The notes under the pieces were generated by a model. That model searched no databases, was not told the origin of the DNA, and was given only the letters and a program-made list of their open reading frames with translations. Made by a program: the position numbers and the translations under genes. From G963555815 sp965249615 [NCBI: bacterium] (GTDB lineage: Bacteria > UBA8248 > JACPRG01), in contig CBDFMI010000006.1 in NCBI GenBank assembly GCA_965249615.1, positions 682,001 to 746,000 on the forward strand: DNA of 64,000 nt, given 5' to 3'. Of the stretch, positions 1 to 64,000 are shown in pieces (the stretch's first letter is position 1; each line of letters opens with the position of its first letter).

Positions 1-1
1 A

Positions 2-640
2 ACGGGCATGAAAGGCCCCAAAAAGGCGCTCCTTGACCTTCGAACCATCTATGAGATGCTGCGCGTCTATGGGGCCGAGGGGGACGTGTCCTTCGACCTC
101 AGCGAGCTTCGAGGATTTGACTACTATACCGGTCCGGTCTTTGAGGCCTTTTCCCGACTTGCCGGTTTTCCTATCTTGAGCGGGGGTCGCTATGATGACC
201 TCATGGGACAGTTTGGGGTTCCCTCTCACGCCACCGGGTTCGCCATCGACGTGGGGGGGCTTCTTGAGGTGCTCGAGGTCCAGGGGGGAAAAGGGGCCGA
301 TGAGGCTGTCGATGCCCCTGAGGTCATCCTGATAGATTTCTCCAAGGACAAGAGGCGCGCCCTCGCCCTTGCGAGGGACCTGCGGGAGAAGGGTTATCGG
401 GTGGCCCGGGACATCATCCGAAGGGATCTCGCCGACTCCCTTCAATATGCTCGCGAGACGGGGACCTCCTTCGCCCTCCTTCTCGGCCACCGAAGTGTCC
501 CAACTGGACGCATCTTGCTTCGAGACCTGGTCCTCGACCAGGACGTTGTCACCAAGCCGCCCCTTCTCTTGGCGGAGCTTCGTCGGATGGAGAAGCGCCA
601 TGCCCGTCGTGGCCGTCGTCGGCGCCCAGTGGGGGGATGA
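2..640 (+). CDS. hisZ: ATP phosphoribosyltransferase regulatory subunit HisZ (3' part)
   Basis: The gene enters from the left edge, so only the C-terminal part (about 212 codons) is present. The class II aminoacyl-tRNA-synthetase-like fold of HisZ is recognisable from FDYYTGPVFEAF and the following GGRYDDL motif, with GFAIDVGGLLE after it. HisZ has no synthetase activity. It is the allosteric partner of short-form HisG in the first step of histidine synthesis, so this genome should encode a short HisG. The stop lies 41 nt inside purA, so translation of the two is probably coupled. A histidyl-tRNA synthetase shares the fold, but the weak C-terminal domain (no clear anticodon-binding region) favours HisZ. 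Confidence 0.85.
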   Translation, partial: TGMKGPKKALLDLRTIYEMLRVYGAEGDVSFDLSELRGFDYYTGPVFEAFSRLAGFPILSGGRYDDLMGQFGVPSHATGFAIDVGGLLEVLEVQGGKGADEAVDAPEVILIDFSKDKRRALALARDLREKGYRVARDIIRRDLADSLQYARETGTSFALLLGHRSVPTGRILLRDLVLDQDVVTKPPLLLAELRRMEKRHARRGRRRRPVGG

Positions 641-1916
641 AGGAAAGGGCAAGATTGTCGACCTCCTCTCTGAGGGTGCTGACCTGGTGGTCCGCTTTCA
701 GGGGGGGGCGAACGCAGGGCACACTATTTCTCGGAAAGGTTGCCCCCTTGTCCTCCATCTCATTCCCTCGGGCATTCTTCACAAGCAGGCTCGATGCCTG
801 ATCGGCCCGGGTGTTGTTCTGGACCCGGACAGCTTCTTTCAGGAGGTGGCCGATCTTCAGGCCGCAGGGATCGAGGTGAGCTCGCACCTGGGGCTGAGCG
901 GGAAGGCCCATGTGATCCTGCCCTACCATCGCGCCGAGGAGGCCTTCATTGAAGCCGCCCGAGGTGAAAGCCGGATCGGAACCACGGGCCGCGGCATTGG
1001 CCCTGCCTATGCTGACCGGGCGGCCCGGATCGGCATCCGGGTTTTCGACCTCCTCGATCCGCCCCTCTTCAAAGAGCGCCTCTCCCTCTGCCTTCGCCTT
1101 AAAAGGGACCATGGCCTGACGGGTGGCGATGCGTCCTTTGAGAAGATTTTCAAGGCCTACGTTGAATTTGGCGAGCGCCTTCGCCCCTTCCTGGCCGATG
1201 TGGAGGCAGAGCTTCGGGAGGGCTGTCAGCGAGGTTCAACCATTCTCCTAGAAGGGGCTCAGGGGACCCTCCTCGACATCGATCACGGCACTTATCCCTA
1301 CGTGACCTCGTCTCACACGGTCTCAGGGGGGGCTACGACGAGCCTCGGCCTCCCGTCCAGCCAGATCAACCGGGTCCTGAGCGTGGTCAAGGCTTATACC
1401 ACCCGGGTCGGCTCGGGCCCCTTCCCCACGGAGGTCTCAGGGCCCCTTGGGGAGGAGATGCGGGAGCGGGGCAAGGAGTACGGGGCCACCACAGGGCGGC
1501 CGAGGAGGTGTGGCTGGATCGACCTCGTGGCCCTTCGCCATGCGATCTGGGTCAATGGCGTGGACGGCCTTGCCATCACGAAGCTAGACGCCTTAGACTC
1601 CTTCGAGACGGTGAAGGCCTGTAAGGCCTATCGGTGGCGGGGGAAGACCCTCCGTCATCTGCCGGAGGAGCCGGCGGTCTGGACTGAGGCTGAGCCTATC
1701 TACCAGGAGTGTCCCGGCTGGAAGCGCAGCACGTTGGGGACGAACCGGTTTGAGGATCTCCCGGACCAGGCCAAGCGCTATCTGGATGTGATCGTAGAAG
1801 GTCTCGGGGTCGAGCTTGTCCTGGTCTCGACCGGTCCGGACCGGGGGGAGGAGGTCTGCCTTCGCCCCCTCTGGGGATCTACACGGGACGGCGGGAAGCG
1901 AGGGCCGCGTTCATGA
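600..1916 (+). CDS. purA: Adenylosuccinate synthetase
   Basis: PurA (438 aa) makes adenylosuccinate from IMP, aspartate and GTP, the first committed step to AMP, in the cytoplasm. The start at ATG 600 puts the GDEGKGK loop at residues 12-18 with catalytic Asp13, and His41 in NAGHT, exactly as in the family. The IMP-binding GTTGRGIGPAY motif and the guanine-recognising TKLD motif follow in order. The reading frame is open upstream for another 77 codons, but that extension is only an out-of-phase shadow of hisZ. It overlaps hisZ by 41 nt and the next gene by ATGA, which suggests one transcript. Length is close to the usual 430 residues. Confidence 0.97.
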   Translation: MPVVAVVGAQWGDEGKGKIVDLLSEGADLVVRFQGGANAGHTISRKGCPLVLHLIPSGILHKQARCLIGPGVVLDPDSFFQEVADLQAAGIEVSSHLGLSGKAHVILPYHRAEEAFIEAARGESRIGTTGRGIGPAYADRAARIGIRVFDLLDPPLFKERLSLCLRLKRDHGLTGGDASFEKIFKAYVEFGERLRPFLADVEAELREGCQRGSTILLEGAQGTLLDIDHGTYPYVTSSHTVSGGATTSLGLPSSQINRVLSVVKAYTTRVGSGPFPTEVSGPLGEEMRERGKEYGATTGRPRRCGWIDLVALRHAIWVNGVDGLAITKLDALDSFETVKACKAYRWRGKTLRHLPEEPAVWTEAEPIYQECPGWKRSTLGTNRFEDLPDQAKRYLDVIVEGLGVELVLVSTGPDRGEEVCLRPLWGSTRDGGKRGPRS

Positions 1917-2350
1917 AAAGGGAATCCGCTCTTTGGGCCATGTCGGGGGTATGCCTGCTTGCCATCCTGGCGTTGGGGTCACAGGGCCTCTTCGCTCAGC
2001 CTCTCGAGGCGCCGGGATTTGGCAAATCGATCCTCGTCCGAATTGAGCCGAAAGGGGTCTTTCCGCCCGAGCTGAGCATCAGTGCCGGCACCACCGTCAT
2101 CTGGCTGAATGGGACCCAGGGACACGTCACCGTTGTCTTCTCGCAAGGGAGTGATGTGGCGGTGCGATGCCAGGCCCCCACCCGATTTTTCCTGGCGCCG
2201 GACGGCACCTACACCTCAAACGCCTATCCGCCAGGGGCGGTCGCCTCCCTCGCCTGCCTCCAGCCCGGCGACTACCGCTACTTTATCTCAGGGGCCCTGA
2301 CGGGGGGGGACGGGGCTGACGCGAATCTCGGGACGATCAGTGTGCGCTGA
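1913..2350 (+). CDS. Secreted cupredoxin-like protein
   Basis: A 145-residue protein with an N-terminal hydrophobic signal segment (about residues 8-28, likely cut after LFA) followed by a plastocyanin-like beta-sandwich. The pattern of an FPPELSISAGTTVIWLN strand, a His in the next turn (QGHVTV) and CLQPGDYRYF near the end is typical of cupredoxins. The usual Cys-X2-4-His-X4-Met copper loop is not present after the Cys: the segment reads CLQPGDYRYFISGALTGG. Copper binding is therefore doubtful, and the protein may be a structural relative that has lost the type 1 site. It starts by a 4-nt overlap with purA, which is unusual company for a periplasmic protein. Function unknown. Confidence 0.7.
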   Translation: MKRESALWAMSGVCLLAILALGSQGLFAQPLEAPGFGKSILVRIEPKGVFPPELSISAGTTVIWLNGTQGHVTVVFSQGSDVAVRCQAPTRFFLAPDGTYTSNAYPPGAVASLACLQPGDYRYFISGALTGGDGADANLGTISVR

Positions 2351-2358
2351 GGGTCGCT

Positions 2359-2374
2359 AGCCCAGGGGCTTTTT
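2359..2374 (+). terminator. Probable rho-independent terminator
   Basis: AGCCC-AG-GGGCT is a 5-bp stem followed by TTTT, and a second T-rich run lies 8 nt further on. It sits 9 nt after the cupredoxin-like gene and ahead of the converging acyP gene. The stem is short, so strength is uncertain. Confidence 0.45.
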
Positions 2375-2409
2375 GGAATTTTTTTCTCTTGGGCATCGAG
2401 AAAAAGCGG

Positions 2410-2688
2410 CTAGAAGGTCACACTGAAGTCGGGATATTCTCCGCGGGCCTCTTTCCAAGACAAGTCCACTCGTTGGACGCGGGCCCCAAAAGGCCCCTTT
2501 TCACACCAGGCCACAAAGGATTTTAGATCTTTTGTTTCCCCCTCCGCGAGAATCTCGACGGTCCCATCGGGACAATTTCGAACCCATCCCCTCAGCCCCA
2601 ACCGAGAGGCTCTCCTCTCGGCGCTGAAGCGATAGCCGACCCCCTGGACACGACCGTGGATCTTCAGGCGCGCCTGCGTTTGAGCCAT
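2410..2688 (-). CDS. acyP: Acylphosphatase
   Basis: AcyP (92 aa, the normal size) hydrolyses carboxyl-phosphate bonds of acylphosphates. The signature GRVQGVGYR places catalytic Arg at residue 20, and the second catalytic residue, Asn38, lies in GWVRNCPDG. The start is ATG, 11 nt downstream of the pyrF stop, so it is probably the last gene of the tatA-tatC-pyrF-acyP run. It lies head-to-tail with the 3' end of the plus-strand gene at 2350. Confidence 0.95.
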   Translation of the reverse strand: MAQTQARLKIHGRVQGVGYRFSAERRASRLGLRGWVRNCPDGTVEILAEGETKDLKSFVAWCEKGPFGARVQRVDLSWKEARGEYPDFSVTF

Positions 2689-2699
2689 TTGGATTTGCG

Positions 2700-3446
2700 T
2701 TAAGACCTCTGCCGGGTTTCAGGGCTGAGGAGGTTTTGGTCCATCTCTCTCAAGATCTGGTCTGCCGCTTCTCTCGGCTCTCTTGCTTCCCGGATAGGCC
2801 GTCCCACCACAAGATAATCGGCGCCCGCGGCCAGGGCCTCCCGGGCTGTCGCCACCCTCTTCTGATCGGAGTTTTTGTCAAGACCCGCCGGACGGATGCC
2901 GGGAGTGACGATGAGGCAGGCTTTGCCGAACCGCTTTCGGATGGCTGCAACCTCCCGCGGGGAGGCGATGACTCCATCCAGCCCCGCCTGAAGGGCGAGA
3001 TCTGTGAGATGGAGGGCCTGCTCTTCAACGGGACGGGACACGCCGATGGCTTGAAGGTCTTTCTCATCGAGGCTGGTCAGGACCGTCACGCCCAGAAGGA
3101 GAGGGCGGGGCTCGACAGAGGCGATGGCCTCACGGCAGGCCCTCATCATCTCCAGGCCCCCTGAGGCGTGGACGTCTATCATGAAGGCGCCGAGGCGGGC
3201 GGCCTCCCACGTCGCCTGGGCCGCGATGGCCGGGATATCGTGAAACTTGAGGTCCAGGAAGACACGTTTCCCCTGCTCGCGGAGCCACTCGATGAGGGGA
3301 GGACCACAGGCCGTGAAGAGCCGAAAGCCAACCTTAAAAGTTCCTACCGAGTCCCCCACACGGTCAACCATGGTCCGGGCCGCCTGGAAGTCGGCTTCGT
3401 CTAGGGCGACGATGAGGCGATCCCTCAAGGGCGACCCCCCCCCCAA
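2700..3446 (-). CDS. pyrF: Orotidine 5'-phosphate decarboxylase
   Basis: PyrF (up to 248 aa) decarboxylates OMP to UMP, the last step of de novo pyrimidine synthesis. The catalytic DxKxxD array is DLKFHD at residues 65-70, and the phosphate-binding end has VTPGIR and VVGRPIR. The start is not secure: TTG at 3446 lies 3 nt after the tatC stop and is followed directly by a run of ten G residues, and a second TTG a few codons later would give a product beginning LRDRLIVALD. The G run is also a likely site of slippage or sequencing error. Co-oriented with tatC and acyP. Confidence 0.95.
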   Translation of the reverse strand: MGGGSPLRDRLIVALDEADFQAARTMVDRVGDSVGTFKVGFRLFTACGPPLIEWLREQGKRVFLDLKFHDIPAIAAQATWEAARLGAFMIDVHASGGLEMMRACREAIASVEPRPLLLGVTVLTSLDEKDLQAIGVSRPVEEQALHLTDLALQAGLDGVIASPREVAAIRKRFGKACLIVTPGIRPAGLDKNSDQKRVATAREALAAGADYLVVGRPIREAREPREAADQILREMDQNLLSPETRQRS

Positions 3447-3449
3447 ATT

Positions 3450-4178
3450 CTAAGCTTCATGCCGAGCCTCTCGAAGGGTCTTTTTCCTGTAGACGATGCG
3501 GGAGAGCAGGATGCTGATCTCATAGAGTACCAGAAGGGGTCCCGCCAGGAGGACCTGGCTCAGGATATCGGGCGGGGTAAAGAAGGCCCCAACGACGAAC
3601 ATGAGGACGATGGCATACCTTCGGTTTCGGGTGAGGGTGGAAGGCTTGATGACGCCCATTCGCGTCAGTAGGAAGGAGGCCAAGGGCATCTGAAAGGAGA
3701 CCCCGAAAGCGAGGAAGAGCCACGTCACAAAGGAGATATAGCCTCCCACCGCCCATCGGCTCTCGATGAAGTCGCCCCCAACCCCCACCAGGAATTGAAC
3801 CGCGATGGGCAGGACCACCCAATAGCAGAAGGCGGCCCCCAGGATAAACAGACCGACAGAGGAGACGAGGAAGGGAAAGGTAAACTTCTTCTCCCGGTCC
3901 AGAAGCCCTGGGGCGATAAACTTCCAGCCGTTGTAGAGGGTGAGGGGAAGGGTGAGGAAGACGCCGGCCAAAAAGGCGACCTTGAGATGGGAGAAGAAAG
4001 CCTCGGTCGGCCTGATGGCCTGGAGACGATCCGCGTAGGGAGCCTTTAGGAAGAAAATGATCTCGGCAGAGAAATTGTAGGCGATGATGAAACCGACGCC
4101 GATACCGACCAGGATGATGACGATTCGCTTTCGCAGCTCGGCCAGGTGCTGCGTGAAGGGCATCTTCTCATCCGCCAT
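3450..4178 (-). CDS. tatC: Sec-independent translocase subunit TatC
   Basis: TatC is the multi-spanning receptor of the twin-arginine system that exports folded proteins. The N-terminus FTQHLAELRKR, carrying the conserved Glu before the first membrane segment, and about six hydrophobic helices identify it. I chose the ATG at 4178 because AAAGGTGAGG precedes it and it begins just after the tatA stop; an ATG five codons upstream (4193) would overlap tatA by 11 nt. Length about 242 residues is normal. It forms a minimal tatA-tatC unit upstream of pyrF. Confidence 0.95.
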   Translation of the reverse strand: MADEKMPFTQHLAELRKRIVIILVGIGVGFIIAYNFSAEIIFFLKAPYADRLQAIRPTEAFFSHLKVAFLAGVFLTLPLTLYNGWKFIAPGLLDREKKFTFPFLVSSVGLFILGAAFCYWVVLPIAVQFLVGVGGDFIESRWAVGGYISFVTWLFLAFGVSFQMPLASFLLTRMGVIKPSTLTRNRRYAIVLMFVVGAFFTPPDILSQVLLAGPLLVLYEISILLSRIVYRKKTLREARHEA

Positions 4179-4182
4179 GGCC

Positions 4183-4524
4183 TCACCTTTCACGTTCTTC
4201 GGATCCTGTCGTCATCTCCTTACTGGAAGGGTCTGTCTCAGGAGTGAGCCGGGCCTCAGGGGGCGCCCCTTCGGCTGGCTTGGATGAATCTTCCCCGGCG
4301 GAGGGGGAGGTCTCGGCCTCCTCTTTCTCGGAGCCGGGTTCCTCTGAATCCATGTTTCCGAAGTCATCTTCATCGAAGGATGACTGCAGGTCCGAGGTCG
4401 CCTTTTTGAACTCCCGAAAGCCTCTCCCAAGGCTCCGGGCCATGCTGGGGAGCTTCTTTGGGCCGATCACGAGAAGGGCCACGATGAAGATGATGATGAC
4501 CTCGGGCATCCCAATTCCGAACAT
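4183..4524 (-). CDS. tatA: TatA/TatB family translocase subunit
   Basis: A 113-residue protein with one N-terminal membrane helix (FGIGMPEVIIIFIVALLVIG), the hinge GPKKLP, an amphipathic helix (RSLGRGFREFKKA) and a long acidic, disordered tail rich in Glu, Ser and Pro. This is the TatA/TatB architecture. Only one such gene is next to tatC, so it may serve as a minimal TatA. The long tail and GPKKLP are also seen in TatB, and the sequence alone does not settle which it is. Confidence 0.88.
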   Translation of the reverse strand: MFGIGMPEVIIIFIVALLVIGPKKLPSMARSLGRGFREFKKATSDLQSSFDEDDFGNMDSEEPGSEKEEAETSPSAGEDSSKPAEGAPPEARLTPETDPSSKEMTTGSEERER

Positions 4525-4747
4525 TTCTGGCCTCGACCTGTCTTAAATGGGGCCTGAGACCCCTGTCCCGGGGTGTTAGACCCTCCATAAATCTAGATAA
4601 CCCCTTGATTCTATATCCCACCTCAGAGGGGCGCAAGGGGGACGCACGGTGCCCCTCTGTTCGATGGCCGTCTCAGCGTCCTCTTCTGCCTCCTCATTTT
4701 TTGATGGCTTCCCTTTGATGATTTTTTGGGGCGGCGAAAATTAGGGG

Positions 4748-4777
4748 TTGACACTTTCGTTTTTATTTTGCTAAAGT
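4748..4777 (+). promoter_or_regulatory. Candidate sigma-70 promoter before the exonuclease gene
   Basis: A perfect TTGACA at 4748-4753 is followed after 18 nt by TAAAGT at 4772-4777 (four of six consensus bases). The -10 element overlaps the GTG proposed as the start at 4776, so either the real start lies further downstream or the -10 is elsewhere. No other genes lie between the divergent tatA and this site. Confidence 0.4.
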
Positions 4778-5510
4778 GCCCACCTCAATCAAAATCCGAG
4801 GGAAGCCGAAGAGGAGAACCAGGGCCTTGAAGGCAAAACTCTCCAAAGTGCTCTCAGAGCATCCTGCCGGCCTGAATTACCGAGGTATGGCCATGCGTGT
4901 TTCGAAGGCCCGTAATATCTCGGACGACGTGAGTCAGAAAGTCCTTTCCCCATTCCTTCTCCACGAGGCCAACTTCGTCTGCGAAGAAAATGGTCTCTGG
5001 CGGACCCGGGAACCCCAGGACCCCCGGGACCGACTCCTCGACCGGGTTACCTTTGTGATCTTCGATCTGGAGACGACGGGCTCAAAACTCCCCGGGGACC
5101 GGATCACGGAGATCGGGGCCGTGAAGGTCCGCGGCGGGAAACGGCTAGAGGAGTTTCAGCATCTTGTTAACCCGGGCCGCTATATCCCCTGGAGTGTCCA
5201 GCGGCTGACGGGCATCTGGGACGCCACGGTGCAGGATGAGCCCCCCGTCGACGAGATCCTTCCGCTCTTTTCCCGTTTTGCCCGGGGCGCTGTCCTCGTG
5301 GCCCACAACGCCCCCTTCGACCTTCGCTTCCTTGCGTGGGATGGGAAACGCCTCGGCCTGGATTTCTCTCATCTCTCCCTCTGCACCTGCCGTCTCTCCC
5401 GAAGACTTTTTGGAAACGCCGGGGACTACCGGCTGGGCAGTCTGGCGGGCCATCTCGGCCTCCCGTCTCCTTCTTGTCCTCTTAAAACGGCTGGAAGAGA
5501 AAGGGGTTGA
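4776..5510 (+). CDS. DnaQ-like 3'-5' exonuclease with N-terminal winged-helix domain, C-terminus disrupted
   Basis: Residues about 18-80 resemble a HARE-HTH type winged helix (repeated Leu spacing, then FVCEENGLWRT). Residues 93-215 are a DEDDh exonuclease domain: Exo I is FDLETTG with Asp97 and Glu99, Exo II is HNAPFD with Asp182. The third motif (His-x4-Asp), which should follow DYRLGSLAGHLGLP, is missing. The frame then runs 15 unrelated residues to a stop at 5510. The expected family C-terminal helix (LLLVLLKRLEEKGVEVLGDLL) is present in the +1 frame at about 5460-5535, so a small out-of-frame deletion has removed the catalytic third motif. As it stands it should be inactive. The GTG start is uncertain. 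Confidence 0.7.
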   Translation: MPTSIKIRGKPKRRTRALKAKLSKVLSEHPAGLNYRGMAMRVSKARNISDDVSQKVLSPFLLHEANFVCEENGLWRTREPQDPRDRLLDRVTFVIFDLETTGSKLPGDRITEIGAVKVRGGKRLEEFQHLVNPGRYIPWSVQRLTGIWDATVQDEPPVDEILPLFSRFARGAVLVAHNAPFDLRFLAWDGKRLGLDFSHLSLCTCRLSRRLFGNAGDYRLGSLAGHLGLPSPSCPLKTAGRERG

Positions 5511-5581
5511 GGTGCTGGGGGACTTGCTGGACTACGCAAAGGGCCCTAAGGCGCAGCGGCCAAAGAGATCTGCTGATCGGC

Positions 5582-6265
5582 TCAGGTCATCTCCATCTTG
5601 TGGAAGCCCTCGGCGTAGGTGTGGCCCCCTTTCCGCCCTATCTCGCCGGCCCAGTCGCGGATCCAATCGGGCCAGTCCTCCAGCCGGCCCATCTGGCTCA
5701 CGTGGCGCGAGAGGGCCTCGATCTTCTTAGGCAGCGTCTCAGTGATGTCCACAAAGCAATTGGGCTCTCCGGGGTGGGCGAAGAAGGCCGTCGGCGTGTG
5801 GTGGGGTTTTAGGTCGATGACAGAGAGGGCGGGGAGGAAGAGGTGGTCCCGGGCCGCGACGATGCCCTCTATCACGGCATAGCCCAGGGTCCGGTGGTCG
5901 GGGTGAACCATGTAGGGGCGCCAGGGGTCATGGGTGACAATGAGACCGGGCCGGTAGTGGCGGATCAAGATGGCGAGCTGGACGCCTAAAGTTCCGCCGC
6001 TATGAAGTTCTCCGTCGTTGTAAAGCAAGAAGTTGATGTCTCGCACTCCCAGCACCTCGGCCGCCGCGCGCTGCTCAGCCTCACGTATCTCGGCAAGGCG
6101 GTGGGGGGAAAGTTCTAAATCTTTTGTTCCTTTATTGCCGTTCGTTGCCACCACATAGTCTACGCAGTTCCCTTCGCTCACCCACTTGGCGACGCTCCCC
6201 CCGGCGGAGAGCTCCGCGTCGTCGGCGTGGGCGACAACGACGAGAATCTGTCCCCACTCAGCCAT
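5582..6265 (-). CDS. PIG-L family N-acetylglucosaminyl deacetylase (BshB/MshB-like)
   Basis: A 227-residue zinc deacetylase of the PIG-L/LmbE family. The metal-binding AHADD (His13, Asp15, Asp16) and the downstream HPDH (His121, His124) are intact, with the typical VATNGNKGT between them. Start ATG 6265 overlaps the 3' end of the glycosyltransferase gene by 8 nt (ATGGCTGA), indicating translational coupling. Family members remove the acetyl group from GlcNAc in GlcNAc-malate (bacillithiol) or GlcNAc-inositol (mycothiol). Its neighbour glycosyltransferase would make such a substrate. The frame is open about 108 codons upstream, but that part is a shadow of the glycosyltransferase gene. Confidence 0.88.
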   Translation of the reverse strand: MAEWGQILVVVAHADDAELSAGGSVAKWVSEGNCVDYVVATNGNKGTKDLELSPHRLAEIREAEQRAAAEVLGVRDINFLLYNDGELHSGGTLGVQLAILIRHYRPGLIVTHDPWRPYMVHPDHRTLGYAVIEGIVAARDHLFLPALSVIDLKPHHTPTAFFAHPGEPNCFVDITETLPKKIEALSRHVSQMGRLEDWPDWIRDWAGEIGRKGGHTYAEGFHKMEMT

Positions 6266-7475
6266 GAAGGAGGTCCTTGTAGAGTTCCGCCAGCCGCGAG
6301 GCCGCCCGGGCCCAAGTGAAATTCTTGGCCGCCTTCTCCCGGAGCCCCCGCCTGGAACAGGGCTTGGCGATGACCTGGTGGATAGCCCTGGCCAGGGACT
6401 GAGCGTCTCCGGGCGGGACCAGGAGGGCGCATTTGGCCTGGCCCAAGGTCTGGCGAAAGCCGCCAGTGTCCGAGGCCACGACCTCTGCCCCACAGGCCAG
6501 GGCCTCAAGGGCTGCGAGGCCAAAGCTCTCGTAGAGGGAGGGAAAAACACAGCAGTCCGCCGCCGAATAATAGTCTGGGAGCTCCGCATGAGACTTTGGC
6601 CCGAGAAATTCTAGGTGCTCAGAGACGCCAAGCGTGCGGGCGAGATCTTCGAGGTGCCTGAGGTAGGGACTGGGGCCGCTCGCACCCCCGATGAGGGCGA
6701 GGCATACCCCGTTGCCGTTGGTCGAGCCGTTTCCGACGAGGGCCAGTGCACGAAGGAGGGTCTCGACGCCTTTCACGGGTTCCATCCGGCCCACGAAGAG
6801 CGCCACCGGCTCTCGGCCGAATCCCACCCGCGAGCGCGCAAGACACCTGGGCCGCGGGCTGAACAGCTGGAGGTCCACCCCCCCCGGGATGACGTGTACG
6901 CGCCCCGGCTTCACCCCGTAGTCCTTGATGAGGTGCGTGCGGTCCTCGTCGCTTCCGGCCACGATCGCGTCGGCGGATCTCCCGAGAGCCAACTCCTCCT
7001 GGACCCGAAAGTCGCTCTCCTTTTCGGACTGGCCGGAGAGCACACGGTTTTTCACCCGCTCCAGCGTGTGAAACATCTGGACGAGGGGGACCCTGTGACT
7101 CTTGGTCCAGTCGAGTCCCACCACCCCAGAGAGCCAGTAGTGGGCGTGGACGATGTCATAGGGTGGTTTCTCTGAGAACGCCCGGAGGGCCTGGCGAAGC
7201 TCAGGGATGTAGCGGGGAAGGTCTTCTCTGGGGCAGGGCCGGCTCGGACCCCCCTTGACTCGGATGAGACGGACCCCGTCGCTGAGTTCTAAAACCTCGG
7301 GCTGGTCTCGTCCGTCCCTTCGGGTGAAGATGTCCACCCGGTGACCCAGGCGTCCCAGCTCAAGGCTGGCCTCCCGGACGTAGACGTTCATCCCCCCCGT
7401 CGTTTCTCCCCCAAGAGAGGCGAGAGGGGAGGAGTGGAGGCTCAGCATGGCGATCCGGAGCGACGTGTCGGGCAC
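6258..7475 (-). CDS. GT4 glycosyltransferase (MshA/BshA/sucrose-phosphate-synthase-like)
   Basis: A 405-residue GT-B glycosyltransferase. The N-terminal half has the glycine-rich GGETTGGMNVYVRE loop seen in MshA and sucrose synthases, then DIVHAHYWLSG. The C-terminal half has VGRMEPVKGVETL and the nucleotide-sugar EX7E region at ESFGLAALE. In MshA and BshA this fold transfers GlcNAc from UDP-GlcNAc to inositol phosphate or malate. GTG start 7475 lies 3 nt after the stop of the acyltransferase gene, and its end overlaps the deacetylase, so the three are one operon. Acceptor specificity cannot be read from sequence. Confidence 0.88.
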   Translation of the reverse strand: MPDTSLRIAMLSLHSSPLASLGGETTGGMNVYVREASLELGRLGHRVDIFTRRDGRDQPEVLELSDGVRLIRVKGGPSRPCPREDLPRYIPELRQALRAFSEKPPYDIVHAHYWLSGVVGLDWTKSHRVPLVQMFHTLERVKNRVLSGQSEKESDFRVQEELALGRSADAIVAGSDEDRTHLIKDYGVKPGRVHVIPGGVDLQLFSPRPRCLARSRVGFGREPVALFVGRMEPVKGVETLLRALALVGNGSTNGNGVCLALIGGASGPSPYLRHLEDLARTLGVSEHLEFLGPKSHAELPDYYSAADCCVFPSLYESFGLAALEALACGAEVVASDTGGFRQTLGQAKCALLVPPGDAQSLARAIHQVIAKPCSRRGLREKAAKNFTWARAASRLAELYKDLLHG

Positions 7476-7478
7476 GGA

Positions 7479-8504
7479 CTATTTACCTCTGCCCGGGGGG
7501 GCCAGGCGGACTCGAAAGAGGGGCTGGTCCTTCGCCCCGAGACGGTACTTATACGCCTCGTTCCCCCGAAGGAAGTCGAAGGCCCGCTTCTTGTCTCCGA
7601 TGGCCTCCAGGATGGAGAGGCCAAAGATGGAAATACCGGGACTCAGGTGCGAGACAGCAGGATCATACCCGGAATTGTAGACCGAGACAGCCCCATCGTA
7701 ATCGAACGAGAAGAGGGCGGCAACAGGTTGACCTTCCAAATTTAGATTGCTCAAGCGAAGCCATCCCAAGTCAAAAATCCTCTCCGAGGCTGCCCGGAAG
7801 AAGGCCTGCATGACTGGGCCCATAAACTTTGCCTTCTCAGTGTGGCTTAGGGCGTGAAGTCGAAGGAAGATTTCGGTGAACTCTTTCGCCTCCTCGGCTG
7901 TGGAGGCCTGTTGGAGTTCCAGCTCCCCGCTGGCCTTCATCCGCTTGATCTTCCTGCGAAGTTCGTGGCGGTCTTTCCCTGAGAGGCCCTGCAGGTATTC
8001 CTCCCAAGTTGCGGGAAGAAGGATGAGGGGGGCGGTCTCCTCTTCTTCCACCTCAACGGCCCAGCCCGACTCCTGGCCGGCTGCCGAGAGGGCCTGGATC
8101 GTTTGGGAGGCGCCGGGGATGAAATGGAGATCAAGAACGCTCCCGCCTGAAGTCCGTTCGGCCAGCGCTTTCAAGATCGCCCTCGCGACATCCTCCTCTC
8201 GACCGGAAAGGGAGAGGACATCGAGATAATCGCAGAGGTCCATCTCTCCGACAAAGCCAAGACGGCCCTCCTCCCAGAGGAAGAGGGGGGCGAGGCCGAC
8301 GAGTTGACCCTCGCCGTCCCGCGCTGATGCCAGGCAGAGCGGGCGGCCTGCCCCAAAATGCTCCCACCAGAGGGTCTGCCATTGAGGGGTGAGAAAGGGG
8401 GAGCGGGTGGAGCTGTGCTGGAGGAGGTTCTCCCACTCAGAAGCGAGGGTGGAGAAATCCTCGGGGTCGCTGTGGATTTCCACCTTGAGGGGGGAAGCAG
8501 ACAT
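7479..8504 (-). CDS. FemAB/BioF2-like GNAT-superfamily acyltransferase
   Basis: A 341-residue protein of the BioF2-like (Acetyltransf_6) group with two tandem GNAT-type folds. It has an N-terminal SPFLTPQWQTLWWEHFG block and a C-terminal block of SGKDRHELRRKIKRM and FDYDGAVSVYNSGYDPA, ending in DFLRGNEAYKYRLG, all characteristic of this family. Relatives transfer acyl or aminoacyl groups in polysaccharide and cell-wall pathways. It is the first gene of the unit with the glycosyltransferase and PIG-L deacetylase, so it may acylate the amine that the deacetylase exposes (inference). ATG 8504 was chosen; an in-frame TTG at 8528 with AGGCGG upstream is a possible alternative. Confidence 0.82.
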   Translation of the reverse strand: MSASPLKVEIHSDPEDFSTLASEWENLLQHSSTRSPFLTPQWQTLWWEHFGAGRPLCLASARDGEGQLVGLAPLFLWEEGRLGFVGEMDLCDYLDVLSLSGREEDVARAILKALAERTSGGSVLDLHFIPGASQTIQALSAAGQESGWAVEVEEEETAPLILLPATWEEYLQGLSGKDRHELRRKIKRMKASGELELQQASTAEEAKEFTEIFLRLHALSHTEKAKFMGPVMQAFFRAASERIFDLGWLRLSNLNLEGQPVAALFSFDYDGAVSVYNSGYDPAVSHLSPGISIFGLSILEAIGDKKRAFDFLRGNEAYKYRLGAKDQPLFRVRLAPPGRGK

Positions 8505-8679
8505 CAAATGATCTGTGGAATCTCCCAAAATACCGCCTGAATCAAGTACGGAGACAATCTCTGGTGAGCATCAGAAAGGGAGTCGCGCTCAAAGGGCACA
8601 AAATACGAGACCTCCTGCCCCTTGTCAAAACAAAATCCCCTGTCTGGGGTTACCCTGCTTTTCCGCGATAGGACGCCGT

Positions 8680-9636
8680 CTAAAATTGATAGACCGTCCC
8701 CACGCTATTCTGGATAAAATTTTCTTCGAAGTGGTTCTGAAACTCCTTGATCGCCTTCCAGCCCGTGCAGTGAGTCGGAATCATCCAGCGAGGGCCGAGC
8801 TCTGAAAGGGACTCAACCGTCGGAGGGATGATGGACTCAAAAAGCCCTCCCGTGAGATGAAATCCTCCCATCACGGCGTGGACCTCTCGGACCCCCGTCA
8901 GCGTTCGGGCATAACCCAGGGTGTTGACAATCCCCGAGTGCCCACAACCCGTGATGACGACGAGGCCTTTCCCGCGGACGTGGACGAGGAGGGCCTGGTC
9001 ATCCCAAATCCAGGGGTCAGGCACGATCTCTCCGTCTCGCTCGGCGTAGTGGATGGGGAAACCCTTCTCAAAATCGTTCTTCCGGTCCACTTCCCCCGTG
9101 AGGCCGACAGTGTCGCCCGCGAGGAGTTGAGGTTTTTTGGTCCTCACCACCCTGGCTCCGACGGCCTCGATGGACTCCTCGAGGAAGGGGGGCATGATGA
9201 AGAGGCTCTTGTCCGGGAAAATGATCCGGCGGTTCAAGAAGGCGTCCGGGTGAAGATGGACGGGAAGGTTTTCGCTTCCAATTCGTGCAAGAACCTCCGA
9301 GAGGGCCGCCCGGTGGTCAAAATGTCCGTGGCTCAAGACGACGGCTTCGACGGGGCTCATGTCTATCTCTAGGTGTTCGAGGTTGTGAAGGAACCCTTTC
9401 ACGCTCATCGCCGCGTCCATGAGGATCGTGTGGGACTCATTCCCAGAGAAGGTTTTTATTAAGACGGAGAATCCGTGCTCGGCGAGGAGAGGGGGCCTCA
9501 TCTCCCCATTGGAGTGGCTGACGGGCGGCCTCTTGATCCCCTCCTCACTCGCAAGAAGACTGTCCACGTAGTTATCCATGAGGCTCGTGATCTCGACTCG
9601 GCCCACAGGCTGAAGGGCCAAATGCCCTTTTTCCAT
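8680..9636 (-). CDS. MBL-fold metallohydrolase of the DHPM-synthase-like subgroup
   Basis: A 318-residue metallo-beta-lactamase-fold protein. Metal ligands are clear: SHGHFDHR (HxHxDH) near residue 104, then GCGHSGIVNT and GGFHL, and a terminal PTHCTGW. The GCGHSG and FHL motifs are those of the group related to archaeal 7,8-dihydropterin-6-methyl-4-(ribofuranosyl)aminobenzene-5'-phosphate synthase, a methanopterin-pathway enzyme. Bacterial members are common and mostly uncharacterised, so substrate is unknown. The N-terminal part has ITSLMDNYVD, usual for the group. It stands alone on the minus strand, with an intergenic region holding paired dyads upstream. Confidence 0.85.
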   Translation of the reverse strand: MEKGHLALQPVGRVEITSLMDNYVDSLLASEEGIKRPPVSHSNGEMRPPLLAEHGFSVLIKTFSGNESHTILMDAAMSVKGFLHNLEHLEIDMSPVEAVVLSHGHFDHRAALSEVLARIGSENLPVHLHPDAFLNRRIIFPDKSLFIMPPFLEESIEAVGARVVRTKKPQLLAGDTVGLTGEVDRKNDFEKGFPIHYAERDGEIVPDPWIWDDQALLVHVRGKGLVVITGCGHSGIVNTLGYARTLTGVREVHAVMGGFHLTGGLFESIIPPTVESLSELGPRWMIPTHCTGWKAIKEFQNHFEENFIQNSVGTVYQF

Positions 9637-9726
9637 CTCTTCTTCTCCCCATTCTGTCAGGAGCGCAAATCCCCTTTAGTATGGCTCCCCTCCCGGTCCC
9701 GCCGATAATGTAGAGGGGGAACGAGA

Positions 9727-9761
9727 GAGATATTATCTCCTCTCTTGTGAGATTATATCTC
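9727..9761. promoter_or_regulatory. Two identical GAGAT-N3-ATCTC dyads, candidate operator
   Basis: GAGAT-ATT-ATCTC at 9727-9739 and GAGAT-TAT-ATCTC at 9749-9761 have identical 5-bp arms with a 3-nt centre, and their centres are 22 bp apart (about two helical turns). They lie between the divergent MBL gene (start 9636) and the RidA-like gene (start 9875), in an A+T-richer stretch. This layout is typical of a dimeric regulator binding two adjacent sites on one face of the helix. The regulator is not known. Confidence 0.45.
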
Positions 9762-9874
9762 CGCTAAGCCCAGTATCTCTAAGGTACTCGATTTCCCGCT
9801 AGGCCGACATCAACCGGTTCTCTCCGTTCCCCTGGCAGCTGCGAAGGGGTTATTTGCGTAAAAGGAGATCCACG

Positions 9875-10279
9875 ATGGATAAAACGGTTCTCAATCCTAA
9901 GACGGTTCCCCCCCCTGCCGGTCCCTATTCTCAAGCTTTTCGGGCCTCCCCCGCTGAAATTCTCTTTCTGGCCGGCCAGGTGGCCCTTGATGAAAAAGGG
10001 GACGTGGTCGGGAGAGGGGATTTTCAGGCCCAGGCCCGGGCCGTCTATCGGAACATCGGAGAAGTCCTGAAGGCCGCCGGGATGTCCTGGGCTAACGTCA
10101 TGAAGCTCAACACCTATCTCATCCGACGCGAAGACCTCCAGGGCTACAGGGCCATTCGCCAAGAACTCTTCAAGGGTTACTTCCCTGACGGGCAGTACCC
10201 GCCGAGCACCCTCGTTTTTGTGAAAGGTCTCTTCAGCGAGGATCTTTTGCTTGAGGTCGACGGATACGCGGTGAAGTGA
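9875..10279 (+). CDS. RidA/YjgF/Rid family protein
   Basis: A 134-residue Rid-family protein, start ATG 9875 preceded by AAGGAGA. The N-terminal GPYSQAF and LFLAGQVALDEKGDVV and the C-terminal LLLEVDGYAVK mark the trimeric Rid fold. Archetypal RidA needs an Arg in P-A-R-S; here the segment reads PPSTLVFVKGL, so the deaminase Arg is missing and the protein is more likely of a non-RidA subgroup with another or no imine deaminase role. It is preceded by the paired dyads at 9727-9761. Confidence 0.88.
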   Translation: MDKTVLNPKTVPPPAGPYSQAFRASPAEILFLAGQVALDEKGDVVGRGDFQAQARAVYRNIGEVLKAAGMSWANVMKLNTYLIRREDLQGYRAIRQELFKGYFPDGQYPPSTLVFVKGLFSEDLLLEVDGYAVK

Positions 10280-10378
10280 AAACTCCGGCGATTCGCTCCC
10301 CCTTCAGGGGGCCCTTGGACGAACATTTTCTTCGCCCCCTGGGACCTGCGTAAGGTAAAATCAGCGTCTCTTCATTTG

Positions 10379-10660
10379 ATGGAAATAAGGAAGCAAGAAG
10401 GCGGGGGGATCTGGATGGTCCTTGATTCACGCGTTCCGGGAAAAGAGAGTAAGCAAGCGGCAGAGAGGTTGAGCCGCATCCTGGCTGAAGGGGTCCCGGA
10501 TATCCGGGAGGACCTGAGATATAACTATGTCAAGGAGGGCTTTCAGGTCATCGGGGGCACCGGGCAGGGCGAAGAAAGGGTCTTGCTCTCCTTCGCTCAG
10601 CTGCATGATCTGACTGACGAGGAACTCCACCATCTCATCCGAAGCTCCCTATCGGGCTAG
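10379..10660 (+). CDS. Hypothetical protein, 93 aa
   Basis: A small protein I do not recognise. It starts at ATG 10379 (an adjacent TTG at 10376 is in frame), is charged and has no membrane segment or signal peptide. The central DIREDLRYNYVKEGFQVIGG and the C-terminal LTDEELHHLIRSSL look like an alpha/beta fold with a terminal helix. It follows the RidA-like gene by about 100 nt and its 3' end overlaps that of the converging WYL regulator by 26 nt. Codon use is like the neighbours, which supports a real gene. Confidence 0.6.
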   Translation: MEIRKQEGGGIWMVLDSRVPGKESKQAAERLSRILAEGVPDIREDLRYNYVKEGFQVIGGTGQGEERVLLSFAQLHDLTDEELHHLIRSSLSG

Positions 10661-11783
10661 GCGCTTCTCGGGCGGCTGCTTTGCTTTGCGCGGGAAACCG
10701 CGTGTAGAGTAGCGCCAGACTTCTGAAGCGGGCTTCTTTTCCTCTTAGACGCCCTCGCCTTTTTCGGCCGATAGCGGGCCGGGGCCTCTGCGGCCGTCGT
10801 CCCCCGCCAGGTTCACCCCCCCCCACCTCCTCACCGGCATACGTTTCCAGGAGTCGCCGGACCGTCTCCCCAAGCTCCTTCCTCAGTTCTTCCGGCTCCA
10901 AGACCTCGGCGTCTGCGCCCCATTGAAGGACCCACCAGCCCACCTCCCGTGGCTCGCCGACATCCACCTGGAGGATGAGCCCACCGTCCGAGAGCTCCTC
11001 GATAACCTGGGAGGAGTGCCAGAGGGCCTCCCGGATAAAGGGGGCGGTGGCCCGGTCAAAGCGGACCCGGACCCGCTTTTTCTCCCGACCGGAGAAGGCG
11101 CTGAAGGCCCCGGCGTGCCTTTCGGAGAAGGAGTAGTCCGGCCGCGGAGGGACAAGGACGGGCATGAGGTGGACCTCCCGGATGCGGTTGGCGCGGAAGG
11201 TTCGATATTCCCGGGAATCCACGCACCAGGCGTCCAGATAGAGGGCTCGCTTTTGAAAGAACAAGGCGCAAGGGTCCAGGAGCCATTCCTTCGCCCGACC
11301 CTCTCGTACCGAGTCGTGTCGAATGAGGATCCGGCGGCGCTCCGAAAGGGCCTGCTGAAGAGGGCCAAAAACCTTCGGGTCACAGCCCCATCCCTTTGCG
11401 GGGGCGACCTCCTCTGGGGCCTCCCGCAGGATCTCCCGCTCGGACTGAGAGGACTCCGCGATGAGCTTTCGAATGCCGGAGAGGGCCTCCGCCCCGATGG
11501 CCTCGTCCAGGTTTGCCGTCTGCCGTACGCAGAGGACCAGGGCGAGGCGCTCACTTAGTGTTAGATCCCCTGCGGGGACGAAGGCGTCCTGGAGGACTTT
11601 GTAGGTTCGCTCTTTCCTGGAGTAGCGAAACTCAAAGCCGAGCCTGGAGAGGGCCAGCTTATCCTTGTAAAACTGGGACCTGGAGATTCCAAGAGACTGG
11701 AGGAGGTCTGACAAAGGGACATCAGGATTGCTTTTGACCGCGGTGCTCAGCCGGATGAGCTGCAGGGCCCGCTCGAAGCCCAT
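10635..11783 (-). CDS. WYL-domain transcriptional regulator
   Basis: A 382-residue regulator. Residues about 1-65 form a helix-turn-helix (LSDLLQSLGISRSQFYKDKLALSRLGF), and about 135-320 the WYL region (LSERRRILIRHDS, then WLLDPCALFFQKRALYLDAWC and RTFRANRIREV), followed by the WCX-type C-terminal extension (GWWVLQWGADAEVLEPEELR). WYL proteins sense ligands, often nucleic acid or nucleotides, and regulate stress or defence genes. The last 60 residues are a low-complexity Arg/Gly/Pro tail that is not part of the family. ATG 11783 follows a G-rich Shine-Dalgarno. No defence genes are adjacent, so its target is unknown. Confidence 0.85.
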   Translation of the reverse strand: MGFERALQLIRLSTAVKSNPDVPLSDLLQSLGISRSQFYKDKLALSRLGFEFRYSRKERTYKVLQDAFVPAGDLTLSERLALVLCVRQTANLDEAIGAEALSGIRKLIAESSQSEREILREAPEEVAPAKGWGCDPKVFGPLQQALSERRRILIRHDSVREGRAKEWLLDPCALFFQKRALYLDAWCVDSREYRTFRANRIREVHLMPVLVPPRPDYSFSERHAGAFSAFSGREKKRVRVRFDRATAPFIREALWHSSQVIEELSDGGLILQVDVGEPREVGWWVLQWGADAEVLEPEELRKELGETVRRLLETYAGEEVGGGEPGGGRRPQRPRPAIGRKRRGRLRGKEARFRSLALLYTRFPAQSKAAAREAPSPIGSFG

Positions 11784-11828
11784 ACCATCCCCCTTTTTGG
11801 GCTTATGTTCCTCTTGTGAAGGTCTCCC

Positions 11829-12938
11829 TTAACCGAACGTGAACCAGAGGCGGACCTGGTGGATCCCAGGCGGGAGGATCAGGCTCGACGCCACCCCCTC
11901 CCTTTCGGCCCCGGCCCGGACCTGGTGTTGCAAGGCCGAGATGGCCTCGAAAATGTCTCGCTGGAAATTCATCGGCTCCTCCGAGTAGAGGACAAAGTGG
12001 ATGGCCACTTTTGGAGGGGCGTCCACATGGTCCACCACGATGTGGCGTCTCCCCACCTCGACTCTAGTGCTCCCGGAGGCCTCCCGGTCGGGGAAGAGGA
12101 CCTGGACGTCCCCCTCGCTGTCCAGGCGGACCACGAAGACGTGAACAGGTCTCACCACCATGAATTGTGACAGGACGGCGTCCCCGTCGGCGACGGGCGT
12201 TCCCTGCACCCCGCGGCGTCGGTCCCCGCTGGCCTCCAGGATCTCGTACCAGACGCTGATGGGGCTTTGCACCCAGGGTTCGGGGGGTGGCACTAGGGAA
12301 CCATGGGGCCGGGCAGGTAAGGGGCCCAGGAACTCAGGGAGTGGAACCGGGTCGAGGTCCAGGAACACCTCCGCCCTGCTCAGGCGCTGGCCCTTCCCCG
12401 CTTTCCCCGCGCCCAAGCGTATCAATTCGGCCCGAAGCACCAGGTGGGGCCCCTTTGCGAAGAATTGGCCCATCACGACGGTGTCCAGGCCGACATATTC
12501 GGCCGCCTCCCGGCTCGCATCAAACGTGTAGGGCCTCATCACGCGTCCGTGGGAAGGAAATCCGGCGGCACTGACCATAAAGTCCTCTTCCCACCGCTCC
12601 AGGGTTGTTCGGTCATAGACTGTCAAGCCCGTTCGTGCCTCCAGAGGGCGGGCCAGGGCTCTCTCCACCCGCTGTGAGAAGGCATAGCGAAGGCCGTCCT
12701 TTTCATGGGAGAAGGACCCCACTCCGACCGTCTGGAGGGCCCTTCGAGCGCGTCGTCCCTGAGAGGCCTTCACGCGATCCTCATACGGGCGCCAGAGGAC
12801 CTCTACCAGGGGGGGCAGGGCGTCTTCGAGGGTGGCGAAAACTCCGGGGGCGCGGACCCAGGGGTCCTCTTGAGGAAGACGCTGCGCGGCGCATGCCGAA
12901 AGGAGGAGCAGGAGGGCGAGGAAGGGGAGGTGGCGCAT
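11829..12938 (-). CDS. Lipoprotein, DUF4384/FlgO-like
   Basis: A 369-residue lipoprotein. ATG 12938 follows a strong GAGGAGA, and residues 1-16 (MRHLPFLALLLLLSAC) give a lipobox with Cys16 as the lipidated residue. The middle part (GVGSFSHEKDG, ALARPLEARTGLTVYDR, TVVMGQFF) resembles FlgO/CsgG-like assembly factors. The C-terminal part (ISVWYEIL, VHVFVVRLDSEGDVQVLFPD) resembles DUF4384, a module often found in envelope proteins. A longer frame starting at 12998 is unlikely because it would bury the signal. It stands alone on the minus strand. Confidence 0.75.
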   Translation of the reverse strand: MRHLPFLALLLLLSACAAQRLPQEDPWVRAPGVFATLEDALPPLVEVLWRPYEDRVKASQGRRARRALQTVGVGSFSHEKDGLRYAFSQRVERALARPLEARTGLTVYDRTTLERWEEDFMVSAAGFPSHGRVMRPYTFDASREAAEYVGLDTVVMGQFFAKGPHLVLRAELIRLGAGKAGKGQRLSRAEVFLDLDPVPLPEFLGPLPARPHGSLVPPPEPWVQSPISVWYEILEASGDRRRGVQGTPVADGDAVLSQFMVVRPVHVFVVRLDSEGDVQVLFPDREASGSTRVEVGRRHIVVDHVDAPPKVAIHFVLYSEEPMNFQRDIFEAISALQHQVRAGAEREGVASSLILPPGIHQVRLWFTFG

Positions 12939-13172
12939 AGGTCTCCTCGGCAAACATTCCGCTCGACAGGGAGGGTGCCCCGACGGTCTTTTTCTCATGG
13001 CTCCTCCAGAATGGACAAAAAGTCCCTTCTTCTCGCCGAAGGGAAGAAAGCACTTGACGCTCTAGAAGGGGTTCTCCTAGAGTAGATTTAATTCTGCACC
13101 AATCCTGTTTTGATGCCAATTGAAAAGGAAGGGGGGCATTTTCCTCTTTTTCAATTTTTTAACCCGTGGGGG

Positions 13173-13799
13173 GTGATCCAGATCGACACTCAAGCCGTCG
13201 CAAAGATTTATTCTCGTTACTCTTCCATCTATGACCTCATCTTCAAGCAGGTCTTCTCTGAGGGCCGCTCAGTGGCTGTGAAGCTCCTTGGCCCCCAGCC
13301 AGGAGAGCGCGTCCTGGAAGCGGGAGTCGGAACGGGGCTCTCTTTACCGCTTTTTCCCCGCTCGGCCCACGTCACCGGCATCGACCTTTCGCCAAAGATG
13401 CTGACCCGGGCGGTGAAGAGGGCGAAGCGGCTTCAGCTCGAAAATGTTGAGCTGATCGAGATGGACGCATGCGCGATGAAATTTCCAGACAACTTCTTCG
13501 ACTGCGTTTCGGCCGCCTATGTGGTCAGCGTAGTCCCAGACCCGAACGGCCTCCTCCGGGAGATCAAAAGGGTGTGCAAACCGGGCGGCCGCATCACCTT
13601 CATCAATCATTTCAAGAGCAGCCAGCCCTTCCTGGCCGCGATGGAGGAGATCTCGAACGGTCTGTGGCAAAAATGCGGGTGGAACACCAACCTGGACCTT
13701 CGGGGCCTCCTGAAGGAAAGCGAGCTGGAAGTCCACGAAGAGGCGCAAGTGAATCTGTTCGGCTATTGGACGTGTATCCTCTGCATGAACCGGAAGTGA
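13173..13799 (+). CDS. Class I SAM methyltransferase, PmtA-like
   Basis: A SAM-dependent methyltransferase with VLEAGVGTGLSLPLFP (motif I), VTGIDLSPKML (Asp of strand 2) and the YVVSVVPDPNGLLREIKRVCKPGG run of strands 4-5. Spacing and the N-terminal YSRYSSIYDLIF most resemble bacterial phosphatidylethanolamine N-methyltransferase PmtA, which would make phosphatidylcholine; UbiE-type enzymes are an alternative. I place the start at GTG 13173 because the family begins near this point, but an ATG at 13113 is in frame and would add 20 residues of no family similarity. It stands alone. Confidence 0.82.
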   Translation: MIQIDTQAVAKIYSRYSSIYDLIFKQVFSEGRSVAVKLLGPQPGERVLEAGVGTGLSLPLFPRSAHVTGIDLSPKMLTRAVKRAKRLQLENVELIEMDACAMKFPDNFFDCVSAAYVVSVVPDPNGLLREIKRVCKPGGRITFINHFKSSQPFLAAMEEISNGLWQKCGWNTNLDLRGLLKESELEVHEEAQVNLFGYWTCILCMNRK

Positions 13800-13964
13800 C
13801 GATATCTCCTCCTGAAGACTAGTTCCCCCATCGCTCTACGGCCTCCCTTGTCCGAGGAGAGGGCTGTCGTTCCCCTGGATGACACGTCTGACGGGTGGGG
13901 GAATTTCAAAATCACACGTGAGCAGACGGGATTGTTTTGACCGACGCTTTCCGTACGGGGCGCG

Positions 13965-14783
13965 ATGGAAAACAGGACATTAGAGCAAAGAATACGAGAG
14001 TATTACGATGTCACTTCTCCGATTTATCAAGAATTGTGGGGTGGGCATATCCATCATGGATACTACCGAACTGGCCACGAATCGAAGAAAGAGGCGATTG
14101 AAGAACTGATCAAAGTTCTTGCGAAAAAATCCTCGCTAAAACCCGGCTCAAAAGTCTTGGACGTTGGTTGCGGCATCGGAGGCACATCCATCTGGCTGGC
14201 TGAGAATTTTAATTGTGAAGTAACGGGAATTACCATCAGCCCCCGGCAAGTCGAAATGGCCCATCGAGCGTCTGTGAAACTTCTTAAAAAACCGAAATTT
14301 ATGGTGATGGATGCAAACGACATGGTTTTAAACGACACATTTGATGTGGTGTGGGCTGTGGAAGTTCTTTCCCATTTGCAAGATCATTCAAATTTTTTCA
14401 GGAAGAGCCGTCAGATGCTGAAAAAAGGCGGAAAGCTTTGCGTAGCCGCTTGGATGAAAGAAGACGACTTAACTGAACGTGAAGAGAGAAAGTATATTCG
14501 GCCCGTTGAAGAAGGTATGTTTTGCTTACTGCCGACCGCCAAGAAATACCTGAAACTCCTTGATGAGAATCGTTTTAACTTGGTGTGTTATGAGGATATC
14601 AGCCTCAAAGTGAAAAAGACCTGGGACATGGGCTTGGAAATCATTAAGGACAAATCTTTATGGAAGTTGGCCGCCCATTATGGAAAGGAGGGTTTCGGCC
14701 ATCTGAAGGCGTTCAGGAGTATGAAAAAAGGTTATGCCAAGGGAAAGCTACTGTACATGATCATAGTCGCCGAAAAATTGTAG
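13965..14783 (+). CDS. SAM-dependent methyltransferase, tocopherol/sarcosine-type, A+T-rich
   Basis: A 272-residue methyltransferase. LDVGCGIGGTSIWLAE is SAM motif I, followed by EVTGITISPRQVEMAHRA and VVWAVEVLSHLQDHSNFF. These, with YYDVTSPIYQELWGGHIHHGYY near the N-terminus, place it with gamma-tocopherol/sarcosine-dimethylglycine type methyltransferases. Substrate is not predictable. The gene is markedly richer in A and T than its neighbours (AAA, AAT, TTT codons are frequent), so it was probably acquired recently. It begins 165 nt after the previous methyltransferase. Confidence 0.85.
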   Translation: MENRTLEQRIREYYDVTSPIYQELWGGHIHHGYYRTGHESKKEAIEELIKVLAKKSSLKPGSKVLDVGCGIGGTSIWLAENFNCEVTGITISPRQVEMAHRASVKLLKKPKFMVMDANDMVLNDTFDVVWAVEVLSHLQDHSNFFRKSRQMLKKGGKLCVAAWMKEDDLTEREERKYIRPVEEGMFCLLPTAKKYLKLLDENRFNLVCYEDISLKVKKTWDMGLEIIKDKSLWKLAAHYGKEGFGHLKAFRSMKKGYAKGKLLYMIIVAEKL

Positions 14784-14881
14784 CTAAAGATCGTTTTACG
14801 GAGAGAAAAACATCTGAAAGCGTTTAAGTGCCCGATTTCAACTGTTCATGGTGTAGAATTGTCACAGAAAGGGGGGACGCC

Positions 14882-15586
14882 ATGATCGATTTCTTTCCCG
14901 CACAGATCGCCGGTCAAATCATCGCCTTTGCTGTCATCACCGCGTTCCTTTTCGGGTTCGTGCTCATGATTGGCGTTCGTCACCTGGGCGTTGCACCGAC
15001 CCGCCAGAGGACGCTTGGCGCCATCATTGCCGTCATTCTCGCGGTTTGGTATGGACTCGCGGTGTGGGCGGCAACTTCGGGTGTGTACAGAGCTGAAGCG
15101 GATCAACAAAATCCACTGCTCGGCGTCGCCGTCCTCATCCCCATCGTGATCGGTGTGGTGCTATTCGCCTCACACGGCTATCGGCGGATGGTCGACGCGA
15201 TTCCCCAGTATTGGTTCGCTGGGTTTCACACCTTGCGCATCGTTTTCGGTTTCGCCTTTCTGGCCATTTATGAGTTGGGCGAAGCGCCGGGGGTGTTTGC
15301 GCTCCCAGCGGGCTACGGTGACATCATTTCGGGCGTCCTCGGGGGCATCGCTGCCTATCTCGCCTTTGGCCGGAAACGCTTCGCCGTCGGCGCATTGGTC
15401 CTCTGGAATGTGGTGGGGCTCATCGATTTCTTTTCGGTTTTGCCGCTGGGACAGGTGTTCATTAATCCAAGTGACCGCATCGTTGATTTCTTCCCGTTCT
15501 ATCTGATTCCGGGATACGTGGTCCCGATGTTCTTCATGTTGCACGTGTACTCCATCAGGGGACTGATCTTGCGGCGGTCGCGCTGA
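14882..15586 (+). CDS. Hypothetical multi-spanning membrane protein
   Basis: A 234-residue protein with about seven hydrophobic segments, for example [20 protein letters not shown] near the start and [18 protein letters not shown] near the end. I do not recognise the family. The start at ATG 14882 is preceded by AAAGGGGGGA, which favours it over an ATG-like start 54 nt upstream. Conserved-looking loops hold [17 protein letters not shown]. Composition is intermediate between the A+T-rich gene before it and the dppD gene after it, so both may belong to one acquired segment. Confidence 0.7.
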
Positions 15587-15593
15587 CGATCTC

Positions 15594-16613
15594 ATGACAG
15601 CATCTGATCAGAATCAAAATGGTTTTCTCCTGGACGTTCAGGATCTGAAGACCTATTTCTTCACGGCCGATGGCGTCGCGAAGGCGGTGGACGGGGTGAG
15701 CTTCGCCCTGAGCCCCGGTGAGACCCTCTCCCTGGTGGGGGAGTCGGGTTGCGGGAAGACGGTGACGGCCCTTTCCATCCTGCGGCTGATCCCGGACCCC
15801 CCGGGGCGCACCGTGGGCGGGGAGATCAGATTTCGGGGCCGAGACCTCCTAAAACTCTCAAATGCCGAGATTCGTGAGGTTCGGGGAAACGACATCTCCA
15901 TGATCTTCCAGGAACCCATGACCTCTTTGAACCCGGTCTTTACGGTGGGCTATCAGATCGCAGAGGCCGTCATCCTTCACCAGAAGCTCGGGAAGCGGGC
16001 CGCCTTTGACAAGGCCGCCGAGATGCTGGACAAGGTGGGGATCCCCGACGCCCCCCGGCGGGCCAAGGACTATCCCCATCAGCTCTCGGGGGGAATGCGG
16101 CAACGGGTCATGATCGCCATGGCCCTCTCTTGCAACCCCCAGGTCCTTATTGCCGACGAGCCGACCACTGCCCTGGACGTCACCATCCAGGCCCAGATCC
16201 TGGATCTGATGATGAAACTCAAGGAGGACCTCGGGACGGCCATCATCTACATCACCCATGACTTTGGCGTTGTGGCCGAGACGGCCCAGCGGGTGGCCGT
16301 GATGTACGCCGGTGTCGTCGTGGAGCAAGGGGACGTAGAGACCATATTTAGAGACCCGCGTCACCCTTATACCCAGGGTCTTCTGACCTCGGTCCCTCGT
16401 CTGGACACCCAGAAGGGGACGCGGCTCTCCGAGATCCCAGGGGTCGTGCCGGGCCTCTACGAGCTTCCCAGCGGATGTAAGTTCGCCCCCCGCTGCCCCC
16501 ACGCCCAGGACCGCTGTCTCGAGAAGGAGCCCCCCCTCTTTTCTGTCCATGACGGCCAGACGACCCGCTGCTGGCTCGAGGACCCCGAAGACCCGCTGCC
16601 AAGAAAGGCTTAG
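15594..16613 (+). CDS. Peptide/nickel ABC transporter ATP-binding protein (DppD/OppD type)
   Basis: A 339-residue ABC ATPase: Walker [10 protein letters not shown]-loop [10 protein letters not shown], signature LSGGMRQR, Walker [13 protein letters not shown] and switch His in YITHDFG. The C-terminal oligopeptide domain ([16 protein letters not shown], with the conserved Cys cluster) marks it as the D-type subunit of dipeptide, oligopeptide or nickel importers. It is 5 nt upstream of the F-type partner. No permease or binding-protein gene is beside them, so the rest of the transporter must be elsewhere. Confidence 0.93.
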
Positions 16614-16618
16614 AGATA

Positions 16619-17605
16619 TTGGCGTCCCCCACGACTCATTCCAATGAGACCCTCTTGGAGGTCAAAGAGCTCAAGAAATATTTCGCCCTAAGGGGGGGTC
16701 TCTTTTCGAAGGCGGTGAGCTATGTCCGGGCGGTGGACGGCGTTAGCTTCCACATCCGCCAGGGCGAGACCCTGGGGCTGGTGGGGGAGAGCGGTTCCGG
16801 AAAGTCCACCACGGGCCGGGCCATCCTTCGTCTCATCGAACCCACCTCAGGAGAGGTCTACTTCAAGGGACAGGATGTCCTGAAACTTGAGAAGGGGGAG
16901 CTTCGGACCCTTCGCCGCCAGATGCAGATCATCTTTCAAGACCCATATGCCTCTTTGAACCCCCGGATGACGGTGGGGAGCATCGTGGGAGAGCCCCTCA
17001 CCATCCACAAGATCGGCTCCCGTTCCGATCGGGCCGGCCGGGTAGAGGCTATCCTGCAGCGCGTCGGCCTCTCGGCCGAGCACATGCGGCGCTATCCCCA
17101 TGAGTTCAGCGGAGGACAACGGCAGCGAATCGGCATCGCCCGGGCCCTCGCCCTTCAGCCAGATCTCATCATCGGAGATGAGCCTGTCTCCGCTTTAGAC
17201 GTCTCCATCCAGGCCCAGGTGATCAATCTCCTTCAGGATCTTCAGCGGGAATACGGGCTCACGTATCTCATCATCGCCCACGACCTGAACGTGATCCGGC
17301 ACATCAGCCATCGAATCGCGGTCATGTATCTGGGGAAGATCATGGAGGTGGCCGACAGCGAGAGTCTTTATCGTTCCCCACAGCACCCCTATACAGAAGC
17401 CCTCCTCTCGGCCGTCCCCGTCCCGGACCCCTCGCGCCGGCGGGACCGCGTCGTCCTCAAAGGGGACATCCCGAGCCCTATCTACCCCCCCTCGGGGTGC
17501 GTTTTCCATACCCGCTGCCCCTATGTCGAGGATCGCTGCCGCAAAGAGGTTCCTGTCTTGAAAACCCTCCCTGGCGGCCGTCAAGTCGCCTGCCACCTGC
17601 GCTGA
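16619..17605 (+). CDS. Peptide ABC transporter ATP-binding protein (DppF/OppF type)
   Basis: A 328-residue ABC ATPase that starts at TTG 16619. It has Walker [10 protein letters not shown]-loop [10 protein letters not shown], signature FSGGQRQR, Walker [13 protein letters not shown], switch His in IIAHDLN and the C-terminal [16 protein letters not shown] domain of the F subunit. It pairs with the D-type gene just upstream to form the heterodimeric motor of a peptide-type importer. Downstream, about 100 nt hold no gene before the convergent small protein at 17722. Confidence 0.92.
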
Positions 17606-17721
17606 ATTGAGAAGAGAGAAAACTGAGAAGACGCTTAGAATCTAATGAGGTGTTTTAGGGTTTTCAGTCTCTCGCTGTGGTCCATTTTGAACCCGCTTCA
17701 GAATGACGGCTCAGGTTCTTC

Positions 17722-17976
17722 CTATTGGTAACGCGGATCGATGTCGTCCGAGATACAAGAGAAGTTCAGAAGTCGGAAATTGCCCGACGCGTCTCGAAAT
17801 TTGATCATGTGATCACTCGCAACGCTTCCTTCCACCCTGCTTCCCGCCATTTGCTCCATGCGGATGGTCATTTCCGTGCTGCATTCCGCTTCGGACTCGA
17901 ACGAGCCCAGACGCTGCCAGGATGGTCCGCTGTTGATCCACAACACCCACCCCAGGAGGAAAAGGTATTTGTGCAC
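17722..17976 (-). CDS. Small secreted Cys-containing protein, unknown
   Basis: An 84-residue protein with a hydrophobic N-terminus (MHKYLFLLGWVLWINS) followed by a short Trp-rich segment (WQRLGSFESEAECS) and a C-terminal LLNFSCISDD. The two Cys could pair in the periplasm. GTG start 17976 follows AAAAGGAG at ideal distance, which is good evidence that it is real. I do not know its function. It converges on dppF and lies 67 nt before the decarboxylase operon end. Confidence 0.65.
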   Translation of the reverse strand: MHKYLFLLGWVLWINSGPSWQRLGSFESEAECSTEMTIRMEQMAGSRVEGSVASDHMIKFRDASGNFRLLNFSCISDDIDPRYQ

Positions 17977-18043
17977 CGAACACTCCTTTTTCTCTAGTGA
18001 GGTCGAGGAGCTGAATCTCTTAGAAGGCCCCTGTCATGGGTTC

Positions 18044-19171
18044 TTAGCTTCCAACCAGGGCGATGAGGATCCCGGCGGCGAGGGCCGAGCCAATGACTCC
18101 CGCCACATTGGGCCCCATGGCATGCATGAGGAGGAAGTTGTTGGGGTCAGCCTCCTGGCCCACCTTCTGAGAAACCCGGGCGGCCATGGGGACCGCCGAA
18201 ACCCCCGCTGAGCCGATGAGGGGGTTGATCTTGTGTCGAGAGAAGAGGTTCATGACTTTTCCAAAAAGGATCCCGGAGGCCGTCCCGAGGGAGAAGGCGA
18301 CGAGTCCAAGGACGAGGATGAAGAGGGTCTGCACATTCAAAAACTCCTTGGCCGTCATAGAGGCCCCCACGGAGACAGCGAGGAGGATGGTCACGAGGTT
18401 CAGGAGCTCATTTTCGGCGGTTTTCAGGAGCCGCCCGACCACACCCGCTTCCCGAAAGAGGTTTCCCAACATCAGCATCCCGATGAGGGGGATGGCGGGC
18501 GGGACGACGAGCCCCGTGAAGATGGTCGTCACGATGGGAAAGAGGATGCGGACCGGCTTCGAGATGGACCGGGGCTCGACCATCACGATCTTGCGTTCTG
18601 CCTCGGTGGTGAGAAGGCGCATGATGGGGGGTTGGATAATGGGGACAAGGGCCATATAGGAATAGGCCGCGACTGCCACAGGGCCGAGAAGGTGAGGCGC
18701 GAGCTTCGCGGACAGATAGATGGACGTTGGCCCGTCGGCCCCGCCGATGATCCCAATCGAGCTCGCCTCGGACAGATCAAACCCAAGGGCGATGGCGCCG
18801 AGAAGGGCCCCGAAGATGGCGAACTGTGCCGCGGCCCCGAGAAGGATGGTCTTGGGATTAGAGAGGAGGGGGCCAAAATCCGTCAGGGCCCCTATCCCCA
18901 AGAAGATCAGGGGGGGGAAGATTCCTTGCTTAACGCCGAAATAGAAATAATTGAGCAGGCCCCCCTCGCTGAACACCCCCCCAAGGGGGAGGTTGGTGAG
19001 GATGACCCCTACCCCGATGGGAAGGAGGAGGAGGGGCTCAAAGCCCTTTCGGATGGCGAGAAAGAGGAGGACGGCGCCAATGGCGATCATGGCCCCGTGC
19101 CCCCAGGTGAAATTGGAAAAACCCGTTAGGCTGACAAACTGCTGAATGGAGTCAATCCACGCTTCTAACAA
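18044..19171 (-). CDS. Sodium-translocating decarboxylase subunit beta
   Basis: A 375-residue membrane protein of the OadB/MmdB/GcdB family. The hydrophobic N-terminal helices are followed by GIIGGADGPTSIYLS, with the Asp that takes part in Na+ transport, and LIGSAGVSAVPMAARVSQKVGQ, conserved in the family. It couples decarboxylation of carboxybiotin to export of Na+ across the inner membrane. TTG start 19171 follows GTGAGGAAACG. It is the last gene of a four-gene operon with the biotin, gamma and carboxyltransferase subunits. Confidence 0.95.
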   Translation of the reverse strand: MLEAWIDSIQQFVSLTGFSNFTWGHGAMIAIGAVLLFLAIRKGFEPLLLLPIGVGVILTNLPLGGVFSEGGLLNYFYFGVKQGIFPPLIFLGIGALTDFGPLLSNPKTILLGAAAQFAIFGALLGAIALGFDLSEASSIGIIGGADGPTSIYLSAKLAPHLLGPVAVAAYSYMALVPIIQPPIMRLLTTEAERKIVMVEPRSISKPVRILFPIVTTIFTGLVVPPAIPLIGMLMLGNLFREAGVVGRLLKTAENELLNLVTILLAVSVGASMTAKEFLNVQTLFILVLGLVAFSLGTASGILFGKVMNLFSRHKINPLIGSAGVSAVPMAARVSQKVGQEADPNNFLLMHAMGPNVAGVIGSALAAGILIALVGS

Positions 19172-19178
19172 CGTTTCC

Positions 19179-19583
19179 TCACTCGATGCGCATTAGGGCC
19201 TGACCTGTCTCCACCTTGTCACCCACCGAGACCATCACCTCGGCCACGGTCCCCGCCCGCCCCGCCCGGATCTGGGTCTCCATCTTCATCGCCTCCAAGA
19301 CGCAGACGACGTCGCTCGGGCGGACCTTGTCGCCCACCTTGACCGGCAAAGAGAGGACCACGCCCGGAAGGGGGGCCGACACGACTCCCCCGGCGCTTGG
19401 GGCCGGATTCGGTTGGGGACGCGGCGCCTGGGACTTACGGGGTTGTCGCCCCGGATTTTTCTTCTGGACCACATCGACCAGGTGCTCCACGCCTGCCACC
19501 TTGACCCGGAGCTGGCCTGGCTTCTCTGTCTCCTCTACCTCCACCTCGTAGGTGGCGTTGTTCCAGGTGATGGTGAACTTCAA
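19179..19583 (-). CDS. Biotin carboxyl carrier subunit of the decarboxylase
   Basis: A 134-residue biotin/lipoyl-attachment protein. The C-terminal domain has the biotinylation motif EAMKM with Lys100, preceded by a Pro/Gln-rich linker (QPRKSQAPRPQPNPAPS) that lets the carrier swing between the carboxyltransferase and beta subunits. TTG start overlaps the gamma subunit stop by 4 nt, consistent with translational coupling. In methylmalonyl-CoA, oxaloacetate and glutaconyl-CoA decarboxylases this is the gcdC/mmdC subunit. Confidence 0.93.
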   Translation of the reverse strand: MKFTITWNNATYEVEVEETEKPGQLRVKVAGVEHLVDVVQKKNPGRQPRKSQAPRPQPNPAPSAGGVVSAPLPGVVLSLPVKVGDKVRPSDVVCVLEAMKMETQIRAGRAGTVAEVMVSVGDKVETGQALMRIE

Positions 19584-19909
19584 AGGTGCTCACTCCGGGA
19601 GATGGCGGCCTGCCGGCCGTCCGCCACCCATCGGGAGGAGACTTCCCGCCTGACGGAGACGCGGAAGCCCTCTCCTGTCTGAGCCTCGAGATAGGCCGCC
19701 GCTGCCGCCGAGACGACCGGCGTGAGGTCTTCTGCCGGGGGAGAGGCTTTTTGCTGAGAAGTTTTTAGGGAGGATGGCGCTTCCCCTGAAGGGGGTTCGC
19801 GAAACAGGCGATTCAGCCCGTGGATGATGAGATTGAGCGCGATGAGACAGAGAAAGATGACCACCATTCCAAATATGGTGAGGAAAATCCCCTGTCCCCA
19901 GATCTGCAT
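19580..19909 (-). CDS. Decarboxylase gamma subunit (OadG family)
   Basis: A 109-residue protein with one N-terminal membrane helix (IFLTIFGMVVIFLCLIALNLIIHGL) and a C-terminal cytoplasmic tail, as in OadG/MmdD. It anchors and stabilises the alpha-beta complex. ATG 19909 follows GGAGA, 14 nt after the carboxyltransferase stop. The C-terminal segment (VVSAAAAAYLEAQTGEGFRVSVRRE) is of the kind found in family members in acetyl-CoA/propionyl-type complexes. Confidence 0.82.
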   Translation of the reverse strand: MQIWGQGIFLTIFGMVVIFLCLIALNLIIHGLNRLFREPPSGEAPSSLKTSQQKASPPAEDLTPVVSAAAAAYLEAQTGEGFRVSVRREVSSRWVADGRQAAISRSEHL

Positions 19910-19923
19910 CCCTAAAGTCTCCT

Positions 19924-21468
19924 TCAGAGAGGAATGTTACCGTGTTTCTTTCTGGGCCGGGTCTCGCGCTTATTCAAGGTCATCTCGAGGGCTCGGGTGA
20001 GCTCTAAGCGCGTGACGCGGGGCTCGATGATGGCGTCCACGTAGCCCAGCGCCGCTGCCGTGTAGGGTTTGGTGAACTTTTCCCTGAACTCTTCAAGCTT
20101 CTCCGTACGTTTTGCCTCGGGGTCCTCGGCCTCGGCGATCTCGCGGCGGAAGATGATGTTGGCCGCCGCCTCCGGCCCCATGACGGCGATCTCCGCTGTG
20201 GGGTAGGCCAGGACCCGGTCGAACCCCATGTCCCGCGCGCTCAAAGAGATATAGGCCCCTCCGTAGGCCTTCCTCAGGATGAGGCTTATCTTGGGAACCG
20301 TCGCCTCTGAGTAGGCGTAGAGCACCTTGGCCCCGTGGCGGATGATCCCCCCGAACTCCTGCTGGGTCCCCGGAAGGAAGCCCGGGACGTCCACAAAGGT
20401 GATCAGGGGGAGGTTGAAGCAGTCGCAGAAGCGGACAAAGCGGGAGATCTTGTCCGAGGAGTTGATGTCGAGGACCCCGGCCAGGACCGCGGGCTGGTTG
20501 CCCACGACTCCGACGGGGTGGCCGTTCAGCCGAGCAAAGCCGACGACGGCGTTCTTGGCATATTCGGGCTGGACCTCCAGGAGGTCCCCGTGGTCAAAGA
20601 CCCGGCAAAAGACCTCGCGGATATCGTAGGGTTCTTGCGGACGGACGGGGATGATGCGTTCTAGCTCCTCATCCTCAAGGGGAGGAGAATCGGTGGGCTC
20701 GGCCTGCGGGGGGTCATCCAGGTTGTTGGAAGGCAAAAAACTCAGAAGCTTTTTCACGAGGGAGAGACTTTCGCGCTCCGTCTGGGAGACAAAGTGGGCA
20801 ACCCCGCTCTGGGTTCCGTGGACCGCGGCCCCTCCCAGCTCCTCAAAGGTCACCTCTTCTCCCGTCACGGCCTTGATGACGTCAGGGCCGGTGATGAACA
20901 TCTGGCTCATCCCCTCGACCATGAAGATGAAATCCGTGATGGCGGGGGAGTAGACCGCGCCCCCGGCGCAGGGTCCCAGGATGATAGTGATCTGGGGGAT
21001 GACGCCTGAGGCGTGGGTGTTTCTGAGGAAGATCTTGGCGTAGCCCGTCAGGGAGGAGATGCCCTCCTGAATCCTGGCGCCGCCGGAGTCATTGATCTGC
21101 AGGAAGGGGCATCCACACTTTACGGCGAGGTCCATGGCCCGACAGATCTTCTCGGCGTGCATCTCACCGAGTGATCCTCCCATGGCCGAGAAATCTTGGG
21201 AGGCGAGATAGACGAGGTTGCCCTCGATCCGCCCCGAGCCCGTCACCACTCCGTCTCCCGGAGTACGCCGCTGGTCCATCCCGAAGTCGGCGCACCGGGT
21301 GGTCGCGAAGGCGTCAAGCTCGACGAAGGTCCCTTCATCCAGCAGGAAGTCGATCCGGTCGCGGGCCGTCATCTTCCCCCGCGCCTGCTGCTTTTGAAGG
21401 GCCTTCTCGCCCCCTCCCAGGCGAGCGGCCGCCCTGCGCTGCCGGAGCTCCTCGATGAGTCCTTTCAT
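19924..21468 (-). CDS. mmdA: Methylmalonyl-CoA decarboxylase alpha / acyl-CoA carboxyltransferase subunit
   Basis: A 514-residue carboxyltransferase of the propionyl-CoA carboxylase beta/MmdA family. The oxyanion-hole motifs GGARIQEG and GPCAGGAVYSPAITDF in the N-domain and FVDVPGFLPGTQQE with GAKVLYAYSEATVPK and LRKAYGGAY in the C-domain are intact. With the gamma, biotin and beta subunits following, it transfers CO2 from a CoA ester to the biotin carrier and drives Na+ export. Methylmalonyl-CoA is the most likely substrate, since MmdA resembles PccB more than OadA. ATG 21468 follows GGAGGA. Confidence 0.9.
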   Translation of the reverse strand: MKGLIEELRQRRAAARLGGGEKALQKQQARGKMTARDRIDFLLDEGTFVELDAFATTRCADFGMDQRRTPGDGVVTGSGRIEGNLVYLASQDFSAMGGSLGEMHAEKICRAMDLAVKCGCPFLQINDSGGARIQEGISSLTGYAKIFLRNTHASGVIPQITIILGPCAGGAVYSPAITDFIFMVEGMSQMFITGPDVIKAVTGEEVTFEELGGAAVHGTQSGVAHFVSQTERESLSLVKKLLSFLPSNNLDDPPQAEPTDSPPLEDEELERIIPVRPQEPYDIREVFCRVFDHGDLLEVQPEYAKNAVVGFARLNGHPVGVVGNQPAVLAGVLDINSSDKISRFVRFCDCFNLPLITFVDVPGFLPGTQQEFGGIIRHGAKVLYAYSEATVPKISLILRKAYGGAYISLSARDMGFDRVLAYPTAEIAVMGPEAAANIIFRREIAEAEDPEAKRTEKLEEFREKFTKPYTAAALGYVDAIIEPRVTRLELTRALEMTLNKRETRPRKKHGNIPL

Positions 21469-21782
21469 GGTCCTCCTCCCCGCCTGTCGGGAACGGGAAA
21501 AGGGTGTGATCGATCAAATATCCTTCACAGAATAATACGAACCTTTAGCCTTTGTCAGCCCTTCTTCTTGACCTCCGGCTGGCTTTATAACATTAACCTG
21601 AGGGTTCTGCCCTGTCTTTAGAGAAGACCACCCTGGACGCCGGGGTTTCTGGCTGGGCTTTCGGGAGCGGAGAGACCCCTTGAGCCCTCAGAGGCGGGCC
21701 CCTTTTCACCTTGTAAATCCTGGCCATGACGTGCATATATCATGGCATATTGCGAAAGGTCCCTGTCTCATAAGAGGTTGCG
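21469..21782. promoter_or_regulatory. Divergent intergenic region with a TGATCGATCA palindrome
   Basis: The 314 nt between the decarboxylase operon and nadE contain no gene. A perfect 10-bp palindrome TGATCGATCA lies at 21507-21516, 39 nt upstream of mmdA, and the region around it is A+T-rich (ATCAAATATCC, AATAATACG). Another A+T-rich patch (CATATATCATGGCATATT) is close to nadE. Both are plausible promoter/operator locations but no clear -35/-10 pair is visible. Confidence 0.3.
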
Positions 21783-22607
21783 TTGATCAAAGAGCTTCAG
21801 ATTCATCCGCCCCTCATCGAGAAGATCCTCACGGGTTTCATCCAAAAGGAGGTCCGAAAGACGGGGTATGAGCAAGTCGTCCTCGGCCTTTCCGGAGGGG
21901 TGGATTCAAGCCTCTGCGCCTTTCTTGCGGCAAAGGCCCTCGGGCCGGAGAACGTAACGGGCGTTATCATGCCCTACAAGGCCAGCAGCCCCGAGAGCGC
22001 CCGGCACGCAGGACTTGTCATCGAGCTGACGAAGATCGAGTCCGAGACGGTCGAGATCACCCAGATGATCGACGTCTACTTTTCTCTCTTCCCCGAAGCC
22101 AACTCTAACCGGCGTGGAAACAAAATGGCCAGGGAGCGCATGACCATCCTCTACGACCTCTCGGCCGTGAAGAAAGCCCTTGTCCTTGGGACCGGCAACA
22201 AGTCAGAGCTCCTGCTGGGCTACGGGACCCTCTACGGGGACATGGCCCACGCTCTAAACCCTCTCGGGGACCTCTATAAGACCCAGGTTTGGCAGCTTGC
22301 CCACCATGTAGGCGTCCCCAAAGAGATCGTCGAGAAGGCGGCCAGCGCCGACCTCTGGCCCGGTCAGGAGGATGAGACCGATCTGGGCTTTACCTACAAC
22401 GAAGTGGACGAGCTCCTCTACTTTATGGTGGACTGCCGTTGTTCCCGGGAAGATCTCATCCAGCGTGATTTTTCCGCCACTTTCATCGACCGGGTCTTTG
22501 ACCTGGTTCGCCTCAATCAGTACAAGCGCCGCCTGCCCGTCATCGCCAAGGTTTCCGACCGAACCATTGACCGAGACTTTCGCTACGCCCGGGACTGGGG
22601 CGTTTAG
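21783..22607 (+). CDS. nadE: NAD+ synthetase, ammonia-dependent
   Basis: A 274-residue NadE without a glutaminase domain, so it probably uses ammonia. The ATP pyrophosphatase loop LSGGVDSS is at residues 36-43, and the family motifs [33 protein letters not shown] and [19 protein letters not shown] follow. It amidates nicotinate adenine dinucleotide to NAD+. TTG 21783 follows AAGAGG. It lies 3 nt upstream of rsmI. Confidence 0.95.
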
Positions 22608-22610
22608 TCA

Positions 22611-23303
22611 ATGGTCGACAAGGGGGTTCTCTTCATTGTTGCCACGCCCATTGGGAACCTGGAGGATGTCAGTCTTCGGACCCTTCGGGTCCTGAAGGAG
22701 GTTACCCTCATCGCGGCGGAGGACACTCGACACACCCGAAAGCTCCTCTCTCGACACGATATCTCGGCCCGGCTGGAAAGCTATCACGACCACAATAAGG
22801 AGCAAAAGACCCCCCAACTCCTCGAGAGGCTAGAGGCAGGGGGGGCGATCGCCCTCGTTTCGGACGCGGGCACCCCCGGCGTCTCGGACCCGGGCTACTA
22901 TCTCGTGCGAAGGGCGGCTGAGGCCGGGGTTCAAGTGGTCCCTATCCCAGGTCCGGCTGCCATGATCGCCGCCCTTTCTGCCTGCGGCCTCCCGACAGAC
23001 CGCTTTGCCTTCGAAGGGTTCTTGCCCGCCAAGCCTGGGAAGCGCAGAAAACGCCTGGAGGCCCTGCTCCAGGAGGAGCGCACGCTCATCTTCTATGAAT
23101 CGCCGCACCGCCTGAAGAGGCTCATGGCCGAGATCGCTGAGTGCCTCGGGGACCGGGAGGTGGTCATCGCCCGAGAGATCACCAAAATGCACGAGGAGTT
23201 CATCCGGGGAAGGGCTCAAGAGATCGCCGAGAGGTTGGGTGAGGTGCGGGGCGAATGCACAGTCATCGTGGCCCCTTCGTCCGGGGAGACGTCCAGCCCA
23301 TGA
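22611..23303 (+). CDS. rsmI: 16S rRNA (cytidine-1402-2'-O)-methyltransferase
   Basis: A 230-residue SAM-dependent methyltransferase of the tetrapyrrole-methylase fold. LFIVATPIGNLEDVSLRTLRVL is the N-terminal signature, with AAEDTRHTRKLL, LVSDAGTPGVSDPGY and GPAAMIAALSACGLPTDRF following. It modifies C1402 of 16S rRNA in the decoding centre. The last nucleotides overlap the next gene as ATGA. The length is a little under the usual 280 because the C-terminal extension is absent. Confidence 0.95.
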   Translation: MVDKGVLFIVATPIGNLEDVSLRTLRVLKEVTLIAAEDTRHTRKLLSRHDISARLESYHDHNKEQKTPQLLERLEAGGAIALVSDAGTPGVSDPGYYLVRRAAEAGVQVVPIPGPAAMIAALSACGLPTDRFAFEGFLPAKPGKRRKRLEALLQEERTLIFYESPHRLKRLMAEIAECLGDREVVIAREITKMHEEFIRGRAQEIAERLGEVRGECTVIVAPSSGETSSP

Positions 23304-24415
23304 CGGACGCCCTATGGACCTTCCCCGCCGTCATCCTGGCCGCCATCATCGTGGCGTGGGGGGCGGAGTCGGCTCAGTTCTACGTGGCCCGGGGGGTGGC
23401 CTTTGCCGCCCTCGCCTGGCTTCAGACGCTCCCTGAGTTCGTCATCGAGGGGACCATCGCCTGGCGCCAGGACGTCCACCTCATGACGGCCAACTTCACC
23501 GGGGCCATCCGACTCCTGGTGGGCCTTGGCTGGCCCCTCATCTTCACCGTCGCCGCCACAAGCCACTTCGTTCGGACCCGCGGGCATATTCTTCGCCAGA
23601 TCGAGCTGGAGGGGGAACAGGCCGTCGAGGTCATGGCCCTTTCCCCCCCCTTGGCCTATTTTGGCTTCATCTGGTTCAAGGCGAGTCTCACGGTCCTGGA
23701 CGCCCTCATCCTGATCGGGCTCTACGGCGCCTATATCTATGTCTTGGGAAAGGTCCCCCCTAGAGCCCATGAGGAGGCGGAGGACCTGCCCGCCATCCCC
23801 CGTCGCATTATCTCCCTTTCTCGCCGCAAACGGATCGCGGCGATTGTGGGTCTCTTTTTACTCGGCGGAGTAGGCCTCATTCTGGTGGCCGAGCCCTTTG
23901 TCGAGAGTATGCTGGCCCTGGCCTTCGCCATTGGGGTTTCGGAATTCGTCTTCATCCAGTGGGTCGCTCCCTTTCTCTCAGAGTTTCCCGAGAAGGTGAG
24001 CGCCTTTTACTGGGCCAAATCCCCCGGGAAGGCCTCCCTTGCCCTTCTGAACATGATGTCCTCTAACATCAACGAGTGGACCATGCTGGCCGCTGTCATC
24101 CCCATCGTGTTTTCGGTGAGTCGGGGGGCCATAGAGGGAGTCCCCTTTGACTCCTTTCAGCGGTTTGAGATCCTCCTCACCATGGCCCAGTCCTTCCTGG
24201 CGTTTCTCTTCCTGCTCGATCTCCGTTTTCGTCTCCATGAGGCGGCGGGCCTCTTCGGCCTCTGGTTCATCCAGTTCTTCTGGGCCTCGACCCGAGAAGA
24301 GGTGATGGTCCTCTACGCCATCTGGATCGGGGTTGAGTTGATCCGCCTCGTCACGGGCAACCGGCGAGCGACGGCCTGGGGGGCCTTTCGGGAAGTCATT
24401 CGGAGCTTCTCTTGA
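23300..24415 (+). CDS. CaCA-superfamily (Na+/Ca2+ exchanger-like) membrane protein
   Basis: A 371-residue protein of about ten membrane helices with two inverted repeats. The first has AWLQTLPEFVIEGTIAW and TANFTGAIRLLVGLGW, and the second has APFLSEFPEKVSAFYW and ALLNMMSSNINEWTML. Pro-Glu and Asn pairs at these positions line the ion sites in cation/calcium exchangers. ATG 23300 overlaps the rsmI stop as ATGA, so it is likely translated with rsmI. The frame is open upstream in rsmI, but that part has no similarity. The ion is not predictable. Confidence 0.82.
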   Translation: MTDALWTFPAVILAAIIVAWGAESAQFYVARGVAFAALAWLQTLPEFVIEGTIAWRQDVHLMTANFTGAIRLLVGLGWPLIFTVAATSHFVRTRGHILRQIELEGEQAVEVMALSPPLAYFGFIWFKASLTVLDALILIGLYGAYIYVLGKVPPRAHEEAEDLPAIPRRIISLSRRKRIAAIVGLFLLGGVGLILVAEPFVESMLALAFAIGVSEFVFIQWVAPFLSEFPEKVSAFYWAKSPGKASLALLNMMSSNINEWTMLAAVIPIVFSVSRGAIEGVPFDSFQRFEILLTMAQSFLAFLFLLDLRFRLHEAAGLFGLWFIQFFWASTREEVMVLYAIWIGVELIRLVTGNRRATAWGAFREVIRSFS

Positions 24416-24514
24416 GATGCATGCGAACTGGATGATTCCAAGACCTTCCCTCTGACCTCCAGAGGCGAAACTTGTTTCTTTGTGGCAATCCTAAAACACT
24501 CTGATGAGAGGAAG

Positions 24515-25342
24515 ATGGCGAAGCTTCTCTTCGGTACGGCAGGGACTCCTCTGACCACCAAGGACAGGTCCAGCATCGGAGGTGTGCGCCGGATCCGAGA
24601 GCTGGGCTTGGGGTGCATGGAGGTGGAATTTGTCCGAGGGGTTCGGATGGGAGAAGGGACGGCGGCTGAGGTGGGCCGGGTCGCCAGGGAGGCGGGGGTC
24701 GCCCTCAGCGTTCATGCCCCCTACTACATCAACCTGAATTCTCCTGAAGCGGAAAAACGGAAGGCGAGCCAGAAGCGGATCCTGGATTCCGCGCGAATTG
24801 GGGCCCATTTCGAGGCCCGGGGCGTGGTCTTTCACCCTGGCTTTTATATGGGCACTAAGCCGTCTACAATATTCGGGGAGATCAAGAGCCAGTTTCAGGC
24901 GATGGTCAAAACGCTCCAGAAGGAAGGGGTTTCCGTGTCCCTGAACCCTGAGACGACGGGAAAAGGCAGCCAGATCGGCTCCCTGAACGAGGTCCTTCGG
25001 CTTTCCAAGGTGAAGGGGATCGGCCCCTGCGTGGACTTTTCTCACCTGCACGCCCGAAGCAACGGGAAATATAATTCTTACCGGGAGTTCGCCGGGGTCC
25101 TGGAGGCGGTTGAAAAGAATCTGGGCAAAAAGGCGCTGGGTCAGCTTCACATCCACCTCTCCGGCATCGCTTACGGCCCCAAAGGAGAAAAGCACCACCT
25201 TGTCCTGAAGGAGGCCGACATGGACTACCGGGGGCTCCTGAAAGCTCTAAAAGATTTTTCTGTGGGCGGTCTTCTCATCTGTGAGAGCCCGAACCTCGAG
25301 GAAGACGCCCTTCTGCTACAGAAGATTTATGGAGGACTCTAG
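24515..25342 (+). CDS. AP endonuclease family 2 / TIM-barrel (endonuclease IV-like)
   Basis: A 275-residue TIM-barrel protein of the AP endonuclease 2/xylose isomerase family. The metal site pattern is visible: VHAPYYINLNSPE, GVVFHPGFY, SLNPETTG (Glu), CVDFSHLHAR and HIHLSGIAYG, the usual order in Nfo. The HPGFYMG and CVDFSHLHA segments are closer to archaeal and deep-branching bacterial relatives than to E. coli Nfo. ATG 24515 follows AGAGG; an upstream ATG at 24482 has no Shine-Dalgarno. It would cleave abasic sites in DNA, although other members are sugar isomerases. Confidence 0.8.
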   Translation: MAKLLFGTAGTPLTTKDRSSIGGVRRIRELGLGCMEVEFVRGVRMGEGTAAEVGRVAREAGVALSVHAPYYINLNSPEAEKRKASQKRILDSARIGAHFEARGVVFHPGFYMGTKPSTIFGEIKSQFQAMVKTLQKEGVSVSLNPETTGKGSQIGSLNEVLRLSKVKGIGPCVDFSHLHARSNGKYNSYREFAGVLEAVEKNLGKKALGQLHIHLSGIAYGPKGEKHHLVLKEADMDYRGLLKALKDFSVGGLLICESPNLEEDALLLQKIYGGL

Positions 25343-25352
25343 AAGCCATGAG

Positions 25353-25412
25353 GGTTGCGAACCCTGCGAGGGCTGCGAGCCCTGCCAGGGTGGCGAGCCC
25401 TGCCAGGGTGGC
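25353..25412 (+). repeat. 18-bp tandem repeat in the intergenic region
   Basis: Three consecutive 18-bp units at 25353-25370, 25371-25388 and 25389-25406, plus part of a fourth, share GGxTGCGAxCCCTGCCAG (the third has GGTGGCGAGCCC). Each unit can form AACCCTGCGAGGG-type or CCCTGCCAGGG inverted pairs. They lie between an endonuclease-IV-like gene and an aldehyde dehydrogenase gene. This is a minisatellite-like tract, potentially variable, and might also form terminator-like hairpins. Confidence 0.6.
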
Positions 25413-25451
25413 TGACCTCCTTGTGCGCTGCCTGAATTAAGGAGAGGGACG

Positions 25452-26873
25452 ATGAAAGAATATAAACTTTACATCGGGGGAGAATGGGTCGCCTCCTCTG
25501 AGACGATGGAGATCACCAACCCTTATAACGGCGAGGTCATCGCAAAGGTCCACCGGGGACAGCCAGAGCACGTGGAAGAGGCCACACGGCGGGCAGCCGA
25601 GGCTTTTAGAGAAACCCAAAGGCTTGCGGCCTACCAGCGGGAGGCCATCCTGATTCACATCTCCAGGCGGATCGCCGAGCGCAAGGAGGAGATCGCCCGG
25701 ACCATGGCCCTGGAGGCGGGAAAGCCCATCCGTGACTCCCGGCTCGAAGCAGGGCGGGCCGTCAACACTTTCAAGATCGCCGCTGAAGAGGCAAAACGGA
25801 TCGGTGGAGAGCTCATCCCACTCGACTGGGCCCCGGGCCACGAGGGCCGTCTCGGCATCACCCGAAGGTTCCCCATCGGGCCTGTCGTTGGGATCTCCCC
25901 TTTCAACTTTCCTCTCAACCTGGTGGCGCACAAGGTGGCTCCCGCCCTGGCGGCCGGAAACCCTATTGTGATGAAGCCGGCCAGTTATGACCCGCTCTGC
26001 AGTCTCATCCTGGCGGAGATCATCCAGGAGACAGAGTGGCCCAAGGGAGGTTTTAGTCTCATCCCCTGCGCCCCCCGGGTGGCCGAGGCCATGGTCCTGG
26101 ACCCACGCTTCCACTATGTGACTTTTACCGGGAGCATGGACGTGGGCTGGGACCTCAAGGCCAGGGCGGGGAAAAAGAGGGTCACGCTGGAGCTTGGGGG
26201 CAACGCCGGGGCCATTGTCCATGACGACGCCGACCTCGACTGGGCCACGCGGCGTTGCGCCGTGGGGAGTTTCGCCTACGCGGGCCAGATCTGCATCTCC
26301 GTCCAGCGGCTCTTCGCCCAAGGGAAGATCTACGAGCCCTTTATGGACCAGTTCCTCAACCAGGTCTCCAATCTCAAGGTGGGCGACCCCCTTGATGAAT
26401 CCACAGACGTGGGGCCCATGATCTCCGAGCAGGACGCCAAGCGCATTGAGGGCTGGATTCAGGAGGCGACGGCCCAGGGGGCCAAGGTGGTCTGCGGGGG
26501 GAAGCGTGAGGGGAACCTCTTTCAGCCCACCGTCCTCATAAACGTAAAGCCTGACATGAAGGTCTGCTGTCTGGAGGCCTTTGCTCCCATCGTCAACGTG
26601 ATCCCCTATGGGACCTTCGAGGAGGCCGTCCGGGCTGTGGACGACTCCCCCTACGGTCTCCAGGCGGGCATCTTCACCCAGGACCTCAAGCGTATCTTCC
26701 ATGCCTTCGAAAACATCCAGGTGGGTGGGCTCATCGTCAACGATGTCCCGAACTACCGGATCGACCACATGCCCTATGGGGGGGTGAAGGACTCCGGCTT
26801 CGGCCGAGAGGGCCTAAAATACGCGATTGATGAGATGACCGAAATCAAGCTTCTCGCCCTGAACCTTGGCTGA
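25452..26873 (+). CDS. NAD(P)+-dependent aldehyde dehydrogenase
   Basis: A 473-residue aldehyde dehydrogenase. The cofactor-site Asn is in PFNFPLN (Asn152), general base Glu247 in LELGGN and catalytic Cys281 in GQICIS. The N-terminal YIGGEWVAS and C-terminal GGVKDSGFGREG are typical. Its sequence type resembles lactaldehyde/succinate-semialdehyde and GapN-like enzymes, but substrate is not predictable. It is a single gene that follows the tandem repeat. A Shine-Dalgarno GGAGAGG is 4 nt from the ATG. Confidence 0.93.
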   Translation: MKEYKLYIGGEWVASSETMEITNPYNGEVIAKVHRGQPEHVEEATRRAAEAFRETQRLAAYQREAILIHISRRIAERKEEIARTMALEAGKPIRDSRLEAGRAVNTFKIAAEEAKRIGGELIPLDWAPGHEGRLGITRRFPIGPVVGISPFNFPLNLVAHKVAPALAAGNPIVMKPASYDPLCSLILAEIIQETEWPKGGFSLIPCAPRVAEAMVLDPRFHYVTFTGSMDVGWDLKARAGKKRVTLELGGNAGAIVHDDADLDWATRRCAVGSFAYAGQICISVQRLFAQGKIYEPFMDQFLNQVSNLKVGDPLDESTDVGPMISEQDAKRIEGWIQEATAQGAKVVCGGKREGNLFQPTVLINVKPDMKVCCLEAFAPIVNVIPYGTFEEAVRAVDDSPYGLQAGIFTQDLKRIFHAFENIQVGGLIVNDVPNYRIDHMPYGGVKDSGFGREGLKYAIDEMTEIKLLALNLG

Positions 26874-27029
26874 GAGAGGGGTTGACAAGGAATCCTGCTT
26901 GAAATAGCGTTAGAATGTTGAATCTTTTTGATTGAAAGAGGGTCTGATCGACATAGATTAGAGGGGACGAAATACTTTGCCTGCTTTAACGTTTTGCACC
27001 TCTCAAGTTGATTCGGGTGGAGAGCTCTG

Positions 27030-27980
27030 ATGCTGGAATATGATGTGGTCATCGTCGGCGGAGGCCCCGCCGGCCTCTGCGCAGGGCTCTATACGGCCCG
27101 GGCCCGCCTGAAGACGGTCATCCTGGAAAAGGGGATTCCCGGCGGGCAGATCGTGAACACCGGGATGGTGGACGACTACCCCGGGATCGAGGAGATCATG
27201 GGCCCGGAGCTCGCCAAGCGCATGGAGGACCATGCCAAAAAGTTCGGGGCCGAGATCCGTCAAGAAGAGGTCCTGGAGGTCTATTGCGACGGCGAGGACC
27301 GGATCACCAAGACAGACGAGGAAGAGTACCGGGCGAAGGCCGTCATCCTCTCCGCGGGGGGCAATCCCAAATACCTGGAGATCCCGGGCGAAAAGAAGTT
27401 CTGGGGGAAGGGGGTCTCCTACTGCGCCATCTGTGACGGGCCCTTCTTCAAGGACGAGGCGATCGCCGTCGTGGGAGGCGGGGACGCCGCCGTTGAAGAG
27501 GGGACCTACCTCGCCAAGTTTGGAAAAAAGGTCTATATCATCCACCGCCGGGATGAGCTCCGGGCGCAGAAGATTATTCAGGAGAGGGCCCGTAACGAGC
27601 CCAAGGTCGAGTTCGTCTGGGACACGGTGGTGGAGGAGATCTGTGGGGACGATGGGGCGGAGCATCTTCGGCTAAAAAATATCAAGACGGGGGAGACGAG
27701 CGAGCTCGAGGCCTCCGGGGTCTTTATCTTTATCGGTTTTGAACCCAACAGCGGCCTCGTGAGAGAGCCTCTGGACCGGGACGAGAATGGCTACTTCATC
27801 ACGGACGCCCACATGGGGACGAAGATCCCCGGGATCTACGCCATTGGCGATGTCCGGACACAGCTCGCAAGACAGCTCACGACCGCCGTTGGAGACGCCA
27901 CCACTGCCGCTGTGGCGGTGGAGAAATACATCGAAGCGCTCAAGGATTCTAAAACCGTCCAGCAAGCTTCTTCGGCCTGA
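27030..27980 (+). CDS. trxB: Thioredoxin reductase
   Basis: A 316-residue flavoprotein. FAD-binding GGGPAGLCAGLY near the start, redox CAIC at residues 132-135 followed by DGPFFK, the NADPH motif GGGDAAVEEGTYL and HRRDELR (HRRxxxR) are all intact, and the C-terminal IYAIGDVR closes the FAD site. It passes electrons from NADPH to thioredoxin, and possibly to the redoxin at 31391 and the selenoprotein at 55503. 38 nt separate it from the ferredoxin gene that follows, a spacing consistent with cotranscription. Confidence 0.95.
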   Translation: MLEYDVVIVGGGPAGLCAGLYTARARLKTVILEKGIPGGQIVNTGMVDDYPGIEEIMGPELAKRMEDHAKKFGAEIRQEEVLEVYCDGEDRITKTDEEEYRAKAVILSAGGNPKYLEIPGEKKFWGKGVSYCAICDGPFFKDEAIAVVGGGDAAVEEGTYLAKFGKKVYIIHRRDELRAQKIIQERARNEPKVEFVWDTVVEEICGDDGAEHLRLKNIKTGETSELEASGVFIFIGFEPNSGLVREPLDRDENGYFITDAHMGTKIPGIYAIGDVRTQLARQLTTAVGDATTAAVAVEKYIEALKDSKTVQQASSA

Positions 27981-28018
27981 GGCCGATCCCCGCTTGTGTG
28001 CCGTGAGAAGGAGGAAAC

Positions 28019-28477
28019 GTGATCCGTAAGGTCCTTCACCATGTCTTCTTGAGGGATGTCCAGCGCGGGATGGCGACCACCCTGAAACATCTTTTCAAGA
28101 AGCCGATCACGGTCCAGTATCCGCGTGAACGGCTGAAACTCCCAGAAGGTTCCCGGGGGGTTCTGGCCCTGACCAAGGACGAGAAGGGAGAAGCGAACTG
28201 TATCGCCTGCCTCATGTGCGAGATCGCCTGCCCGACGGAATGCATCACGATACAGCCCATCGGGAAGGGCAAGCAGCGAAAAGCCAAGGAGTTCCTCATC
28301 GATTTTACCCGCTGCATGTTCTGCGGGCTTTGCGTTGAGGCCTGCCCCACAGACCCCAAATCCATCATTCACACCTCTCACTACGAACTCGCCTCCAGGG
28401 AACGAAGGGACTTGACCTATAACATGGAGGAGCTCCTCGGGGTCGAGGAATGGGAAACGGTTGAGTATAAGAAATAA
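28019..28477 (+). CDS. 2[4Fe-4S] ferredoxin, NuoI-like
   Basis: A 152-residue iron-sulfur protein with two CxxCxxCxxxCP sites, C61-C64-C67-C71 and C99-C102-C105-C109, and the family end (DLTYNMEELLGVEEWE). This is the profile of NADH-quinone oxidoreductase subunit I. No other nuo genes are here, so it may be an orphan copy, perhaps a carrier for another system. GTG start follows AAGGAGG at perfect spacing. It follows trxB by 38 nt and precedes the nicotinate phosphoribosyltransferase remnant. Confidence 0.9.
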   Translation: MIRKVLHHVFLRDVQRGMATTLKHLFKKPITVQYPRERLKLPEGSRGVLALTKDEKGEANCIACLMCEIACPTECITIQPIGKGKQRKAKEFLIDFTRCMFCGLCVEACPTDPKSIIHTSHYELASRERRDLTYNMEELLGVEEWETVEYKK

Positions 28478-28682
28478 TCCCACAAGCCCCCTCTTACTTC
28501 GTCGACGAGCCACGTCTTCCTTAAAAAAAGAGTTCCATACGGCGACGCATGAGGAGATCCGTTCGGGAGAGGTGACGGATGTCTACTTCGCCCGGACCCT
28601 GGAGGTCCTCAGGGCGAAGGGAGTCCGCAAGCACGTCCTGGGCCAGCTCAAGAGCCTCCCCGCCCTCGAGAACCTCAAGTGA
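28461..28682 (+). pseudogene. N-terminal remnant of nicotinate phosphoribosyltransferase
   Basis: The frame (73 codons) overlaps the end of the ferredoxin gene. Its part FHTATHEEIRSGEVTDVYFARTLEVLR followed by AKGVRKHV has the N-terminal signature of archaeal-type nicotinate phosphoribosyltransferases (THEEI..G.TTD.YF.RT). Only about 50 of the roughly 390 residues are here, and after KSLPALENLK the frame stops and nrnA begins by a 4-nt overlap. No rest of the enzyme is visible. It looks like a large deletion or a separate micro-gene. The homology is my recollection, not searched. Confidence 0.5.
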
Positions 28683-29692
28683 GCGTCTCTGCACCCCTCT
28701 CCAAGGTCCGGGAGGCCCTCGACAGCCACCGCGAGATCCTCCTGACCGCCCATGTGAACCCCGACGGCGATGCCCTGGGCTCGGAGATGGCGCTCTTTCA
28801 TTTCCTTCGGGACCGTGGAAAGAAGGTCCTTGTTCTGAACGCCACTCCCACCCCGGCCATGTTCCGCTTCCTCGACCCGGGGGGTGACGTCCGGGTCTAC
28901 GAGCCGGGCACTTCGCTTCCCATGAAACCGAACCTTGTCCTGGCCCTTGACATGAACAAGTGGGAACGCCTGGGGGCACTGGGGGAGCCTATCCGAAGCC
29001 TTGGGGTCCCCGTGATTTGCATCGACCACCACCCCATCGAGGAGCATTTCGGAGACCTTCATGCGGGCTTTGAAGAGGCCTCAGCCACGGGTGAGATCGT
29101 CTATGACCTGCTTCGGGGCTACGGCCCTCTGAGCCTCCCTGTGGCAGAGGCCCTCTACGCGGCCATCATGACAGATACTGGCTCCTTTCGTTTCTCGAAC
29201 ACCAGTGCGAAGACCCACCGAGTGGTGGCCGAGCTGATCGACCTCGGGGTGAACCCCCCCGCCATCTATAGTCAGGTCTTTGAGGAATCGCCCCAAGTGA
29301 GACTGAAACTTCTCGGGGAGGCGCTTCGGGGGCTCAAGCTTGGCTGCGAGGGGCGTATTGCGTGGATGACGGTCACCCAGAAGATGTTCCAGGACGTTGG
29401 GGCCAGTACCGAGGATACGGAGAATTTCATCGATGTCCTCCGGACCGTGGCGGGGGTCGAGGTCGCCATCCTCTTTGTGGAGATGGGAGACAATCTCATT
29501 CGCACGAGCCTTCGGTCAAAGGGCCGAGTGAGGGTGAGCGAGATCGCCATCCCTTTGGGCGGAGGGGGACATCCCTTCGCCTCGGGGGTGCGGGTGAAGG
29601 GTTCTCTGAAGACAGCCGTAGAGCGGGTCGTGCGAGAGGCCGAGGTCGTTATCCGCGCCTCTTTAGAGGGAAAGGGGCCCTCCTTGACATGA
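28679..29692 (+). CDS. nrnA: DHH-family phosphoesterase (NrnA-like nanoRNase/pAp phosphatase)
   Basis: A 337-residue DHH protein. N-terminal HVNPDGDALGSE (metal-binding DGDALGS), the DHHP motif followed by its helix, then the DHHA1 end GGGGHPFASGVRVKG. Members degrade 2-5 nt RNAs and hydrolyse 3'-phosphoadenosine 5'-phosphate. GTG 28679 overlaps the preceding frame by 4 nt. The terminal segment lies just before the tRNA promoter. Confidence 0.93.
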   Translation: MSVSAPLSKVREALDSHREILLTAHVNPDGDALGSEMALFHFLRDRGKKVLVLNATPTPAMFRFLDPGGDVRVYEPGTSLPMKPNLVLALDMNKWERLGALGEPIRSLGVPVICIDHHPIEEHFGDLHAGFEEASATGEIVYDLLRGYGPLSLPVAEALYAAIMTDTGSFRFSNTSAKTHRVVAELIDLGVNPPAIYSQVFEESPQVRLKLLGEALRGLKLGCEGRIAWMTVTQKMFQDVGASTEDTENFIDVLRTVAGVEVAILFVEMGDNLIRTSLRSKGRVRVSEIAIPLGGGGHPFASGVRVKGSLKTAVERVVREAEVVIRASLEGKGPSLT

Positions 29693-29712
29693 GGTAAGGC
29701 GCGGGGCATATT
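29684..29712 (+). promoter_or_regulatory. tRNA-Asn promoter
   Basis: TTGACA at 29684-29689 and CATATT at 29707-29712 are separated by 17 nt. The first matches consensus completely, the second at four of six positions. The tRNA starts 25 nt after the -10 element. The -35 element overlaps the last codons and stop of nrnA. Confidence 0.6.
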
Positions 29713-29737
29713 TTCTGATCTATCTGAAACCTATCGC

Positions 29738-29813
29738 TCCCCGGTAGCTCAGCAGGCAGAGCGGGTGGCTGTTAACCACCATGTCGCTGGTTCGAATCCG
29801 GCCCGGGGAGCCA
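29738..29813 (+). tRNA. tRNA-Asn(GTT), CCA encoded
   Basis: A complete cloverleaf is visible. The acceptor stem TCCCCGG pairs with CCGGGGA, the D-arm holds AGCTCAGCAGGCAGAGC, the anticodon loop CTGTTAA carries GTT at 29771-29773, and the T-arm is GCTGGTTCGAATCCGGC. A G discriminator and encoded CCA end it at 29813. It stands alone with its own promoter. Confidence 0.95.
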
Positions 29814-29967
29814 TTTCATAGAGGGGCCGTTGGAGGTGACTTCAATGGTCCTTTTTGATTTTTCTCTATCAGGAAAATCTTCGAAGCTATTTTTTAGAGA
29901 TGAGCCTTTGTAGCACAAGTTGCGTGAGACCTCGAAGGGCTCACCTGCTCGTCGTTCTCAGCATCCG

Positions 29968-30672
29968 TCACGGCAGGTCGAAGACGAGCACCTCGGCCCT
30001 ATCGTTGCCCACAATCCGTAGCGTCGCCTCGTTGCAGATCGATGCACCGTCGCCTTCAGCCAGCGCAAGATTGTTGAGCTTTAGTCTTCCCCGTGTGACC
30101 TGAATCCAAGCGTTGCGGCCCTGCTTGAGTTCGTGAACGATCTCCTGACCAGAATCGATCAAGCCAGCGTACACGTCTGCGTCCTGATTGATCGTGAGAG
30201 ACGCATCTCGCCCGCCCTCAGATGCGATTAGCCGGAGCTTTCCGCGCTTCTCCTCATCCGAGTACATCTTTTGCTCGTAGGTTGGCTCAACGCCCATATA
30301 CCCAGGTGTGATCCAAATCTGTAAGAGGTGGACCGGCTCCGATTGAGAGTGGTTATGCTCGCTGTGTGTTACGCCAGTGCCCGCGCTCATGCGCTGTACC
30401 TCTCTTGATCGGATGACGGAACTGTTGCCCATGCTGTCTTTGTGCTCCAACGCGCCATCCAGCACGTAGGTGATGATCTCCATGTCGCGATGAGCATGCG
30501 TAGGGAACCCGGCGCCCGGTTTAACACGATCCTCATTGATCACGCGGAGCGTGCGAAAGCCCATGTGTTCAGGGTCATGGTAGCCCCCGAAAGAAAAGGT
30601 ATGATACGTATTAAGCCACTCGTGGTTCGCGTGGCCTCGGGCCTCAGATTTCCGTACCGTAATCATCGTCAT
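29968..30672 (-). CDS. Pirin family protein (quercetinase-like bicupin)
   Basis: A 234-residue pirin. The N-terminal cupin has the metal ligands FPTHAHRDMEIITYVLDG (His, His, Glu) and TGVTHSEHNHS, followed by HLLQIWITPG. A second cupin without obvious ligands forms the C-terminal half. YhhW-type members have quercetinase activity and many are of unknown role. It lies next to an FMN reductase, a common association. Composition is less G+C-rich than the rest of the window. Confidence 0.92.
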   Translation of the reverse strand: MTMITVRKSEARGHANHEWLNTYHTFSFGGYHDPEHMGFRTLRVINEDRVKPGAGFPTHAHRDMEIITYVLDGALEHKDSMGNSSVIRSREVQRMSAGTGVTHSEHNHSQSEPVHLLQIWITPGYMGVEPTYEQKMYSDEEKRGKLRLIASEGGRDASLTINQDADVYAGLIDSGQEIVHELKQGRNAWIQVTRGRLKLNNLALAEGDGASICNEATLRIVGNDRAEVLVFDLP

Positions 30673-30738
30673 CTTCTTTCCGCAGACATGTACCCGTTCA
30701 CGCCAGAAGCGTGATCCCTTCGTCGCTTCTCCGCGTTC

Positions 30739-31337
30739 TCAGGCCGCCGTGTCTCGCACCAAGCGCTCCAGGGTAAACTTGGGACAAATGCTCTCCTTGA
30801 TGTACCCGAGTAGGTTGTTGGCCACGCCGCGGATTCGCGCCTCGACCTTGTCGTCCAGGCAGCGGCCTTCGAGTCGAACACGGCTTGCACGTTCGCCACA
30901 GAGACCGGCCCGGGCAGAACAATCGCCCCGATGTGAGAGCACACGCTCCGCAGCTGTTCCAGGGATTTGATGGCGCCGATTTGTCCTGCGGCCACCCCGA
31001 GCAGGGCGACGGGTTTGCCCGACAGGACCGACGGAAAGCCGAGATTCTCGATGACCAGTTTCATCACGCTGGAAAGGCTACCGTGGTATTCGGGTGTGGC
31101 CAGGATGATGCCAGTGGCCCCTTCGACGGCTTTTTTCATCTTGTCCGACCCGGACGAATCCTTGTCCTGACCCGGGAAGGGAAGATCGAGGGAGGCGGGG
31201 TCGATCTCCGTGACGGCAATGTTGGGTTGCTTGCGCAACTCATCAACGACCAAGGCCATCGCCTTCGAGGTGAAATTTCCGGGCCGAGTGGTGCCGATGA
31301 TGGTCACGATCCGGATCCCTTTCTCAGTTTTTCCCAT
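30739..31337 (-). CDS. NADPH-dependent FMN reductase, frameshifted
   Basis: A flavodoxin-like reductase (about 200 aa). The FMN loop TRPGNFTSK, central ATPEYHGSLSS and GAIKSLEQLR are intact. The frame departs near 30870: after VQAVFDS it runs into non-family residues (KAAAWTTRSRR), while the correct C-terminus (EGRCLDDKVEARI, then a run ending in KFTLERLVRDTAA) is present in the other frame and ends at 30739. A single lost nucleotide would restore a full-length protein. Either the gene is inactive or this is a sequence error. Start ATG 31337 is 9 nt from AGGAG. It lies 66 nt upstream of pirin. Confidence 0.75.
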
Positions 31338-31390
31338 CACTGTCATCTCCTATGCAAACGGGTCCTTCGGGCAATCTTGCCACGGGTCTG

Positions 31391-31930
31391 TCAAGCCCAT
31401 TTGATGGTGCAGCCAAAGGCGACGGTCTCCGGGTTTGGGATCTCCTTTCCTTCCAGGAGGGTGTCGAGGGAGTTTCTCAGGTCGTGGGATTTGGCCTTTT
31501 TGGGGTAATCCTTGTTGTCGTCGATCCGACCTGTGTAGCGAAGCTTGCTCGCTCCATCCAGGACAAAAATCTCGGGTGTGTATTCAGCCCCGAAAGCCTT
31601 CGCCACCTGCTGTGTCTCATCCCGAAGATAGGGAAAGTTGTAGCCCTTGGCCTTGGCTCTTTTGACCATGTTGTCGAAATTGTCTTCCGGGTAATGGACG
31701 CTCTCGTTGGCGTTGATGGCGACCAGCTGGACCCCCTTGTCGGCGTAGTCCCGCTGGATGGCGACGAGCCGCTCTTCGTAGGCCTGGACGGTCGGACAGT
31801 GGTTGCAGGTGAACATGACGACCACTGCCTTTTTCCCCTGGAAGGATTCTAGGGAATAGCTTTTTCCATCGACGCCGGGAAGGTCAAAAGACGGCGCCAC
31901 TTCTCCTATCGCAACGCGTTTTCTCTTCAT
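31391..31930 (-). CDS. Thioredoxin-fold protein (AhpC/TSA-redoxin family)
   Basis: A 179-residue redoxin. FTCNHCPTVQAYEERL has Cys42 and Cys45 in a CxxC-like CNHC, followed by VQLVAINANES and LRDETQQVAKAFGAEYTPEIFVLD (the cis-Pro loop). This CNHCP pattern occurs in AhpC/TSA-like proteins of thermophiles and deltaproteobacteria. The start is ATG 31930 with AGAGGAG upstream. It probably reduces disulfides or peroxides in the cytoplasm. It is in the same orientation as dinB but on the other side of a short gap. Confidence 0.9.
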   Translation of the reverse strand: MKRKRVAIGEVAPSFDLPGVDGKSYSLESFQGKKAVVVMFTCNHCPTVQAYEERLVAIQRDYADKGVQLVAINANESVHYPEDNFDNMVKRAKAKGYNFPYLRDETQQVAKAFGAEYTPEIFVLDGASKLRYTGRIDDNKDYPKKAKSHDLRNSLDTLLEGKEIPNPETVAFGCTIKWA

Positions 31931-31961
31931 CAGGAACACTCCTCTGAGACGGGGCCCGGCC

Positions 31962-33158
31962 TCAGGCTTCGGGCCTCTTTCGAAGGGGGAGTGTACGCCC
32001 CCTAACCAGTTTATCAAATCCGTAACGCTCCCGAAGATGGTCCACCCCCTCGTCGAGCTGCCGAAGACGTTTCCTTTGATCGGAGAAGAGGGCGAGCTGA
32101 GAGGGGGGCAGCGAGAAATTTGAGACCGTCACGCCCAAGAGTCGAAGTCCCATCCCCTTTGGATGGGATTTCAGAAATTCCTCCAGAAGGTCCAGGGCGG
32201 CGGAGACGATCTCCTGATTCAGGTCGGTGGATTCAGGGAGGGTCCGACCGTGCGTGTGGGTCTCGAAATCGGCGAACCGGATCTTGACCGTCACCGTGCT
32301 CGCCAAAAGCTTCTCGCGCCGAAGCCGCTCGCCCACGTCCTCTCCCAGATACCCCACGGTGGCTCGCAAAAAATCCCGGTCCTCGGTGTCCTCCTCAAAG
32401 GTGGTCTCCCGGCCGATGGATTTCGGGGCTTCCTCGTCCCCGGCGGTGGCCGCCCGGACGGGTGTCGAGTCCACCCCGCGGGCCCGCTCCTGAAGTTCTT
32501 GGGCGATGGCCCCAAAGCTTTGCCGAAGGGATTCCAAGGGGAAGGCGGCGAGGTCACCGAGAGTCCGAACACCGAGGGATTTTAGGCGGGCCTCGGTTTT
32601 AAGTCCAATGCCCGGCATGTGGGAGATGGCGAGGGGGGCCAGAAATTTTGAATCCTGGCCCGAGAGGACCCAGAAAATGCCCGCTGGTTTTGCCAGGCCC
32701 GAGGCGATCTTGGCCGAGACCCGACTTTGCCCGATCCCGATCGAGGCCGAGAGCTGGAGCGTGGTCTCGAGGGCCTGTCGGATCTCGTGGGCGACGGCGA
32801 GGGGGGGGCCGAGGAGTCGTTCTGTGCCCGTGAGGTCCAGATAGGCTTCGTCGATGCTGACAGGTTCCACAGCGGGCGCGTACCTCTCCAGGACCCCCAT
32901 GACCTTTTTTGAGGTCTCGCTGTATTTGGCGTGATCCCGGGAGACGACGACGGCCTGAGGGCAGAGTTTTAGAGCCCTGGCCATGGGCATGGCGGAATGG
33001 ACGCCGAATTCTCTGGCCTCGTAGGAAGCCGCGGCCACGACGCCCCTTCCAGTGTGTCCCCCGACGACGACCGGCTTCCCGACGAGAGAGGGGTCGCGAA
33101 GGCGCTCGACGGCCACAAAGAAGGCGTCCATGTCCACATGGGCGATGATCGTTGGCAT
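31962..33158 (-). CDS. dinB: DNA polymerase IV
   Basis: A 398-residue Y-family polymerase for lesion bypass. Catalytic acids are clear: VDMD (Asp9) and SIDEAYLD (Asp103, Glu104), then SIGIGQSRVSAKIAS and PGIGLKTEARLKSLG (helix-hairpin-helix). The C-terminal little-finger region has GRETTFEEDTEDRD and RLLGVTVSNFS, and the QLALFSD segment near the end matches the beta-clamp motif. ATG 33158 was chosen; the longer frame to 33251 has no similarity. No clear LexA box is seen upstream. Confidence 0.95.
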   Translation of the reverse strand: MPTIIAHVDMDAFFVAVERLRDPSLVGKPVVVGGHTGRGVVAAASYEAREFGVHSAMPMARALKLCPQAVVVSRDHAKYSETSKKVMGVLERYAPAVEPVSIDEAYLDLTGTERLLGPPLAVAHEIRQALETTLQLSASIGIGQSRVSAKIASGLAKPAGIFWVLSGQDSKFLAPLAISHMPGIGLKTEARLKSLGVRTLGDLAAFPLESLRQSFGAIAQELQERARGVDSTPVRAATAGDEEAPKSIGRETTFEEDTEDRDFLRATVGYLGEDVGERLRREKLLASTVTVKIRFADFETHTHGRTLPESTDLNQEIVSAALDLLEEFLKSHPKGMGLRLLGVTVSNFSLPPSQLALFSDQRKRLRQLDEGVDHLRERYGFDKLVRGRTLPLRKRPEA

Positions 33159-33336
33159 AGCGTTTCTGGAAATGCCCCGTTCAGTGGATGAGACGTTTCG
33201 TCCACTCCTGCCTCTGATAAGGACACAGGATAACCCAGGCGGCCGGACCAAAAAAGGGGAGGGGCTTAATTTGGTTTTGAGCGTAGAATGTCGATCCGGC
33301 CTTTGAATCTCATAGAAGAGAGAGGACTTGCCGGGG

Positions 33337-34698
33337 ATGAAAGAAGTTCTAGAACATGTTGAAAAAGGACGGCAGAAAGCGCTGGAGGAGCTGAAAGAGT
33401 TCCTTCGGTTTCCCAGCGTCAGCGCGGACCCGGCCTACCGGCAGAAAACCCTGGCATGCGCCGAATTTGTGAAGGACCGCCTTCAGTCCATCGGTTTCAA
33501 GACCAATCTACTCCCCACCCCCGGTCTTCCCGTCGTCTATGGCGAGTGGATGGAGGCGAAGGGGGCGAAAACGCTCCTCATCTACGGCCACTACGACGTC
33601 CAGCCCCCGGACCCGCTCGATCTCTGGCAAAGCCCCCCGTTTAAGCCTGAGATTCGAGACGGGTATCTCTTCGCCCGGGGGGTCCATGACAACAAGGGCC
33701 AGCACTTCGCCCACCTAAAAGCCTCCGAGGCCTTTCTGAAGACAAAAGGGAGGCTTCCTCTCAACGTCAAATTCTTTATCGAGGGCGAGGAGGAGGTGGG
33801 AAGCCCGCATATGGAAGAATTCCTGCGCGCGAAAAAGGATCTTCTGCGGGCGGACTACGCCGCTGTCTCGGATTCCTCTCTTTTCGACGACGGGGTTCCA
33901 GCCATCCTCTACGGGCTCCGGGGCATCGCCTTTTTGGAGGTGGTCTTGACGGGCCCTTCCCATGACCTCCATTCCGGGGGATACGGCGGCACCATCGCAA
34001 ACCCGGCCCAGGTCCTGACCAAACTTCTGGACGGACTTAAAAATCCCTCTGGCCGCGTGACCCTCCCCGGGTTCTACGATGACGTGATCCCCCCTTCGGA
34101 CTGGGAGCGAGAGATTTTTGCGAAACTTCCTTTTGACGAAGAGGCCTATCTCCAGACGACTGGGAGCCCGAAACTTTCGGGCGAGGAGGGTTTTACGACG
34201 CTGGAGCGGCGGTGGGCCCGTCCCACCCTAGAGGTGAACGGTCTCTATGGGGGCTACGCCGGGTCGGGGGTAAAAACCATCATCCCATCTCAGGCCGGGG
34301 CGAAGGTCAGCATGCGGCTCGTCCCGAACCAAGACCCAGAGAAGGTGAGCCAACTGTTTGAAGATTATGTCAGGCAAAACTGTCCTGAGACGGTTCAGGT
34401 CGAAGTGCGCCGCCACGGGGGGGGGAAGCCTGTTCTTCTTGATCCCAAGAGTCCGGCCATGGCCGCGGCCGGCCGGGCCGTCGAGAAGGGCTTCGGGAAG
34501 GTCCCCGTCCTCATTCGGGAGGGGGGATCGATTCCTGTCGTCGCGACGATCAAGGAAATCCTGGGTCTTGAAAGCCTTCTGATTGGTTTTGGGGGCCCTG
34601 ACGACCGGATCCACTCCCCGAACGAACGTCTTGCGATAGAAAATTTTTACCGGGGCACCTTGACCGCCGCCCACCTCCTGAACGAGCTCGCTTCCTAG
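33337..34698 (+). CDS. M20 family dipeptidase (CNDP-like)
   Basis: A 453-residue zinc peptidase. The metal ligands are in IYGHYDVQPPDPLDLW (His, Asp), RGVHDNKGQ (Asp), FIEGEEEVGSPH (Glu) and DSSLFDDG, and the catalytic Glu is in EGEEEVGS. The dimerisation domain lies in the middle, then VATIKEILGLESLLIGFGGPDDRIHSPNE ends it. It matches the CNDP-like M20A group that cleaves dipeptides. ATG 33337 is preceded by AGAGAGGA; TTG 33328 is an alternative. It overlaps the small secreted protein by 4 nt at the 3' end. Confidence 0.92.
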   Translation: MKEVLEHVEKGRQKALEELKEFLRFPSVSADPAYRQKTLACAEFVKDRLQSIGFKTNLLPTPGLPVVYGEWMEAKGAKTLLIYGHYDVQPPDPLDLWQSPPFKPEIRDGYLFARGVHDNKGQHFAHLKASEAFLKTKGRLPLNVKFFIEGEEEVGSPHMEEFLRAKKDLLRADYAAVSDSSLFDDGVPAILYGLRGIAFLEVVLTGPSHDLHSGGYGGTIANPAQVLTKLLDGLKNPSGRVTLPGFYDDVIPPSDWEREIFAKLPFDEEAYLQTTGSPKLSGEEGFTTLERRWARPTLEVNGLYGGYAGSGVKTIIPSQAGAKVSMRLVPNQDPEKVSQLFEDYVRQNCPETVQVEVRRHGGGKPVLLDPKSPAMAAAGRAVEKGFGKVPVLIREGGSIPVVATIKEILGLESLLIGFGGPDDRIHSPNERLAIENFYRGTLTAAHLLNELAS

Positions 34699-35120
34699 CG
34701 TGCGGGGTGCTCTTCCCCACGTTTTTGCTGCCAAGGGACCGGTTTCGTGATCGTTTGATCCCCGGTTTCTACCACGACCTGCTGGGTTTCCTTCGGCAGA
34801 TTCAGCTCGATGGACCTGGTCCAAGGCGTGATCACCTGCACCACGAAACCAGTCGGCTTAAGTCCCACCGCCTGGATGACCCAGATCTCCGGCGGTGCGT
34901 CATAGATTGTAGGGTGTAGGTTTACCACCCACCCCGCGGTCGGGACGATCCCGCTCACGGTCACGCTGAAAATGTTCTCGTTCACCTTTTCTATGACGAC
35001 GTCTTGAACGTCAACAAGTGTCTTCTGGCTTTCGCCAGCAGCGGGCCCAGAAATTGAGGGGGCGAGCAGCAGCGCCGCGCACATGAGTGCCGTCTGACCA
35101 GTGACCATCCTAAGTCCCAT
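34695..35120 (-). CDS. Secreted protein of unknown function
   Basis: A 141-residue protein with an N-terminal signal peptide (LMCAALLLAPSISGPAAG) and a mature part containing VSGIVPTAGWVVNLHPTIYDAPPEIW. It has the pattern of a small beta-rich periplasmic protein, with PTAGW a familiar motif in such proteins. It starts 2 nt after the stop of aspA and converges on the M20 peptidase with a 4-nt overlap. Its operon with aspA is probably accidental. Function unknown. Confidence 0.65.
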   Translation of the reverse strand: MGLRMVTGQTALMCAALLLAPSISGPAAGESQKTLVDVQDVVIEKVNENIFSVTVSGIVPTAGWVVNLHPTIYDAPPEIWVIQAVGLKPTGFVVQVITPWTRSIELNLPKETQQVVVETGDQTITKPVPWQQKRGEEHPAR

Positions 35121-35122
35121 TT

Positions 35123-36535
35123 CTAGCGCTTTTTTGAGTCCCGTTCCAGGCGGCCCGTTAAGTTTTTGACCGAGAATACTTCTTTGATCTGAGCCTCGGT
35201 GAGGATCTTCTTTTCCCGCACAATATCGAGAACACCTCGATCCTCTCGAACACTTTGTTTTGCGATCTCCCCCGCCTGGAGATAGCCGATGAAGGGGTTC
35301 AGGAGGGTTGCCAGGGCGGGGTTCTTCTCCAGATAGCCGCGGCAGCGGTCAGGTTGCGCCTTGATCCCCTTGATACACTTCTTCTGAAAGACCGGGAGAT
35401 AGTTGATCAGGATCTCAAAGGCCATCATGAGGTCGTAGGCCATGATCGGCATCATGACGTTGAGGTCCAGCTGGCCTCCCTGGACAGCGTGGGCGATGGT
35501 CGTGTCGTAGCCGATGACCTGGAAGGCCACCATGTTGAGACACTCGGCCATCACCGGGTTCACCTTTCCGGGCATGATGGAAGATCCCGGCTGGACCGGG
35601 GGAAGCCTGATCTCGTCGATCCCCGTCGTTGGCCCCGAGGACAGAAGCCTGAGATCGCTCGCGATGCGGCTTAGCTCCAATGCCAGGTCCCGAAGGGCCC
35701 CTGAAGTGGCGGCGACGGGCTGTTGGGATTGGATCATCTCCATGGGGTCGTCGGAAGGGCGGAGCTTGAAGCGTGTGTAGCGGACGAGGTTTTGGACCAC
35801 CTTTTCTCGGAACCCCTTTGGGGTGTTGACACCGGTCCCGACCGCGTTTCCTCCGATGGGGAGTTCCAGAAGCTCGTCGCTCGCGTCTTTGAGGCGCCTT
35901 CGGGCGCGTCGAAGGGCCGCCCCGTAGGCCCGAAACTCCTGGCCGAGCGTGATGGGGACGGCGTCCTGCAGATGGGTCCGGCCCGATTTGAGGACCCCTT
36001 GAAATTCTCGTCCTTTCGCCTCGAAGGCCTTCGCCAGATCGTCCAGGACGGGGAGGAGTTTTTGCCGCTGGAAGAGCCCTCCCAGGCGGATCGCCGTCGG
36101 GAAACTGTCGTTGGTGCTCTGGCCGTAGTTGACATGGTCGTTGGGCGAAAGGGTCTTGTAATCCCCCTTGGGTTTTTTTAAGAGTTCTAGGGCGCGGTTG
36201 GCGATGACCTCGTTGGTGTTCATGTTGAAGGAGGTCCCCGCCCCAGCCTGAAAGACGTCGAGGACAAATTCTTTTTGGTGTTTTCCCGAGATAACCTCGC
36301 TTGCCGCCTTTGCGATGGCCTGCGCCCGCCATTTTTCCATCGCTTTGAGAGAGTGTGCCGCTTCGACAGCCGCCTTTTTGATCAGGGCGTAAGACTTGAT
36401 GAAATCGGGATGTTCCCGGACCCCGCTCACGGGAAAGTTGTGCACAGCCCGCTGCGTCTGGACGCCATAAAGGGCGTCGGCCGGGACCTTAACATCCCCC
36501 AGAGAATCCTTCTCGACCCTGAATTTTTGTTTCAT
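35123..36535 (-). CDS. aspA: Aspartate ammonia-lyase (fumarase/aspartase superfamily)
   Basis: A 470-residue member of the aspartase/fumarase superfamily. VNYGQSTNDSFPTA and the superfamily signature GSSIMPGKVNP are present, followed by VQGGQLDLNVMMPIMAYDL. The GQLxLNVMMP and DEIRLPP types favour aspartase (aspartate to fumarate and ammonia) over class II fumarase, which has NFELNVFKP. Fumarase cannot be wholly excluded. ATG 36535 follows AGGTGAGG. It would supply fumarate from aspartate for energy or nitrogen metabolism. Confidence 0.85.
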   Translation of the reverse strand: MKQKFRVEKDSLGDVKVPADALYGVQTQRAVHNFPVSGVREHPDFIKSYALIKKAAVEAAHSLKAMEKWRAQAIAKAASEVISGKHQKEFVLDVFQAGAGTSFNMNTNEVIANRALELLKKPKGDYKTLSPNDHVNYGQSTNDSFPTAIRLGGLFQRQKLLPVLDDLAKAFEAKGREFQGVLKSGRTHLQDAVPITLGQEFRAYGAALRRARRRLKDASDELLELPIGGNAVGTGVNTPKGFREKVVQNLVRYTRFKLRPSDDPMEMIQSQQPVAATSGALRDLALELSRIASDLRLLSSGPTTGIDEIRLPPVQPGSSIMPGKVNPVMAECLNMVAFQVIGYDTTIAHAVQGGQLDLNVMMPIMAYDLMMAFEILINYLPVFQKKCIKGIKAQPDRCRGYLEKNPALATLLNPFIGYLQAGEIAKQSVREDRGVLDIVREKKILTEAQIKEVFSVKNLTGRLERDSKKR

Positions 36536-36561
36536 CGCCTCACCTTGTCAGATTTTCTTCT

Positions 36562-36640
36562 GTTGTCCTGCTGCCCGTTTTTCTTAGGAACCGGGCGGCT
36601 TCGAAATCCACGCCAAAGGAATTTTTCACAACAGGACAAC
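36562..36640. repeat. Inverted repeat between aspA and bioD
   Basis: GTTGTCCTG at 36562-36570 and CAGGACAAC at 36632-36640 are perfect 9-bp inverted arms separated by 61 nt, in the 209-nt gap between divergent aspA and bioD. They may be operator half-sites or arms of a structure. They do not match the BirA operator half-site. Weak evidence. Confidence 0.3.
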
Positions 36641-36744
36641 TCGGCAATCCGTTATCGGGCCCATCGGAAAATCGGGGCGTCAAAGGTAAAAAAATCAGTA
36701 TAGAGTGGAAGGATTCAAGGGTCAACGGAGAGGTGATCTCGATT

Positions 36745-37482
36745 ATGGGCAAAGGACTTCTCATCGCCGGTACGGACACCGATGTGGGCAAAACCCTTGT
36801 GGCGGGGGGGATTGCCGGCGCCCTGAGGAAGAGGGGCTATCGTGTCGGGGCCATGAAGCCTGCGGAGAGCGGCTGTCCACGGGAAGCAGGACGCCTCGTC
36901 CCGCCGGACGCCCTCTTTGTCAAGGAGATGGCGGGGTGCGACGCCCCGCTGGACGTCGTCTGCCCCTACCGCTTCGAGGAGCCCCTGGCCCCTTTCATCG
37001 CCGCCGGGCGGAGCGGAGTCGAGATCGACCTCGAGCGGATTTGCTCGGCCTATGAGGAGCTCCGCTCGACTCACGACGTGACGCTGGTCGAGGGAATAGG
37101 GGGTCTTCTCGTCCCCATCCGTCTGGATTTTTTAGTCTCCGATCTGGCCCTTCGTTTGAATCTTCCCCTTCTCGTCGTGGGACGCCTTGGCCTTGGCACG
37201 CTGAACCACACCCTGCTCACCGTCGAGACGGCGTCGCGAAAAGGTTTAAAAGTTCTCGGCATCGTCTTAAGCGCCACGTCCCCTCCCTCGAGCCCTGCTG
37301 AAGAGACGAACTTTGAAATCTTGAAAAGTCTCACGGAGATCCCTGTCCTGGGTGTTCTTCCCCACCTCACCGAGGTCCCTTCGAGGAAGGCCAATCCCCC
37401 CGCTGTTTCCACCCTCATTCAGGCCGTTGAGACGCATCTCGACCTTGGCCCGCTTCTCAAGACACTTGGGCTTACCCGCTAA
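36745..37482 (+). CDS. bioD: Dethiobiotin synthetase
   Basis: A 245-residue P-loop enzyme that closes the ureido ring of biotin from 7,8-diaminopelargonate, CO2 and ATP. P-loop GTDTDVGKT is at residues 9-17, with MKPAESGCP, LVEGIGGLLVP and LLVVGRLGLGTLNHTLLT. The start is ATG 36745 with GGAGAGGTGA ahead. The other bio genes are not adjacent, although biotin is needed by the decarboxylase carrier at 19179. It follows a candidate regulatory inverted repeat. Confidence 0.93.
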   Translation: MGKGLLIAGTDTDVGKTLVAGGIAGALRKRGYRVGAMKPAESGCPREAGRLVPPDALFVKEMAGCDAPLDVVCPYRFEEPLAPFIAAGRSGVEIDLERICSAYEELRSTHDVTLVEGIGGLLVPIRLDFLVSDLALRLNLPLLVVGRLGLGTLNHTLLTVETASRKGLKVLGIVLSATSPPSSPAEETNFEILKSLTEIPVLGVLPHLTEVPSRKANPPAVSTLIQAVETHLDLGPLLKTLGLTR

Positions 37483-37517
37483 AGAGGCTAAAGACACTGA
37501 AGACGCTGAAGGGGAGC

Positions 37518-38363
37518 TTAAATGAGTCTCTTTCGAACGGTGTGGCTCAGGTAGTCCACCGCCGTGACCATGGTGAAGAGGATGGCGATGAGGGTGAGGA
37601 GCTGATCCTCGAGGAAGAGAGAGACGGCGATGTGAAGTTTTAGGCCAATCCCCCCCGCCCCCACAATCCCCAGGATGGCCGCTGTCCGGATGTTTACCTC
37701 CCAGCGATAGAGGGCGTAAGAGAGGAACTGGGGCAGCACCTGGGGGAGAACGCCGTAGAGAAGGATCTTCAATCTTGAAGCCCCTGTTGCCTGAAGGGCT
37801 TCCAGGGGGCGCGAGTCGATGTCCTCAACCACCTCCGAGAAAAGTTTTCCGAGGACGCCTCCGGTGTGGACCCCCAGGGCCAGGACCCCCGCGAAGGGGC
37901 CGAGGCCCACCGCGAAGATGAAGACCATGGCGAGGACGATCTCGGGGATGGATCTCAAGATGCTGAGGATCGCCCGAGAAAGTCCGAAGAGGGCCATCCG
38001 AAAACCTCTGGCAAGACCCCATCCTCCCTCCCTTTCAAAGAGGATTCCACTAAACATGAGGTTTGACGAGGCGAAGAAGACCAGTGCCCCGCCCAAGAGA
38101 GCCGCGATGAAGGTGCCCATGAAAGAAATGGACAGGGTCTCGAGGGCCGCCCTCCCGGCCTCCAACAAAAACTCCCCTCCGAGGTTCGGAGGGTAAAGGC
38201 GCTTGACGTAGTCCGCCATCCCGGCCCTTCCTTCGGGCCCAAAAAGTTCGCCGAGGTTTCCCCCCACCCCCAGGTAGCTCCAGATAAAGAGGGCGAGGAG
38301 GAATCCCGGCATGGCCCAGGTGAGGACAGCGGGCCGGGGTCTCTGGGGGATGGTAGGCGCCAT
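37518..38363 (-). CDS. PhnE-type ABC permease (second)
   Basis: A 281-residue permease with about six membrane helices. The EAA-like loop RPLEALQATGASRLKILLYGVLPQVLPQFLSYALYRWEVNIRTAAILGIVGAGGIG is of the PhnE type. ATG 38363 overlaps the stop of the preceding permease by one base (TGATG). The frame is open upstream as a shadow. Two PhnE-like permeases in tandem after PhnC form a heterodimer. The substrate is phosphonate, phosphite or a related oxyanion. Confidence 0.9.
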   Translation of the reverse strand: MAPTIPQRPRPAVLTWAMPGFLLALFIWSYLGVGGNLGELFGPEGRAGMADYVKRLYPPNLGGEFLLEAGRAALETLSISFMGTFIAALLGGALVFFASSNLMFSGILFEREGGWGLARGFRMALFGLSRAILSILRSIPEIVLAMVFIFAVGLGPFAGVLALGVHTGGVLGKLFSEVVEDIDSRPLEALQATGASRLKILLYGVLPQVLPQFLSYALYRWEVNIRTAAILGIVGAGGIGLKLHIAVSLFLEDQLLTLIAILFTMVTAVDYLSHTVRKRLI

Positions 38364-39211
38364 CAGGCGATCCGCCTTCTCAGGAAAGCGCTCAGCTGTT
38401 CCACACCGGAGATGAGAAGAAGGAGGACAAGGATGAGGGTGACCACCTCTTGGTGATTGAACATTCGAAGGGAAAGCTCGATCTGCTGGCCAATCCCCCC
38501 GGCCCCCACAAACCCCAAGATGGCCGCCGCCCGGATGGCGCATTCCCAGCGATAGAGGGAGTAGGAGAGCAGGTTCGGGAGGGCCTGGGGCAGAAAGCCG
38601 TAGAGGAAGATGGAGGGGCGGGAGGCCCCTGTGGACTGAAAGGCTTCGATGGGCCGGGGGTCCACCCCCTCGAAAATCTCCGCGTAGATCTTCCCCAGGA
38701 TCCCCCCATAGCCCACCCCGATGGCCAGGACCCCGGGGAGAGGTCCAAGGCCTACGGCACGGACGAAAAGAAGGGCCCAGACGAATTCGGGGACGGCCCG
38801 AAAGAGATTGAGGATGGCCCTGGCGAGGAAGTAAGGGACGGCGCGAAGGGCCCGAGCCAAGGGGCGTCTCTCCGTTGTGGCCTCATGGAGGACCCCCCGA
38901 AAGGTGAGGTTGCTCGCCGCCAGGAGGGAGAGGGGGAACCCGATGAGGATGGCGAGGGCGGTCCCCATGACGGAGATCTGAATCGTCTCCAGCGTCGGAC
39001 GCAGGGTGAAACGAAGGAAGTCCAGCGAAAAGTCCGGAGGGAACATGCCCCGGACAAAGGCCAGGAGATTGTCCCGGCCCTCTCCCAAAAGAAGCTGAAA
39101 GGGCCTCACCTCGGCGGCGCGGTAGCTCACGACGAGGGCCAGGAGAAAGAGAAGAAGAAGGAAAAGACCCGAACGGCGAGGTCTAGATACGGGCCACGAA
39201 CGGGCGCTCAA
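38363..39211 (-). CDS. PhnE-type ABC permease (first)
   Basis: A 282-residue permease with six hydrophobic segments. The loop RPIEAFQSTGASRPSIFLYGFLPQALPNLLSYSLYRWECAIRAAAILGFVGAGGIG matches the PhnE family and the second permease. Start TTG 39211 lies 29 nt inside phnC; no better in-frame start is visible. It lies between phnC and the second permease. The duplicated permease genes probably arose from a tandem duplication. Confidence 0.9.
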   Translation of the reverse strand: MSARSWPVSRPRRSGLFLLLLFLLALVVSYRAAEVRPFQLLLGEGRDNLLAFVRGMFPPDFSLDFLRFTLRPTLETIQISVMGTALAILIGFPLSLLAASNLTFRGVLHEATTERRPLARALRAVPYFLARAILNLFRAVPEFVWALLFVRAVGLGPLPGVLAIGVGYGGILGKIYAEIFEGVDPRPIEAFQSTGASRPSIFLYGFLPQALPNLLSYSLYRWECAIRAAAILGFVGAGGIGQQIELSLRMFNHQEVVTLILVLLLLISGVEQLSAFLRRRIA

Positions 39212-39986
39212 GATGGGTCTGCTCCGTAGAGAGGATGTCGGCCCCCTCTGTGGGGGTGGGGAAGAGGGCCTTCAGATCCTCTGGTGTGATGGACTGGGAC
39301 TTTTTGTCAAAGAGAATCTGCCCGTCCTTGAGGCCGATGACCCGGGGGAAATGGGTGAGGGCTAAATCCACGCTGTGAAGATTCATGACGAGGGTTTTCG
39401 CCCGCTTGGAACTAAGGTCGATGAGGAGGCGGATAATTCGCTCTGCCAGGGAGGGGTCCACCGAGGAGACGGGCTCGTCAGCCAGGATGCAATCGGGATC
39501 CTGAAGGAGGACCCGGGCGATGGCGACCCGCTGCTGCTGCCCCCCGGAAAGCTCATCGGTCCGGGCAAAGAGTTTTTCTGGGATGCCCACCTGGAGGAGG
39601 GCCGAGTAGGCGAGGTCCACCTCCGCGGGACGGGCGAGCGAGAGGAGGGCCTGCGGGGTGGACCAGGCTCCAAGACGGCCGGCCAGCACGTTGTGGACGA
39701 CCCGGAGTCTTGGGACCAGGTTGTGGTGCTGGTAGATAGTCCCGATCTTCCGCCTCAACCGCCGAAGGCGTCTTCCGCCGATCCCATCCACCAGGCTTCC
39801 CTCGAAGAAGATCTTGCCCTGGGAAGGGCGGAGACTGAAATTCAGGATCCGGAAGAGGGTGGTCTTTCCGGCCCCGCTTGGCCCGATAAAGGCCACTTGC
39901 TCGCCGGGACCGATGGAAAGGTCCACCCCGTGGAGGGCGACTTCCCCCCGACGAAATTCTTTGTCCACCCCTTGAAGCGAGAACAA
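39183..39986 (-). CDS. PhnC-type ABC transporter ATP-binding protein
   Basis: A 267-residue ABC ATPase of the phosphonate-type family. Walker A GPSGAGKT, Q-loop YQHHNLVPRL, signature LSGGQQQR, Walker B CILADEPVSSVD and switch His MNLHSVDLA are all present. The Q-loop YQxHNL is the hallmark of PhnC and its relatives. TTG start 39986. It is 49 nt downstream of the binding-protein gene and overlaps the first permease. It powers the transporter. Confidence 0.92.
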   Translation of the reverse strand: MFSLQGVDKEFRRGEVALHGVDLSIGPGEQVAFIGPSGAGKTTLFRILNFSLRPSQGKIFFEGSLVDGIGGRRLRRLRRKIGTIYQHHNLVPRLRVVHNVLAGRLGAWSTPQALLSLARPAEVDLAYSALLQVGIPEKLFARTDELSGGQQQRVAIARVLLQDPDCILADEPVSSVDPSLAERIIRLLIDLSSKRAKTLVMNLHSVDLALTHFPRVIGLKDGQILFDKKSQSITPEDLKALFPTPTEGADILSTEQTHLERPFVARI

Positions 39987-40035
39987 GATGTTCGCGTCCT
40001 TCAGCCTGAAGCTGGGGTCAGAGTTCCAAAGAGCC

Positions 40036-40914
40036 CTATTTAAGAAGCCCTACCGCCCTTGCTGCGGCCTCAATTTCGGTGAAATCATCTTCCGTGGCCA
40101 GGATGTAGCCCTTGGTCCGCTGAAGGTCCAGGATCTCTTTATGCTCCGGGTTTGAGTAGTCCAGGTTCAAAAAGGCCCAGGCGATCCGGCTGACCAGCGC
40201 CCGGTCCAAGCCCCCCCGGGCCGTCCAGTTGTAGTCCACATATTCAGGGGTCGTCCAAAAGACTCCCACCTTGTCCACGTCCACCTTGCCCTCTTGAACG
40301 AGTCTCTCCCAGACCGCCTCGTTGAGGGCCCCCGCGTCCACTTGGCCCGCCTCCACCCACTTGGCCGTCGCGTCATGGGCGCCGCTATAACTGAACCTTG
40401 CGAAATCCCGCTCGGGGACGATCCCGTCCTGGAGAAGGAAATGGCGGGGCATGAGGTGGCCGGAGGTGGAGCTCACACTCCCGAAGGCGAAGGTCTTGCC
40501 CTTAAGATCCTTTAGGGACCGAATACCTGAGTCCTTCCGGGCGATGAACTTGGAGTGAAAACTGGCGTCCTCCGTGCGCATCACGATCGCCAGGGCGTCT
40601 CCCGTCCTTTGCCTTGCCTGGACATGGGTGAAACCGCCGTACCAGACGAGGTCCAGCTTCCCTGCGGCCAGGGCCTCTACAGTGGCGGCGTAGTTCACCA
40701 GGGGGGTGAACTCCACCTTCATGCCGAGTTCCCTTTCGAGATATTGGACAAGGGGCGCGTTTTTGCGAAGGAGCTCTGTGGGGTTTTCGTCGGGGATGGC
40801 TGAGACACGAAGTGTCTTGGGTTCCTCGGCGAAGAGGAAAGAAATCGAAAAGAGGCTCAAGAGAAAGAGAAATGTTGCACGCGATGTTTTTGAAGACGGC
40901 CTCAAACTTTTCAC
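40036..40914 (-). CDS. PhnD-like periplasmic binding protein (putative selenate/phosphonate type)
   Basis: A 292-residue secreted protein with an N-terminal signal (TFLFLLSLFSISFLFAEE) and the PhnD fold. RVSAIPDENPTELLRK, YAATVEALAAGKLDLVWYGGF and HSKFIARKDSGI are the clearest segments. The combination SAIPDENPTELLRK with the YGGFTHVQAR segment is what I recall for proteins annotated as putative selenate ABC transporter binding proteins, a PhnD offshoot. GTG 40914 follows GGGGAA. First gene of the phnD-C-E-E operon. Phosphonate or phosphite is an alternative ligand. Confidence 0.85.
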   Translation of the reverse strand: MKSLRPSSKTSRATFLFLLSLFSISFLFAEEPKTLRVSAIPDENPTELLRKNAPLVQYLERELGMKVEFTPLVNYAATVEALAAGKLDLVWYGGFTHVQARQRTGDALAIVMRTEDASFHSKFIARKDSGIRSLKDLKGKTFAFGSVSSTSGHLMPRHFLLQDGIVPERDFARFSYSGAHDATAKWVEAGQVDAGALNEAVWERLVQEGKVDVDKVGVFWTTPEYVDYNWTARGGLDRALVSRIAWAFLNLDYSNPEHKEILDLQRTKGYILATEDDFTEIEAAARAVGLLK

Positions 40915-41220
40915 TGCGTTCCCCTCAATTTCGGAAAAAGTCCGCTCAAATATACTGACTCACCGACGTATTTCAAATTGGAAATATTGATAATATTTGT
41001 ACAAAAGATACATAAAACCTATAGCTCAACTAACTGATTGTTTTACAAGGTGATATATCACTGCTAGATCTCGCCCCGTCCCCCATCCGCCTCTCATTCG
41101 GTCGGTTTTTCACGCGGGGCTGGGCCTCGCATCCGCCCCGGGCCGGCCCGTCTCAGAAACGCCTTGTCCTGACCTTGCCGCGCCCTGTAGCATCAAGATC
41201 TCTTTTCGGGAGATATCCTG
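40915..41220. promoter_or_regulatory. A+T-rich divergent intergenic region with two palindromes
   Basis: The 306 nt between the PhnD-like operon and the TPR gene hold no gene. GTGATATATCAC at 41050-41061 is a perfect 12-bp palindrome, and AATATTGATAATATT lies at about 40982-40996. The whole stretch 40930-41070 is A+T-rich in a G+C-rich genome, which fits a promoter and operator region. A specific -35/-10 pair is not convincing. Confidence 0.4.
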
Positions 41221-43032
41221 TTGGTCATTCGCCGAATTTTCCTTCTCGTCATTCTGAACTCTCTTCTCTTTGTCCTTCCTGCCGAGGCGGCTCGCCGGGT
41301 CGCCGTCCTTGACTTTGAGAACCGGTCTAGCGCTGAGACGAGGGAGCAGTACTCCTGGATCGGCCTCAACGTGCCCGAAACCCTCGCCGGGAAGATCTCC
41401 GAGGTCCCCGGTGTCCAGGTGATTGAGCGGGCCCAGTGGAGAAAGCTCGTTCAGGATCTCCGCCTTCAGCGTTCCGACCTCTTCAATTCGGAGAAAGCCG
41501 CTCAGGTCGGAGGATTTCTTGGAGCAAAAGTCGTCATTCTCGGCTCTTTTGCCGCCGCGGTTGGAAGCGCCGAGTTCAGCCTTCGTTTTGTAGACGTTGA
41601 GACAGGGGCATTTCTTGGAGATTTGAACCACGTCAGCCCCCTGGATGACCGTCTCTTTGAGGCCCTCACAGCGCTTTCCCTGGGGGCCGTTGAGGTCCTG
41701 AACCGCAGGGTGATCAACGGCGAGGTGGCCTCTTTACCTGCAGACGAGAGGATAGAGATTTCCGAGGAAACGAAGGAGAAGGTTCAAAGCCCGCCCGCCA
41801 AGAGTCTGGATGCCTATGCCTTGTTTGCCAAAGGAAACGAGGCGAATGAGCAAAACCACTCAGCCGACGCCATAGGCCTCTACCGAGCGGCCCTTTCCCT
41901 CGATCCTGACTACCCTGAGGCCTGGCAGGGGTTTGGGACTATCCTCACAAAAGACAAGAGGTGGGACGAAGCGGAGGAGGCCGAACGCCGTGCCCTTTCG
42001 CTTTTCACGGAGAGGGGAGACGAGCAGGGGAGAGCAGGTATCCTCAATAGCCTGGGATTGGTCGCCGTGAGCCGCGGGCGTTACGAGAAGGGCCTAAAAA
42101 TCCTCGAAGAGAGCCTCGGGATTAGGAGGAGGATCGGCGATGAGCCCGGGGTTTCGGTGACTCTGAATAACCTTGGCTTAATCGCCCGGACCCTGGGGCG
42201 CTTTGATAAGGCTGAGAGTCTCTATCAGGAGAGCCTGGAGATTAGAAAGAAGACGGGCAATGAGACGGGCGTTGCAAAGACGCTGAACAGCCTTGGCGAC
42301 GTTGCGGAGGGTCGTGGGCGATATGATGAGGCCCGGAAGCTTTATCAGGAGAGCTTGGAGATCAGAAGAAGAATTGGCGACGAGCGAGGCGTCGGAGAAG
42401 CGCTGAACAACCTAGGGATAGCCGACGCGAGGCGCGGGCGCTTGGAAGAGGGCGAGAGGTTTTTGCTGGAGAGCTTGACCGTTCGGAGAAAGGTTGGCGA
42501 TCAGAAAGGTGTCGGAGAGACGCTGAATAACCTGGGAATACTCGTCTGGAGACGCGGGCGCTACGATGAAGCCGAGGCTCTTTACCGGGAGAGCCTGAAA
42601 ATCAACAGGGAACTTGGCAACCATGTGTTCGTCGGAAGGGCACTGCATAACCTCGGCAATGTCGCCTGGACGCAGGGGCGCTTTGATGAGGCCGATCGGT
42701 TTTACCACGAGGCCCTGGAGGTCAGAAGGAGAATTGGGGACGCACGAGGTGTTGGGGAGACGCTGAACAACCTGGGGATTGTCGCGAGAAGACAGGGACG
42801 CTATGAAGAGGCCAGGGGCTTCTACCAGGAGAGCCTGGAGATCAGCAGAGGGCTTGACAACGAGTTGGGCGTCGCCGAGACCCTCTTCAACCTTGCTGTC
42901 ATCGCAGACAGTGAGGGTTCAACGGACCAAGCCATCCTCTACACGAGAGAGGCCCTCCAGATATTTCGCAGGATAGGAACTCCTCACGCTCAACAAGTTC
43001 AAAACTTCCTCCACAAGCTTGAGGGCCGTTAG
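41221..43032 (+). CDS. Secreted TPR protein with N-terminal CsgG/FlgO-like domain
   Basis: A 603-residue protein. Signal peptide at residues about 1-23 (LLVILNSLLFVLPAEAA), then an assembly-factor-like domain to about 170 (RVAVLDFENRSS, WIGLNVPETLAGKISEVPGVQVIERAQW, VVILGSFAA), a linker, and about nine tetratricopeptide repeats with a 40-residue period (NNLGxxAxxxGRxxEAxxLYxESLEIRRxxGD). TTG start follows GGGAG. A second copy of the same architecture is at 53924-55360 on the other strand. It may be a periplasmic scaffold. Exact role unknown. Confidence 0.85.
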   Translation: MVIRRIFLLVILNSLLFVLPAEAARRVAVLDFENRSSAETREQYSWIGLNVPETLAGKISEVPGVQVIERAQWRKLVQDLRLQRSDLFNSEKAAQVGGFLGAKVVILGSFAAAVGSAEFSLRFVDVETGAFLGDLNHVSPLDDRLFEALTALSLGAVEVLNRRVINGEVASLPADERIEISEETKEKVQSPPAKSLDAYALFAKGNEANEQNHSADAIGLYRAALSLDPDYPEAWQGFGTILTKDKRWDEAEEAERRALSLFTERGDEQGRAGILNSLGLVAVSRGRYEKGLKILEESLGIRRRIGDEPGVSVTLNNLGLIARTLGRFDKAESLYQESLEIRKKTGNETGVAKTLNSLGDVAEGRGRYDEARKLYQESLEIRRRIGDERGVGEALNNLGIADARRGRLEEGERFLLESLTVRRKVGDQKGVGETLNNLGILVWRRGRYDEAEALYRESLKINRELGNHVFVGRALHNLGNVAWTQGRFDEADRFYHEALEVRRRIGDARGVGETLNNLGIVARRQGRYEEARGFYQESLEISRGLDNELGVAETLFNLAVIADSEGSTDQAILYTREALQIFRRIGTPHAQQVQNFLHKLEGR

Positions 43033-43186
43033 ATCTCTCGTTCATTTCAACGGAGCCTATATCGCCCCGAGCCCATCGCCCTCGAATTCAACCTTGCACG
43101 GGCCGGTCCTCTCTGGCATTTTGGTGGCGAGGCCGTCCCTGCAGGGCGAAGAGCTAAAATGATCCTATAGACTCCGGGTCCAGACC

Positions 43187-43432
43187 ATGCGCTTTTTCCT
43201 CTATCTTTTTCTGGGTTATCTTCTCTTTTGGGCTGTTCGGTGGATGTATCGGTCTTTTAGGTCGCCGAGGGCACAGGGGGGCGGTCACTCGAAGTCCCAG
43301 GAGGAGGAGTTGGTTCAGGATCCGGTGTGCGGCACCTACGTGCCTCGGTCGATGGCCGTCACCCGTCGGGGGCACTCCTTTTGCAGCCGGCGGTGTGCCA
43401 AGGCTTTTAAGCCTGGGGTAGGGCGCGGCTAA
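43187..43432 (+). CDS. Small membrane protein with YHS-like Cys motif
   Basis: An 81-residue protein: N-terminal membrane helix (FFLYLFLGYLLFWAVRWMY), a short basic linker, then DPVCGTYVPRSMAV and HSFCSRRCAKAF. The DPVCGT...FCSxxC pattern is that of YHS-type metal-binding domains seen in small PP0621-like proteins. It would hold a zinc or copper ion at the inner membrane face. It begins at ATG 43187, alone, 154 nt after the TPR gene. Function unknown. Confidence 0.72.
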   Translation: MRFFLYLFLGYLLFWAVRWMYRSFRSPRAQGGGHSKSQEEELVQDPVCGTYVPRSMAVTRRGHSFCSRRCAKAFKPGVGRG

Positions 43433-43604
43433 GACGGAGAGGGTGAGGATACCGGGGCTGGTTTAGGGGATGCCGGGTTGAAAAATGATCTATCCATGGG
43501 AAGGGAAGGAGATATATAGTGGAAAAATTGGGACCAGGTGCCGGGCCCTGCTCAAGGGTTGCTCGGCGCTGCAGGAAAGTGGCTTTTTTCTCCTTTGAGA
43601 GTGG

Positions 43605-45149
43605 ATGTTGAAAGGGGTCGTGCCGGAGAAGTCAGATGTCTTCCCCGCCGCCTGGCGAGGGAAGGCTGAGATTCACCTCAAGACGGAGCTACCCGGCCCC
43701 AGGGCCAGGCGGTGGGTCGAGCACTACGCGCGCTACGCCGCCCCCTCCACCCATCCTTACCCCTTTGTGTGGGACGTCTTGGCTCCTGCCGAGGGTCCCT
43801 TCTGCAGCGACCCGGATGGAAACGTCTTACTCGATTTTCACTGCCACGTGGCGGCAGCCCCCCTGGGATATAACCACCCGACCATCCTTCGGGACTGCGG
43901 GATTCCTTTTGACCCCTTCAAGCCCGCCTACCACGATGCCTATCTGGCGGCGGGTTCTGAGCCGGACCGTCCCCTTCCGTCTGGTGAAACTGTTTCAGAG
44001 CCCCCCGGGGCTCTGAAAGTTCGGACCCCAGGCCATCTCCAGGAGCGTCTTGTGGAGACGGCCCGGCCCTTCGGATTCGATTGCGTCTTCTTCACCAATT
44101 CCGGCGCTGAGGCCGTCTCTAACGCCATCAAGATCGCCCTCCATCAGCGGTTTCGTCATGTCCGAGCAGCGCTGGGAGAGGGAGGCTTTCGCCAGCTCTT
44201 CCAACAGATGGGAATCCAGGAGAATCTTGTCTTTCCTGGTCTCTACGAGGATTATCCCTTCTTTGGGCTGGCCGCCCGGGGGGGGTTTCACGGGCGCACC
44301 CTGGATGTCCTTTCCGCCACCCACAGCAAGCGAATCCATAAGGAAGGCCTCTCCACCTTACGGTGGATCAGGCATTTTTCTTTCAATGATCCCAATCTTG
44401 AGCCCCTTATCGATCCGACTCCTCTAACCGTCTTGCTTCGGGAAGAGAGGCTCGCCCGGACCGTCTTCGAGGAAAGGAAGATCCCCCAGGAGCTCCTGGC
44501 CTTTGTGATGCTGGAGCCCATCCAGGGAGAGGGGGGATTTGTCTTTCCCGAGCCGGGATTTCTGCCGAAAGTGGCCGCTTTTGCCCAGGCGCATGGGGCC
44601 CTCCTGATCATGGACGAGGTCCAGGCGGGCCTGGGGAGGACAGGCCGTTGGTGGGCCTCTGAGCACTTCGGAGTCAAGCCAGATCTGATTACTTCGGCCA
44701 AGGCCCTTCGGGTGGGGACGGTCATGGGAAGGCGCCGGGACTTTCCCGTGACGCCTAGCGTTCTCTCCACCACCTGGGGAGGAGGAGCCTTGGCCACCTC
44801 CGTCGGGTGCAGGACGGTTGAGGTCATCGAAGAAGAAGGGCTTCTGGAGAACGTCAGAGATGAGGGGAACTTCCTTCTCAGTCGGCTCCAGGAGATGGCG
44901 GAGAGACACCCCGTCGTCTGCAACCCTAGGGCGCTTGGCCTCATGGCGGCGGTAGACCTTCCGACGGAAGAGCTCAGAGACGCCCTGGTCCAGGTGGCTT
45001 TTAGGCGGGGCCTCCTGACCCTTGGATGTGGGGAGAGAGGTCTTCGGTTCCTTCCGCCCCTCGATGTCCGGCGGCGTGAGATCGAGATCGCCATGTCGGT
45101 CCTGGAAGCGGCCGTGCAAGAGCTAGAAAAGGAATCCCCCACGATTTAA
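43605..45149 (+). CDS. Class III aminotransferase (lysine 6- or GABA-type)
   Basis: A 514-residue PLP enzyme of class III. FFTNSGAEAVSNAIKIA, FHGRTLDVLSATHSK, EPIQGEGG, LIMDEVQAGLGRTGRWW and the PLP Lys in ITSAKALRVG are the family motifs. Together with the aldehyde dehydrogenase gene 37 nt downstream it makes a two-step omega-amino acid catabolic pair, for example lysine 6-aminotransferase and aminoadipate-semialdehyde dehydrogenase, or GABA transaminase and succinate-semialdehyde dehydrogenase. The long insertion near residues 90-150 resembles the lysine-type enzymes. ATG 43605. Confidence 0.88.
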   Translation: MLKGVVPEKSDVFPAAWRGKAEIHLKTELPGPRARRWVEHYARYAAPSTHPYPFVWDVLAPAEGPFCSDPDGNVLLDFHCHVAAAPLGYNHPTILRDCGIPFDPFKPAYHDAYLAAGSEPDRPLPSGETVSEPPGALKVRTPGHLQERLVETARPFGFDCVFFTNSGAEAVSNAIKIALHQRFRHVRAALGEGGFRQLFQQMGIQENLVFPGLYEDYPFFGLAARGGFHGRTLDVLSATHSKRIHKEGLSTLRWIRHFSFNDPNLEPLIDPTPLTVLLREERLARTVFEERKIPQELLAFVMLEPIQGEGGFVFPEPGFLPKVAAFAQAHGALLIMDEVQAGLGRTGRWWASEHFGVKPDLITSAKALRVGTVMGRRRDFPVTPSVLSTTWGGGALATSVGCRTVEVIEEEGLLENVRDEGNFLLSRLQEMAERHPVVCNPRALGLMAAVDLPTEELRDALVQVAFRRGLLTLGCGERGLRFLPPLDVRRREIEIAMSVLEAAVQELEKESPTI

Positions 45150-45185
45150 GTTTTCCCTCTTCGACAAGTCGAAAGGGACGAGGAC

Positions 45186-46679
45186 ATGGTGAAGGGTGAC
45201 AACTACATCAACGGCGAGTGGCGGGAGGCCGAAGGGGGAGCCACCTTTGAGAGCCGAAACCCCTCCCGGTGGGAGGAGGTCATCGGCGTTTTTCCGCGCT
45301 CAGGCGAGGCGGATGTGCGCTCGGCCGTCTCGGCGGCGGAGCAGGCCTATCCTGCCTGGAGGCGCATTTCGCGGATCCGGCGGGGGGAGTTTTTTGACAA
45401 CTTTGTCCAGCTCGCCAGGGCCGAGCATGAGGACATTTCCAGGACGATGGCCCAGGAGTGCGGGAAGGCTATCAATGAGGCTCGGGCCGACGTCACTGAA
45501 GGCATCCACATGGCCCAGTATGTCTTCGGGACGGCCCGGATGCCCCACGGAGATGTCGTCTCCTCTGAGATCGCCGAAAAAGACGCCTTCATCCTGAGAA
45601 AACCCAAGGGGGAGGTGGCGGCCATCACCCCCTGGAACTTCCCCTTTGCCGTTCCCCTATGGCTGCTGGGGCCTTCCCTGGTGGAAGGAAATACCATCGT
45701 CTTCAAACCTTCTGAAGAGACCCCCCTGGTGGGCCACCGCCTGGCCGATCTGTTTCACCGGGCCGGCTTTCCCCCCGGTGTTGTCAACGTGGTCCACGGC
45801 CTGGGGGAGGAAGTGGGGGCACCCCTTGTCCGCCACCCCGGGATCGATGTGGCCCTTTTCACTGGCTCCTATGAAGTGGGGTCGGAGATCAAGCGGGTCT
45901 GTGCAGGCAGTCCTTACAAGATGGCGGCCTGCGAGATGGGGGGGAAAAACGCCCTCATCGTGGACGAGGACGCCGATCTCGACATCGCCCTGAAGGCGTC
46001 CCTGCTCAGCGCCTTCAAGACGACAGGCCAAAGGTGCGTGTCGGCCGGCAGGGTCATCCTTCACGAATCGCTTCTCGAGCCCTTCGTTGAACGTTTTCTG
46101 CCCCTGGTCCAACGGATCCAGATCGGAGACCCGCTCGATAAAGACACCTTCATGGGCCCCCTCATCAACGAGGCGGGCCTGAAGAAGGTGCAGTACTATA
46201 ACGACCTCGCTGAGCAGGAGGGGGCCGAAATCCTCCTGAAGGGAGGGCGCATGGAGGACGGGCGCCTTGGCGAGGGCTGGTTCATGTCTCCATTCGTCTA
46301 TGTCCTTCCCCACAAACCCTCGTCCCGCGTCTTGAAAGAGGAGGTCTTTGGCCCTCACGTGGCCCTCATCCCCTACAAGACGCTGGAGCAGGCCATCCAC
46401 ATCTATAACGACACCGAATACGGCCTTTCTATGGCCGTCATCACCCAGAATTACCGAAAGGCGAGGACAGTCCTTCGGGAGTGCGAATTCGGGCTGGGGT
46501 ATTTCAACCTTCCCACCATCGGGGCTGAGGTCCATCTTCCCTTCGGGGGAATGAAGAAGAGCGGCACCGGCCTTCCTTCAGCCAGCGCTTTGGTGGACGC
46601 CGTCACCCACCGGATTGCCTGGACCGTCAATCACAGCGAAGACATCGAGATGGCCCAGGGGCTGAAGACAGAGGTCTGA
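45186..46679 (+). CDS. Aldehyde dehydrogenase (semialdehyde type)
   Basis: A 497-residue aldehyde dehydrogenase. Catalytic residues are Asn151 (PWNFPF), Glu250 (CEMGGKN) and Cys284 (GQRCVSAGR), with GGMKKSGTGLPSAS at the C-terminus. It follows the class III aminotransferase by 37 nt, probably as one operon. The NINGEWREAEGG type and FGxxKxSGxG ending favour aminoadipate- or succinate-semialdehyde as substrate. It is distinct from the aldehyde dehydrogenase at 25452. Confidence 0.93.
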   Translation: MVKGDNYINGEWREAEGGATFESRNPSRWEEVIGVFPRSGEADVRSAVSAAEQAYPAWRRISRIRRGEFFDNFVQLARAEHEDISRTMAQECGKAINEARADVTEGIHMAQYVFGTARMPHGDVVSSEIAEKDAFILRKPKGEVAAITPWNFPFAVPLWLLGPSLVEGNTIVFKPSEETPLVGHRLADLFHRAGFPPGVVNVVHGLGEEVGAPLVRHPGIDVALFTGSYEVGSEIKRVCAGSPYKMAACEMGGKNALIVDEDADLDIALKASLLSAFKTTGQRCVSAGRVILHESLLEPFVERFLPLVQRIQIGDPLDKDTFMGPLINEAGLKKVQYYNDLAEQEGAEILLKGGRMEDGRLGEGWFMSPFVYVLPHKPSSRVLKEEVFGPHVALIPYKTLEQAIHIYNDTEYGLSMAVITQNYRKARTVLRECEFGLGYFNLPTIGAEVHLPFGGMKKSGTGLPSASALVDAVTHRIAWTVNHSEDIEMAQGLKTEV

Positions 46680-46835
46680 AACAATCCGAAAGTTGACCCT
46701 CCTGCACATCTCCTGAGTCCTCCTGGCTTCAAAAATCAGGGCGTTTCCATAACCTTCTGACAAGAACACTCTTTTCACGCGTCAAATCTTCTTCATGCTT
46801 GCGGGTACAAGACCTGCGTGGTAGGTTTTGGTCCT

Positions 46836-48092
46836 ATGAAAATAGATTTGAAGATCAAAAAGGTCGTGTTCGCGCGATCTCTTGCGTTTTTTATCCTCCT
46901 TGGGTTTTCAGCAGCTTTTGCCCAGGAGGGGCGACCCCTTCCAGGGGTTCACCAGATCGCAGTTGGGGTGAATGGGTTCCAGATTGACGGGGAACAGAAA
47001 ATTCGGGCCGGTCCCGGAAAGGTCTGGCTCCTCAGATCGGGGCCCCAGCCGGACGGCCTCTGGGATCTCACGGAGATCGTGGACCCCGACTCTCAGGTCA
47101 TCCATCGGGCCCTTCTCCTCGACCTGGACGGAGATGGTCGCCGGGCCCTTCTGACAGCGGGCGGAAATCGTCCCCTCCTGAAGCTATACCGAAAAGAGGG
47201 AGAAGACTGGCAACCTCAGATCCTTTGGGAGTCCTCCACCGATCAGGGTGTCTCACGCGTCCGGGATTTTAGGGTGGGGGACGTCGATGGGGACGAGAAC
47301 GCCGAGATCGTCATCGGGACCCATCCCGAGGGCGTGGTCGCCGTACTCAAGCGGGAGGAAGGGACCTGGAAGGCCCTCGAGATCAATCGCGAAGGCCGAA
47401 CCTGGGTCCACGAGATTGTCATCGCGCCGATGGCGCCAGAAGGCCCCCCTCACTTTTTCGCCACGCTCTCCCATCCAAACGTGCTCCCTGGAAAACCCCA
47501 GCCGGGGCGGATTGCCGCCTGGCGCTGGCAGGGGGATGGCTATACAGCCTCGGTTGTCGAGTCCTTCTCGGAGACCCACGCGAAGGAGATTGGGACGGGA
47601 GACCTGGACGGCGACGGGCGGGTTGAGCTTGTGGCCGTTGTGGAAGGGGTGACGCGAGAGGTCGACGGCCGTGTGGAGCTTTTGGAGCCCGTTCGGATCA
47701 AGGCCTATCGATGGAAAGACAACCAGTGGACCTCCGAGATTCTGGCCGAGGTCCCCGACGCGAGCTCCCGCGCTATCGCCGTTGGCGATGCCGATCATGA
47801 CGGGCGTGCGGACGTGGTCTTGGGGACCCGAAGCGCGGGTCTCTGGCTCCTTTCCTTTGACCGCCAGGGGGGACGGTGGGACAAAACGTTGATTGACCGC
47901 GAGAGCGCCGGCATCAATCACCCCCTTCTCATCGCTGACATGGACGGCGATGGAAAGAATGAGCTCTATGCGTCGGCGGATGTTCAGGGCCAGATCAACC
48001 GCTACACGTGGGCTGGAGGACAATGGCAAAAGTCCCTGGTCCTTCAGATTCCAAAGGAACACTGGACGTGGGCGATGGAGATCGCCCGGTGA
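46836..48092 (+). CDS. Secreted FG-GAP/VCBS repeat protein
   Basis: A 418-residue secreted protein. The signal peptide is at about residues 10-28 (VFARSLAFFILLGFSAAFAQ). It carries at least five calcium-binding FG-GAP motifs: DLDGDGR, DVDGDENAEI, DLDGDGRVEL, DADHDGRADV and DMDGDGKNELY, spaced through a beta-propeller. ATG 46836 is chosen; a GTG at 46818 is also in frame. It overlaps the following gene as GTGA. It may bind an envelope partner or polysaccharide. Confidence 0.82.
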   Translation: MKIDLKIKKVVFARSLAFFILLGFSAAFAQEGRPLPGVHQIAVGVNGFQIDGEQKIRAGPGKVWLLRSGPQPDGLWDLTEIVDPDSQVIHRALLLDLDGDGRRALLTAGGNRPLLKLYRKEGEDWQPQILWESSTDQGVSRVRDFRVGDVDGDENAEIVIGTHPEGVVAVLKREEGTWKALEINREGRTWVHEIVIAPMAPEGPPHFFATLSHPNVLPGKPQPGRIAAWRWQGDGYTASVVESFSETHAKEIGTGDLDGDGRVELVAVVEGVTREVDGRVELLEPVRIKAYRWKDNQWTSEILAEVPDASSRAIAVGDADHDGRADVVLGTRSAGLWLLSFDRQGGRWDKTLIDRESAGINHPLLIADMDGDGKNELYASADVQGQINRYTWAGGQWQKSLVLQIPKEHWTWAMEIAR

Positions 48093-49084
48093 GAATTTTT
48101 TCCCGTTTTCATCCTGCCGTCTGGCGGGCGGCCCTGAGCGTTGCCATCTTCGGTATTGCCTTCAGTCAGATTGACGCCGGGGCCTTTGGGTCTGCGCTGG
48201 CAGGTTCTCGACCCGCGGCCCTCGCCCTTGGATTTTTAAGTGCCCTTATCGGGGTCCTCTTCCTTCGGGCCCTCAAGTTCCGGCTCATCCTGCGCCTTCA
48301 GGGGGTTCAAATCTCGGGCCCCCATGTCCTCTGGCTTGCGTTTGTGAGTCAATTTTTCGGTTTTGCCCTTCCGGGGACGCTGGGGAGTGATGCCTGGAGG
48401 GTCTACTACCTGTCTCAGAGGAGCCACAGGGCCGGTTTTGCCATCGTCGCCGTTGTGATGGACCGGGTGAGTGGATTTGTCGGCCAGATGATGACCATCC
48501 TGCTTGCCTCTATCTTCCTGGGTGGGGCCATCTTAGAGGTCGACCTCCTGGCGGCCGTGGCCATGTGGAGCGGGGTCGCCCTGGCGGCAACGGCCTGTCT
48601 TGGCAGCCGGAGGATCGTGGGAGGCCTCGGGAGGCTCCCCCTGCTTCGCCGCCCCCGGGTGAGTCGTCATTTAAACGAGATCCAGGAGGGTTTTTCCCTC
48701 TTTCGCCGCCTCCCCCTCGGTTCTCTCGGGGTCCTCTTCCTGGCGACTCTCGGCCAATCCTTCTGGGCCCTTTCCATCTTCGTCGTGGGTCGCGATCTGG
48801 GTGTTTCCTTCCTCTATTTCTGGTTCTTCGTTCCTCTGGCGGATGGGGTGGCTGCTCTTCCCATCACCCTCAGTGGCCTTGGCCTCCGGGATGTGGCCTA
48901 TGTGACTTTTTTCGGAAGCCTCGGAGTCCCCCCGGAGAACATGCTGGCGCTCTCGGTGACCGCCCTGGGGTTCCTCATCTTTATCCGCCTCTTGGGGGGT
49001 CTCGTCTACCTCCTTCCCGTTCCCTTTCATAAGCGGGACCTTAGATTTGTAAGCGAACCCGCCCAGACCACCACCTCATCCTGA
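48089..49084 (+). CDS. Lysylphosphatidylglycerol-synthase TM domain/UPF0104-like flippase
   Basis: A 331-residue membrane protein of the LPG synthase TM (UPF0104) family with about eight helices. SQFFGFALPGTLGSDAWRVYYLSQR, MDRVSGFVGQ, FVPLADGVAALPITLSGLGLRDVAYVTFFGSLGV are characteristic. Such proteins act as lipid flippases or as partners in polysaccharide export. GTG 48089 overlaps the FG-GAP gene by GTGA, so both are translated together. The upstream open part is a shadow. It converges on a frameshifted gene. Confidence 0.85.
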   Translation: MRIFSRFHPAVWRAALSVAIFGIAFSQIDAGAFGSALAGSRPAALALGFLSALIGVLFLRALKFRLILRLQGVQISGPHVLWLAFVSQFFGFALPGTLGSDAWRVYYLSQRSHRAGFAIVAVVMDRVSGFVGQMMTILLASIFLGGAILEVDLLAAVAMWSGVALAATACLGSRRIVGGLGRLPLLRRPRVSRHLNEIQEGFSLFRRLPLGSLGVLFLATLGQSFWALSIFVVGRDLGVSFLYFWFFVPLADGVAALPITLSGLGLRDVAYVTFFGSLGVPPENMLALSVTALGFLIFIRLLGGLVYLLPVPFHKRDLRFVSEPAQTTTSS

Positions 49085-49851
49085 CTCCTCGCCGCTGTTG
49101 AGGGGACGAGCCGGGAGCCGGTAGAAGAGGGGCGCCTCACGGGCGAGGCCGAAGGCCCGCCTTACTTCATAGAGCAGCCGTCGCCAGGGGATCTGAAGGT
49201 CCCCCCACAGTGTCTGGTCAAAACCGGAAAACTCGCCCAGGCCTTCAAAGTAGGCGGAGTATTTGATCCCCTCGATGAGAGGCTGGTGAGGCCTTTTTGT
49301 GCAAGACGGGGGTCTTTTTGAAGGGCGCGAAGGCTCGCCGGCCTCCCGTCCGGACCTGGGAAGTAGTTCCTTCGCTCCGTGTCAAAGAGGAAGTAGTCCT
49401 CCCCTACCTGGACCAGAGAGAGTGTGATCTTTTGAAATCCCGGCGGTCCGACCAGGACCATCGCCGCTGGAAACCCCGCGTAAACCGAAAGGGTGGTGAA
49501 GACGTCGGCGCTCTGTTCTCTAACGCCATAGCCCCTTTCGATAATGGCCAGGATGTGGTCGTCCAGGACAGGCTCCTCCTCCGGTTGGGGCGCAATTCGG
49601 TCGACCGTCCATTGGAACAGGGAGAGGAGACGCTCCAGGGGGGGGTCCCGCTCTTCTACGAGACTTTCTGTTAGGCGGGCGAGGGCCCGATGCCGCCTGA
49701 AGAAGTCGAGGGTCTTCAGGCCAAGAGGGACCCTCGTCTCTTGGAACTTGAAGTCCACCGACATCCGGGTGCTCGCCGGCCAGAAGAAGAAGGCGCCGAC
49801 TAAGAGAACAGCCAGGGGGGGGATCCAAATCTTTTTCGGCAAAAACCTCAT
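49076..49851 (-). CDS. Transglutaminase-like secreted protein, frameshifted
   Basis: N-terminal signal or anchor (IWIPPLAVLLVGAFFFW), then a transglutaminase-like segment: RLLSLFQWTVDRI, IIERGYGVREQSADVFTTLSVYAGFPA. The site that is Cys in active transglutaminases reads Arg (GYGVREQ), so it is probably non-catalytic. The frame stops at 49162 with a nonsense-like end. One nucleotide missing near 49278-49284 would connect it to a strong continuation (LIEGIKYSAYFEGLG, later FYRLPARPLN) ending at 49076, overlapping the convergent gene by 9 nt. Either a decayed gene or a sequence error. Confidence 0.6.
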
Positions 49852-49941
49852 GGCGTGGCCCTTCCTTGCGGCTTGTTTTTGCCCCTATGTGATAAGATGT
49901 TTTTCGGCATTTTTAATTTTTAAATTTTCAAGACGAGGGGC

Positions 49942-51933
49942 ATGATTTCGGTGCGAGTCCTTTTTCTTCTCCCTTATCCGACCGAAGGGGCCAGCAATCG
50001 GCTCCGTATTGAGCAGTATCTCTCCTACCTTCAGGACCGAGGGGTTCGGTGGAAGGTCAGCCCCTTTATGTCCAAGCGTCTTTACGCCATCCTCTATCAG
50101 AGGGGGCATCTCTTTGAAAAGGTGGTTCGTTTTGTGGGGGGGGGGGGTCGGCGCCTTTGGAACCTCCTGAGGACCAACCGATATGACCTCGTCGTCATCC
50201 ACCGCCGGGCCTTTCCCATCTGGACCCCCTTCAGCCATTATCTTATCAAGCGAATCCGAAGGCCCATTGTTTTTGACTTCGACGACGCGGTTTTCCTCAA
50301 AGACCAGAGCACTTTCGGCCGGCGTCTCCTCTCTCTTCTCAAGCGGCCAGGCAAGGTGGCGAGCCTCATCGCCCAGAGTTCCCACGTCATCGCGGGAAAC
50401 GAGTTTCTGAAGGAATACGCCCTTCAGTTCAACGATCGCGTCCATGTCCTCCCGACCCCAGTGGAAACGGGCACCTATCAGGTGGATGAGAACCCCCGCG
50501 ATCCGTCCACCCAGGACCGCCTCGTCCTAGGCTGGATCGGCAGCCGCACCACTGTTCCGTATCTGAGGGCCTTGGATGACGTGTTTCGGGAGCTTCTGAC
50601 CCGATTTCCGAATCTGGAGGTCCAGGTGGTCGGCGGTGAATATGACGGCCCCCTGGACCGAAGCCGGATCCAAAGCATCCCCTGGCGCCTGGAGAGGGAG
50701 TATGAGGTCCTTCGGGCCTTTGACATCGGCATCATGCCCCTTCGGGACGACGAGTGGGAGCGCTACAAGTGCGGCTTCAAGGCCCTCCTCTACATGAGCA
50801 TGGAGATCCCGGTCGTCTGCTCTCCGGTGGGGGTCAACCGTAAGATCGTCACCGACGGGGTAAACGGTTTTGTGGCCCAAAAGCCCGAGGAGTGGGTGGA
50901 GAAGATCTCCCTCCTCCTCTCGGACTCCGCCCTGCGTCAGCGCATGGGCCGTGAGGGGCGGAAGACCGTCGAGGCCCACTACTCGGTCAGGAGAAATGCC
51001 TCGCGTTTCCTTGAGATCCTGGATCTGGCGGGGCGGGAGAAGTTGAAGAAGGACGCCGCGCGCTTCTCTCGCCTTCAGCGGAAGACCCAGAGAAGCTTTG
51101 ACTACCAGTGGACTCATTTCCCGGACATGGCCCCTGCCAATGAGAAGCACTTCCTGAATTATATTCACCCGCTTCAACCGGAGTTCTTCCAGGATAAGTT
51201 GGGACTCGATGCCGCCTGCGGGTTTGGCCGCCACCTCTACTATGCGGCGGGGTTTGGCCCAAGACATATGGTAGGGATGGATTTCAGCAACGCCATCTTC
51301 TCGGCCCGACAGACCAACCGCTCCCGTGCCAACATCTCCCTGGTCAAAGGGGACATCTACCGGATGCCCTTCAAGCACGGGGCATTTGACTTCATCTACA
51401 GCCTGGGTGCCCTTCACCATCTACCCGATCCAGAGGAGGGCTTTCGCTCCCTGTTGGACTTCGTCAAGCCCGAGGGGGCGGTGGCCATCTGGGTGTACAG
51501 CAAGCGCCGGCGCCTTGTGAACTTCTTCACCGAGAGGGTCCGCTCCCTCACGCGCCGCATCCCCCTTCCGACCCTGATGAAGATCTCCTTTCTCTTCGCC
51601 TGTGTCGATTATTTCGCCTTCATCTCTCCCTATTTCCTTCTGAGACGCCTTCCCCTTGTCGAGAGGTTTGCCTTTCCCCGGGTCAAGCTCTACGCGAGGT
51701 TCCCATTCTTCGTCTGCTATGCGGACTGGTTCGATCGCTTCTCGGCCCCATTGCGCCACTATTTCAACAAGGAAGAGTTGGAAGACTGGGGTCGGCGGGT
51801 CGGACTGAGGAACATCCTCGTCACCCCCACGGGGAAGTATGGCTGGCGGTTGTATGGGGAGCGCGCGTCGTCGACCGACAGGGAAATCTCAGCAGAGCTC
51901 TCTACCCTTTCCCAAGGGCGGGCGGCGAGCTAG
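49942..51933 (+). CDS. Fused GT4 glycosyltransferase and SAM methyltransferase
   Basis: A 663-residue two-domain protein. Residues 1-370 are a GT-B glycosyltransferase (SNRLRIEQYLSYLQDRG, IVFDFDDAVFL, LGWIGSRTTVPYL, DIGIMPL and FKALLYMSMEIPVVCSPVGVNRKIV with the EPV-type loop). Residues about 400-640 are a methyltransferase with LDAACGFGRHLYYAA (motif I), VGMDFSNAIF and FIYSLGALHHLPDPEEGF. It may glycosylate and methylate a polysaccharide or lipid. Composition is even across the fusion, so it is not a recent join. The next gene starts 16 nt after it. Confidence 0.85.
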   Translation: MISVRVLFLLPYPTEGASNRLRIEQYLSYLQDRGVRWKVSPFMSKRLYAILYQRGHLFEKVVRFVGGGGRRLWNLLRTNRYDLVVIHRRAFPIWTPFSHYLIKRIRRPIVFDFDDAVFLKDQSTFGRRLLSLLKRPGKVASLIAQSSHVIAGNEFLKEYALQFNDRVHVLPTPVETGTYQVDENPRDPSTQDRLVLGWIGSRTTVPYLRALDDVFRELLTRFPNLEVQVVGGEYDGPLDRSRIQSIPWRLEREYEVLRAFDIGIMPLRDDEWERYKCGFKALLYMSMEIPVVCSPVGVNRKIVTDGVNGFVAQKPEEWVEKISLLLSDSALRQRMGREGRKTVEAHYSVRRNASRFLEILDLAGREKLKKDAARFSRLQRKTQRSFDYQWTHFPDMAPANEKHFLNYIHPLQPEFFQDKLGLDAACGFGRHLYYAAGFGPRHMVGMDFSNAIFSARQTNRSRANISLVKGDIYRMPFKHGAFDFIYSLGALHHLPDPEEGFRSLLDFVKPEGAVAIWVYSKRRRLVNFFTERVRSLTRRIPLPTLMKISFLFACVDYFAFISPYFLLRRLPLVERFAFPRVKLYARFPFFVCYADWFDRFSAPLRHYFNKEELEDWGRRVGLRNILVTPTGKYGWRLYGERASSTDREISAELSTLSQGRAAS

Positions 51934-51949
51934 GCAAAGAGGGCCTTTG

Positions 51950-52696
51950 GTGAACCGAAAGAAGAAACCTTGGATTGGGATCACCTGCGATGTGAGCAAT
52001 GGTCCCAAGGGACTCCACCGCCTAAGGCGAGAATACATCGAAGCCATTTTCAATCTCGGGGGGCTCCCCCTCCTTCTTCCCGACCTTCCGGATGTCGGAG
52101 GGAAGGAGGTCGCGGCCCTCGTCGATTCCCTGGACGGGGTTCTCATCTCTGGGGGGGATCACGACGTCGAACCCGGCCACTACGGCGAGCGTCCTCTCTG
52201 TAAGCTGCCCCTCAATCCGGTCAGGGACCATTTCGAGCTCCTTCTCGCCCGCGAGGCGGTCAGGCGGGACATGCCAACCCTTGGGGTGTGCGGGGGCTGT
52301 CAGGTTCTCAACGTGGCCGCCGGCGGGACGCTCTATCAAGACATCCCCTCCCAGGTTTCGGGGGCCCTCACCCACAAGAGCCGCTCAGGCCGCCATGAGA
52401 TAGCCATCGAGCCCAAGAGCCAGCTGGCGAAGATGACGACCAGGCGGAAGCTCAAGGTGAACACGAGCCACCACCAAGCCATCAAGAAAGTGGCCCCCGG
52501 TTTTCAGGCCTCCGCTCGAGCCCCTGACGGCATCATTGAGGCCATCGAGCGCTCAAAACCCTTCGTCCTGGGCGTCCAGTGGCATCCAGAGAACCTGTAT
52601 CGGACCGACCGAGCGGCTGTGCAGCTTTTCGAAGCTTTCCTACGGGCGTCCTCGAAATTCGGGCGGTCCCGAAAGCCGAGTTCCCCCGTCAGATAA
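51950..52696 (+). CDS. Gamma-glutamyl-GABA-hydrolase-like class I glutamine amidotransferase (PuuD-type)
   Basis: A 248-residue class I amidotransferase. The nucleophile elbow is LGVCGGCQVLNVAAGG, and the partner His/Glu is in VQWHPENLY, so the catalytic triad is intact. Start GTG 51950 has AAAGAGGG 6-8 nt upstream; the longer upstream open frame is a shadow. In polyamine breakdown PuuD hydrolyses gamma-glutamyl-GABA; a link with the omega-amino acid pair at 43605 is possible. It ends 35 nt before the YchF-like gene. Confidence 0.9.
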   Translation: MNRKKKPWIGITCDVSNGPKGLHRLRREYIEAIFNLGGLPLLLPDLPDVGGKEVAALVDSLDGVLISGGDHDVEPGHYGERPLCKLPLNPVRDHFELLLAREAVRRDMPTLGVCGGCQVLNVAAGGTLYQDIPSQVSGALTHKSRSGRHEIAIEPKSQLAKMTTRRKLKVNTSHHQAIKKVAPGFQASARAPDGIIEAIERSKPFVLGVQWHPENLYRTDRAAVQLFEAFLRASSKFGRSRKPSSPVR

Positions 52697-52731
52697 GTGC
52701 CCAAAAGAGGCCCTCTTCCCGCGCTAACCCT

Positions 52732-53778
52732 ATGAAGCTCGCCCTCATTGGCCTTTCCGGGAGCGGCAAGACGACGGTCTTCGACGCCCTGAGAGGCTCT
52801 GAGTCTGAGGCTCACCCCCACGGCCGCTTCAAAGAGGAGGTCCACCTCGTCACGGTTCCGCTCCCTGACCTGAGACTCAACAGGGTCGCCGAGATTTTCC
52901 GCCCCGAGAAGGTCGCGCCGGCCTCCATCCAGTACGCAGATGTGGGGGGCGCCCGAAAGGGGGAGGGCCGCCTGCCAGGAGAGGCCTTCCTGAGAGAGGC
53001 CGACGCCCTTCTTCTCGTGGTCCGCGCCTTTCGCGATCCCGCGGGAGAGTCAAACCCCCTAGAGGATCTTAGGACCACCATTCAGGACCTCGTCCTGGCC
53101 GACCTCGAGGTGGTCGAGCGGCGCCTTGAGCGCCTGGAGGCGGGGATCGGGAAGGGTCAGAAGGGGGATATCCCCGAGCGGGATCTCTTCCTTAAGTTCC
53201 GGTTGGCCCTGGAAGAGGAGAAGCCCCTTCGGGTCATCCCTCTTGAGGATGAGAAGATTCTTCGGGGCTATGGCTTTCTTACGGCGAAACCCCTCCTCGT
53301 TGTGTTCAACATCGGCGAGGAGGAAGAGTTCAGTCCTGGGAAAGAGGAGGCCTGGTCCCGAGTTCTCGAAACTCCAGGGGCCGCTTGGGTCTCTCTCTGC
53401 GGGAAGCTGGAGATGGAGATGACTCAACTCGAAGAGGACGAGCGAGAGGCCTTCGAGAAAGAGATGGGAAAAGGCTTGGCGAGAGAAGACCTCATCCGGG
53501 CTTCGCATGACCTGCTTGGCTTCATCTCCTTCTTCACGGTGGTTGGCAAAGAGACGAGGGCCTGGACGATCCCCCGTGGGACGACTGCCCTAAAGGCGGC
53601 TGGCGCGGTTCACTCGGATATGGAGCGGGGCTTCATTCGGGCCGAGGTGGTGCCCTTTGAGATCCTCGACCGGGAGGGCTCCTGGGCCGCGGCAAAAGAG
53701 GCTGGGCTCATCCGCCTGGAAGGAAAACAATATATCGTCCAGGACGGAGACGTCATCTTCTTTCGCTTCAAGGTTTAA
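52732..53778 (+). CDS. Divergent YchF/DUF933 family GTPase
   Basis: A 348-residue Obg/YchF-related protein. P-loop GLSGSGKT at residues 7-14, G3-like DVGGARKGEG and the C-terminal YchF/TGS domain with FFTVVGKETRAWTIPRGTTALKAAGAVHSDMERGFIRAEVV. In ordinary YchF the loop is GFPNVGKST and G4 is NxxE; here G4 (VFNIGEEEE) is not canonical. It is a shorter, divergent YchF paralog. ATG 52732 is chosen. Possible ATP/GTP-binding factor of unknown role. Confidence 0.85.
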   Translation: MKLALIGLSGSGKTTVFDALRGSESEAHPHGRFKEEVHLVTVPLPDLRLNRVAEIFRPEKVAPASIQYADVGGARKGEGRLPGEAFLREADALLLVVRAFRDPAGESNPLEDLRTTIQDLVLADLEVVERRLERLEAGIGKGQKGDIPERDLFLKFRLALEEEKPLRVIPLEDEKILRGYGFLTAKPLLVVFNIGEEEEFSPGKEEAWSRVLETPGAAWVSLCGKLEMEMTQLEEDEREAFEKEMGKGLAREDLIRASHDLLGFISFFTVVGKETRAWTIPRGTTALKAAGAVHSDMERGFIRAEVVPFEILDREGSWAAAKEAGLIRLEGKQYIVQDGDVIFFRFKV

Positions 53779-53923
53779 AACGCTTTTTGCCGGCTGATTC
53801 AGCCTTGCGTGGATCGTCAGGGAGCTGAGAAGGGGTTGAGGCCCCGCGTCACGATTGGGCGGTTGGAGCGCGAGAAGCGGCGCACCTTGGGAGGGTTTGG
53901 TTCAGTGTGGACGAACAGGGGAT

Positions 53924-55360
53924 CTAGCGGCTCTCGAGCTGCTGTATGAGGTGTTCCGCCCTGTCCACATATGGGCTTCCTATCCTGCGGAATGTCTCAA
54001 GGGCCTCTTTTGCCTGAAGGAGGGGCTGGTCCTTTAAGCCCCGGTCTTTTCCGAGAAGGGCGAGGTTGAAGAGGGCTAGAGCGGCGCCTGGGACATCGCC
54101 AGCTTCCTTTAGAATGTCCAGGCTCTCCTCATAGAATCCTTCGGCCGCTTTCAAGCGTCCGTCTCTCACGGCGATGATTCCAAGGTTATTCAGCGATCTT
54201 GCGACACTCAGGGAGTCGCCCAGTTCCCTCTTAATCTCCAGGCCTTCTTTGAGGAACGCCTCGGCCTCGCTGAATTCCCCCCGGCTATAGACGAGCACTC
54301 CCAGGTTATTCAGGGTTTGTGCGATGCCGGGCTCGTTGCCGGTTTTCCTTTCAATCTCCAGGTTTTGCCGGTAGAGCTGCTCGGCCGCGACGGTGCGTCC
54401 GCGATTCATAGCGATAATTCCAAGGTTATTCAGCGTCCGCGCGACACCGGGCTCGTTATCGATTTCCTGTTCAATATCCAGGCTCTCCTGGTAGAGCTCC
54501 TCGGCATCTTCGAGGCGTCCGCGCCTTTCCATGACGACGCCAAGGTAATCGAGGATTTCCCCTCTTCTTCTCTCATCTCCTCTTTCTTGAAAGATAGCGA
54601 GGGCACTCCTTCCGGCCTCCCACGCCTCTTCCAAGCGTTCGCGGTTTGCCAGGACACCCCCCAGGCCCTGCCAGGCCTCGGCGTAATCCTCGTCAAGTTC
54701 GAGGACCTGCCGGTAGAGGGAGATGGCCTCCTCCCAGCGATTTTGGTCATTCGCCTCGTTTCCTTTCCCAAATAAGGCATAGACCTCCTGATTCTTAGTT
54801 GGCGGCCTTTGAATTTTCTGCTTTGTCTCCTCGGTGACCTCTAACCTCTCTTCGGGAGGCAAAGCCACCACCTCGCCGTCTATCACCCTTTGATTCAGGG
54901 CGTCGACGGCCTCAAGAGAGAACGCCGCGAGAGTCTCAAGGAGGCGGTCATCTTTTGGACTGGTACGGTTGAAGTTCCCGAGGAGTGTCCCTGTCTCGAC
55001 GTCGACAACACGGAAATTGAAGTTGATCTCTTCTTCAAGGACGGTGAAGGAGCCGAGAATAATTGTGTTCACCCCAAGAAACCCTCCGACCCGGAGGGCG
55101 TTCTTTTGGTCAAGAAGATCAGAAGAGGAGAGCTTGAGTTTCTGGGCGAGATCTTTCCACTGGGCCCGCCCAATCACCTGGACACCGGGGACCTCGGAGA
55201 TCTTCCCGGCGAGGGTTTCGGGCACATTGAGGCCCACCCAGCCATATTCTTCTTTTGCGCCGTCTCCCGACTGGTTCTCAAGGTCGAAGGCGGCGACGCG
55301 GAGCGCCGCCTCGGCCGGGAGGGCGAGAAGGAGGGAAAAAAGAAAGACAAAGAGCCACAT
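53924..55360 (-). CDS. Secreted TPR protein, paralogue of the 41221 gene
   Basis: A 478-residue protein with the same plan as the gene at 41221: signal peptide (MWLFVFLFSLLLALPAEA), CsgG/FlgO-like domain (RVAAFDLENQSGDG, WVGLNVPETLAGKISEVPGVQVIGRAQW) and about seven 40-residue TPRs (NNLGIIAxxxGRxxAAExxYxxxLEIExxxGN). ATG 55360 follows AGGAG; the next upstream ATG (55387) has no site. The two genes lie on opposite strands about 11 kb apart, so the pair arose by duplication. The DNA repeats of about 120 bp are also recombination-prone. Confidence 0.85.
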   Translation of the reverse strand: MWLFVFLFSLLLALPAEAALRVAAFDLENQSGDGAKEEYGWVGLNVPETLAGKISEVPGVQVIGRAQWKDLAQKLKLSSSDLLDQKNALRVGGFLGVNTIILGSFTVLEEEINFNFRVVDVETGTLLGNFNRTSPKDDRLLETLAAFSLEAVDALNQRVIDGEVVALPPEERLEVTEETKQKIQRPPTKNQEVYALFGKGNEANDQNRWEEAISLYRQVLELDEDYAEAWQGLGGVLANRERLEEAWEAGRSALAIFQERGDERRRGEILDYLGVVMERRGRLEDAEELYQESLDIEQEIDNEPGVARTLNNLGIIAMNRGRTVAAEQLYRQNLEIERKTGNEPGIAQTLNNLGVLVYSRGEFSEAEAFLKEGLEIKRELGDSLSVARSLNNLGIIAVRDGRLKAAEGFYEESLDILKEAGDVPGAALALFNLALLGKDRGLKDQPLLQAKEALETFRRIGSPYVDRAEHLIQQLESR

Positions 55361-55502
55361 TGCGCCCGTTCTCCTATGGGGGCGCATGACGTTGGTCGGG
55401 AAAGGCAATGAGGAGAGGTCTTTTCGCGTCGTCACCGTTTAGCTCGCCTTTCGCTTGGCAAAGGGTCGCCTGAGGCCGACCCCCCACACTGGTTCCAGGT
55501 TT

Positions 55503-56225
55503 TCAGACCTCAACGGGGATCCGTCCCGGGACACGGCGGTCGTCCATCGTCTTTTGGACAGGGCGCGATGGGTCATCCTCTGTCACGAGCTGTGCCAAGA
55601 CCTCGTCAATGGCATCGGCGTCTGTCCAGCTGCACTTGTACACTATCTCCCCCTCCTTATTTACTACATAGACAAGGTTCGGGAGACCTCCAACGATCCG
55701 GTGGGCCTTCTCGTCAACGCCATCCACCAGGCAGGGGATGGTCAGGTCATGTTTTTTCACAAGGAGCTTTGCAACCTCCATCTTATGCTCGTCGCTCTCG
55801 TGAAATCGGTACTTGCGAAAACCCCCCTTTCGGAATTGGCGATAGCCCCGGTTTCCCGCATGGGGTTCCTGAACATACATGAGAAACACTTCCACATCCC
55901 GGTCCTTATACTTTCGCGCCAGTTTTTCCATGAGAGGCAACTGCCTCCGGCTTGGCGGTCAGGTGATGGACCCGGTGAAGAGGGCAAAGTGCTTTTTCCC
56001 TTGAAGCTGTTTTGTGTTGATCTTCTCCCCGGTTGCTATCTTCAGCTCTATTTCCGGGAACTGCGAGCCCAGGGGCAAGATCTTTGGAAACATCTTATAG
56101 TAGGACTTCACCGTGGGGTTCAGGAGGATCCCGAGCATCTTGCGGAGGTCGTAGTACTGCCACGACCAAAGGCCCGCCAACGGCCCCGGAGGTGTTCGCC
56201 GGTTTTGTTTATACTGGACAGCCAT
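55503..56225 (-). CDS. Candidate selenoprotein, deiodinase-like thioredoxin-fold protein with in-frame UGA (Sec89)
   Basis: Read through, the frame from 56225 to 55503 encodes 240 residues. The N-terminal part has PTVKSYYKMFPKILPLGSQFPEIELK, then GKKHFALFTGSIT. UGA at 55961-55959 is codon 89, and the frame goes on with PPSRRQLPLMEKLARKYKDRD and FLMYVQEPHAGNRG. In iodothyronine deiodinases and related thioredoxin-fold proteins a Sec or Cys stands in the same place (Thr-U-Pro-Pro). A hairpin with GU in its loop follows the UGA. It starts 15 nt after the hpnH stop. If UGA is a plain stop, this would be two broken ORFs. Confidence 0.75.
55934..55947 (-). promoter_or_regulatory. Candidate bacterial SECIS hairpin
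   Basis: On the coding (minus) strand, GAGGCA-GT-TGCCTC is a perfect 6-bp self-complementary stem; sterically the closing A-T opens to give a tetraloop AGUU with G and U. The loop G is 18 nt after the UGA, inside the 16-37 nt range reported for bacterial SECIS elements. A G-U pair can extend the stem by one. The stem position relative to UGA and the GU loop are the features that SelB recognises. Confidence 0.6.
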
Positions 56226-56240
56226 TTCTTTTTGTCCCTT

Positions 56241-57446
56241 TCAAGCCTTCTCGTCGCGACGCCCGAGATGAGCTGGGGGGGATTTTCTTAAAAAATTAAA
56301 AAATCGCGCGGGTGTGCCCCCCCCCCGCTCTTTGGCCTCCCCGCTCAACTCCGCCATCGCCTCCTCGACATGTTGTGAGAAGACATATTCGGCGGGCCGC
56401 GCCTTGCCCAGGGGGATCTCCGGGGCCATGGGGCCGTCGGTGCGGACGCCTTTCAGGGAAACCATGAGGGCCTTCAGCGGGTGGGCCAGGGTGTCGGTGA
56501 CGGCGGTGGCCTCATAGCCGCAGTGGACCATGCAGTTGGAGCATTTCTCATAATTGCCGGTGCCGTACATGTCCCATTCGGTCTCTTCCAACAGCTCCTT
56601 GAAGGATGAGGTGTAGCCCTCGCCAAGGAGGTAGCACGGCCGCTGCCACCCGAAGATATTGCGCGTCGGGTTGCCCCACGGGGTGCAGTGATACTGCTGG
56701 TTTCCAGCCAGAAAGTCGAGGAACATGATCGACTGGCTGAAGGACCAGTGGTGGTCCTTGCCGTGACGGAAGATGTCACGGAAGAGTTGTTTGGTCTTCT
56801 GGCGGCTGAGAAAATGCTCCTGGTCCGGCGCCCGTTCGTAGGCGTAGCCCGGGGACACGGTGATCCCTTCGACGCCGAAGGTCATGACGTCGTCGAAGAA
56901 CCTCGCCACGTTATCCGGCTCAGCCCCGTCGAACAGCGTGCAGTTGATGTTGACACGGAAGCCCTTTTCGCGAGCCGCCTTGAGCGCCTTGACCGCCCGG
57001 TCGTACACGCCCTCCTGACAGACAGAGGCGTCGTGATGCTCCTGGTCGCCGTCAAGGTGGATGGAGAAGGTGAGATAGGGGCTGGGCTTAAACAGGTGGA
57101 GCTTCTTTTCCAGCAAGAGGGCATTGGTGCACAGGTAGACAAACTTCTTGCGGGTGACGATCCCCTCGACGATCTCGTCGATTTCACGGTGCAGGAGGGG
57201 CTCGCCTCCGGGTATGGATACGATGGGCGCTCCACACTCGTCGACCGCCTCCAGACATTCTTGGGCGCTCAGGCGCAGGTTAAGAATGGGATCTGGGTAG
57301 TCGATCTTGCCGCAGCCGGCGCAGGCCAGGTTGCAACGGAACAGGGGCTCGAGCATGAGCACCAACGGATATCTCTTGGTCCCGCTGATGCGCTTCTTGA
57401 GCACGTATGCGCCAACGCGAATCTGCTGAATCAGGGGAACTGACAC
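56241..57446 (-). CDS. hpnH: Adenosyl-hopene transferase, radical SAM
   Basis: A 401-residue radical-SAM enzyme that attaches adenosine to diploptene in hopanoid side-chain synthesis. VGAYVLKKRISGTKRYPLVLMLEPLFRCNLACAGCGKIDYPD with cluster Cys38-x3-Cys42-x2-Cys45, VSIPGGEPLLH, FSIHLDGDQEHHD and the C-terminal CSNCMVHCGYEATAV region are the HpnH signature. GTG 57446. The tail after residue 350 is weakly conserved and Arg/Pro-rich. It is 15 nt upstream of the candidate selenoprotein, so likely cotranscribed. Other hopanoid genes are not nearby. Confidence 0.93.
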   Translation of the reverse strand: MSVPLIQQIRVGAYVLKKRISGTKRYPLVLMLEPLFRCNLACAGCGKIDYPDPILNLRLSAQECLEAVDECGAPIVSIPGGEPLLHREIDEIVEGIVTRKKFVYLCTNALLLEKKLHLFKPSPYLTFSIHLDGDQEHHDASVCQEGVYDRAVKALKAAREKGFRVNINCTLFDGAEPDNVARFFDDVMTFGVEGITVSPGYAYERAPDQEHFLSRQKTKQLFRDIFRHGKDHHWSFSQSIMFLDFLAGNQQYHCTPWGNPTRNIFGWQRPCYLLGEGYTSSFKELLEETEWDMYGTGNYEKCSNCMVHCGYEATAVTDTLAHPLKALMVSLKGVRTDGPMAPEIPLGKARPAEYVFSQHVEEAMAELSGEAKERGGGTPARFFNFLRKSPPAHLGRRDEKA

Positions 57447-57675
57447 GGCCTATTATCCTATCTGGATTTCCCCGGTCCTGAGGAAGTGACGCGCAAAGGC
57501 TGCTTGGGGCCACCCTGGAAGAAGCTCGACTTCCGTCTCCCCAACTCCCGAAAACCTAAAGGCTTGGCAACCCTCTACACCCTTAGTGTCCAGCAGACAG
57601 GGGAAATTACCCTGACGTTCAATGTAATAAAAGATTATCTGCAGGACTGGCCCCTGTCAAGCCTTCCCGGTGGTT

Positions 57676-58719
57676 TCACCGTCCGAACCGATAGCCGATG
57701 GAGGTGAGGAAGGTGACATCGGCGTCTACTGCTGCCCGATCGGCGAAGTCTTCCACGAAGGCGAACTGAAGAAGGCTAGCCTTTCCAAAGCCCCACTTGA
57801 TGCCGAAGACCACCTCATGGGTCGAGTCGCTGAGGGGCCGCACCGTGGGCGTCCCTGTCTTTTCAAAGGGCGCGCTGGCGTTGTTGGCCTGGAGGATGAG
57901 AGAGATGGTGGATGTGATGAGGCGCTCCAGGGAGAAGCTCCCGCTGGCGATCACCGGCTTTGTCTCAAGCTCCGGCCGATCAAAGGGGTCGGAGATGATG
58001 GTCAGGCCAAAATTGGCGGAGGCGCTCCAGCGACCCCAGATCTTCTGCGCCGCAAAACCCACGGCCCCGTCGAACTTTTCGCTCCCGAAGACGCGATCCA
58101 GGTCTCCGGTCGGGAACTTGATCGCGCCCCTTAGGGCCATGGCGGGGATGAAGGGGCCTCTCTCCTCCAAAAACTGCCACATCCCCTCTAGGGCCACGTC
58201 CCCGATCCCAAAGGCCCCCCGGTCTCCTTCTAAAACCCGGTCCCCCAGAGAGTCCAGGAAGAAGCGGAAGTCCCCGTCCTCCTCCAAGCGCCGATCCTCA
58301 CGGAGCTCATTCAAGAGGCGCTCAGTCCCTTCAATGAAGGGGTCCAGGATGCCCCCAAAGGTGTGGACGAGGGGGACCTCGATCCCGACGGTCACGTTGT
58401 GCGAGAGGCCGTAGAAGCCCCGCCACGTGAAACGGCTCATCTCCAGGTCCGCGATAAAGGAGGGCTCCTTGTTCAAGTCGTCCAGAATGGTGCTGGTCTC
58501 TGTCATATCGAGGCGGACGAGATAGGAGCCCTGGCGGAGCGCGTAGGCTCGCTCGGGGACGAACTCATAGAAGAGGAGATGAATGGGTTGGTAGTTTCGC
58601 AGGGGCAGCGGGCCGAGGATGTCGGTGCGGTCCTGGGCCCAAGGGATGCCCGGGCTCCACAGGAGCACCATGAAGAAGAGAATGCTCCCCCGCAGTATTT
58701 GCCGCTTGAAAATTTGCAT
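57676..58719 (-). CDS. DUF3187 family protein, probable outer-membrane beta-barrel
   Basis: A 347-residue secreted protein with a signal peptide (ILFFMVLLWSPGIPWAQ) and the DUF3187 pattern: GPLPLRNYQPIHLLFYEFVPE, MSRFTWRGFYGLSHNVTVGIEVPLVHTFGG, ALRGAIKFPTGD, ending in a beta-strand and Arg (GYRFGR). Many alternating hydrophobic/polar strands suggest a beta-barrel. It begins at ATG 58719, on the minus strand, about 230 nt from hpnH. Function unknown. Confidence 0.8.
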   Translation of the reverse strand: MQIFKRQILRGSILFFMVLLWSPGIPWAQDRTDILGPLPLRNYQPIHLLFYEFVPERAYALRQGSYLVRLDMTETSTILDDLNKEPSFIADLEMSRFTWRGFYGLSHNVTVGIEVPLVHTFGGILDPFIEGTERLLNELREDRRLEEDGDFRFFLDSLGDRVLEGDRGAFGIGDVALEGMWQFLEERGPFIPAMALRGAIKFPTGDLDRVFGSEKFDGAVGFAAQKIWGRWSASANFGLTIISDPFDRPELETKPVIASGSFSLERLITSTISLILQANNASAPFEKTGTPTVRPLSDSTHEVVFGIKWGFGKASLLQFAFVEDFADRAAVDADVTFLTSIGYRFGR

Positions 58720-59035
58720 ACAGGTGAATCCCCTTCTTTTGTCGAGGGGTCAATCAATGGCGGAAAATCCTGTCAAGCCTAAATGGGCGGGGGCCCTCTG
58801 TCAACGCTGAATTCATTGACCGGCAGGGCAGGGAGGGGGACCCGGGCCCTCGGGTTGTGGCGAAGGCCCCTTCCATCCGAATCTGGGAATGAGAGATAAA
58901 ATCATTGCCAGGCTTGTGGAAAAAGTGGATCTTAGCTACAACATACCGTCTCTTGTTGACAAAGCCCCATTGCAGAGGTGTCAGGTGGGGGATTACGACC
59001 GCAAGCGAGACTTGTGGGTGTAGGGAGGACATAGG
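58720..59035. other. Intergenic region, no gene seen
   Basis: This 316-nt stretch lies between the divergent DUF3187 and DUF3105 genes. Short open frames in it are shadows with no plausible start site. There is a TTGACA-like hexamer (TTGTTGACAAAG at about 58955) but no matching -10. It should hold the promoters of both genes. Confidence 0.35.
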
Positions 59036-59683
59036 GTGAAGAAAGGCTCGAAAAAAGGGAAAAAACGCCCCGATCGCCGGGGGTCGCAGGAGGTACAGAA
59101 CCCGAAAAAAGGGGAAAAGCGCCCCGATCGCCAGAGGTCGCAGGAGGTACAGAAACAGGAGCGCACCAAGCGCCGGACCAAGGCATCACGAAAGCGGATC
59201 GGGTATGGGATTTCCCTTCTCGTCTTGGCAGGCATCGCCTTTGGCATCTATCAGTTGACCTCACGGGAGCCCCTTGGGAGACTTCTGGTCAGCCAGGGCC
59301 ATCGACACATCTCTGAAGCTCAAGCACGGGTCCCCTTCCCCTATAACAGCGACCCACCCACGTCGGGACCTCATCTCCCTTTCATCGCCCCTTGGGGTGT
59401 TCACCGGGTGCCCCTCCCAAGGGCCCTCCAGATTCATAACCTTGAGGATGGAGGGGTCATCGTTCAATATCGCTGTCAGGATTGTGCTGATCTCATTCAG
59501 AAGATTGAAGCCATTGTGAAGCGATATCCGGAGTTCGTCATCGCGGCCCCCTATCCCGATATGGAACCCCTCATTGCCCTCACTGCCTGGCGCCGGATAG
59601 AGGAGCTGGAGGCATTCGATGAAAAACTGATCGTGGATTACATCGAGGCCTACCACGGGATTGACAACCACCGCAGGCGCTAG
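59036..59683 (+). CDS. DUF3105 membrane protein with duplicated basic tail
   Basis: A 215-residue protein. Residues 1-50 are a basic cytoplasmic tail made of an 18-residue tandem duplication (KKGxKRPDRxxSQEVQ), followed by a membrane helix (GISLLVLAGIAFGIY) and a periplasmic DUF3105 domain (PYNSDPPTSGPHLPF, HNLEDGGVIVQYRC, then HGIDNHRRR). DUF3105 proteins of unknown function carry this PPTSGPH motif. GTG 59036 follows GGAGG. The Lys/Arg-rich tail might contact nucleic acid or phospholipid. Confidence 0.82.
   Translation: MKKGSKKGKKRPDRRGSQEVQNPKKGEKRPDRQRSQEVQKQERTKRRTKASRKRIGYGISLLVLAGIAFGIYQLTSREPLGRLLVSQGHRHISEAQARVPFPYNSDPPTSGPHLPFIAPWGVHRVPLPRALQIHNLEDGGVIVQYRCQDCADLIQKIEAIVKRYPEFVIAAPYPDMEPLIALTAWRRIEELEAFDEKLIVDYIEAYHGIDNHRRR
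59049..59156 (+). repeat. 54-bp tandem duplication in the DUF3105 gene
   Basis: Units at 59049-59102 and 59103-59156 differ at only a few positions (CGAAAAAAGGG, CGCCCCGATCGCC, GGTCGCAGGAGGTACAGAA are in both). The period is 18 codons, so the duplication keeps the frame. The result is the doubled basic tail. Confidence 0.75.
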
Positions 59684-59768
59684 GCAGAACCTCAAAAGCG
59701 GAGAAATTTTTCCGGACAGTTTTCGGACGAAGAGGGGAGAAGTTTTTTTTACAGAGGACATTTTTCCC

Positions 59769-59797
59769 TTGACGGCACAGGGGACCCTCGATACCAT
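59769..59797 (+). promoter_or_regulatory. Candidate promoter for the response-regulator-like gene
   Basis: TTGACG at 59769-59774 (five of six) and TACCAT at 59792-59797 (four of six) are 17 nt apart in the 231-nt gap. The downstream gene starts at 59915. The gap is rich in A and T runs. Confidence 0.45.
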
Positions 59798-59914
59798 TCT
59801 TCTGTTTTTTCCAACACGCACTCCTATAAACATAGGTCAAACGAGTCGAGAATTTCAGGGTCCCAGCAAGGGACTTCCCCTTCTGAATTCTGATGGGCCA
59901 GAGGGCGTCTTAAG

Positions 59915-60532
59915 ATGTCCGCCGAGCGAGTGTTTTTTCTCACCAAGGATCCGGAAACGCGAGCGGCCCTGGACGTGGGCTCAAAAACCCTGGACGTCGA
60001 GCTCGTCCCCATAGATGGCCTGGGACCCTCTGAGACCCTTCGAGGCCAGCGCTTTCTTTTGGCCTTCGTCGGAATTCGAAGCGGCGCGTCACTCCTCATG
60101 GAGCGGCGTAAGGAGTTGAATCCAAAGCTCGTTCTGATGGCCCACCCTTCGGCCAAACGGAATGCCGTAGAGATGATGAAGGAGGGGGCCTTCGGCTTTC
60201 TCATGAAACCTTTTCTCCCCGAGGAGGTGTCTCTCCTGATTGACCGGGCCCTGGAGGAGCAGAAGGTCCGTCGAGACCTTCAACGAATGAGAAACCTAGA
60301 GAGCGTCTCGGGCCTCCTTTTGGAGCGCCTTCGCAAAGTCGTCAAGCGGGCTGACCCCGGCAAAAAGGGGGACCTCTACGATTTTGTGATGCGCTGCATT
60401 GAGAAGCCCCTGCTTGAGATGGTGTTGGAGGAGACGGGCGGAAACAAGATCAAGGCGGCGAACATCCTGGGGATCAATCGCAATACGCTTCGTTCGAAGA
60501 TTAAGGAATTGACCATCCGGACGGCCCGCTAG
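59915..60532 (+). CDS. Receiver-like domain plus Fis-type HTH protein, non-phosphorylatable
   Basis: A 205-residue protein. Residues 1-115 have the receiver fold by position: VFFLTKDPETRAAL, then LVLMAHPSAKRNAVEMMKEGAFGFLMKPF (Lys and Pro of KPF). The strand where Asp would be phosphorylated reads FVGIRSG, so the phosphoacceptor is missing. The C-terminal part (residues about 150-205) is the Fis/NtrC HTH: MVLEETGGNKIKAANILGINRNTLRSKI. No AAA+ ATPase lies between. It is probably a constitutively folded, ligand- or partner-controlled DNA-binding protein. Confidence 0.85.
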   Translation: MSAERVFFLTKDPETRAALDVGSKTLDVELVPIDGLGPSETLRGQRFLLAFVGIRSGASLLMERRKELNPKLVLMAHPSAKRNAVEMMKEGAFGFLMKPFLPEEVSLLIDRALEEQKVRRDLQRMRNLESVSGLLLERLRKVVKRADPGKKGDLYDFVMRCIEKPLLEMVLEETGGNKIKAANILGINRNTLRSKIKELTIRTAR

Positions 60533-60561
60533 CCGGCCGGAGTTTCCCTCCTGAGTGTCTT

Positions 60562-61368
60562 TTGGATTTTTCCGAGAGCCGACCCCCCTCTGTTTCCGAT
60601 TTTCCCTCCGGGCAGGGAAGAATCATCGTCGTCATCCTGGCCGCCGGCCGCGGAGTGCGGATGCGCTCCTCACTGCCGAAGGTTCTCCATCGCCTGGCCG
60701 GGACCCCCCTGATCGGCCATGTGCTCGCCACTGCACGCGCCCTCAAGCCGGACCGGATCGTGACAGTGGTGGGCCATCAAGGGGGGCAGGTCGAAGCGTT
60801 TCTGCAGGGAGAGGAGAATCCACCCGTCGAGGTGGTCCTTCAGGCCGAGCAGCTTGGGACGGCCCACGCCCTCCTCCAGACAGCGTCTTCCCTTCGTAGC
60901 GACAAGGGACATCTTCTGGTCCTGAGCGGGGATGTCCCTCTCATGAGGCCAAAGACCGTCGCCTCCTTCCTAGAGACTCACCGAGTGGAGAAGGCGGCGG
61001 CGACCCTTCTGACCTTTGAGGCTCAACACCCCACAGGGTACGGGAGGGTCGTGCGGGACGGGGAGGGGCAGGTGGTCCGCATCGTCGAGGAGGCTGACCT
61101 CACGCACGAGGATCAGGCCATCCAGGAACTCAATGCAGGGGCCTACTGTTTTGCCCTCCCTTGGGTGTTTGAGGCCCTGTCTGCCATTTCGTCCGAGAAG
61201 GGGCAGGGAGAGTTTCTGCTCACCGACATCGTCGAGGTGGCAGTCCACAGTGGCTTGCGGGTCTCCGCCCAAAGGGTGCCCTTTGAGGAGGCCCTGGGGA
61301 TCAACAGCCCTGAGGATCTGAGCCAGGCTGAGGAGATTCTCAGAAGACGGGCGGGGGAGGCCGTTTAA
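60562..61368 (+). CDS. GlmU-type UDP-GlcNAc pyrophosphorylase domain only
   Basis: A 268-residue nucleotidyltransferase of the GlmU N-terminal type. AAGRGVRMRSSLPKVLHRLAG is the GxG-x-R-x12-PK signature, with LQAEQLGTAHALLQT, LVLSGDVPLM, NAGAYCF and EFLLTDIVE. The C-terminal left-handed beta-helix acetyltransferase of E. coli GlmU is absent. The start is uncertain (TTG 60562). It is followed by a second nucleotidyltransferase with a beta-helix and by glmS. It would make UDP-GlcNAc from GlcNAc-1-P and UTP. Confidence 0.87.
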   Translation: MDFSESRPPSVSDFPSGQGRIIVVILAAGRGVRMRSSLPKVLHRLAGTPLIGHVLATARALKPDRIVTVVGHQGGQVEAFLQGEENPPVEVVLQAEQLGTAHALLQTASSLRSDKGHLLVLSGDVPLMRPKTVASFLETHRVEKAAATLLTFEAQHPTGYGRVVRDGEGQVVRIVEEADLTHEDQAIQELNAGAYCFALPWVFEALSAISSEKGQGEFLLTDIVEVAVHSGLRVSAQRVPFEEALGINSPEDLSQAEEILRRRAGEAV

Positions 61369-61400
61369 GTGGGACCGGCACGCATCTTTCTGGGCTCAGG

Positions 61401-61430
61401 TTGCACCATCAGGGCGAGCGCCGTTATAAT
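61401..61430 (+). promoter_or_regulatory. Candidate promoter ahead of the sugar nucleotidyltransferase
   Basis: TTGCAC at 61401-61406 and a perfect TATAAT at 61425-61430 are 18 nt apart. The transcript would begin about 120 nt before the gene at 61559, leaving a long leader. A separate TTGACA occurs at 61458-61463 without a good -10. Confidence 0.45.
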
Positions 61431-61558
61431 CAAGGTGTTGGTGGGGAAGGGGTGGTCTTGACATTGGGTTGTCTGACTGAGAATTCGACCATCCCGCCGG
61501 AGACTAAAATGTTTTCCAGGGCCCGTCTTCGAGGGACCAGGCGGGGAAGGAGCGGTGG

Positions 61559-62764
61559 ATGAAGGCAGTCATTCTGGCTGGAGGGGGCGATGACCTAAAA
61601 CCCTTCACGACCACCCGTCCGAAACCCATGATCTCCGTGAGCGGTCGTTCTCTGTTGGAGAACACCGTCGTATTCCTCAAGGAAGTGGGCATCCACGACC
61701 TCGTCTTGGTCGTGGGGCATTGCCAGGAACAGATCTTCTCCCACTTCGGCCGGGGCCACGATTTTGGCGTCAACATCTCCTACGTCGCCCAGGAGGACGG
61801 GGGGGGGATCGGAGACGCTCTCCTTCACGCCCGGGGGCGGGTCCAGCCGGGGGACTTCTTTCTCCTGGTCTATGGGGATGTCCTGACGGGCGGGAACATC
61901 TACTGGCAAACCATCCAGTCCTTCCACTCCTTCCGCTCTGCGGTCGCGGCCATCTGCCTGACCCCTTCCGCCGAGGCTTTCGGCAATGTCTACCTGGACA
62001 ACGAAATGCGGATCACGCGGCTGGTTGAGAAGCCGATGCAGCCCCATCATGGGAACTACGTCCTGGCCGGCGTCTTCGTCCTTCCCCAGGATTTCCTTGA
62101 CCGTCTCGAGAAGTTCGGGGGCAACATGGAGGAGGCCCTTAGGGATCTCATCTCGACAGAGGGCTTGAGGTCTTCCATCTGGGAGGAGGATTGGGTCGAT
62201 ACGCAGCACCCTTGGGACATTCTCCGGGCCAACCGGATGGTGATGGACGGCTGGCACGAGGCCGTCATCTCCGATTCCACCCAGTTGCGTGGCTCTGTCA
62301 AGGTGGACGGGCCGGTCCAGATCGGGGACGAGGTGGTGATCGAATCAGGGACAGTTTTGCAGGGTCCCTGTTACATCGGCCCCGGCACTTTCATTGGCAA
62401 CAACGTCCTCGTTCGTCGCTATACCAGCATTGGTCCCAAATCGGTCATTGGCTATGGGGTCGAGTTGAAGAACTGCGTCCTCTTCGGCTCCGCCAAGGTG
62501 GGCCGCCTCTCTTTTATCGGGGATAGTGTGGTGGGGGAGGGGGTCGACATTGGATCAGGGACGATGACGGTCAATACCAATCTAGACGGCACAACGGTCC
62601 AGGCCCATCAGGATGGGGCCCTCGTGGAGACGGGGATGGAGAAGCTGGGTTCCTTCATCGGCGATGGGGCCATCATCGGCGCTGGGAACACTCTTCTGGC
62701 CGGGACCGTCATCCCCGCCGCTACCATCATCCCCCACCACGGGACCGTCACCCGAGGGACCTGA
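61559..62764 (+). CDS. Archaeal-type bifunctional sugar-1-phosphate nucleotidyltransferase/acetyltransferase
   Basis: A 401-residue protein. Residues 1-230 are a nucleotidyltransferase (AVILAGGGDDLKPFTTTRPKPMISVSG, VYGDVLTGGN, NYVLAGVFVL). Residues about 235-400 are a left-handed beta-helix with hexapeptide repeats (IGDEVVIESGTVLQGPCYIGPG, FIGNNVLVRRYTSIG, VVGEGVDIGSGTM). The architecture is that of archaeal ST0452-like enzymes that acetylate GlcN-1-P and attach UTP or dTTP. With the GlmU-like protein before it and glmS after it, it probably supplies the acetyltransferase missing there. ATG 61559. Confidence 0.87.
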   Translation: MKAVILAGGGDDLKPFTTTRPKPMISVSGRSLLENTVVFLKEVGIHDLVLVVGHCQEQIFSHFGRGHDFGVNISYVAQEDGGGIGDALLHARGRVQPGDFFLLVYGDVLTGGNIYWQTIQSFHSFRSAVAAICLTPSAEAFGNVYLDNEMRITRLVEKPMQPHHGNYVLAGVFVLPQDFLDRLEKFGGNMEEALRDLISTEGLRSSIWEEDWVDTQHPWDILRANRMVMDGWHEAVISDSTQLRGSVKVDGPVQIGDEVVIESGTVLQGPCYIGPGTFIGNNVLVRRYTSIGPKSVIGYGVELKNCVLFGSAKVGRLSFIGDSVVGEGVDIGSGTMTVNTNLDGTTVQAHQDGALVETGMEKLGSFIGDGAIIGAGNTLLAGTVIPAATIIPHHGTVTRGT

Positions 62765-62769
62765 GAGCT

Positions 62770-64000
62770 GTGTGCGGCATCAGCGGCATCGTCAGCTACC
62801 GAGATATCTCCTCCGATCTCTTTCAGAGCATCCGAAGCCTGGAGTATCGAGGATACGACTCCTGCGGCGTCGCGGTGCTTAACTCCAAAGGCATCATGAT
62901 GAAGAAGAACACCGGGACCGTGGAGGAGGTCAATGACAAGGAGGCCCTCACTCAGGTCAAGGGCCACGTCGGGATTGCCCACACTCGCTGGGCGACACAC
63001 GGCAAGGTCAACAAGGCCAACGCCCACCCCCACTATTGCTGCCGGAACGAGACCGCTGTTGTTCATAATGGGATCATCTCAAACCTGCGCCCGCTTCGGG
63101 AACGCCTCCTGGCGGCGGGGCATCATTTTCGATCCGATACAGACAGCGAGGTGGTGCCTCATCTGATCGAGGAATACCTGCAGGCCGGCCTCAGCCTGGA
63201 GAAGGCCTTCCGAAAAACGCTGGGGGAACTGGACGGCACCTTCGCCCTCGCCCTCATCTCCCTCAGTGCGCCTGACCGCATCCTGTGCGCCAAGAGGGAG
63301 AGCCCCCTCATCTTGGGGATTGGCGATGGTTGCCACTTCGTCGCCTCAGATTTCAACGGGTTCATCGAATTCACCAAACACGCTGTCGTCCTGGATGATG
63401 GGGAAATGGCCATCGTGACCAAGGACGACTTGGAGGTGAAGAACTTCCACACGGCCCGGTCCAAGAGAAAGGAGGTCACGGAGATCCATTGGGACGCCGA
63501 GACCTCCAAACGGGGGGGATACCCCCACTACATGCTCAAAGAGATCTACGAGCAACCCCTCACGGTGGCCCACGCCCTGACGCTGGATGAGAAAACGCTG
63601 GGGAAACTGGCGAAACAGATCGAGTCTTGCCGCCGGACCTATTTGGTGGGGACCGGGACCACTTACTACGTCAGCCTGGTGGCCCAGTATCTCTTTACCC
63701 AGCTCTCGAAACGCTACCTCCCCGCCATTAGCAGCGATGAGTTCAAGCCTCTCGCCGAGGTCGACAAGGAGACCCTCGTCATTGCCGTTTCTCAGTCTGG
63801 GGAGACCTACGATACCCTGAGCGCGCTGCGCTGCGCACGGGAAAGCGGGGCGAAGACGGCCGCTGTCCTGAACGTTCAAGGCTCCTCGATGGCTCGCCTG
63901 GTGGATCAGGCTATCTTGCAGGGGGCAGGGCCGGAGATCTGTGTCCTCAGCACCAAGGCCGCCCTCTCTCAGATGATCATCCTTCTCCTCGTGGCCGTCG
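62770..64000 (+). CDS. glmS: Glucosamine-6-phosphate synthase (3' part beyond window)
   Basis: GlmS makes GlcN-6-P from fructose-6-P and glutamine. The start GTG 62770 gives VCGISGIVSYRD, with Cys2 as the nucleophile of the glutaminase domain, and RGYDSCGVAVLN, HTRWATHGKVNKANAHPHY follow. The isomerase domain begins around residue 245 with SQSGETYDTLSALRCAR. The gene continues to the right edge, about 410 codons visible. It starts 5 nt after the preceding gene and belongs to the same operon, so GlcNAc-1-P synthesis is supplied locally. GlmM is not in the window. Confidence 0.95.
   Translation, partial: MCGISGIVSYRDISSDLFQSIRSLEYRGYDSCGVAVLNSKGIMMKKNTGTVEEVNDKEALTQVKGHVGIAHTRWATHGKVNKANAHPHYCCRNETAVVHNGIISNLRPLRERLLAAGHHFRSDTDSEVVPHLIEEYLQAGLSLEKAFRKTLGELDGTFALALISLSAPDRILCAKRESPLILGIGDGCHFVASDFNGFIEFTKHAVVLDDGEMAIVTKDDLEVKNFHTARSKRKEVTEIHWDAETSKRGGYPHYMLKEIYEQPLTVAHALTLDEKTLGKLAKQIESCRRTYLVGTGTTYYVSLVAQYLFTQLSKRYLPAISSDEFKPLAEVDKETLVIAVSQSGETYDTLSALRCARESGAKTAAVLNVQGSSMARLVDQAILQGAGPEICVLSTKAALSQMIILLLVAV

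What the first reader, a model, noticed from the sequence alone, without database searches (positions are those of the whole stretch)
55503..56225. Probable new selenoprotein: deiodinase-like thioredoxin-fold gene with an in-frame UGA and a bacterial SECIS-like hairpin
Two minus-strand frames that look like separate proteins (88 and 145 aa) are one frame. The only interruption is UGA at 55961-55959. The residues around it (GSIT-UGA-PPSRRQ) align in character with the deiodinase Sec loop (GSCT-U-PPF). Both sides are strongly protein-like. A hairpin GAGGCA-GU-UGCCUC with GU in its loop starts 14 nt after the UGA and the loop G is 18 nt away, within the range known for bacterial SECIS. It lies 15 nt behind hpnH, a hopanoid gene, and that pairing is not one I know.
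Basis: partly seen in the sequence, partly recalled or inferred. Interest (0 to 1): 0.88.

Follow-up and report, generated by a model that had tools for sequence, protein, structure and literature searches.

The report
Bacterial deiodinase-like selenoprotein gene
The gene almost certainly reads one UGA codon as selenocysteine and encodes a bacterial relative of the animal thyroid-hormone deiodinases; the family has been known since 2005, and this is a well-supported new member in a little-studied bacterial lineage.

Summary
One 240-codon minus-strand frame (56225-55506) is interrupted only by UGA at 55961-55959. The joined protein matches Pfam T4_deiodinase (43.6 bits, cut-off 27); neither half reaches the cut-off.

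The UGA is almost certainly selenocysteine. In the 18 held genomes of the related phylum (that of a Nitrospinae MAG), all 38 strong homologues have TGA at that codon. In 34 of these 38 a hairpin within the published SECIS limits lies 16 nt after the UGA, with compensatory changes, one of them silent in both codons. Those genomes carry selA (14 of 18), selB (14), selC (16) and selD (14). No genome is held for the window itself, so its own Sec machinery was not seen.

By sequence profile the closest solved structure is animal type III deiodinase. The Dio proton-relay residues Thr, Tyr, Glu, His, His are present in the window and in 37 of 37 homologues counted. I infer a deiodinase-type, single-Sec thioredoxin-fold reductase recycled by an outside thiol. 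Its substrate is unknown.

Deiodinase-like bacterial selenoproteins were reported in 2005, so this is a new member, not a new family. The hpnH neighbour is real but was not found beside the gene elsewhere.

The parts
55503..56225 (-). Deiodinase-like selenoprotein gene, 240 residues plus stop (TGA 55505-55503)
   Evidence: one frame, PF00837 above cut-off only when the parts are joined; 37-49% identical over 171-214 aligned residues to 37 homologues
55959..55961 (-). In-frame UGA read as selenocysteine (residue 89), motif GSIT-U-PPSRRQ
   Evidence: TGA at the same codon in 38 of 38 strong homologues of the related phylum
55933..55948 (-). SECIS-like hairpin: 6-bp stem GGAGGC/GCCUCU (outermost pair G-U), loop AGUU, loop 16 nt after the UGA
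   Evidence: -8.7 kcal/mol, within the bSECIS limits; covariation of the inner 5 pairs
55962..55970 (-). Codons Ser86-Ile87-Thr88, matching Dio2 Ser127 and Thr129 of the proposed proton relay
   Evidence: Thr in 37 of 37 homologues; Ser in the window, Ala in 37 of 37; Dio2 residues from PMC11592359 (passages)
55860..55877 (-). Codons Tyr117 to His122 (YVQEPH), with Tyr117, Glu120, His122 matching Dio2 Tyr157, Glu160, His162
   Evidence: Present in 37 of 37 homologues; aligned with Dio3 and Dio2 by profile
55800..55802 (-). Codon His142, matching the second relay histidine (Dio2 His182)
   Evidence: Present in 37 of 37 homologues; aligned with a His of Dio3 and Dio2
56241..57446 (-). hpnH (adenosyl-hopene transferase), 15 nt upstream, same strand and same frame; possibly co-transcribed
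   Evidence: TIGR03470, 562 bits; PF11946 and PF04055

Best explanation
The gene encodes a bacterial selenoprotein of the deiodinase-like family. SelB with Sec-tRNA(Sec) binds the hairpin just behind the UGA and inserts selenocysteine at position 89, giving a 240-residue thioredoxin-fold protein instead of an 88-residue fragment (recoding strongly supported by comparison; not shown by experiment). The active site is of the deiodinase type: Sec-Pro-Pro, no partner cysteine three residues on, and a Tyr/Glu/His/His/Thr set like the animal enzymes' proposed proton relay (shown by sequence only). The inferred reaction: the selenolate takes an electrophilic atom (oxygen from a peroxide, or halogen) from a substrate, a relay residue gives a proton, and an outside thiol resets the selenium, because no other cysteine is conserved. 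The substrate is not known. Co-expression with hpnH is possible but rests on adjacency alone. The stated confidence is for recoding and family; for the deiodinase-type mechanism I would give about 0.5.
For: TGA at the same codon in 38 of 38 strong matches (E <= 1e-60) among the 18 phylum genomes, and in 8 of the 10 genomes outside the phylum that match at 1e-20; the other two have Cys (G208) and Asp (G193) there. Joined protein: PF00837 43.6 bits. Profile against solved structures: Dio3 first (4tr3, E 7e-14), a ResA second (4nmu, 1.7e-13), Dio2 third (9h48, 1.6e-12), 42 sequences at 0.01. SECIS: 34 of 38 phylum members pass the model at 16 nt; 98.1% of stem cells paired in 21 distinct sequences, 2 pairs changed on both sides, covariation score reached in 0 of 500 shuffles. 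The window's A13-U24, against C13-G24 in 17 of 21, is synonymous in both codons. Machinery: selA 14, selB 14, selC 16, selD 14 of 18 genomes over the cut-offs. Relay residues Thr, Tyr, Glu, His, His in 37 of 37. In the 20-row alignment no cysteine other than the Sec position is invariant. Tree: the window is sister to one 12-row paralogue group, 99/95.
Against: No genome is held for the window's organism, so its own sel genes are unseen. The hairpin alone is not rare (75 of 2037 TGAs as good), and the gene's own terminal TGA is followed by a stronger one (-15.6). Of 47 sequences tested, window included, six fail the simple SECIS model: L013, L024, L036 and L117 (-7.0) in the phylum, L077 and L079 outside; 2 of 21 break one stem pair. 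One of 8 TGA-form genomes outside the phylum (G172) shows no tRNA-Sec, and 4 of 10 genomes without the gene have it, so co-occurrence there is weak evidence. No Cys form was seen among the phylum's strong matches. Redoxin and AhpC-TSA also match above cut-off. The structure model is weak (mean pLDDT 56) and the 50 fold matches shown hold no deiodinase, ResA-type thioredoxins leading. Nothing here tests activity, substrate or co-transcription with hpnH.
Confidence: 0.9

Rival explanations
1. It is a selenoprotein, but it works as an ordinary thiol/peroxide reductase (peroxiredoxin- or ResA-like); the deiodinase resemblance is ancestry only. This rival concerns the mechanism, not the recoding.
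For: Redoxin (40.8 bits) and AhpC-TSA (36.5 bits) also match above cut-off; a ResA ranks second in the profile search; ResA and Prx structures lead the fold matches; the 2005 paper itself suggests a redox role.
Against: The best profile match to a solved structure is Dio3, and the residues matching the Dio relay are present in 37 of 37 homologues. No UxxC pair is present in the window or in those 37.
Confidence: 0.5
2. Nonsense mutation: a Cys- or Ser-coding gene broken by a recent stop.
For: None found beyond the stop itself.
Against: Homologues at 37-49% identity have TGA at that codon; the frame and conserved motifs continue past it.
Confidence: 0.01
3. The organism reads UGA as an ordinary amino acid (for example Trp) throughout.
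For: An in-frame UGA is read through here.
Against: 28 of 56 gene calls examined in the window end in TGA, 14 of these with another in-frame stop within 18 codons; the position is the catalytic Sec/Cys of the family; related genomes carry tRNA-Sec and SelB.
Confidence: 0.01
4. Two separate genes, the second restarting after the UGA (for example at TTG 55940).
For: ORF listing gives an 88-aa and a 145-aa ORF.
Against: Neither part alone reaches a Pfam cut-off, the join does; the break falls at the catalytic residue of one thioredoxin fold; the 38 strong homologues are broken at the same codon.
Confidence: 0.02

Closest known systems
Bacterial deiodinase-like selenoproteins (PF00837; Sargasso Sea 2005, GOS 2008, reviews of 2022 and 2026)
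   Same: PF00837 domain, Sec at the thioredoxin-fold active site, bacterial SECIS behind the UGA, found in uncultured bacteria
   Different: Both reviews list the motif UxxC; here it is U-P-P-S, with Tyr or Phe at the last place in 37 of 37 homologues. The Nitrospinota members form three groups, up to three copies per genome
Animal iodothyronine deiodinases Dio2 and Dio3 (9h48; 4tr3, 4tr4)
   Same: Thioredoxin-fold core, GSxT-U-PP motif (crystal chains carry Cys for Sec), residues matching the proposed relay Ser/Thr/Tyr/Glu/His/His, no partner Cys at +3
   Different: Only about 130-150 residues align; no evidence of iodothyronine activity; here the SECIS lies inside the gene, while in eukaryotes it lies in the 3'-UTR (passage)
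NCBIfam NF038285 'deiodinase family protein'
   Same: 20 of 20 aligned members match it at E 0.1; in the window the match covers profile positions 178-324
   Different: Far below the cut-off (75.2 bits against 250 for the window); the profile has 347 positions, 177 of them before the matched part
ResA/TlpA thioredoxins and peroxiredoxins
   Same: Same fold and redoxin core
   Different: They usually rely on a CxxC pair or a peroxidatic Cys and lack the deiodinase relay residues (recalled, not tested)

Membership tests
Bacterial selenoprotein gene | In-frame UGA conserved in homologues, with Sec or Cys at that position | tested here: met
   TGA in 38 of 38 strong homologues in the phylum; a Cys form in G208 outside it
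Bacterial selenoprotein gene | SECIS hairpin: loop 3-9 nt, stem 4-16 bp, G in the first two loop positions, 16-37 nt from the UGA, energy <= -7.5 kcal/mol | tested here: met
   Loop AGUU, stem 6 bp, 16 nt, -8.7 (own script); limits from a passage of PMC13188914
Bacterial selenoprotein gene | selA, selB, selC and selD in the same genome | not testable with these tools
   No genome held for the window; in the related phylum 14, 14, 16 and 14 of 18 genomes
Bacterial selenoprotein gene | Selenium present in the protein | not testable with these tools
   Needs expression or proteomics
Bacterial deiodinase-like proteins | PF00837 match above the curated cut-off | tested here: met
   43.6 bits against 27
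Bacterial deiodinase-like proteins | UxxC motif listed for the family in the 2022 and 2026 reviews (the GOS table gives no motif, so I do not take it as defining) | tested here: not met
   Ser92 at +3 in the window; Tyr or Phe in 37 of 37 homologues; tables seen as passages
Animal iodothyronine deiodinase | Catalytic Sec with the Ser/Thr/Tyr/Glu/His/His relay proposed for Dio2 | tested here: met
   S86, T88, Y117, E120, H122, H142 by profile alignment to 4tr3 and 9h48 and by motif (PMC11592359 passages); sequence only, no geometry
Animal iodothyronine deiodinase | Deiodination of iodothyronines | not testable with these tools
   Needs an enzyme assay
Animal iodothyronine deiodinase | N-terminal membrane anchor | not tested
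   No transmembrane prediction was run; by eye residues 1-50 show no long hydrophobic stretch
NF038285 deiodinase_rel | Score above the curated cut-off (250 bits) | tested here: not met
   75.2 bits

The most novel reading that the evidence does not exclude
The Nitrospinota proteins, this one included, are true bacterial reductive dehalogenases that use the same Sec-centred proton relay as the animal thyroid-hormone deiodinases, acting on natural halogenated compounds. Deiodinase chemistry would then predate thyroid hormones, with three specialised paralogue groups in one bacterial phylum, one of them in the window tied to hopanoid synthesis.
Probability: 0.18. Interest if true: 0.75.

Novelty: new member of a known kind. 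Interest (0 to 1): 0.4.

Why it matters
It shows that an apparent pair of ORFs is one selenoprotein gene. It also shows that a bacterial phylum keeps up to three Sec-containing deiodinase-like proteins per genome, with the residues matching the animal catalytic relay unchanged. That makes the old question of what bacterial deiodinase-like proteins do testable on a defined set: express a Nitrospinota member and assay dehalogenation against peroxide reduction. A gene caller that takes UGA as a stop will split such genes in two.

Tried and rejected
Own-genome searches for SelB and tRNA-Sec, and laying the genome in the Python box, failed because no genome is held for the window. The single genome-contig scan gave one relative only, so its genome served as the centre for the rest. 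The structure model from two sequences was poor (pLDDT 56) and the 50 fold matches shown were led by ResA-type thioredoxins; no active-site geometry was read from it. Nonsense mutation, a global UGA reassignment and two separate genes were considered and rejected (see rivals). For the UGA-as-stop count I used 56 of the 64 ORFs picked mechanically; eight were left out (small or doubtful ones, the opposite-strand ORF over this gene, and one running off the window). A second selenoprotein in the window was looked for among these 56 as a TGA with long open frames on either side; nothing convincing was seen by eye. The redoxin at 31391-32017 has Cys, not Sec. A conserved hpnH-deiodinase pairing was tested and not found: none of 20 hpnH loci (L086-L105, about 1.5 kb flanks; 33 of 386 genomes had an hpnH match at 1e-60) nor the longer piece of G001's hpnH contig (L119) has a deiodinase-like hit at 1e-4; the 13 paralogue-3 regions fetched and the G066 region (L118) have no hpnH hit. 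The other two paralogue groups were not searched for hpnH. SECIS covariation was counted on 21 distinct sequences; the 6 distinct sequences with a 5-nt loop were counted apart, and L074-L080 and L117 were left out of that count. The relay count and the tree use 37 of the 38 strong phylum homologues; L117 (G016:C8) is not in them. Paper searches: 'Nitrospin' with 'selenoprotein' gave 0 papers and 'deiodinase' with 'hopanoid' gave 0, in the open-licence library only; one search also returned none; the 12 papers listed (listing only) are on animals, algae, metalloproteins or prokaryotic selenoproteomes in general.

Full report
Observation. The minus-strand frame 56225-55503 contains one internal stop, TGA at 55961-55959, and ends at TGA 55505-55503. 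Read through, it gives 240 residues with the recoded position at 89. The joined protein matches PF00837 T4_deiodinase (43.6 bits, cut-off 27), Redoxin and AhpC-TSA; the 145-aa part alone reaches 24.2 bits for PF00837 (below the cut-off) and the 88-aa part nothing. So the two ORFs are parts of one protein.

Homologues. No whole genome is held for the window. A scan of species genomes with the joined protein gave one relative, L001, a Nitrospinae MAG contig, 44% identical, also with TGA at that codon. A profile of the two, run over the 18 held genomes of that MAG's phylum, gave 38 strong matches (E <= 1e-60) in 17 of 18 genomes; the eighteenth, G003, gave only a fragment (3e-17) that ends two bases from its contig's end, and weak matches near 1e-6. 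G017 has a further fragment. TGA is at the aligned codon in 38 of 38: 37 read and the last, G016:C8. There are three paralogue groups, with up to three copies in one genome. In 386 relatives reaching beyond the phylum, 28 genomes match at 1e-20; of the 10 outside the phylum, 8 have TGA, one Cys (G208) and one Asp (G193) at that position. Results of the other kind: G004 also has two divergent relatives in tandem, one with neither Cys nor TGA there and one with TGA.

SECIS. After the UGA the window has a 6-bp stem with loop AGUU, loop 16 nt away, -8.7 kcal/mol (own script), within the limits of the published bacterial model (a passage of PMC13188914). By itself this is moderate: 75 of 2037 TGAs in the window and 76 of 5000 synonymous recodings do as well, and the gene's own terminal TGA is followed by a stronger hairpin. 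The weight lies in comparison. In 34 of the 38 phylum homologues a hairpin passing the same limits lies at the same 16 nt; L013, L024, L036 and L117 fail, the last narrowly (-7.0). Outside, 6 of 8 pass (one of them with its loop at 29 nt) and L077 and L079 do not. Among 21 distinct sequences (the window, 19 phylum sequences with the 4-nt loop, and L073) the five inner pairs are 98.1% paired, two pairs change on both sides, and none of 500 shuffles reaches the covariation score; the slid controls score lower on it. On one measure, the number of pairs changed on both sides, 150 of 500 shuffles do as well. The second stem pair is C-G in 17 of 21, A-U in the window, G-C in L073, and broken in 2. 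In the window the change against the common form turns Arg CGG to AGG and Pro CCG to CCU, silent on both sides. The 6 distinct sequences with a 5-nt loop keep a 7-bp stem, with one pair broken in one of them.

Machinery. Over the curated cut-offs, the 18 phylum genomes have selA in 14, selB in 14, tRNA-Sec in 16 and selD in 14; the 14 selD matches over the cut-off each contain an internal TGA. The completeness of these genomes is not given, and their contigs are many and short, so absences may be gaps. Outside the phylum 7 of 8 genomes with the TGA form have tRNA-Sec, against 0 of 1 with Cys, 1 of 1 with Asp, and 4 of 10 without a match at 1e-20. A general UGA reassignment is unlikely: 28 of 56 window gene calls examined (of 64 made) end in TGA.

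Where the window sits. The window's carboxylase (19927-21468) is closest to that phylum: the top 16 matches listed are phylum genomes at 64-70% identity, against 64% at most in the other matches listed; the list was cut, and G010 and G012 have no match at 1e-180. Its HpnH is closest to G001 (71%), although the other 17 phylum genomes show no HpnH at 1e-60. The tree puts the window sister to one 12-row paralogue group (99/95), on a long branch of 1.02; in that script this group bears the label c1 together with another group, because my labelling rule missed it, so the label counts printed there are not used here. The organism most likely belongs in or near Nitrospinota (the phylum name comes from L001's record title and the tree print).

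Function. A profile of 20 members finds Dio3 first (4tr3, 7e-14), a ResA second (4nmu, 1.7e-13) and Dio2 third (9h48, 1.6e-12) among solved structures. Dio2 was proposed to use Ser127, Thr129, Tyr157, Glu160, His162 and His182 as a proton relay (passages of PMC11592359). Counting along the 9h48 alignment from its Cys at 130, these fall on Ser86, Thr88, Tyr117, Glu120, His122 and His142 of the window. 37 of 37 homologues keep Thr, Tyr, Glu, His and His, with Ala instead of Ser. By eye, the outside forms L074-L077, L079, L081 and L083 lack the second His, while L073, L078 and L080 have one there. There is no UxxC pair, and no other cysteine is invariant. I infer a single-Sec enzyme recycled by an outside thiol. 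Whether it removes halogen or reduces peroxides or disulfides is open; the weak model and its ResA-led fold matches do not decide it.

hpnH. The upstream gene is hpnH (TIGR03470, 562 bits), 15 nt away on the same strand and in the same frame. None of 20 other hpnH loci, with about 1.5 kb on each side, and none of the 13 paralogue-3 regions fetched shows the pairing. It may be an operon of this lineage or chance.

Known status. Deiodinase-like proteins from bacteria were reported in 2005 (4 Sec and 6 Cys sequences; PMC1088965, passages) and again in 2008 (22 selenoproteins and 21 Cys homologues; PMC2398784, passages), and are listed in reviews of 2022 (PMC9312934, passages) and 2026 (PMC13188914, passages). 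This is therefore a new member of a known family. The conservation of the animal relay across the Nitrospinota set, and the paralogue expansion, I did not see described in the passages read; the searches made cover open-licence papers only, and the figures of the 2005 paper, which align its deiodinase-like proteins, are not held.

Noticed in passing
56226-56243 (-): hpnH ends in TGA and the deiodinase-like gene begins five codons later in the same reading frame; no SECIS-like hairpin follows that TGA, so it looks like a plain stop.
   Followed up: partly
55458-55487 (-): A strong hairpin (-15.6 kcal/mol) follows the true stop of the gene; possibly a transcription terminator, though without a long T run.
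   Followed up: no
56241-57446 (-): HpnH is 71% identical to that of G001, yet none of the other 17 genomes of the phylum has it at 1e-60; patchy hopanoid synthesis or transfer.
   Followed up: partly
L116 (G004:C1:368500-371500): Two divergent deiodinase-like genes in tandem, one with motif GSSSD and no Sec or Cys, the next with GSST-TGA-TMYN: a possible active/inactive pair.
   Followed up: no
G001-G018: In this phylum the 14 selD matches over the cut-off each have an internal TGA, so SelD is probably itself a selenoprotein there.
   Followed up: no
53924-55435 (-) and 41221-43032 (+): Two TPR-repeat proteins with a similar N-terminus (LALPAEAALRVAAFDLENQSG / VLPAEAARRVAVLDFENRSS) lie 11 kb apart.
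   Followed up: no
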